22,000 bases of DNA, from positions 1 through 22,000 of IMG/VR virus record IMGVR_UViG_3300022905_000070; one strand, 5' to 3'. Under the pieces are notes generated by a model. That model saw nothing but the letters and a program-made list of their open reading frames with translations, made no database searches and was not told where the DNA came from. The position numbers were made by a program, and so were the translations under genes. Position 1 is the stretch's first letter, and each line of letters starts with the position of its first letter. The DNA is from a virus. Positions 1-22,000 of this stretch are shown here, piece after piece.

Positions 1-5
1 CTTGA

Positions 6-917
6 GGTGTTAATGTTAATGAATGGGCACATATTGCGATAGTTTCAAATTCAAACTCTATTACAATTTTTGTTAATGGGGTTTCTGCTGGAACCGGATC
101 TTATTCAGGAAAAACATTTAATAATTCACCTTTCCAAATTAACCGTGGATACGGTGGAGTTACCGAAGGAAATAATTGTTATATTGCAGATGTAAGATTA
201 GTTAATAACACTGCAGTTTACACCGCAGCATTTACACCACCAACTGCGCCATTAACTGCAATTACAAATACTTCTTTACTCACTTGTACAAATAAGAATG
301 ATATTTGGGATGCAAGTTATGGAGGACTAATAGTTGAGAATGGCACAGTAACTGCTTCTAATACTCAAAGAAAATTTTCAACCAGTTCTGCTATTTACCA
401 TTCTGGTGGTGCACAAAATCTAGAATATTACCCTGAAACAAGTGCTGTTAATATAGGTACAAGAGACTTTACCGTAGAGTTTTGGTTAAGAGCTGATACT
501 ACTAGCGGAACACAAGCCATTGCGACAATGGCTGCCGGAGCAGGTTTTACTGCAGGAAGCGATCAACAAAGTTTCTGGATAGGCATTCTAAATAGTGGTT
601 CATATTGGTTAGTTCAATCGGGCTCTAATTGGGATGTAGTAGTTCAAGGATCAAATGATGTATTAGTTAATACTTGGCAACATTGGGCGATGTCTAGAAA
701 TAATGGAACTGTAAGATATTTCATAGACGGAACTTTAGTAGGATCTCGAGTAAATTCGACTAGTTTCACAAACACGAATGGCATTATTTCTCTATTAGGT
801 AGACAAATAGGTTCTCAGCATTGGGGCGGAGGATATATGCAAGATTTTAATTATACGTTAGGTCTTGCAAGATATACTGCTAACTTTACCCCACCAACTG
901 CGGAGTTTGAAGGATGA
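6..917 (+). CDS. LamG/concanavalin-like tail fibre or adhesin, C-terminal part (partial)
   Basis: The frame is open from base 6 to the TGA at 915-917 (303 residues) and enters from the left edge, but an in-frame TGA sits at bases 3-5. The residues resemble the second half of a laminin-G-like jelly roll (WAHIAIV, then FVNGVSAG, then YIADVRLVNNTAVY), followed by a complete second copy (FTVEFWLRAD, WQHWAMSR, YFIDGTLVGS, MQDFNYTLGLARYT). Both copies end in the phage motif YTA(A/N)FTPPTA. Such domains are typical of phage fibres or virion decorations that bind carbohydrate. There is no ATG, GTG or TTG in frame before the ATG at 528, which lies inside the second domain and is a poor start. Translation therefore probably begins upstream of the window and the TGA marks a frameshift or sequence error. 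The fold is inferred from residue patterns. Confidence 0.75.
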   Translation, partial: GVNVNEWAHIAIVSNSNSITIFVNGVSAGTGSYSGKTFNNSPFQINRGYGGVTEGNNCYIADVRLVNNTAVYTAAFTPPTAPLTAITNTSLLTCTNKNDIWDASYGGLIVENGTVTASNTQRKFSTSSAIYHSGGAQNLEYYPETSAVNIGTRDFTVEFWLRADTTSGTQAIATMAAGAGFTAGSDQQSFWIGILNSGSYWLVQSGSNWDVVVQGSNDVLVNTWQHWAMSRNNGTVRYFIDGTLVGSRVNSTSFTNTNGIISLLGRQIGSQHWGGGYMQDFNYTLGLARYTANFTPPTAEFEG

Positions 918-1090
918 GTATAAAAGAAGATGCACCAACTGTAAATACTTCTGCGATTCCAGATCCTAAGTCGACTGCGATGGGTCCGAGGTTTAAGGCG
1001 AAGACTATTCATGATCGACGTAAGAAAAAAGGTGCACCATTATTGCTGAAACGCTTTAGAGACTATTATAACGATAAAGGTATTGGATAA
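914..1090 (+). CDS. Small basic conserved-looking structural-region protein (58 aa)
   Basis: This 58-codon gene starts with ATG overlapping the preceding stop (ATGA) and ends with TAA overlapping the next start (TAATG), so three structural-region genes are translationally coupled. GGAG at 902-905 lies 8 nt before the start. The N-terminal half is polar and proline-containing (PTVNTSAIPDPKS). The C-terminal half is strongly basic (TIHDRRKKKG, LLKRFRDYY) and could bind another virion protein or nucleic acid. I recognise no named family. Its position between two fibre genes suggests a small structural or assembly factor. The ORF is convincing because of the overlaps and ribosome site. Confidence 0.7.
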   Translation: MSIKEDAPTVNTSAIPDPKSTAMGPRFKAKTIHDRRKKKGAPLLLKRFRDYYNDKGIG

Positions 1091-2241
1091 TGGCAAGTAT
1101 TAATAGAGACATTGCAACAATACTTGGTAGAACCGAAGCGGCTAATACTGATAATATAGCACTAGGTACTGGCGGTGGAGGTACGGTAAGTGCTTATACA
1201 TTATTGGATTCATTGCCAGTTTCAGATTTAAGTGCTGGAAATCAAGCGTTTGTATCTGAAAATAATCGTTTATACGTTTCAAATGGATCCGGATGGTACA
1301 ATGTATCACTGATTAACGCTGCACCATATTGGGATTCAGCACCATTAGATCAATATACAATAGTTGATTCTGCAACACCTTTAATCATTACTGCAAAGGC
1401 TCTTGATTCAGATAATCCAGATACTATTTTAAGTAATTTAAGTTTTGCTACCGATTCTGCACAATACTTAGTAGATGTTTCGGTTGATTCATCAGTCTTT
1501 ACATTTACTCCTAAATCACAGGATAGCGTCGGCGCATCTGTTACCGCAGGAGATTTAACAGATTCAAGTTCGAATGATTTTATCTATACGTTTAAGTGGT
1601 CAGATGGTATTAACTTTGTTTCAAAGGCTGTAACAATTAATTATAATTTCGGCGGCGGTATTGTAGATATATCTCCAGCGGAAATTAGTGCTCTAAGTGG
1701 TTGGAGTACACCAACAGCAAATGATGGCAATTCATATACTTATAATTCTGGCACTTACACTTGGACAAAAACTGGATACTCTAACTCTTTTGAAGTTTTA
1801 AGAATAATTCTTGATATGTCCGATTATGCAGATGCAGACGAATGGAATATTAGATTTACTGGTGGTGGATTTGGTACAACTTTTGATGATAGATCATATC
1901 ACTATATTCATGGAATAAATGGTACATTAGATGCTCGTTATCCAAGTTCATATTATGGACAAAATCCATCACATACTGGTACTTGGGAACTTGGTAGCTC
2001 ATTATCAATGACTAATTTAGGCGGTAGTTATAGTTCGCTTTCAACACAGATTAATTATGTAAAAGCTACCGGTACTTGGACGTATTATATGGCTAGAAAT
2101 AATGGCTCAACTTGGACACAAGCCTATCAACATACCGCATTTGGTGCAGGAAATGCAATAGATTCTTTAGAAATTGGAATAAATAAAAGAACTGGGACTG
2201 GATTAAGTATTTATCCAGATTCAATAGCAATTATTCCATAG
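1090..2241 (+). CDS. Tail fibre/adhesin with shared N-terminal docking peptide, Ig-like middle and lectin-like C-terminus
   Basis: The 383-residue protein starts at the ATG in TAATG; AAAGG at 1076-1080 is a suitable ribosome site. Residues 5-18 (NRDIATILGRTEAAN) are nearly identical to the start of the next fibre gene and are probably a docking segment. Residues about 45-75 (AFVSENNRLYVSNGSGWYN) form a short beta motif common in phage fibres. Residues about 80-190 look like an immunoglobulin/cadherin-like beta sandwich (PLDQYTIVDSATPLIITAKA, FTFTPKS, YTFKWSDG). Residues about 200-383 are rich in Gly, Ser, Tyr and Trp and resemble a lectin-like jelly roll (EWNIRFTGGGFG, ATGTWTYYMARNNGSTW). The likely role is host-surface recognition. 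Domain boundaries are approximate and the fold is inferred. Confidence 0.8.
   Translation: MASINRDIATILGRTEAANTDNIALGTGGGGTVSAYTLLDSLPVSDLSAGNQAFVSENNRLYVSNGSGWYNVSLINAAPYWDSAPLDQYTIVDSATPLIITAKALDSDNPDTILSNLSFATDSAQYLVDVSVDSSVFTFTPKSQDSVGASVTAGDLTDSSSNDFIYTFKWSDGINFVSKAVTINYNFGGGIVDISPAEISALSGWSTPTANDGNSYTYNSGTYTWTKTGYSNSFEVLRIILDMSDYADADEWNIRFTGGGFGTTFDDRSYHYIHGINGTLDARYPSSYYGQNPSHTGTWELGSSLSMTNLGGSYSSLSTQINYVKATGTWTYYMARNNGSTWTQAYQHTAFGAGNAIDSLEIGINKRTGTGLSIYPDSIAIIP
1123..1146 (+). repeat. 24-bp exact direct repeat, copy 1 (fibre N-terminus)
   Basis: These 24 bases recur identically at 2338-2361. They encode LGRTEAAN in the docking peptide of this fibre, in the same reading frame as the second copy. 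Confidence 0.95.
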
Positions 2242-2243
2242 AT

Positions 2244-2284
2244 TATAAATCTATTATAAATAGATTATAAATAGATTATAATAT
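2244..2284 (+). promoter_or_regulatory. Tandem T4-late-promoter-like octamers, 11-bp period
   Basis: Four TATAA-type elements begin at 2244 (TATAAATC), 2255 (TATAAATA), 2266 (TATAAATA) and 2277 (TATAATAT), exactly 11 bp apart, in the 66-bp gap before the second fibre gene. TATAAATA is the T4 late-promoter consensus recognised by gp55-programmed RNA polymerase. The array immediately follows the TAG stop of the upstream gene. The 11-bp period puts every copy on about the same face of the helix. Which copy is used cannot be decided from sequence. Confidence 0.65.
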
Positions 2285-2307
2285 TAGACGGAGAGGTATT
2301 GAACTAA

Positions 2308-4230
2308 ATGAGTAGATCACGAGACATTGCTACAATGCTTGGTAGAACCGAAGCGGCTAATGCTACAAACAATCCATTATTAAATACTGCATCTTCAGTT
2401 GGACTCGATTCTTCATCAGTATTATCACTCGCATCTTCAGTTGCACTTGATTCTTCATCAGTATTATCACTTATTGATTCTGATTATGTTACAGCACGAG
2501 CTCCAGCCGCCGGCGGTACCGTTAACGTTAACTTGAGCGGTAGTGGAACTGTAGATAAAATTTTGACAGGAGCATCTATTCTTGCAGGGCAAACTCTTAT
2601 TTTAAGACCAGATGATAAGGTAGAAAAAATAGGTCAACCAATAACTAATCATAATAGATTAGTATATCATGTTGGTTTTGGTGGTGGGTACCCACCCAGC
2701 AACGCTGGTGGAAATGGTAATATATCGTATTCTGCGGCATCGTATGCAGATATAATTTATTTAGAAAATAATAAATTTGTTATTTTTTGGACTGATACTC
2801 TTGACCAATCTGGTTATACGAGTTTTAGATGCGCAATGGGTATTTTAAATACAGAAGGAACCTCGGTTACTGCTTGGGGTCCAATATTAAACATCGTCCG
2901 CGGATTTTATAATAGTGGTACGAGCTATGGCTATATATACGGCGGCCATTGGACTGCTTGTAAAGGTGATGATAATAGAATTCACGTGGGATATTCTTGG
3001 CAATATTATTCAAGCTATGTAAGAAGAGTTGGTTATCTTCGTACGATAGTTCCAGGTGATATTAGTAATACATCTGATTTAAGTCTAGCCTTAGGAGCTC
3101 AAGTATCATTATATACAAATACCAGCTCTAGTAATAATTATGTTGTTCGGGCTCCAAGTATAATGTGGGATGAGGAAAATAGATCTAATGGCGGTATTGT
3201 GTTTTGGTACCATTGGGAAGGCTCATACAGCTGGAAAGTGAATTATATTAATACAAGTGGAAATACTATTGAGCTTGGCGGTGCTTATACTTCACCTGGT
3301 GAGATGGCCGGCTTTATAAATCACAACCAAAGAAGCTATTGGGATAATAAACACAAAAAGTGGATTATACCAGCTAAATCAAGCTATGCTGGCAATAGGT
3401 TCGTACTTAATCAATTAACAAGAAGAATAAATCAAGCAGCTTCTGCATCGACAACTGTTAACATTGATTGGGCTAGCGCCACTGCCGGCGGAGATGATGA
3501 AATATATAGTGGAACTGATAACACATATTATGGATGTTGCTATGATTCTGGAGCAGAACGAGGTATTGTTGCATATAATGTAACTAACAGAGTAGGTTGG
3601 GTTAGATCTGTTGCTACTGGGTCGACTTATAATGCCGCTTATACATTGGGTACGGCTGTGCAATTTGCAAATGAGGTTGATAACTGGCCAACCGTTTTTC
3701 ATGATAAAGACCAAAATAAAACTGGTATTATTTGGGAAGAAGATGTAGGAGGTTTCTCAAATACTTTACTTAGATGGCTAACATGCGATAGTATAGGAGT
3801 CATATCACTTGAAGATAGTACTCATCAATTCTTCCCTACAGGAACATCACCAATATTTTTTGGTAGAAAATTAGATGGTTTTCCAACAATGTTATATTCT
3901 ACAAACGGCGACACAGTTGATGGATATACTACCGGCGGTACTGTTAAATTTGGAATATATCAACCAGAAGTAAGAGGAACATCAAACCTAAGAGATGATG
4001 GTGCAAATTATTTGGGTATGGCACAAAATGCCGCTGATAGTGGTGATAGTGTCACTATAGGTCTTAATGGTTATATTGATAATAATCAATTTGGACTTAT
4101 TCCGGGTAATACATATTATATTAATAAAATTAATGGTTCCTTAGACTTAGGAACAAACAATGGTTCTGTTGTTGCCGGTATTGCAACAGCTAATGGATCA
4201 ATACAAATACAAACCGTAGATTCAGCATGA
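2308..4230 (+). CDS. Large tail fibre/adhesin, propeller-like body with fibre C-terminal domain
   Basis: This 640-residue protein has GGAGAGG at 2290-2296, 11 nt before its ATG. Residues 5-18 (RDIATMLGRTEAAN) match the docking peptide of the preceding fibre. Residues 29-42 and 43-56 are a 14-residue tandem repeat (SSVxLDSSSVLSL). Residues about 110-530 contain repeated blocks with Trp, Tyr and Asp/Asn turns (IIYLENNKFVIFWTD, HWTACKGDDNRIHVGYSW, APSIMWDEENRSNGGIVFWY, WPTVFHDKDQNKTGIIWEED), suggesting a beta-propeller or sialidase-like body. Residues about 570-640 (NYLGMAQNAADSGDSVTIGL, FGLIPGNTYYIN, VVAGIATANGSIQI) match a C-terminal module I recognise from marine phage fibres. It is probably a late-expressed receptor-binding protein. 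The propeller reading is inference; enzymatic activity is not shown. Confidence 0.82.
   Translation: MSRSRDIATMLGRTEAANATNNPLLNTASSVGLDSSSVLSLASSVALDSSSVLSLIDSDYVTARAPAAGGTVNVNLSGSGTVDKILTGASILAGQTLILRPDDKVEKIGQPITNHNRLVYHVGFGGGYPPSNAGGNGNISYSAASYADIIYLENNKFVIFWTDTLDQSGYTSFRCAMGILNTEGTSVTAWGPILNIVRGFYNSGTSYGYIYGGHWTACKGDDNRIHVGYSWQYYSSYVRRVGYLRTIVPGDISNTSDLSLALGAQVSLYTNTSSSNNYVVRAPSIMWDEENRSNGGIVFWYHWEGSYSWKVNYINTSGNTIELGGAYTSPGEMAGFINHNQRSYWDNKHKKWIIPAKSSYAGNRFVLNQLTRRINQAASASTTVNIDWASATAGGDDEIYSGTDNTYYGCCYDSGAERGIVAYNVTNRVGWVRSVATGSTYNAAYTLGTAVQFANEVDNWPTVFHDKDQNKTGIIWEEDVGGFSNTLLRWLTCDSIGVISLEDSTHQFFPTGTSPIFFGRKLDGFPTMLYSTNGDTVDGYTTGGTVKFGIYQPEVRGTSNLRDDGANYLGMAQNAADSGDSVTIGLNGYIDNNQFGLIPGNTYYINKINGSLDLGTNNGSVVAGIATANGSIQIQTVDSA
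2338..2361 (+). repeat. 24-bp exact direct repeat, copy 2 (fibre N-terminus)
   Basis: This is identical to 1123-1146 and encodes the same LGRTEAAN stretch. The pair provides homology through which fibre bodies could be exchanged behind a fixed docking peptide. Confidence 0.95.
2392..2475 (+). repeat. Two tandem 42-bp in-frame repeats
   Basis: Copies at 2392-2433 and 2434-2475 differ at about six positions, mostly at the end of the second copy. Each encodes SSVxLDSSSVLSL plus one residue. They lie between the docking peptide and the fibre body and probably form a flexible or extended linker. Confidence 0.9.
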
Positions 4231-4237
4231 GGTTATA

Positions 4238-4591
4238 ATGTCAAATAAACTTAGGGTTTTTGATTTATTTTTTAAAGATAGCGAATTTAGTGCCGCTGAT
4301 TCCATGTGGGATGAAGTTGGTGCCGATTCATTAGCTCCTGGAGTAGATTATTTAGTTACAGCATATGCACTTAAAACTTCTTCTGAGTTTGCACTAGGAC
4401 AATTATCAAATTTATATGAAAATAAAGATTCAGGATTTGAGACATTTTATGATTATCATGAACGATATGATCATTATTCAATTATTATGCAATATTCTGA
4501 TAAGATTATTGATCAACATATAGCTGTTGATGATGAAGAAATTAACTTATTAAAAAGTAACGCACTAAATGTAATAGGATTTGATGCATAA
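4238..4591 (+). CDS. Unknown acidic protein, structural region (117 aa)
   Basis: The gene starts 8 nt after the fibre stop, with GAGG at 4229-4232 as ribosome site. The 117-residue product is acidic and soluble-looking, without a signal peptide or membrane helix. It begins MSNKLRVFDLFFKDSEFSAA and carries an aromatic acidic central segment (FETFYDYHERYDHYSIIMQY). I do not recognise a family. Its place directly after a receptor-binding fibre and before the lysis genes suggests a fibre chaperone, small virion protein or late accessory gene. That is based on position only. Confidence 0.7.
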   Translation: MSNKLRVFDLFFKDSEFSAADSMWDEVGADSLAPGVDYLVTAYALKTSSEFALGQLSNLYENKDSGFETFYDYHERYDHYSIIMQYSDKIIDQHIAVDDEEINLLKSNALNVIGFDA

Positions 4592-4610
4592 AATAACCAA
4601 AGGGTGATTT

Positions 4611-5111
4611 GTGATTAGGATTTATATTTTAGTTATTGTTCTCGGGATCCTCGGTGGTATTGGTTATGGCGCTAAATATTATTACGACACTACACAAGCA
4701 ACCATTGCTACTCTCAGAGAAAATAATGTTAAACTAGAATCTGCTGTAGAAACTGCAGAACAATCTGTTGCGACATTACAACAGGATATGGTAAAGCTTG
4801 GTAATCTAAATAAAGAATTATCTACTTCATTGCAAAAAGCAGAAGCGTACGGTGATGAATTAAGAACTAAACTAAGTAAATTAAATCTTGTGGTGGAAGC
4901 ATTACGAGACTCTAAAAAATTAGAAGGAAAGATGAATGGCGCTTCAGCAAACCTGTGGCGTGGTCTTATGGAAGATACTGGCGGTGATGGGAACCGTCCT
5001 AATCCTCAGTGGTTGCAGCGGCCGGGTGGAACCGGAAGTGAAAGTAGTAACCAAAGTGGAAAAGGTACAGATACCAACAGTAGCTCTACCGAAACCACTC
5101 CAGCTCAGTGA
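4611..5111 (+). CDS. Rz: Inner-membrane spanin subunit (Rz-like i-spanin)
   Basis: This starts with GTG at 4611, preceded by AAAGGG. The 166-residue protein has one N-terminal membrane helix (residues about 3-25, IYILVIVLGILGGIGYG), then a long alpha-helical coiled coil (about 30-110, with Leu/Val heptads around ESAVETAEQSVATLQQDM), then a polar Gly/Ser/Thr/Asn tail. This N-in, C-out layout is that of i-spanins, which pair with an outer-membrane lipoprotein to fuse the two membranes in the last step of lysis. The assignment rests on the architecture and on an out-of-frame lipoprotein gene starting inside its 3' end at 4936, the classic Rz/Rz1 arrangement. The polar tail is the part overlapped by the second gene. 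Confidence 0.85.
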   Translation: MIRIYILVIVLGILGGIGYGAKYYYDTTQATIATLRENNVKLESAVETAEQSVATLQQDMVKLGNLNKELSTSLQKAEAYGDELRTKLSKLNLVVEALRDSKKLEGKMNGASANLWRGLMEDTGGDGNRPNPQWLQRPGGTGSESSNQSGKGTDTNSSSTETTPAQ

Positions 5112-5334
5112 TACAAGAGTCTTTGTAGTTACCAAAGATAACTTTGCAGAATTTGAAAAAGAGTTCACAGAGTTATATGGCGACTTGGCTTTTGTTGCTT
5201 TAAGTATGAAAGATTATGAAAACCTAGCACTCAATATTTCTGAGTTAAAAAGATATATAAATCAACAAGGTGAGATAATTGTATATTACGAAAAAGCAGT
5301 TACGGAGAAACCAGATGGCAACGAAATTAAATGA
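4936..5334 (+). CDS. Rz1: Outer-membrane spanin lipoprotein (Rz1-like o-spanin), overlapping Rz
   Basis: The frame begins inside Rz (overlap 4936-5111) and runs past it. GAAGGA at 4923-4928 gives a well-placed ribosome site for the ATG at 4936. The N-terminus is a lipoprotein signal peptide: hydrophobic run AVMGTVLI, then lipobox LSGC with the lipidated Cys at residue 27. After it come a polar segment, a proline stretch (IPTVALPKPLQ) and a C-terminal domain with KDYENLALNISELKRYINQQ, a pattern I associate with Rz1-type proteins of large myoviruses. At 132 residues it is longer than lambda Rz1. It should be anchored in the outer membrane and bind Rz across the periplasm. No endolysin is visible in this window. 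Confidence 0.85.
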   Translation: MALQQTCGVVLWKILAVMGTVLILSGCSGRVEPEVKVVTKVEKVQIPTVALPKPLQLSDTRVFVVTKDNFAEFEKEFTELYGDLAFVALSMKDYENLALNISELKRYINQQGEIIVYYEKAVTEKPDGNEIK

Positions 5335-5602
5335 AAGTACTGAAGTATCCATACCTATAAAAAATTTGGTAGGGTTAATTATTGGTACAGTTATTGCTGT
5401 GACTGCATATTTTGGACTGACTGAACGCATTGCTTTTCTTGAGCACAACTATACGATGGTAGATATGCAAGTAGATAAAAATAATGATTGGATTAATAGT
5501 TTTAAACCACCCGCCGAAGTTCAAGACACTATTAAAAGAGTCCGTGTTCTAGAACTAAAAATTAAAGAACTTGAAATACTACTTCAACAGTATCAAAAAT
5601 AA
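5315..5602 (+). CDS. Small single-pass membrane protein with C-terminal coiled coil
   Basis: I start this at the ATG at 5315, with GGAG about 5304-5307, rather than at an upstream in-frame TTG at 5279. It overlaps the o-spanin end by 20 nt. The 95-residue product has one membrane helix (about residues 17-36, LVGLIIGTVIAVTAYFG) and a C-terminal helical region with regular Leu/Ile spacing (VRVLELKIKELEILLQQYQ). I do not recognise a named family. The position right after the spanin pair fits a lysis or lysis-inhibition role, and a single-helix holin or antiholin is possible. The function is not shown by sequence. Confidence 0.75.
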   Translation: MATKLNESTEVSIPIKNLVGLIIGTVIAVTAYFGLTERIAFLEHNYTMVDMQVDKNNDWINSFKPPAEVQDTIKRVRVLELKIKELEILLQQYQK

Positions 5603-5614
5603 TAGGAGACACTA

Positions 5615-6202
5615 ATGGACTTCATTATCGATCAACTTGTCACTTGGTGGCAATTTACTATCGTAGGTATTTTAATTATCATAGGATGGATTATCAACTG
5701 GCTCGGAGTTGATCAAGATGAAGATATTATTGGATTTAGATATACCGAAATGCCACAACTAAAACCTCTTAAGATTGATACAGCAGGTAAAGGCTTTTGG
5801 AGTGCAATATGGATGTGGTTAACGAGTACACGTCATTGGGAAGTAGCTAAAGATTGGTCATATGAAATTGAAGGTGAACAATATGTAATCCCAGCAGGAT
5901 TTAGATTTGATGGTGCATCGATTCCTAAGTTTTTACATACATGGTTATCACCAACTGGTGTTCTTTTAATGGGCGGTCTGGTACATGACTATGCATATAA
6001 GTATGCTACACTTTTAAAAGCAGATAAGAAATCAACCATGGGTGAGATTGATCAAAAGAAAGCTGATCAAATCTTTAGAGATATTAATATTGAACAAAAC
6101 GGATTTCACTTCCTTAATAACTTGGCATATTGGGCATTACGCATCGGTGGCTTTGTAGCTTGGAATGGTCACAGAAAAGTAAACGCACAGATCGGAGAAT
6201 AG
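5615..6202 (+). CDS. DUF1353-family protein with N-terminal membrane anchor
   Basis: AGGAGA lies just upstream of the ATG at 5615. The 195-residue protein has an N-terminal membrane helix (about residues 12-30, WQFTIVGILIIIGWIINWL) and then the DUF1353 signature: IPAGFRFDGASIPKF at 92-106 and GGLVHDYAYKY at 120-130, followed by a KADQIFRDI segment. DUF1353 proteins are common in phages and often sit near lysis genes. Their reaction is not established; conserved Asp and His would allow a metal or hydrolase role, which is inference. The membrane anchor makes this longer than the usual roughly 100-150 residue members. It follows the spanins and precedes a nuclease in one direction with short spacers. 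Confidence 0.78.
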   Translation: MDFIIDQLVTWWQFTIVGILIIIGWIINWLGVDQDEDIIGFRYTEMPQLKPLKIDTAGKGFWSAIWMWLTSTRHWEVAKDWSYEIEGEQYVIPAGFRFDGASIPKFLHTWLSPTGVLLMGGLVHDYAYKYATLLKADKKSTMGEIDQKKADQIFRDINIEQNGFHFLNNLAYWALRIGGFVAWNGHRKVNAQIGE

Positions 6203-6203
6203 T

Positions 6204-6602
6204 ATGTATGAATATAGATGTGAAGTAGTTAAAGTTATTGATGGTGATACTGTTGATATTGATATTGATCTAGGATTTGGAGTTTGGCTAAAAAATGAAC
6301 GGGTACGATTATATGGTGTTGATACACCTGAGTCGAGAACAAGAGATCTCGAAGAAAAAAAATACGGGTTACACGCTAAGAAATTTGTTCAAACATTTCT
6401 TAAAAATAAAAAAGTAAAATTAGTTACCCGTAGTTATGATTCAAAGGGAAAGTTCGGTCGTATCCTTGGCGATTTACATGTTGATGATTTGAGTCTCTGT
6501 GAATCTCTTATTAATTCACATAATGCTGTAGCGTATCATGGCCAATCAAAAGATGATATTGCTGAAGCACATTTAGTAAACAGAGAAAAAGTTGTTCTCT
6601 AA
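6204..6602 (+). CDS. Thermonuclease (staphylococcal nuclease-like)
   Basis: GGAG at 6196-6199 precedes the ATG. The 132-residue OB-fold nuclease keeps the key residues: VIDGDTV at 11-17, RLYGVDTPES with Arg35 and Glu43, and GKFGRILG with Arg86 matching the second catalytic arginine of staphylococcal nuclease (Arg87). SNases are Ca2+-dependent phosphodiesterases that cut DNA and RNA. There is no signal peptide, so it should act in the cytoplasm, perhaps in host DNA breakdown for nucleotide salvage by the RNR next door. It closes the leftward block; a promoter-bearing gap of 126 bp follows. Confidence 0.88.
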   Translation: MYEYRCEVVKVIDGDTVDIDIDLGFGVWLKNERVRLYGVDTPESRTRDLEEKKYGLHAKKFVQTFLKNKKVKLVTRSYDSKGKFGRILGDLHVDDLSLCESLINSHNAVAYHGQSKDDIAEAHLVNREKVVL

Positions 6603-6658
6603 TCTCCCATAAGTAAAAAATTATTTTTTAAAAAACGCTTATAAAGCTTCATTTAAGT

Positions 6659-6695
6659 GTTTACAAAGCGTGCGTTTTAATATATAATACTACTA
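6659..6695 (+). promoter_or_regulatory. Sigma70-like phage promoter upstream of nrdJ
   Basis: GTTTACA at 6659-6665, a 17-nt spacer, TATAAT at 6683-6688 and a predicted +1 at A6695 within CTATAA. This is a diverged member of the promoter family described elsewhere in the window. The leader to the nrdJ ATG would be about 34 nt. Confidence 0.8.
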
Positions 6696-6728
6696 TAAAA
6701 TAAAAACAATCAAATATCGAGGTAAGTT

Positions 6729-8948
6729 ATGGCTACACCGAATGTAGACACACGTGAATTTTTGTCCCAAACGAAATTTTATGATGGATATTCGCGCTTT
6801 AAAGAAGAAGGAAATGGCGGCTATGAGTCATGGGAAGAGGCTGTAGATCGTGTTATTTCAATGCACGAAGAAAATTTTTCAGAATATGAAAAAGATTTAA
6901 GGCCATATTTAGAAGAAGCTCGTACCGCATATCATGAGCAAAGAGTACTTGGAGCTCAGCGCGCACTACAATTTGGTGGTGATTCGTTAATGAAGCATCA
7001 AATGAGAATGTATAATTGTACTTCATCGTATGCGGATCGTCCTGCATTTTTTGGTGAATTTTTTTATATTTTATTATGCGGTGCTGGTGCAGGATTTTCT
7101 GTACAAAACCACCATATTTCAAAACTACCTAAGATCCAACAAAGGACAAAGCAAGCTAAAGGCTATATTGTAGAGGATTCGATTGAAGGTTGGGCTTCTG
7201 CATTGGATGTTCTTATGTCCTCTTATTTTGTCGGTGGCGGTAAACATCCGGATTACGAGGGTAGAAGAGTCTTTTTTGATCTTACTCATATTCGTCCAAA
7301 AGGCGCTAAGATCTCTGGTGGATTTAAGGCTCCTGGCCCAGAAGGTTTACGTCGTTCACTTGATAAAATTGAATTGATTCTACAAAGTCTTGTAATTGAT
7401 TCAAAAGAACCAGTTAAAATACGACCTATTACTGTATATGATATTTGTATGCATGCTGCTGATGCAGTTCTTTCTGGTGGTGTTCGTCGTTCTGCAACCA
7501 TTTGTCTTTTTTCACCAGAAGATGATGAGATGATGAATGCTAAAACAGGCAATTGGTTTATGGATAATCCTCAGCGTGGCCGCAGTAATAACTCTGCAGT
7601 AATTGTCCGTGATGAAGCTACTCCTGAAATGTTTGCAAAGATTATGGAGTCTGTGAAATCATTTGGTGAACCAGGTTTCTATTTTACTACATCAAAAGAA
7701 CATACAACTAATCCTTGTGTTGAAATTGGAATGTTCCCACAATACGAAGGTGAATCAGGTTGGCAAGGCTGTAACCTCACCGAGATTAATGGTGGCTCGT
7801 GTAAAACCGAAGAAGATTTCTATAAGGCATGCCGTGCAGGTGCTATCTTAGGTACATTACAAGCCAGTTATACAGATTTTAAATTTCTATCACCAGTTTC
7901 AAAGAAAATTTTTGATAGAGAAGCATTGCTAGGTGTATCAATTACTGGTTGGATGAACAATCCTGATATTCTTTTTAATGAAAAAATTTTAGAAAAGGGA
8001 GCCAAGATTGTCAAGGATATCAATAAGAAAGTTGCCAACATTATTGGTATTAATCCTGCTGCTCGGACTACTTGTGTTAAGCCCAGTGGCAATGCTTCCG
8101 TATTACTTCAAACTGCTTCCGGCATACATGCCGAGCATAGCCCTATGTACATCCGTAATATCCAAATGAATAAAGAATCTGAGATTACACAGGCTATTAT
8201 TAAGTCAAATCCATATATGGTAGAAGAATCAGTATGGTCTGCTAATGGTACTGATGTTGTAATTTCATTTCCTATTATTCCTAATAAAGGTTCAATGTAT
8301 AAAGATGAACTTTATGGGGTAAAACATTTAGAATTAGTAGCAAAAGCTCAAAAACATTGGGTTATTGCTGGTACAAATGAAGAACTTTGTGCAGATAAAG
8401 GTGTACGACACAATGTATCTAATACAATCATTGTTGACGATTGGGATGCTGTAGAAAAATATGTATTCGAAAATCGCTATTCATTCTCTGGTATTTCGTT
8501 TTTAAGCATGTCTGGCGATAAGGACTATAATCAGGCACCAAACACTGCAGTGATTGATGAAAAACAAATGATTCGTAAATACGGACCGTCTGCAATCTTT
8601 GCTTCAGGTCTTGTAGTAGATGCAATGAAAGTATTCCCGAATCTATGGGATGCATGTTCTACTGCACAGGGTTATGGCTTGGATATCACACTTGAATCAT
8701 CAGAAAATTCTGCAAGACAGGATTGGGTAAGACGATTTGAAAACTTTGCAAATAACTATTTGAAAGGTGATATGAAAAAAGCAGAACACTGCTTGAAGGA
8801 TGCATATCTTTTCCATAAGTGGAATAAGATTCAACAGAATCTGAAACCGATTAATTGGAATGAAGATCTTACAGAACAGGTATTTACTGATGTAGATACT
8901 ATGGGTGCTGCAGCATGTGCTGGAGGTGCCTGTGAGATTGACTTTTAA
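6729..8948 (+). CDS. nrdJ: Class II (adenosylcobalamin-dependent) ribonucleoside-triphosphate reductase
   Basis: This monomeric RNR of 739 residues, the same length as the Lactobacillus leichmannii enzyme, converts ribonucleotides to deoxyribonucleotides for phage DNA synthesis. Cys97 (YNCTSS) fits one active-site redox Cys. NPCVE around Cys330 fits the thiyl-radical Cys with its Asn and Glu partners, and GCNLTE at Cys348 the second redox Cys. The C-terminal pair Cys730/Cys735 (CAGGAC) fits the swinging-arm reductant. Other segments such as GAGAGFSV and GGVRRSATI support the barrel. Class II enzymes need vitamin B12 coenzyme and no oxygen, so host cobalamin is implied. A promoter sits in the 126-bp gap upstream, GAGG precedes the ATG, and the stop overlaps the next ATG (TAATG). 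Confidence 0.95.
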   Translation: MATPNVDTREFLSQTKFYDGYSRFKEEGNGGYESWEEAVDRVISMHEENFSEYEKDLRPYLEEARTAYHEQRVLGAQRALQFGGDSLMKHQMRMYNCTSSYADRPAFFGEFFYILLCGAGAGFSVQNHHISKLPKIQQRTKQAKGYIVEDSIEGWASALDVLMSSYFVGGGKHPDYEGRRVFFDLTHIRPKGAKISGGFKAPGPEGLRRSLDKIELILQSLVIDSKEPVKIRPITVYDICMHAADAVLSGGVRRSATICLFSPEDDEMMNAKTGNWFMDNPQRGRSNNSAVIVRDEATPEMFAKIMESVKSFGEPGFYFTTSKEHTTNPCVEIGMFPQYEGESGWQGCNLTEINGGSCKTEEDFYKACRAGAILGTLQASYTDFKFLSPVSKKIFDREALLGVSITGWMNNPDILFNEKILEKGAKIVKDINKKVANIIGINPAARTTCVKPSGNASVLLQTASGIHAEHSPMYIRNIQMNKESEITQAIIKSNPYMVEESVWSANGTDVVISFPIIPNKGSMYKDELYGVKHLELVAKAQKHWVIAGTNEELCADKGVRHNVSNTIIVDDWDAVEKYVFENRYSFSGISFLSMSGDKDYNQAPNTAVIDEKQMIRKYGPSAIFASGLVVDAMKVFPNLWDACSTAQGYGLDITLESSENSARQDWVRRFENFANNYLKGDMKKAEHCLKDAYLFHKWNKIQQNLKPINWNEDLTEQVFTDVDTMGAAACAGGACEIDF

Positions 8949-9091
8949 TGGAAAATGAATATCGTATCGAATGTGAAGAGTGCTATAGTGTTACTATAAT
9001 ACTCTGTGAGGGCGGAGAGAAACCAGAATTCTGCCCAATTTGCGGCCGTCGAGCAGAAGTGGAGGATATAAGTAATGAAAACTTTGACTAA
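8948..9091 (+). CDS. Zinc-ribbon miniprotein coupled to nrdJ (47 aa)
   Basis: The start overlaps the nrdJ stop (TAATG), implying translational coupling. The 47-residue product has two CxxC knuckles: Cys9-Cys12 (CEEC) and Cys29-Cys32 (CPICG), a spacing typical of a zinc ribbon, followed by an acidic tail. I cannot assign a family beyond that. Being co-translated with an enzyme that depends on cysteine redox chemistry, it might be a small regulator or reductant partner, but a nucleic-acid-binding role is equally possible. It is too short for common gene-length cut-offs; the paired knuckles and tight coupling make it credible. Confidence 0.75.
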   Translation: MENEYRIECEECYSVTIILCEGGEKPEFCPICGRRAEVEDISNENFD

Positions 9092-9203
9092 TTTCATTAT
9101 AAAATTATTTAAAATTAAAGAAGCAAAGATTCCTGGTTATTTAGGAAGGGATATGGCACAACATAGAGTTCATACCACAAAATATGAGGATCTATGTAAA
9201 TAA
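9075..9203 (+). CDS. Small basic unknown protein (42 aa)
   Basis: It starts inside the zinc-ribbon gene (17-nt overlap) with GGAGG at 9061-9065, 9 nt before the ATG. The product begins with a short amphipathic segment (MKTLTNFIIKLFKIK) and ends RVHTTKYEDLCK. No family is recognised. The strong ribosome site and compact overlap support translation; function is unknown. Confidence 0.55.
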   Translation: MKTLTNFIIKLFKIKEAKIPGYLGRDMAQHRVHTTKYEDLCK

Positions 9204-9214
9204 TATATAACTAT

Positions 9215-9643
9215 ATGTGGTTATACAATGAACAACCTTACGATGAAACCCCAGATGAGTACCAGGGATTTGTGTATCTTATCACAGAACTGGATACAAA
9301 CAAAAAGTATATCGGTAAAAAGAACTTCTGGCGGCCTAAGATATTACCAAAGAATAGCAAGAGATCTCGACGGCAAAGAACCAGAGTCGAGTCTGACTGG
9401 CGAGAATATTATGGATCTAATAAAGAACTTCAAGTACTCGTTGAACAGCGAGGGCAAGATTGTTACAAAAGAGAAATCCTAAGACTTTGTAAGACAAAAG
9501 GTGAGATGTCTTATTATGAAGCTAAATTACAATTTGACTATGACGTCTTATTAAGAGACGACTATTACAACGAGTTTATAGGATGCAAAATTCATTCGAG
9601 ACATTTACCCAAAGACTTATTAGTTATTACGGAGACCGACTAG
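9215..9643 (+). CDS. GIY-YIG endonuclease, SegE-like
   Basis: The 142-residue protein shows the GIY-YIG layout: a GIY-equivalent beta strand (GFVYLI, 18-23), YIG in KKYIGKKNFW (30-39), a basic stretch, WREYYGSNKEL (62-72) and the probable catalytic Glu102 in YEAKLQFD. It best fits the SegE-type phage GIY-YIG nucleases, related to T4 homing endonucleases that cut DNA and spread their own gene. It lies in a gap between nrdJ and RNase H, a typical homing site. I chose the ATG at 9215, although no clear ribosome site precedes it; an ATG at 9228 belongs to another frame. It could instead be a domesticated nuclease. Confidence 0.8.
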   Translation: MWLYNEQPYDETPDEYQGFVYLITELDTNKKYIGKKNFWRPKILPKNSKRSRRQRTRVESDWREYYGSNKELQVLVEQRGQDCYKREILRLCKTKGEMSYYEAKLQFDYDVLLRDDYYNEFIGCKIHSRHLPKDLLVITETD

Positions 9644-9693
9644 CGGATCCTGAATTGTATCCTGAAGTTTTTTCATATCAAGTGAAAATATTT

Positions 9694-9730
9694 GTGTACA
9701 TTTACGGAAAAGCGTGATATAATAATCCTA
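9694..9730 (+). promoter_or_regulatory. GTGTACATTT-type promoter upstream of RNase H
   Basis: GTGTACA at 9694-9700, continuing as GTGTACATTT; 17-nt spacer; TATAAT at 9718-9723 with an extended -10 TG at 9715-9716; predicted +1 A9730. The leader to the ATG at 9753 is 23 nt and contains AGGAG. Confidence 0.88.
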
Positions 9731-9752
9731 TAATAAAAGTAGGAGCTATAAT

Positions 9753-10598
9753 ATGATTCTTGTCGATTTTTCTGGTATTGCAATTGCCACAATTGCTGTT
9801 AATAAAGTCAATGACGAAAACATGCTACGTCATATGATACTTAATTCTCTACGTATGTACAATAAGAAATTTCGTAGTGAATACGGTCAGATGATTCTTG
9901 CGTGTGACCACTCTAGCTGGCGTCGTGATTACTTCCCTCAATACAAAGCAAATCGTCGTAAAGGTCGTGACGATTCTGATTTCGATTGGGCAGAAGCATT
10001 TCGTATTATGCATAAAGTCAAAGACGAAATCAAAGAAAATTTTCCTTACAAAGTTCTTCATATCGAAGGTTGCGAAGCCGATGATATCATCGGTACAATG
10101 GTAGAACACACACAGGAATTCGGTCAGTACGAAGAGGTAATGATCGTATCATCTGACAAGGATTTCCTACAGTTACAGCAATATAACAATGTACGTCAAT
10201 GGTCTCATATGCAGAAGAAAGAGCTCAAAGATCCTACACCTAAAGTTAATCTTATTGATAAGATTCTTAGTGGCGATGCTGGTGATGGTATACCAAATGT
10301 CTTATCACATGACGATACATTTGTCAACGGTGAACGGCAAACGCCACTATCAAAGAAGAAGAAACAAGCTATTATTGAAGATCTTGCTGATGGTGAATTG
10401 CTCTATGCTGCTTCTTGGTATCGTAATTACTGTCGTAATGAAAAGCTTATCGATCTTTCTAAAACTCCGGATGAGTTGCGTGAAAAGATAATCGATGAAT
10501 TTTGGATTACCGAAACTGATAAAAGGTCTCGTGTATTTCCTTATCTTATAAATAATAATATGAAAATGCTGATTGAATCCGTGGAGGAATTTTTATAA
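9753..10598 (+). CDS. rnh: T4-type RNase H (5'-3' flap/RNA primer exonuclease)
   Basis: At 281 residues this is close to T4 RNase H (305). It has the FEN/PIN-type acidic set: Asp5 (ILVDFSG), Asp52 with ACDHSSWRRDYFPQYKANRR, Glu108/Asp110/Asp111 (GCEADDIIG), Asp135/Asp137 (SSDKDFLQL) and Asp175/Asp178 (GDAGDGIPN). The enzyme removes RNA primers and flaps from Okazaki fragments in the cytoplasm. AGGAG precedes the ATG and a family promoter lies 23 nt upstream of it. In T4 rnh is followed by dsbA and gene 33; here a different small protein follows immediately after the stop. Confidence 0.92.
   Translation: MILVDFSGIAIATIAVNKVNDENMLRHMILNSLRMYNKKFRSEYGQMILACDHSSWRRDYFPQYKANRRKGRDDSDFDWAEAFRIMHKVKDEIKENFPYKVLHIEGCEADDIIGTMVEHTQEFGQYEEVMIVSSDKDFLQLQQYNNVRQWSHMQKKELKDPTPKVNLIDKILSGDAGDGIPNVLSHDDTFVNGERQTPLSKKKKQAIIEDLADGELLYAASWYRNYCRNEKLIDLSKTPDELREKIIDEFWITETDKRSRVFPYLINNNMKMLIESVEEFL
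10547..10554 (+). promoter_or_regulatory. Possible late-promoter octamer inside the 3' end of rnh
   Basis: TATAAATA lies about 45 nt before the next ATG, leaving a leader of about 39 nt with GGAGG. The octamer is expected by chance a few times in DNA this AT-rich, so the assignment depends on position only. Confidence 0.35.
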
Positions 10599-11018
10599 AT
10601 GGCAAAGTATGTTTTTGAAGTTTTGCAAGAAGCTGCAAAGCAAAAATTAAAAGAAGACAAGATTCGTATTTTAAAAGAAAATGAATCTTGGGCACTTAAA
10701 GATGTTTTACGTGGCACATTTGATTCTGGTGTTGTATGGAATTTGCCTGCTGGCGAAGTGCCTTATACACCAGCAGAACCTCATAACCATCCCGCGAACT
10801 TGCTTCGTGAGAATGTAAGATTTAAGTATTGTGTAAAAGGAATTAAAGAATCCGATGATATGCCAGCATATAAGAGAGAAAGAATCTTTCTAGGCATGCT
10901 TGAATCTGTCCATCCAAAAGATGCTGAGATACTCGTCTCAATGATTAATAAAAAACCACCTAAATACATTACAAGGCCAATCGTAGAGGAGGCTTTTCCA
11001 GGCTTGCTCATGGATTAA
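10599..11018 (+). CDS. Conserved-looking T4-like phage protein, possibly DUF6433 type (139 aa)
   Basis: It begins directly after the rnh stop with GGAGG at 10583-10587. The 139-residue soluble protein has an N-terminal helix (FEVLQEAAKQKLKEDKIRIL), then ALKDVLRGTFDSGVVWNLP and a Pro-rich VPYTPAEPHNHPANLL, ending with a helical RERIFLGMLESVHPKDAEIL and IVEEAFPGLL. I associate this pattern with a protein family, probably DUF6433, that recurs next to rnh in marine T4-like phages. Its biochemical function is unknown to me. In T4 this position is held by dsbA and gene 33, late transcription factors, so a role in replication or transcription coupling is possible but unsupported by motifs. Confidence 0.75.
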   Translation: MAKYVFEVLQEAAKQKLKEDKIRILKENESWALKDVLRGTFDSGVVWNLPAGEVPYTPAEPHNHPANLLRENVRFKYCVKGIKESDDMPAYKRERIFLGMLESVHPKDAEILVSMINKKPPKYITRPIVEEAFPGLLMD

Positions 11019-11039
11019 CTCTAACAAGTAGGGGACTGT

Positions 11040-11270
11040 ATGCACCCGCAACTCAAACCGTTAAAACAAAAGAGACTGTACCGCCAACTAATTGATAAGA
11101 AAGAAAATAGAGTAGATAAGAGAATAAAATTATATCTTATCAATGAAAATTGGCTAAAAATAAGAAAACAAAAGGACAGACGGAAACGGAGAGTATTAAT
11201 GAGATTATGGAAAATACGACAAGAATATTTAATGAGAACAGGACAATTGCCTATGCCCACTTTACAATGA
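11040..11270 (+). CDS. Small, very basic unknown protein (76 aa)
   Basis: AGGGGA at 11030-11035 precedes the ATG by 4 nt. The 76-residue product is dominated by Lys and Arg (KQKRLYRQLIDKKENRVDKR, KQKDRRKRRVLMRLWKIRQE) with few acidic residues and is predicted helical, so it would bind nucleic acid or an acidic partner. No family is recognised. The antisense frame is also open here (11021-11260), which lowers certainty, but the gene fills a gap in the + strand operon and has a plausible ribosome site. Confidence 0.5.
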   Translation: MHPQLKPLKQKRLYRQLIDKKENRVDKRIKLYLINENWLKIRKQKDRRKRRVLMRLWKIRQEYLMRTGQLPMPTLQ

Positions 11271-11285
11271 TAGGTAAAAATAACT

Positions 11286-11322
11286 GTTTACAAATTAGGT
11301 GATTGAGGTTATAATTATATTA
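11286..11322 (+). promoter_or_regulatory. Sigma70-like promoter with predicted +1 on the ATG (leaderless)
   Basis: GTTTACA at 11286-11292, 17-nt spacer, TATAAT at 11310-11315. The spacing that puts +1 on a conserved A in the other six promoters falls here on A11322, the first base of the next gene's ATG. Confidence 0.72.
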
Positions 11323-11888
11323 TGAATATTTTTATTTTACACGAAGATCCTGCTGTCGCAGCTCAAATGCAGTGTGACAAGCATGTACCTAAGATGGTGG
11401 TGGAAAGTGCTCAAATGCTTTCCACTGCCCATCGTATTCTCGATGGTACTGTACAAATCGGGCCATCAAAATCTGGCAAGCGTATGGTTAAACACTACCG
11501 TTTGTTCGATGATCCTGAGATGGACCAAATTCTATACAAAGCAGTTCACTACAAGCATCCTTGTACAGTGTGGACAACGGAATCCTCTGACAATTACCTA
11601 TGGCATTGGAAACATTTCGAAGCTCTATGCGAGGAATTCTATTACCGTTTTGGTAAGATACATAAATCAAGCGAACTAAAAAGTCCGCTATGGTCATTAC
11701 CACACAATATACCTAAGGGCGGTATGACACCATTTAAACTTGCAATGCAATCAAATCCAGAATGTATGTTCAAAGATCCGATTAAATCTTATCGTGCATT
11801 CTATCAGACTAAACAAGATCGTTTTAAAATGGCATGGGAAAAAACTAGGCCTAAACCATATTGGTTCGAACATAAGGAAGTATGTTAA
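11322..11888 (+). CDS. Conserved-looking phage protein, HxDP/CDKH type (188 aa), possibly leaderless
   Basis: The 188-residue protein begins MNIFILHEDPAVAAQMQCDK and continues HVPKMVVESAQMLSTAHRIL, a start I recognise from unnamed proteins of marine T4-like phages. Later segments include KHPCTVWTTESSDNYLWHWK and a C-terminal YRAFYQTKQ with KPYWFEH. Repeated His, Cys and Trp positions suggest a metal or nucleic-acid site, but no known catalytic motif is evident and I assign no function. There is no ribosome site at normal distance: GAGG at 11305-11308 is 13 nt from the ATG and lies within the promoter spacer. The stop overlaps the next ATG (TAATG). Confidence 0.85.
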   Translation: MNIFILHEDPAVAAQMQCDKHVPKMVVESAQMLSTAHRILDGTVQIGPSKSGKRMVKHYRLFDDPEMDQILYKAVHYKHPCTVWTTESSDNYLWHWKHFEALCEEFYYRFGKIHKSSELKSPLWSLPHNIPKGGMTPFKLAMQSNPECMFKDPIKSYRAFYQTKQDRFKMAWEKTRPKPYWFEHKEVC

Positions 11889-12061
11889 TGGATAAACTAG
11901 ATTATTTAGAAGTACTATATAAAGAAATTGAGCACGCAAAATCATGTATACGACCTCATGACACTGGGCATATTAGTACTGCTATTGGTTGGATGACTCA
12001 GCGAGTATCAGAAGTAAAGGATGAAATTCGAAATGCCAGTGTACACACTAAAAGATCTTAA
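11888..12061 (+). CDS. Small HDTGH-motif protein (57 aa)
   Basis: Start and preceding stop overlap (TAATG), so translation is probably coupled. The 57-residue product is helical (LDYLEVLYKEIEHAKSCI) with a central PHDTGHISTAIGWM and a C-terminal helix (RVSEVKDEIRN). The HDTGH block looks like the conserved core of a small protein seen in marine myoviruses, but I have no functional name for it. A metal-binding role for its His and Asp residues is only a guess. Its 3' end overlaps the next gene. Confidence 0.72.
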   Translation: MDKLDYLEVLYKEIEHAKSCIRPHDTGHISTAIGWMTQRVSEVKDEIRNASVHTKRS

Positions 12062-12269
12062 AACACAAGTTGAATGGGATATTAGTTGTTCTTATAAAGA
12101 ATTGCAAGAATTATTAGATGCTCAAGAAAATGTAATAAGAGTTTTAACTCCTCCGCATTTTACGTCTTCGACTGCAACTCATGCCAATTCTAAAACAAGC
12201 GATGGATGGAAAGATTTGTTAGGTAGAATTGATAAAGGTGCTGGTCGTCGAAGCAATATTAAAAAATGA
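12033..12269 (+). CDS. FmdB-like phage protein lacking zinc cysteines
   Basis: I start at the ATG at 12033 (MPVYTLKDLKTQVEWDISCS) because FmdB-like proteins begin MPxYxF; an upstream in-frame ATG at 12021 would add four residues. AAGGA at 12017-12021 is 11 nt away. The 78-residue protein has the family order: short beta start, SYKELQELLDAQENVIRV, a Pro/Ser turn, then DGWKDLLGRIDKG, the helical tail seen in phage members. Cellular FmdB proteins carry CxxC zinc-ribbon cysteines; here they are absent, as I recall for many T4-like relatives. A regulatory role is suggested by the family name only. The stop overlaps the next start (ATGA). Confidence 0.68.
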   Translation: MPVYTLKDLKTQVEWDISCSYKELQELLDAQENVIRVLTPPHFTSSTATHANSKTSDGWKDLLGRIDKGAGRRSNIKK

Positions 12270-12943
12270 AAAAGGAATTTAAACATGAAACAGTGGATCT
12301 CGGATATGATGATTTGGTTGCAAACACACAGTCAACAGGTAGGACTTATACTACTCCTGATGGTCGCAAGTATCCTAGCATTACAACAGTCTTAAGTATT
12401 CTTAGTGAAGAAAGCATTGCTAAATGGAGGGCTCGTGTAGGGGACGAGGAAGCAAATAAGATCGGTCAGCGCGCTGCTGGTCGTGGAACCCTAGTACATT
12501 CTATCGTTGAAAGGTATTTGTTAAATGAAGATACTACTGAATTCCTTCCGCACATTAGACAATCTCTCGAAAATCTTCGTCCGATCCTTGATGAAAGACT
12601 TGGAACGATATATGGTCTTGAGGTACCCCTTTATTCTTCTCATCTTGGGCTTGCTGGCAGAGTCGATTGTGTCGCTGAGTTTGATGGTGTACCATCTATT
12701 GTAGACTTTAAGACTTCTAAAAGAGTTAAGAAAAAAGAATGGATTACCAATTACTTTGCTCAGATGGCGGGATATGCTGTCATGTGGGAAGAAAGAACTG
12801 GTATACCCATCACAAACACTGTGGTTATCATGGATGTAGATGATAATGAACCTCTCGTCTTTAAAGAACACCGTGATAACCATATCCAATTCCTTATCGA
12901 TACTAAAAAAGAATATGACAGGCGTAAATTATTTTTCTCTTAA
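12266..12943 (+). CDS. RecB-like PD-(D/E)XK exonuclease
   Basis: This 225-residue protein has the RecB/MGME1-type nuclease order: GTLVHSIVERYL (motif I His and Glu region), LAGRVDCVAEFDG with the metal-binding Asp, SIVDFKTSKR with the Asp-x-Lys pair, and YFAQMAGYAVMW, the Gln-Tyr helix motif. An early GRKYPSITTVLSI segment is also common in this group. It should be a Mg2+-dependent DNA exonuclease acting in replication, recombination or host DNA degradation. The start ATG overlaps the previous stop (ATGA), so it is coupled to the FmdB-like gene. A promoter-bearing gap follows. Confidence 0.87.
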   Translation: MKKEFKHETVDLGYDDLVANTQSTGRTYTTPDGRKYPSITTVLSILSEESIAKWRARVGDEEANKIGQRAAGRGTLVHSIVERYLLNEDTTEFLPHIRQSLENLRPILDERLGTIYGLEVPLYSSHLGLAGRVDCVAEFDGVPSIVDFKTSKRVKKKEWITNYFAQMAGYAVMWEERTGIPITNTVVIMDVDDNEPLVFKEHRDNHIQFLIDTKKEYDRRKLFFS

Positions 12944-12955
12944 GTGCATTTTATT

Positions 12956-12992
12956 GTGTACATTTACGTGAAAATAGTGTATAATATTACTA
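12956..12992 (+). promoter_or_regulatory. GTGTACATTT-type promoter upstream of the deoxyribonucleotidase
   Basis: GTGTACA at 12956-12962 (decamer GTGTACATTT), 17-nt spacer, TATAAT at 12980-12985, predicted +1 A12992 in CTATAA. It may also drive the long downstream glycan cassette, since no other promoter of this family is seen until 19353. Confidence 0.9.
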
Positions 12993-13013
12993 TAATTAAA
13001 GAGGAGATAAATT

Positions 13014-13547
13014 ATGACAGTATTTTTAGATATGGATGGTGTAATTGCCGATTTCTTCGGTGCTATCAGAGTTAGATTTGATGTTGACCATTGGAAATCC
13101 CTGAACGATAGAGAGGCAGCATTTGCTTCTCTACGAAATACGGATTGGTTTAATACACTTCCTAAATTTGCAGAATCAAATCGTATCGTTACCTTTGTTG
13201 AAGAAATCTCAAACGGTGATTGGGGTATCTGTTCTTCCCCACTCCGCGGTGATAGAGATAATTCAGCATATTGGAAGCGTCGTTGGTTAGAAAGAAATGG
13301 TTATGTTCCGCCACTTCAGGAGAATATGATCTTTACTTCTAACAAACATAAGTATGCTTGGAATAAACTTACTCGTAAACCAAACATCCTTGTGGATGAT
13401 AGACCAGATAATATCCAAAGATGGATTGATGCTGGTGGTATTGGTATTGTTTTTCAGACAGACCAAGATGATTTATTAACTTTATATGAAAAATTGGAGA
13501 TAGCAGTTGAACGTGCAAGAACTTTTGAACTTAAGGACGCGGTTTGA
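13014..13547 (+). CDS. 5'(3')-deoxyribonucleotidase (HAD superfamily)
   Basis: The 177-residue protein has the HAD signature FLDMDGVIADFFG (nucleophile Asp6, acid/base Asp8), the motif II region WGICSSPL and motif IV PNILVDDRPDNIQRW with paired Asp. Length and spacing match phage and bacterial 5'(3')-deoxyribonucleotidases (NT5C type), which remove phosphate from deoxynucleoside monophosphates and help balance the pools fed by the RNR. AGAGGAG precedes the ATG and a family promoter lies 22 nt upstream. The 3' end overlaps the next ORF by 41 nt. Confidence 0.88.
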   Translation: MTVFLDMDGVIADFFGAIRVRFDVDHWKSLNDREAAFASLRNTDWFNTLPKFAESNRIVTFVEEISNGDWGICSSPLRGDRDNSAYWKRRWLERNGYVPPLQENMIFTSNKHKYAWNKLTRKPNILVDDRPDNIQRWIDAGGIGIVFQTDQDDLLTLYEKLEIAVERARTFELKDAV

Positions 13548-13743
13548 AGAAACAGTCGAGGACTTTAAACTCGAACAGTACGGTTCTGATATAAATAGCC
13601 TTAAGTGGTTTGTGGAGAATGGACATAAGTCCAATTCACTTCGTAATGGATACCAAATGGCATTAGAGATTGCCGAAGCAATCATTACGGAGTACGAAAA
13701 TGGCGGAAGAGATCACAGAAGTAGGTTTTCATCCTGCAGATAG
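13507..13743 (+). CDS. Small unknown protein with non-ATG start (about 78 aa)
   Basis: The frame overlaps both neighbours. There is no ATG near its beginning; TTG at 13507, with TTGGAGA 8 nt upstream, or GTG at 13513, is the likely start. The helical product contains RFEETVEDFKLEQYGSDINS, LKWFVENGHKSNSLRNGYQM and ALEIAEAIITEYENG, which reads like a real folded protein, then a 17-residue tail where it overlaps the EF-hand gene. No family is recognised. A TATAAATA octamer lies inside it. Confidence 0.6.
   Translation: MNVQELLNLRTRFEETVEDFKLEQYGSDINSLKWFVENGHKSNSLRNGYQMALEIAEAIITEYENGGRDHRSRFSSCR
13590..13597 (+). promoter_or_regulatory. Possible late-promoter octamer upstream of the EF-hand gene
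   Basis: TATAAATA lies about 100 nt before the ATG at 13700, on the coding strand and within another ORF. This fits late expression of the membrane protein, but single octamers occur by chance in DNA this AT-rich. Confidence 0.35.
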
Positions 13744-14032
13744 CAACGGTGACGGAAAGGTCAGCGAAGCAGAAGAAAAGATGTACCTTGAGTTTAAGCG
13801 TAAAGAACTAGAAGATGCGGATGCAATGCGTGATGCACAGCGTAAGATGGCTTGGTTTAGTTTAGCAGGTATGCTACTATATCCAGCAATTGTATTGATT
13901 GCAGTGTTAGCTGGCGTTGATCAGGCTGCTAAGATCCTAGGTGATATGGCTGCAGTTTACTTTGTATCTGTTGCGGCTATTGTTGCTGCATTCTTTGGTG
14001 CACAAGCAATGGGTACAAAGCCTAAAAAATAA
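13700..14032 (+). CDS. EF-hand protein with two membrane helices
   Basis: GGAG at 13688-13691 supports the ATG at 13700 rather than 13670. The 110-residue protein carries a canonical 12-residue EF-hand loop, Asp14 to Glu25 (DSNGDGKVSEAE), then a charged helix (FKRKELEDADAMRDAQRK) and two membrane helices at about 51-72 and 83-103, ending KPKK. The loop has ligands at positions 1, 3, 5 and 12, as for Ca2+ binding. I recognise the overall pattern from unnamed marine T4-like phage proteins. Two helices, small size and a basic tail are also the layout of class II holins, so a Ca2+-responsive membrane or lysis role is possible. That part is inference. Confidence 0.82.
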   Translation: MAEEITEVGFHPADSNGDGKVSEAEEKMYLEFKRKELEDADAMRDAQRKMAWFSLAGMLLYPAIVLIAVLAGVDQAAKILGDMAAVYFVSVAAIVAAFFGAQAMGTKPKK

Positions 14033-14049
14033 ATTGAAAGAAGTTTGTT

Positions 14050-14835
14050 ATGAAAAGAATGATCTATCAAGTTGCTGTTGGAGCAAGATCTAGATTATAT
14101 CATCATTGTATCGGTTCTGTTGCACAATATTGTGACAAATACAATATTGAACATATTGTGCAACAAGTTCCTATTCTTAAAATTAAACCGGATATCTTTA
14201 CTACAAATCGTAGTAAAGAATCCTATGAGAAACATGGCGGATTCCTTCCTATCTATGAGAAGGAAAACGCCTTTTCTTATTTTGATAAGTATGATCAAAT
14301 TGCTATTATTGATGCGGATATTTGGATTCGACCAAACTCACCGAATATTTTTGAGGATATAAAAATTGGTTCTGATTTTGGTGGAGTTGTTGAGTCTTCA
14401 ATGCCAATTCTTCCATGGTACGAACAAAAGATTGCAAATTATTCTAGAATGCAGTATGGTCAACTTAGAATCAATTGGCAATATACCGATAAAACCGGTT
14501 TTCCATTTATGAATATGGGTATGATGGTAATGAATAAATCATTTGCCAAATATTTAAAAGGGCAATCACCAGAACAATTTATTCGTAGAGATGAATTTAA
14601 AGCCTTCGTTGATGGCTTAGGACCATATAAGTGGTCAACTGATCAAACTCTACTTAATTATTGGGTAAATACATGTGGTATGACAGTGGAAAAAATGGAC
14701 TGGAAATGGAATGCTCTATATACCGCAATTGATAATGAAAAAATTAAAGAGGCAAATTTTGTACATTTTTTCCTAAAGGACAAATTGCCAAACAGAGGCG
14801 AAAACGTAGAAGAGTTAATGAAGCATGTTGCTTGA
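14050..14835 (+). CDS. GT-A-fold glycosyltransferase (GT8-like)
   Basis: First gene of the glycan cassette, 18 nt after the EF-hand gene, with a modest ribosome site (GAAAG). The 261-residue protein has the GT-A nucleotide-sugar pattern: N-terminal strand MIYQVAVGA, a helix, YDQIAIIDADIWIRP with the metal-binding DxD at Asp88/Asp90, then GFPFMNMGMMVMNKSF, which resembles the acceptor-side loop of GT8-type enzymes, and a C-terminal WSTDQTLLNYW. It would transfer a sugar from a nucleotide donor; donor and acceptor cannot be read. It overlaps the sulfotransferase gene by 11 nt. Confidence 0.8.
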   Translation: MKRMIYQVAVGARSRLYHHCIGSVAQYCDKYNIEHIVQQVPILKIKPDIFTTNRSKESYEKHGGFLPIYEKENAFSYFDKYDQIAIIDADIWIRPNSPNIFEDIKIGSDFGGVVESSMPILPWYEQKIANYSRMQYGQLRINWQYTDKTGFPFMNMGMMVMNKSFAKYLKGQSPEQFIRRDEFKAFVDGLGPYKWSTDQTLLNYWVNTCGMTVEKMDWKWNALYTAIDNEKIKEANFVHFFLKDKLPNRGENVEELMKHVA

Positions 14836-15511
14836 ACAAAAACTATTTGTGCATATTCCTAAAAATGCTGGATGTACAATCAGACTTAATCCAGAAATTA
14901 GTCGTTTTGTGATTGATGCTAATCCAAAAACTCATATTAGTGAAGAATATACGGAAGATCTTCTTAAGACTATGAATGAGATTGGAGATCATCATGGATT
15001 TGCCCATGCTCGTTGGAGAGATTTTAAGGTCGACTTGAGACAACAATATCAAGCATTTACAATTATACGTAATCCATGGGATCGAGTAGTGTCACGCTAC
15101 TTCTTTGCAAAGAAAACTATTGAGATTGAAAAGAAGAATCCACCAGATTATGCAGACATTTCTTCATTTGAAGCATTTTTAGAAGAAAGACATAAATGGG
15201 CAAATAAGCCATATATGTGGCATAGAGCTATTCGTGGATGGTACAATCAGGCTGATTATGTTACAGATGAGAATGGCACTATTCGTTGTGATATTCTAAG
15301 ACAAGAAAAGCTAGCATTCGATCTTAAATCATATCTTAAAATTATGAATATGCCTAGATCTCGTAACGTGACTGGTCTTAATAAAGATTATCGAGATGTT
15401 TATACACCACAAACCATTCAGATCGTAGCAGACTGGTATAAGAAAGATATAGATACTTTTGGATTCGATTTTGATACATGTGCTACTAAAAATATTTGGA
15501 GTAAATTTTAA
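14825..15511 (+). CDS. PAPS-dependent sulfotransferase (carbohydrate type)
   Basis: The 228-residue protein has the two PAPS-binding motifs of the Sulfotransfer_2 type: FVHIPKNAGCT (residues 8-18, 5'-phosphosulfate loop) and IIRNPWDRVVSRYFF (80-94, 3'-phosphate site with Arg82 and Ser90). It would move sulfate from PAPS to a hydroxyl of a glycan or other host molecule. The C-terminal part (WYNQADYV, RCDILRQEKLAFDLKSYLKI) is also family-like. PAPS must come from the host, as no PAPS synthesis gene is visible here. Overlap with the preceding glycosyltransferase and TAATG coupling to the next gene place it firmly in the cassette. Confidence 0.88.
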   Translation: MLLEQKLFVHIPKNAGCTIRLNPEISRFVIDANPKTHISEEYTEDLLKTMNEIGDHHGFAHARWRDFKVDLRQQYQAFTIIRNPWDRVVSRYFFAKKTIEIEKKNPPDYADISSFEAFLEERHKWANKPYMWHRAIRGWYNQADYVTDENGTIRCDILRQEKLAFDLKSYLKIMNMPRSRNVTGLNKDYRDVYTPQTIQIVADWYKKDIDTFGFDFDTCATKNIWSKF

Positions 15512-16074
15512 TGCTTACAGCAACTCTTGAGGGAATTACAACATTAAAAGAGTTTTATACCTCTATTAGATCACAACAAGAAAACCATCACGGTAAAGAG
15601 TACTGTGCACATCATGATGCAATAACAAAATATGCAAATGGGTGTGAATCATATAAAGAATTGGGAACTCATCAGGGAGCCACTGCTGCTGCAGCTGTAT
15701 TTGCGGGGTTTAAAAAAATAACTCTCGTTGACATGGATCATTATAAAATAAGACCTAACGAAAATATTTTTAAAACTCATTGCATGCTTGAGAAGATCGA
15801 ACTCGATATTATTGAATCTGATTCTTTGCATTCTCGTACAGCAAGTGAAGTAGATGTATTGCTTATTGATTCAAGACATACTTACGATCATTGTAAAAAA
15901 GAGTTGGCATTACATGCAAAGTTTGTAAAAAAATATATTATTTTTCATGATACTGCTGCAATCCCAGGATTGAAAAGAGCGGTCACCGAATTTGTGTCTA
16001 ACAATAAAGAATGGGAAGTCTTAGAGCATTATGAAGAGAACGTTGGCTATAGCGCGATTGGGAGAAAGCAATGA
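15511..16074 (+). CDS. Class I SAM-dependent methyltransferase (Methyltransf_24/CmcI-like)
   Basis: Coupled to the sulfotransferase by TAATG. The 187-residue protein has the Rossmann methyltransferase layout: YKELGTHQGATAAAAVFAGF (48-67, SAM-binding motif I), ITLVDMD with Asp74 binding the SAM ribose, and DVLLIDSRHTYDHCKKEL (115-132) followed by IIFHDTA (144-149), typical of the Methyltransf_24/CmcI group that methylates sugars and small natural products. It probably O-methylates a sugar or another product of the cassette. The exact substrate is unknown. It overlaps the next gene (ATGA). Confidence 0.82.
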   Translation: MLTATLEGITTLKEFYTSIRSQQENHHGKEYCAHHDAITKYANGCESYKELGTHQGATAAAAVFAGFKKITLVDMDHYKIRPNENIFKTHCMLEKIELDIIESDSLHSRTASEVDVLLIDSRHTYDHCKKELALHAKFVKKYIIFHDTAAIPGLKRAVTEFVSNNKEWEVLEHYEENVGYSAIGRKQ

Positions 16075-16643
16075 ATACCTTTTTTGATCTAGGAGCTGGA
16101 TCAGGAGATGACATTAAAGGATTTTATGAATTAGATGAAGATCATAAAACATGGTCAGTTCATGCGTTTGAAGCAAATAAAGATAGATCATTAAAGCTTA
16201 AAAAAAGATATCCAAATATTACAGTAGTTGAAGCCGCGGCTGGTACTTTTGACGGTGTCGGTACTTTTTATAAAGGTCATAATCAAAATGGATTCTCGCT
16301 TAAAAGAGAAAAAATCGGAAATCTTGGTAAGCAAGAGGAAGTACATGTTGTAGACATCTGCAAATATATAGAGAACACGTGTTCCCGTGATGATAAAATC
16401 TGTATGGTTATTGACATTGAAGGTGGTGAATATGAAATTGTTGATGCTCTAAAAGAGACAGGCATTATTGATTGGATTGATGATTTGTATATTGAGTTTC
16501 ATGGTAATAAATTATCAGGATTTGATATCGATATTGAAGATAAAATGGTAGACTATCTTATTGAAAAATTTGGCGATAATGTATACATTTATCGTAAACA
16601 TCAACATGAACAATTTTTAAAGTTAAATGCAGAGGGCGCATGA
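16071..16643 (+). CDS. FkbM-family methyltransferase
   Basis: The ATGA overlap couples it to the preceding methyltransferase. The 190-residue protein has FFDLGAGSGDD (motif I), VHAFEANK (motif II region), VVEAAAGTFDGVGTFY, VVDICKYI and ICMVIDIEGGEYEIVDAL (111-127), an order diagnostic for the Methyltransf_21/FkbM type. FkbM enzymes O-methylate sugars or macrolides and are common in surface polysaccharide clusters. With the first methyltransferase it gives two methyl caps in one cassette. The next gene starts at the overlapping ATGA. Confidence 0.87.
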   Translation: MNTFFDLGAGSGDDIKGFYELDEDHKTWSVHAFEANKDRSLKLKKRYPNITVVEAAAGTFDGVGTFYKGHNQNGFSLKREKIGNLGKQEEVHVVDICKYIENTCSRDDKICMVIDIEGGEYEIVDALKETGIIDWIDDLYIEFHGNKLSGFDIDIEDKMVDYLIEKFGDNVYIYRKHQHEQFLKLNAEGA

Positions 16644-17335
16644 AAGCTTACGTAATTCAAATTGAAGGTAATGAGATATCTCAAAAGGGTACAGATATTC
16701 TTATTGCTTCTTCCAATAAAGTAAAAAATAAATTTAGTATTGAAAAATTTGATGCTATTACCAGTAAGATGACAGATGCTCTAATGGTTGGTAATGGACT
16801 TAAATGGAAATACCCGTGGCAAGGACAAGAGACTGATCTTAAAACAGGGCTTATTAAGACTGCCTATCAAACTGAAATAAAAGAAAATAGAATTGCATGC
16901 GCGTTGAGTCATTGGCTGCTATGGCACAAATGTAAAACATTAGATGAACCTATTCTTATCTTAGAGCATGATGCAATTTTTATTAAAAAATTAGATTATA
17001 ATTCTATTCTTAAAAATAATTATGATATTATAGGAATTAATAGTCCGGCCGCTGCCACTCGAAGAGCACATCAGTTTCATGATATTGTGCAGAGTAAAGC
17101 CGCATGGATCCAGCCCACACCAGATATTGATGAATTTAATGTTCCTCAAGGTCTTGCTGGAAATTCAGCATATATAATTAAACCTGCTGGAGCTAGTAAT
17201 TTACTTAATGCAGTAAAAGAACATGGATTATGGCCTAATGATGCAATTATGTGTAAACAATTAATTCCTCGATTAGGCGTAACTAAAGAGTATTATACAA
17301 GAGTACAAGGGTTACCATCAACCACGGTGAATTGA
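16640..17335 (+). CDS. GT25-family glycosyltransferase, copy 1
   Basis: The 231-residue protein has features of LPS-type GT25 enzymes: N-terminal MKAYVIQIEG, RIACALSHWLLW (84-95, the conserved ACxxSH block), and ILILEHDAIF with Glu109-His110-Asp111 as the metal/donor motif. The C-terminal GLAGNSAYIIKPAGA (about 174-188) matches the usual GxxxYxIxPxGA block. These enzymes add sugars to lipopolysaccharide or glycoproteins. It shares these blocks with the next gene, so the two are paralogues. Overlap is ATGA on the 5' side; 1 nt separates it from the next gene. Confidence 0.85.
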   Translation: MKAYVIQIEGNEISQKGTDILIASSNKVKNKFSIEKFDAITSKMTDALMVGNGLKWKYPWQGQETDLKTGLIKTAYQTEIKENRIACALSHWLLWHKCKTLDEPILILEHDAIFIKKLDYNSILKNNYDIIGINSPAAATRRAHQFHDIVQSKAAWIQPTPDIDEFNVPQGLAGNSAYIIKPAGASNLLNAVKEHGLWPNDAIMCKQLIPRLGVTKEYYTRVQGLPSTTVN

Positions 17336-17336
17336 A

Positions 17337-17987
17337 ATGAAAGCGTTTGTTATAACAATTATGGACAATCAGAAGTCTGTAGAAGCTGCAACACGTTGTA
17401 TGAAATCTGCAGAAAAATATGGATTGCATGTAGAATATCACCCAGCTTATACGCCTAAGGATAAACCTTGGGAGATTCTACATAAAAAAGGAATCTCTCC
17501 GCACGGTTTTGTAGAAAGATATTCTAGATTAGAAAACTGTATGTCATGTTTTCTATCACATCATTCCTTATGGGAAATGGCTGTAGAAAACAATGAAACA
17601 ATTGTCATATTCGAACATGACGCAATTGTAACTGGGGAGGTGCCGGTTAACATGCCTTTCGAAGGCTGTATGACATTCTCGAAACCATCATATGGTAAAT
17701 TTAATACTCCTATAAAACTCGGCGTAGACGGTCTAGTGCAAAAACAATACTTTGGTGGGGCACATGGATATATGATTAATCCAAATGGCGCAAAGAAATT
17801 TATTACTAAAGCATTAATTAATGCTGGACCAGCAGACACATTTATCAATCTACAAAACTTTCCATGGCTGCAGGAGTATTATCCATGGGTTTGTATAGCA
17901 GCAGATAATTTTACTACGATTCAAAAGAATGATGGATGTATTGCAAAACATAATTTTAAAGATGGGTATGAGATAATTGATGCGTAA
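17337..17987 (+). CDS. GT25-family glycosyltransferase, copy 2
   Basis: Immediately after copy 1, this 216-residue paralogue begins MKAFVITIMDNQ, contains CMSCFLSHHSLWE (68-80), IVIFEHDAIV with Glu93-His94-Asp95, and GGAHGYMINPNGAKKF. Spacing of the SH block, EHD and GxxxYxIxPxGA follows copy 1, but the sequences are well diverged, so they probably attach different sugars or act at different positions. No ribosome site stands out; coupling is likely. The 3' end overlaps the next gene by 8 nt. Confidence 0.84.
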   Translation: MKAFVITIMDNQKSVEAATRCMKSAEKYGLHVEYHPAYTPKDKPWEILHKKGISPHGFVERYSRLENCMSCFLSHHSLWEMAVENNETIVIFEHDAIVTGEVPVNMPFEGCMTFSKPSYGKFNTPIKLGVDGLVQKQYFGGAHGYMINPNGAKKFITKALINAGPADTFINLQNFPWLQEYYPWVCIAADNFTTIQKNDGCIAKHNFKDGYEIIDA

Positions 17988-18660
17988 GAATCCTGAAAAA
18001 ATAATTGTAACTGGGTGTGATCAAAAAACAGAATGGCAATTGCCATGGTTTTTAGAAAATTATTATAAACATAACACCATTCCTGTAGCTCTAGCAGACT
18101 TCGGTATGTCTGAAAATATGCTTAATCTTATTAGGAATAGATTTAATCTTTATTGCTCAATGGAGCTAGCTCCTGATGAAGATCTAAAAGGTTGGTTCTT
18201 AAAGCCAGCAGCAATGTTGGCAACTCCTGGTAAACAAGTATTTTGGATAGATACTGATTGTCAAATCTTAGGCAATATTGAAAATATGTTTAAATATATT
18301 GAACCGAACAAACTTACAATGGCAATTGATAGACCTTGGCTTAAGCGTAGAAAAGAAGAATGGCATAATTCGGGTGTAGTAGGATTTGAAAATAGACCCA
18401 TTGTTCTTCATCAGTGGGCTGCAGAAGTAAAAAACAATCCTAAAGTTGGAGATCAGGAAGTGTTACATAGTATGCTTAATCCTATCACTAAAATGACATA
18501 CATTAGAGAATTGCCTAATGAATATAATTGGTTACGACTTCAAGTCGAAAATGATGGAGAAGATAGTCCTAAAAAGAAAATTATGCACTGGACAGGCGAA
18601 AAGGGTAATGAGCGTATCAGAGGATTAATTAAAATTGCGGAGACAATTAGAAATGTCTAA
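17980..18660 (+). CDS. DxD glycosyltransferase (GT-A fold)
   Basis: I start at ATG 17980; the in-frame TTG just before it is less likely. The 226-residue protein has IIVTGCDQKTEW near the N-terminus, GWFLKPAAMLATPGKQVFWI with the DxD of IDTDCQIL (Asp91/Asp93), a WHNSGVVGFENRP block and QEVLHSMLN, consistent with a GT8/GT-A nucleotide-sugar transferase. Its weak resemblance to the first cassette gene suggests a shared fold rather than recent duplication. Acceptor and donor are unknown. The next gene's ATG lies inside its 3' end. Confidence 0.76.
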   Translation: MRKNPEKIIVTGCDQKTEWQLPWFLENYYKHNTIPVALADFGMSENMLNLIRNRFNLYCSMELAPDEDLKGWFLKPAAMLATPGKQVFWIDTDCQILGNIENMFKYIEPNKLTMAIDRPWLKRRKEEWHNSGVVGFENRPIVLHQWAAEVKNNPKVGDQEVLHSMLNPITKMTYIRELPNEYNWLRLQVENDGEDSPKKKIMHWTGEKGNERIRGLIKIAETIRNV

Positions 18661-19345
18661 AGTTGTACATGTGATTGGTAACGGCGATGCGGCCATCTTT
18701 TATAATGAAGCACCTCGTAAGGGCTTAAAACTAGCCTGTAATATAGCACCGTTTCCCATTGATAATTGCTACGCCACATGTCTAGTAGATTTTAAAATGA
18801 TGAAGACTATTCACAAAGGTGACATTGATGTGCCGGGTGAGTGGATTCTTGGTGCTAGACCAAAAGCATATATGGAAAAAAATACTAATTTTCATATGCA
18901 AAGATCCCATCAAATTAAAATGTTTTATACAAAATTGCCTAAATATGCAGCTAATTACACCGACTTTAATTGTGGTCATATGGCAGTATATTTTGCTGCT
19001 CAACACTTAAAAGCAGATAGAATCCACATGTATGGATTTGATTCTATTTTTGATTTTAATCTTCGCAGTTATACTGATCTTGTAATTCCTTCTGATCGTG
19101 GTAATATGAATAATAATCGATTGTCAAACAATTGGCGACCTCTTTGGCAAAACATGTTTAAAGATTTTAATGGTACCGGTAAAGAACATCGATGCGAATT
19201 TGTTTTGCATCATATGCACGATAAGTTAAAATTTAAAAATGGTGATAACGTAATTATTGAAAAATACGGTAATCGTAAAGAAATTTTACCAATGGATAAG
19301 AAGCATGAACAAACTTGGCAACCTCCAGCAAATGGTGTAATGTAA
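18653..19345 (+). CDS. Rossmann-like glycan-cassette protein (DUF115/MptE-like or sialyltransferase-like)
   Basis: The ATG at 18653 is preferred over 18635 because the protein then begins SKVVHVIGNGDAAIFY, a nucleotide-binding-like N-terminus, with GGAG at 18638-18641. Other blocks are LACNIAPFPIDNCYATCLVD, VPGEWILGARPK, FNCGHMAVYFAAQHL and RIHMYGFDSIFDFNLRSYTD, which recur in unnamed marine phage proteins and recall DUF115/MptE or sialyltransferase-like folds. Which of these is right I cannot tell. It closes the cassette; a family promoter follows in the gap. Confidence 0.72.
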   Translation: MSKVVHVIGNGDAAIFYNEAPRKGLKLACNIAPFPIDNCYATCLVDFKMMKTIHKGDIDVPGEWILGARPKAYMEKNTNFHMQRSHQIKMFYTKLPKYAANYTDFNCGHMAVYFAAQHLKADRIHMYGFDSIFDFNLRSYTDLVIPSDRGNMNNNRLSNNWRPLWQNMFKDFNGTGKEHRCEFVLHHMHDKLKFKNGDNVIIEKYGNRKEILPMDKKHEQTWQPPANGVM

Positions 19346-19352
19346 ATTAACT

Positions 19353-19389
19353 GTGTACATTTACTAAAAAACAGTTTATAATAATATCA
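19353..19389 (+). promoter_or_regulatory. GTGTACATTT-type promoter upstream of the metallopeptidase gene
   Basis: GTGTACA at 19353-19359 (decamer GTGTACATTT), 17-nt spacer, TATAAT at 19377-19382, predicted +1 A19389. The leader to the ATG at 19407 is 18 nt with GAGGG. Confidence 0.88.
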
Positions 19390-19406
19390 TAATCAAAGAG
19401 GGCGTT

Positions 19407-19808
19407 ATGATTTTTGTAGATGGTGGAAGTAGACGACAAAGACAGTTAGCTTATGAAGTAGCTGAATTTGCATGGATGCAATTAATACCTAAAATAAGAA
19501 AATGTGTTGTCAACATTGAATTAAAAAAATTAAAGGGATATCACGGCACTTGTTTAGATATTAGTAATAGAGATTATGTTATTGAGGTTGACAAGAAACT
19601 CAGTCTTGGTGATGACTTTATTACCACAATCTTTCATGAAATGGTTCATGTTAAACAATATGTTAGAAAAGAACTCTTTAGTGATTGTAACTTCTATGAA
19701 ACACGTGAAGAGTATTTAAATCTACCTTGGGAAATCGAAGCTTATGAAATGCAGGAGGTATTATTAGAAAGATGGAAGAATTCAAAGATCATCAACAATC
19801 TGAGCTAG
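19407..19808 (+). CDS. SprT-like zinc metallopeptidase-type protein
   Basis: The 133-residue protein contains IFHEMVHVKQY (76-86) with the HExxH zinc motif His77-Glu78-His81 and a downstream PWEIEAYEMQ (107-116), whose glutamates are candidates for the third ligand or structural site. This layout fits small SprT-like or gluzincin-type proteins found in phages. Cellular SprT/Spartan proteins act near DNA, but the substrate here is unknown. GAGGG precedes the ATG, with its own promoter upstream. The 3' end overlaps the next gene by 37 nt. Confidence 0.78.
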   Translation: MIFVDGGSRRQRQLAYEVAEFAWMQLIPKIRKCVVNIELKKLKGYHGTCLDISNRDYVIEVDKKLSLGDDFITTIFHEMVHVKQYVRKELFSDCNFYETREEYLNLPWEIEAYEMQEVLLERWKNSKIINNLS

Positions 19809-20005
19809 AACTTTATCGGCGTGAACTTTTAAATAAAGATGGACACATCGAACTTCTAGAAAACAATGTAAAAGAACTACAAGGACAATTACAGCACGCT
19901 TATAAGCGAATTGATGATTTGCTTAATCAAATTGAGAACACAAAGGTCTGTGAATGTCCACCAATTGTCGTAAGTGGTGTAGATGGTAATGGTAATCCAT
20001 ATTAA
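19772..20005 (+). CDS. Small coiled-coil protein (77 aa)
   Basis: AGGAGG at 19753-19758 is 13 nt before the ATG, inside the metallopeptidase gene. The 77-residue protein is a near-continuous helix with Leu heptads (ELYRRELLNKDGHIELLENN, VKELQGQLQHAYKRIDDLLN) and a short tail CECPPIVVSGVDGNGNPY that holds two Cys. It may form a dimer. The family is unknown. An A-rich tract follows. Confidence 0.7.
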   Translation: MEEFKDHQQSELELYRRELLNKDGHIELLENNVKELQGQLQHAYKRIDDLLNQIENTKVCECPPIVVSGVDGNGNPY

Positions 20006-20035
20006 AAAAAAAAATAAAAAAAAGTTAAATTAACT

Positions 20036-20072
20036 GTGTACATTTGCTAAAAACTAGTGTATAATATATCTA
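20036..20072 (+). promoter_or_regulatory. GTGTACATTT-type promoter with upstream A-tracts
   Basis: GTGTACA at 20036-20042, 17-nt spacer, TATAAT at 20060-20065, predicted +1 A20072. A-runs at about 20004-20024 lie upstream of the -35 where an UP element could bind the RNA polymerase alpha subunits. The leader to the ATG at 20098 contains AAAGAGGAG. Confidence 0.9.
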
Positions 20073-20097
20073 TCAAATGGAAAAGAGGAGTTTCATT

Positions 20098-20406
20098 ATG
20101 TTTACCAAATCACAAATCGAATTAAAGGCCCATATCGAAGCAAAGAATGCCGAAGGCAAAAAGTGGATGGATGAGAATCCAGGATCTTATTACGGCATGA
20201 CTGTTACCGATCCTGCTCATTGGGCAGAGCAGGGCATCACCACTATTGAGCAGTATGAGTATCAGATGGAGTACTATGGTCTGTTTGACTATATTGCTAA
20301 CTTAACATCAAAGGGCAATGCTCGGTATTTGTTGAGTCTTTGTTGCACTATCGATGATCTTAATGTCGCTTATGCTGAATTTAATTGTAATCATGAGGTT
20401 GCATAA
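20098..20406 (+). CDS. Unknown small protein (102 aa)
   Basis: AAAGAGGAG gives a strong ribosome site for the ATG at 20098; an upstream in-frame ATG at 20077 is at the transcript start and less likely. The 102-residue soluble protein is helical and rich in aromatic residues (DENPGSYYGMTVTDPAHWAE, TIEQYEYQMEYYGLFDYIAN). No family is recognised. It has its own promoter and is coupled to the next gene (TAATG), so the pair forms a small early-type unit. Confidence 0.78.
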   Translation: MFTKSQIELKAHIEAKNAEGKKWMDENPGSYYGMTVTDPAHWAEQGITTIEQYEYQMEYYGLFDYIANLTSKGNARYLLSLCCTIDDLNVAYAEFNCNHEVA

Positions 20407-20642
20407 TGGAAAATGTTCGTACAGTTGAATTACATGGTGTCAAATATACCACGCATCCAATTACTGGATATGAGGGTGAACCTTCTGCATTAAAAACAGC
20501 ATTTGATATTCTACGTGAAGATTATGAAAAAGCTGGGAAAGAAATTATTTCTATGCAGACATATTATAATAGTGGTTATAATAGTGCCACTGATAAAATT
20601 GAAGGTAAACCAGAATTTGGCATCGAAGTAGAGTATGTCTAA
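20406..20642 (+). CDS. Unknown small acidic protein (78 aa)
   Basis: TAATG couples it to the preceding gene. The 78-residue product begins MENVRTVELHGVKYTTHPIT and continues ALKTAFDILREDYEKAGKEI, ending with an acidic FGIEVEYV. No recognised family, membrane helix or metal motif. A long imperfect hairpin begins 5 nt after the stop. Confidence 0.72.
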   Translation: MENVRTVELHGVKYTTHPITGYEGEPSALKTAFDILREDYEKAGKEIISMQTYYNSGYNSATDKIEGKPEFGIEVEYV

Positions 20643-20646
20643 GAGT

Positions 20647-20705
20647 TTCCCGAAGAGTTGCGATCCTGTCTCGCTCCTCTCTCAGTAGATCTTTCTCTTC
20701 GGGAA
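20647..20705 (+). other. Long imperfect hairpin after the preceding stop
   Basis: An 11-bp perfect outer stem (20647-20657 with 20695-20705, TTCCCGAAGAG against CTCTTCGGGAA) encloses a 4 x 3 internal loop, then GATC/GATC (20662-20665, 20688-20691), a TA bulge and CTG/CAG (20666-20668, 20683-20685), closing on a 14-nt loop. No T-run follows, so it is not a standard intrinsic terminator. It may protect or process the mRNA, or belong to a non-coding RNA. Confidence 0.6.
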
Positions 20706-20912
20706 CCCCACAGTCGAGCGGTATTATAAACGCGGTTAAGCCTGTAAACGACTTTAAATTTAAGACGCAGGTGGGAAATTATAGAGCGCCCTCACTAGAA
20801 AGACTCACATTGTAAAGTCCTGAGTACGACTAACTCGCGGGGTACAAAGTTAGAAGCAATGTTGTTTACTATACCACGTCAAGTGAAGAAGAAAAAACTG
20901 CTTAGCAAATTT
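20706..20912 (+). other. Non-coding stretch with nested stems before the tRNA
   Basis: This roughly 200-bp stretch has no supported gene and is less AT-rich by eye than its surroundings. ACATTG (20807-20812) pairs with CAATGT (20857-20862) and encloses CTAACT (20830-20835) pairing with AGTTAG (20848-20853). A 68-codon open frame (20609-20815) crosses it but lacks ATG, GTG or TTG in its first two thirds. No promoter of the window's family is seen. Candidates are a small RNA, a tRNA leader or remnants of lost tRNA genes; none is proven. Confidence 0.4.
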
Positions 20913-20989
20913 GGTTCCGTAGCTCAGCTGGATAGAGCAACAGCCTTCTAAGCTGTGGGTCGAGGGTTCGAATCCTTCCGGAATCGCCA
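20913..20989 (+). tRNA. tRNA-Arg (anticodon UCU)
   Basis: The 77-nt cloverleaf folds completely. The acceptor stem has one G-U pair, the D arm is GCTC/GAGC, the anticodon stem ACAGC/GCTGT holds anticodon TCT at 20947-20949 in a seven-base loop, the T arm has loop TTCGAAT, and the CCA end is encoded. It reads AGA (and possibly AGG). AGA is used often in this phage's genes, so the tRNA probably supports codon use rare in the host. Confidence 0.96.
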
Positions 20990-21005
20990 ATTAAGAGGAG
21001 AATGC

Positions 21006-21221
21006 ATGTTTAAAGTTGATGGTGAAGTAATTGAGTCCACAAATATTGGAAATAATAAATATGAATTGAGGAGTAATGGGATATATCTCTATTCTGAAAA
21101 CCTTAAACAATGGAGTCCTTATGCAAGAAGACACCTTGATCGACACTGGGATAGAATTAAAACAACGAGCAAAGAGATTGAAAATGTCGGAAGCGGCAAG
21201 AGCTCGTCGAAAAAGAAATAA
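21006..21221 (+). CDS. Small unknown protein (71 aa)
   Basis: AGAGGAG at 20994-21000, right after the tRNA, supports the ATG at 21006 rather than an ORF start at 20955 that would run through the tRNA. The product begins MFKVDGEVIESTNIGNNKYE and continues YLYSENLKQWSPYARRHLDR, suggesting a small beta domain with a helical, basic, Ser/Lys-rich tail. No named family. Its 3' end overlaps another small ORF. Confidence 0.68.
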   Translation: MFKVDGEVIESTNIGNNKYELRSNGIYLYSENLKQWSPYARRHLDRHWDRIKTTSKEIENVGSGKSSSKKK

Positions 21222-21288
21222 GGTGATTGTAGCGGAAGTTCTCGAAAGACGATACGCTAGAAACAGACGGCTTCGAAAGAATAAATAA
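21121..21288 (+). CDS. Small basic protein overlapping the previous gene (55 aa)
   Basis: The ATG at 21121 has GGAG at 21112-21115. The product begins MQEDTLIDTGIELKQRAKRL and ends in a very basic helix (SEAARARRKRNKVIVAEVLE, then RRYARNRRLRKNK). It overlaps the previous gene by 101 nt in another frame; a shorter start at 21184 would give 34 residues and a 38-nt overlap. A small nucleic-acid-binding protein is possible. It is uncertain which overlapping frame is used, or whether both are. Confidence 0.45.
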   Translation: MQEDTLIDTGIELKQRAKRLKMSEAARARRKRNKVIVAEVLERRYARNRRLRKNK

Positions 21289-21318
21289 AGATAGGTTGGT
21301 CGCTTAATAGACCCGATA

Positions 21319-21336
21319 ATCCCTACTGTCAGGGAT
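21319..21336 (+). other. Short intergenic hairpin
   Basis: ATCCCT (21319-21324) pairs with AGGGAT (21331-21336) around a 6-nt loop ACTGTC. It lies in the 110-bp gap between the basic gene and the small membrane protein. No U-tract follows, so a terminator role is doubtful. Confidence 0.5.
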
Positions 21337-21398
21337 AACAACAAAGGAGAATGCATCCTAGATCTATAACTAGGCTCTGCTACATTTACGGAGATCCA

Positions 21399-21542
21399 AT
21401 GCTAAGATGGTATGATTATTTGATTGTATGTTTTTTCGCATACACCATAAGCCAGGGATTACAACATGGTCTTTTCTGGGCTATCATAGGTTGGGTCTCC
21501 TTTGTTCAATATATGTATCAGAGGAGAGATGGTAGTGTCTGA
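21399..21542 (+). CDS. Small membrane protein (47 aa)
   Basis: GGAG at about 21390-21393 supports the ATG at 21399; the in-frame ATG at 21351 has a ribosome site only 1 nt away and its extra residues look unstructured. The product begins MLRWYDYLIVCFFAYTI and continues GLFWAIIGWVSFVQYMYQRR, giving one or two short membrane helices with a basic end. Such small inner-membrane proteins are common in T4-like phages and often of unknown function. The end overlaps the next start. Confidence 0.65.
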   Translation: MLRWYDYLIVCFFAYTISQGLQHGLFWAIIGWVSFVQYMYQRRDGSV

Positions 21543-21798
21543 TGATTTTTTTGATTTTGGCTTTACAGCAGTAGATGAGACTGAACTTCAGGCTGTACAA
21601 GATGCGCGAAAAACTGTAGGTGATGTTGAAGTTAAGGCTAATACAACTCAAGAAAAGCTTGATAAACTTTATAATGCTATTACACCGTTATTGAATAATT
21701 TAAAGAAAAATCCTGAAAAGGAGTATATATTATGGCCAAACCGTATCGAAAAAGTAGAACAATTCGAGACCCATCTACTCAATATTTATCGTTCTTAG
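21535..21798 (+). CDS. Conserved-looking T4-like small protein with WPNR motif (87 aa)
   Basis: I choose GTG at 21535, 8 nt after GAGGAG (21521-21526); the ATG at 21529 is only 2 nt from it. The product begins SDDFFDFGFTAVDETELQAV, is helical, and ends NLKKNPEKEYILWPNRIEKV followed by EQFETHLLNIY. The KNPEKxYIxWPNR block is a signature I recognise from small proteins of T4-like phages, but I am not sure of the name and assign none. The gene holds the start and ribosome site of another short ORF within its 3' end. Confidence 0.75.
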   Translation: MSDDFFDFGFTAVDETELQAVQDARKTVGDVEVKANTTQEKLDKLYNAITPLLNNLKKNPEKEYILWPNRIEKVEQFETHLLNIYRS

Positions 21799-21833
21799 AA
21801 AAAAAATTACAAGTGGTTGTTTTTATTGAATAA
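21732..21833 (+). CDS. Short overlapping ORF with strong ribosome site (33 aa)
   Basis: AAAAGGAG at 21716-21723 lies 8 nt before the ATG, inside the preceding gene. The 33-codon ORF begins MAKPYRKSRTIRDPSTQYLS and continues FLEKKLQVVVFIE, a basic start followed by a hydrophobic end. It overlaps the previous gene for 67 nt in another frame. The ribosome site is nearly ideal, but the product is very short and unrecognised. Confidence 0.5.
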   Translation: MAKPYRKSRTIRDPSTQYLSFLEKKLQVVVFIE

Positions 21834-21849
21834 CTTCGTGCACTTTTTT

Positions 21850-21886
21850 GTGTACATTTCGGCTTTTTTAGTATATAATATATCTA
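21850..21886 (+). promoter_or_regulatory. GTGTACATTT-type promoter at the right end
   Basis: GTGTACA at 21850-21856 (decamer GTGTACATTT), 17-nt spacer, TATAAT at 21874-21879, predicted +1 A21886 in CTATAA. The leader to the ATG at 21917 contains AGAGGAG. Confidence 0.9.
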
Positions 21887-21916
21887 TAAAATGAAAAAAG
21901 CAAAGAGGAGCTTACC

Positions 21917-22000
21917 ATGAAAAATCTTAACAAACTTATCGAAGATCTTAAAGCCTTAACTATCGATCCAGAAGTTATTGAAATGGATTTGGTTGATATG
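21917..22000 (+). CDS. Unknown protein, N-terminal 28 residues (partial)
   Basis: The gene begins at ATG 21917 with AGAGGAG 7 nt upstream and runs out of the window. The visible residues begin MKNLNKLIEDLKALTIDPEV, a helical start with no recognised motif. It has its own family promoter. Confidence 0.75.
   Translation, partial: MKNLNKLIEDLKALTIDPEVIEMDLVDM

Follow-up and report, generated by a model that had tools for sequence, protein, structure and literature searches.

A putative late-transcribed glycan-assembly operon with a conserved transferase frame and exchangeable cargo in an uncultured T4-like phage

Here we describe an eight-gene cassette in a 22,000-nt stretch of viral DNA (positions 1 to 22,000 of IMG/VR record IMGVR_UViG_3300022905_000070; hereafter the window), which we interpret as a glycan-assembly operon, transcribed late, in an uncultured T4-like phage, its chain most likely carried by a virion protein. 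We assign this reading, including its inferred acceptor, a probability of about 0.5. The eight genes, taken as one system in a preliminary description of this DNA, are not an indivisible unit: g1 together with g5–g6–g7–g8 forms a conserved frame, and g2–g4 are exchangeable cargo. The T4-like assignment comes from gp23 (PF07068, E ~1e-148), detected in seven cassette-bearing relative records of 93–220 kb; the window itself contains no gp23.

Architecture of the cassette

Eight intact open reading frames on the + strand each overlap or abut the next, as the preliminary description had stated. Adjacent genes overlap by 11 bp (g1/g2), 1 bp (g2/g3) and 4 bp (g3/g4 and g4/g5), g5 and g6 are separated by 1 bp, and 8-bp overlaps join both g6 to g7 and g7 to g8, given starts at ATG 17980 and ATG 18653, which are probably used rather than TTGs. 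The cassette adjoins exonuclease, ribonucleotide-reductase and nucleotidase genes, with fibre-like genes 10 kb off. The same gene set recurs at 77–92% identity in IMGVR_UViG_3300025767_002151 and is therefore neither a chance arrangement nor an assembly artefact. Catalytic motifs are kept across orthologue alignments. Together with a survey of loci, these alignments show that the enzymes are real, retain their active-site motifs and co-occur far beyond chance, which supports the earlier view in part; the two findings that would have spoken against it, loss of catalytic residues and occurrence as unrelated singletons, were examined and neither held.

Glycosyltransferases of the frame

The first frame gene, g1 (14050..14835, +), encodes a GT8-like glycosyltransferase that, judged from its AF2 model (pLDDT 91.7), is of GT-A fold with a DxD motif. 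Its match to Pfam Glyco_transf_8 (PF01501; E 3.8e-5) scores 23.8 bits, slightly below the 24.3 cut-off, and the same profile matches 23 of 31 orthologues at E <= 0.1. Both D88 and D90 of the DxD motif are invariant (n = 31 sequences), as is a T-D-Q motif. The model matches UGGT (E 1.1e-10), an enzyme acting on glycoproteins, the PBCV-1 capsid glycosyltransferase 2p6w (E 1.4e-8) and LgtC (E 1.9e-7).

Two GT25 glycosyltransferases follow the cargo: g5 (16640..17335, +; PF01755, E 1.6e-16, 61.2 bits) and g6 (17337..17987, +; E 3.9e-14, 53.4 bits), both well above the cut-off of 24 and both retaining the acidic motif (EhDa/EHDA). The latter is a diverged paralogue of the former, with 25% identity. 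A further GT-A glycosyltransferase, g7 (17980..18660, +), is Nucleotid_trans/glycogenin-like; it marginally passes the Pfam Nucleotid_trans cut-off (E 1.3e-4, 22.4 bits vs 22), matches a glycogenin-1 profile (E 1.3e-4) and conserves its DxD (DtDc; DTDC in the window).

The last gene, g8 (18653..19345, +), probably encodes a sugar transferase with a fold like that of DUF115/MAF proteins and GT29/GT42 sialyltransferases. Its fold class is tentative, because PDB profile and PDB fold searches both gave no significant match. Similarity to MptE/DUF115 (PF01973) is sub-threshold (E 0.0086, 16.4 bits vs 34.6), and that profile matches just 4 of 27 family members; 39 residues are nonetheless invariant across the 27 sequences. 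The AF2 model (pLDDT 86.7) resembles uncharacterised phage proteins (TM 0.68), a DUF115 protein in BFVD (E 5.6e-4) and, weakly, sialyltransferases. The original label of a Rossmann-like protein is incomplete, the fold relatives being of DUF115/GT29 type.

Cargo genes of the window

Between g1 and g5 lie three putative tailoring enzymes. g2 (14825..15511, +) belongs to the PAPS-dependent carbohydrate sulfotransferases (Sulfotransfer_2, E 1e-10, 42.6 bits, cut-off 22; PHROG 3347 galactose-3-O-sulfotransferase, E 3e-15), with both PAPS-binding motifs, HIPKNAG and RNPWDRVVSRY, conserved. g3 (15511..16074, +) resembles class I SAM methyltransferases of the Methyltransf_24 / rhamnosyl O-methyltransferase type; it falls outside Methyltransf_24 by score (E 3.9e-5, 24.9 bits, slightly below the 26.3 cut-off), although its conserved glycine-rich ElGtHQG motif marks it as methyltransferase-like. 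Its homologues occupy several positions, including the g5–g6 interval at three loci (L005, L006 and L163). g4 (16071..16643, +) is an FkbM-family methyltransferase by both Pfam (PF05050, E 3.6e-6, 27.6 bits, cut-off 22.7) and NCBIfam (TIGR01444, E 2e-12, 47.8 bits, cut-off 37.7), and was the sole cassette gene placed by the NCBIfam search.

Frame and cargo in related phages

In related IMG/VR phages the frame marks both ends of the locus, g1 at the 5′ side and g5–g6–g7–g8 at the 3′ side. Of 75 independent g8 loci, 71 keep this order, as do 44 of the 45 g1 loci. Between g1 and g5 is a gap of 1.2 to 6.7 kb, whose contents vary between loci: 43 protein clusters over 54 loci, on a single strand throughout, comprising sulfotransferases, methyltransferases, NDP-sugar epimerases, a pyruvyltransferase, nucleotidyltransferases (sugar nucleotidyltransferases among them) and extra transferases. 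Such sugar-specific genes in relatives strengthen the glycan reading first proposed for the window. At two loci (L014 and L017), g1 and g8 are ~80% identical to those of the window and the interiors are very different.

Such strong interior turnover between related phages is what a loose hypervariable island would display, its metabolic genes having been acquired independently and sharing no function. This explanation is very improbable, as frame order is near-invariant even with g8 as low as ~47% identity, the frame occurs once per record, the interior genes are co-directional and the joints in the window overlap or abut; frame genes that are often lost or rearranged, and active sites that are degraded, were both searched for, and neither was found.

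The cassette has no membrane helices, and just 2 of the 145 interior proteins contain a hydrophobic stretch. Wzx/Wzy capsule and O-antigen loci likewise combine conserved flanks with a variable, strain-specific middle. Their initiating phosphoglycosyltransferase (PF02397) and flippase (PF01943) were detected in 0 of 19 long relative records, the longest of which are not proven complete; bacterial controls were positive in these searches.

Late promoter and first gene of the unit

A T4-type late promoter element, TATAAATA (13590..13597, +), lies within the coding sequence of the gene at 13507, 110 bp 5′ of ATG 13700. Of 64 distinct loci, 38 have the element at this position, against ~1 expected, and ~40% of loci lack the exact motif. 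Its codons GAT-ATA-AAT are invariant (uniformity 1.00 in each column) in a protein family only ~45% identical, and Asp variants retain TATAGATA. We searched for TATAAATA immediately 5′ of g1, where it is absent. From its sequence and position, the element appears to drive a unit that probably begins upstream of g1, at the gene at 13700–14032.

That gene, u13670 (13700..14032, +), encodes a small protein that has an EF-hand-like loop DSNGDGKVSEAE and, at its C terminus, hydrophobic helices. It stands immediately 5′ of g1 in ~40 of 64 loci and is single-copy in each record. HTVC008M has a homologue flanked by the baseplate-hub assembly gene and the (putative) tape-measure gene, and Melnitz phages carry one at the same place, with identity reaching 75%; in cultured pelagi- and methylophages these homologues thus belong to the baseplate-hub/tape-measure block. 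The late promoter may be kept for u13670 alone. Neither this promoter nor the virion-block gene heading the unit appeared in the preliminary description.

The units flanking the cassette have early-type (sigma-70-like) promoters, at 12957..12985 (+, TGTACA-N17-TATAAT) for the 5′ unit and at 19354..19382 (+) for the next unit, 9 bp past the end of g8. The window has five copies of TGTACA-N17-TATAAT, each on the + strand and immediately before a gene. Readthrough from the promoter at 12957 into the cassette could occur.

Acceptor of the glycan

In the model that we favor, the frame transferases g1, g5, g6, g7 and g8 would assemble a common short oligosaccharide from nucleotide sugars in the host cytoplasm, and interior enzymes would make donors or tailor the chain, giving each phage its own terminal signature. 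These interior enzymes are, in the window, the sulfotransferase g2 and two methyltransferases, g3 and g4, and at other loci epimerases, pyruvyltransferase, nucleotidyltransferases and further transferases. The chain would most likely grow directly on a protein of the virion (of its tail, baseplate, fibre or capsid) prior to assembly, as for the chlorovirus capsid glycan. The division into core-making frame and decorating cargo, the reaction order and especially the acceptor are inferred. Late timing and soluble enzymes favor cytoplasmic glycosylation of a virion protein.

The main rival is remodelling of host LPS/LOS, in which the frame would extend or replace the outer core at the cytoplasmic face and the cargo would cap it, so that altered receptors either block superinfection or spare released virions re-adsorption to debris. 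We consider this possible but rather doubtful. LPS-core transferases are also soluble, cytoplasmic and of the same families (GT8 LgtC, GT25 LgtB, GT42 Cst), so the two acceptors cannot be told apart by enzyme set. The combination of GT8, GT25 and a sialyltransferase-like fold indeed resembles LOS outer-core loci (LgtC, LgtB/E, Cst), whose enzymes are soluble and peripheral and which need no polymerase or flippase; core LPS requires no lipid-carrier genes. Those loci, however, are cellular and act on lipid A-core, and g8 scores below every GT42/DUF115 family threshold. The basic pI of g5, g7, g8 and g2 (median 8.3–9.0), which also suits peripheral membrane enzymes, was counted for LPS, although isoelectric points did not discriminate lipid from protein acceptors. 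An LPS reading has already been published for pelagimyophage glycosyltransferase clusters (PMC7029224) and for 24 LPS genes of P-SSM2 (PMC2984593); a limited literature search found no test of it for marine T4-like transferase clusters. Against LPS stand the promoter, which is late rather than early, and the head gene u13670, which is linked to the tail block. Phages usually set up superinfection blocks early (T4 imm, sp), though a late LPS change might still count at release. Between fibre decoration and LPS change against superinfection, both offered in the preliminary description, the late promoter and the virion-block gene heading the unit favor the virion side.

Its third option, modification of phage DNA, taken here as a hydroxymethylated base that carries a sugar chain and so resists restriction, is unlikely. 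A short thymidylate-synthase/hydroxymethylase-family protein (PF00303; open frame of 226–251 aa) is encoded by 7 of the 19 relative records. It is absent from the other 12, including records of 160, 141 and 111 kb, and PHROGs label these proteins thymidylate synthase, synthase and hydroxymethylase not being distinguished. The known DNA glucosyltransferases of T4 have the GT-B fold and are not late, and DNA modification fits poorly with sulfo-, pyruvyl- and epimerase cargo and with late timing.

Relation to known viral systems

Chloroviruses such as PBCV-1 (A064R, A111/114R and others) encode cytoplasmic transferases and an O-methyltransferase; the core of their glycan is conserved, and its decorations differ from virus to virus (PMC7826918, PMC5408694). 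The cassette likewise combines virus-encoded soluble transferases with methyltransferases, and g1 is fold-related to the PBCV-1 capsid transferase. PBCV-1, in contrast, is a eukaryotic virus with a proven acceptor; the chlorovirus review that we searched mentions no sulfotransferase and does not describe the genes as one operon. We tentatively propose a modular phage virion glycosylation system, in which a five-transferase core builder and interchangeable tailoring enzymes, switched on late, would give each marine T4-like phage its sulfated, methylated or pyruvylated coat. By analogy, such a system might be the bacterial-virus counterpart of chlorovirus capsid glycosylation.

Glycosyltransferase clusters of marine T4-like phages are already known (PMC7029224, PMC2984593), which tempers the earlier suggestion of an undescribed system. 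Those of HTVC008M and P-SSM2 likewise hold several transferases, GT8 prominent among them, with sugar-synthesis genes in variable regions; they are described as variable tail-fibre and LPS islands, whereas the cassette has a fixed-order five-transferase frame and its own late promoter. In the pelagimyophage host recognition cluster (PMC7029224), transferases lie among tail fibres from VrlC to gp14; fibre-like genes of the window stand 10 kb from the cassette. A limited search of open-access text turned up neither a description of the frame/cargo layout nor one of the late promoter, in keeping with that part of the suggestion, and no paper on the gene combination, which is weak evidence.

Fixed frame, swappable cargo and late promoter reduce the question to a concrete choice, virion coat or host surface. 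If the virion carries the glycan, hundreds of uncultured marine phages may bear strain-specific sugar coats, with effects on adsorption, decay and grazing; the frame genes would then offer a ready-made marker and lead to new sugar-tailoring enzymes.

Distribution

IMG/VR holds at least 431 g8 relatives, and deposited phages do not carry the module. Among 50,697 deposited phage records, g1 had zero matches; g8 had one match in deposited phages, at 40% identity, and g7 only one, in the Pelagibacter phage HTVC008M (36%), where the homologue adjoins methyltransferase, carbamoyltransferase and UDP-glucose dehydrogenase genes. GT25 matches there were limited to distant cyanophage 2OG-oxygenase-associated proteins and uncultured marine viruses. 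A collagen-like scheme of hydroxylation by a 2OG oxygenase followed by GT25 glycosylation was dropped, no such oxygenase being found among the annotated genes of the window. Host assignment was also abandoned: six GTDB matches were MAG contigs from unrelated groups (Bacteroidota, Rhodobacteraceae, Verrucomicrobia), and these may be binned phage contigs, since four of the six carry the module.

A conserved transferase frame with interchangeable cargo

Eight + strand genes (g1–g8), their ends overlapping or abutting, occupy positions 14050–19345 of the window, a 22-kb record from an uncultured virus. Pfam, PHROG and NCBIfam searches classified g1 as GT8-like, g2 as Sulfotransfer_2, g3 as Methyltransf_24-like, g4 as FkbM, both g5 and g6 as GT25 and g7 as Nucleotid_trans, with a sub-threshold DUF115/MptE match for g8. 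Relatives were retrieved from IMG/VR with g1 and g8 as separate queries and collapsed at 95% protein identity. Of 75 g8 loci whose upstream sequence was long enough, 71 keep the g5-g6-g7-g8 order, and the complete frame (g1 plus g5–g8) is found in 44 of the 45 g1 loci with sufficient downstream sequence; g8 is present in exactly one copy in 12/13 long records searched.

The g1-to-g5 gap spans 1.2 to 6.7 kb across loci and holds 224 interior ORFs in 54 loci, which form 43 clusters and lie on a single strand throughout. Among their products are NDP-sugar epimerases, polysaccharide pyruvyltransferase, several types each of sulfotransferase and methyltransferase, additional GT8-like and GT25 enzymes, FkbM, IMPDH, a radical SAM/B12 protein and an asparagine synthase-like amidotransferase. 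The g2–g4 trio of the window is one such interchangeable cargo: it is shared with L013 at 81–92% identity, and L014 and L017 carry other sets despite having g1 and g8 ~80% identical to those of the window. Homologues of g3 also occur between g5 and g6 (L005, L006 and L163). Two cargo genes encode fusions, one of a HAD phosphatase with a sugar nucleotidyltransferase (L060:4539–5891) and the other of a cytidylyltransferase with a mannose-6-phosphate-isomerase-type cupin (L028:8364–9113). Immediately 5' of g1 in L046 (~2270–2326), the sequence resembles a tRNA 3' end (GGTTCGAATCCTGC), possibly marking where the cassette integrates or recombines.

Transferase clusters of marine T4-like phages are already known, and in HTVC008M the g7 homologue sits within a sugar-gene cluster; the literature searched contained no description of a fixed five-gene frame with an interchangeable interior and an embedded late promoter.

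Integrity and predicted folds of the enzymes

Alignments revealed near-invariant motifs: DxD in g1, both PAPS motifs in g2, the SAM motif in g3, EhDa/EHDA in g5 and g6, DtDc in g7, and GNG, VDFK, GFDS and a C-terminal H-x-H in g8. The g1 model (pLDDT 91.7) matched UGGT, the PBCV-1 capsid transferase and LgtC, and the g7 profile matched glycogenin-1. The g8 model (pLDDT 86.7) matched uncharacterised phage proteins and a DUF115 protein; since sialyltransferases were matched weakly and the PDB yielded no significant match, the DUF115/sialyltransferase-like class is a lead rather than a membership. The GNG...CN...GFD pattern of g8 may resemble that of GT42 enzymes.

Phage identity and genomic surroundings

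The cassette-bearing phages are T4-like, because gp23 was strongly detected in seven records with cassette relatives. Its neighbours in the window include genes for a ribonucleotide reductase, a nucleotidase, a DNA-binding protein, an endonuclease and exonucleases. The closest deposited phage relative of the reductase (6729–8948) is from Rhizobium phage RHph_I1_18 (62%), a much closer match than any marine phage gives. Fibre-like proteins at 1090–2241 and 2308–4230 have a common N-terminal anchor (MA/MS..RDIAT.LGRTEAAN) and diverge beyond it; L039 carries four relatives of the former in tandem. A + strand tRNA-Arg (anticodon TCT) lies at 20913–20989.

A T4-type late-promoter element upstream of the cassette

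The T4 late consensus is established as TATAAATA in T4 and KVP40 and as NATAAATA in S-PM2 (PMC2984593). The window has four copies of TATAAATA on the + strand and none on the - strand: a tandem pair at 2255 and 2266 just 5' of the fibre-like gene at 2308, one 5' of the 10599 gene, and one at 13590. The last lies within the coding sequence of the small 13507 gene, with the ATG of the cassette head gene u13670 (13700–14032, +) 110 bp downstream, and recurs at the equivalent site in 38/64 distinct loci, against about one expected from the overall rate. The Asp-Ile-Asn codons spelling it are invariant (GAT, ATA and AAT, each 1.00) in a family with a median protein identity of 45%; at other conserved isoleucines the commonest codon reaches just 38–45% of sequences. 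Loci with Asp in place of Asn retain TATAGATA. This codon invariance and the retained element argue for selection on the DNA itself, although common descent links the loci. The codons of an L-R-N stretch in the same gene (13507–13743) are also unusually uniform (CTT CGT AAT), which could reflect a further overlapping DNA or RNA element.

Five near-identical early-type promoters (TGTACA-N17-TATAAT, extended GTGTACATTT), at 9695, 12957, 19354, 20037 and 21851 and all on the + strand, each stand just before a gene, the second upstream of the cassette and the third 9 bp past g8. With a late element ahead of it and early-type promoters starting other units, the cassette resembles a late unit set among early ones, with read-through from 12957 possible. 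Promoters of the GTGTACATTT...TATAAT type also occur in L013, L017, L024, L093 and L137.

The head gene u13670 encodes an EF-hand-like loop and hydrophobic helices, immediately precedes g1 in ~40/64 loci and is single-copy in 9/10 long records. In HTVC008M and Melnitz phages, its homologues (75% and 64% identical, respectively) sit between the gene for baseplate-hub assembly and the large gene that follows, a putative tape measure in HTVC008M; this context would link the cassette unit to virion genes.

Predicted chemistry and acceptor

Searches of 19 long records yielded neither an initiating phosphoglycosyltransferase (PF02397) nor a flippase (PF01943), with bacterial controls positive, and hydropathy indicated no membrane helices in the cassette enzymes. 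A Wzx/Wzy-type polymer is therefore unlikely; the transferases would likely add sugars stepwise in the cytoplasm, onto either a virion protein or LPS core. The first of these would parallel chloroviruses, whose own enzymes work in the cytoplasm to assemble a conserved glycan core that bears an O-methyl cap and decorations specific to each virus. Late timing, together with the head gene, favours a virion protein, to which we would give roughly even odds (about 0.5). LPS core, near the published reading for pelagimyophages, is the main rival and somewhat less likely, as the same two features weigh against it. DNA modification seems very improbable: a thymidylate-synthase-family protein is present in 7/19 records, but could not be identified as a hydroxymethylase. 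Short proteins of this family (~218–240 aa) with an RSNDxVxGxxND motif, either synthase or hydroxymethylase, occur in the cassette-bearing phages L157–L162.
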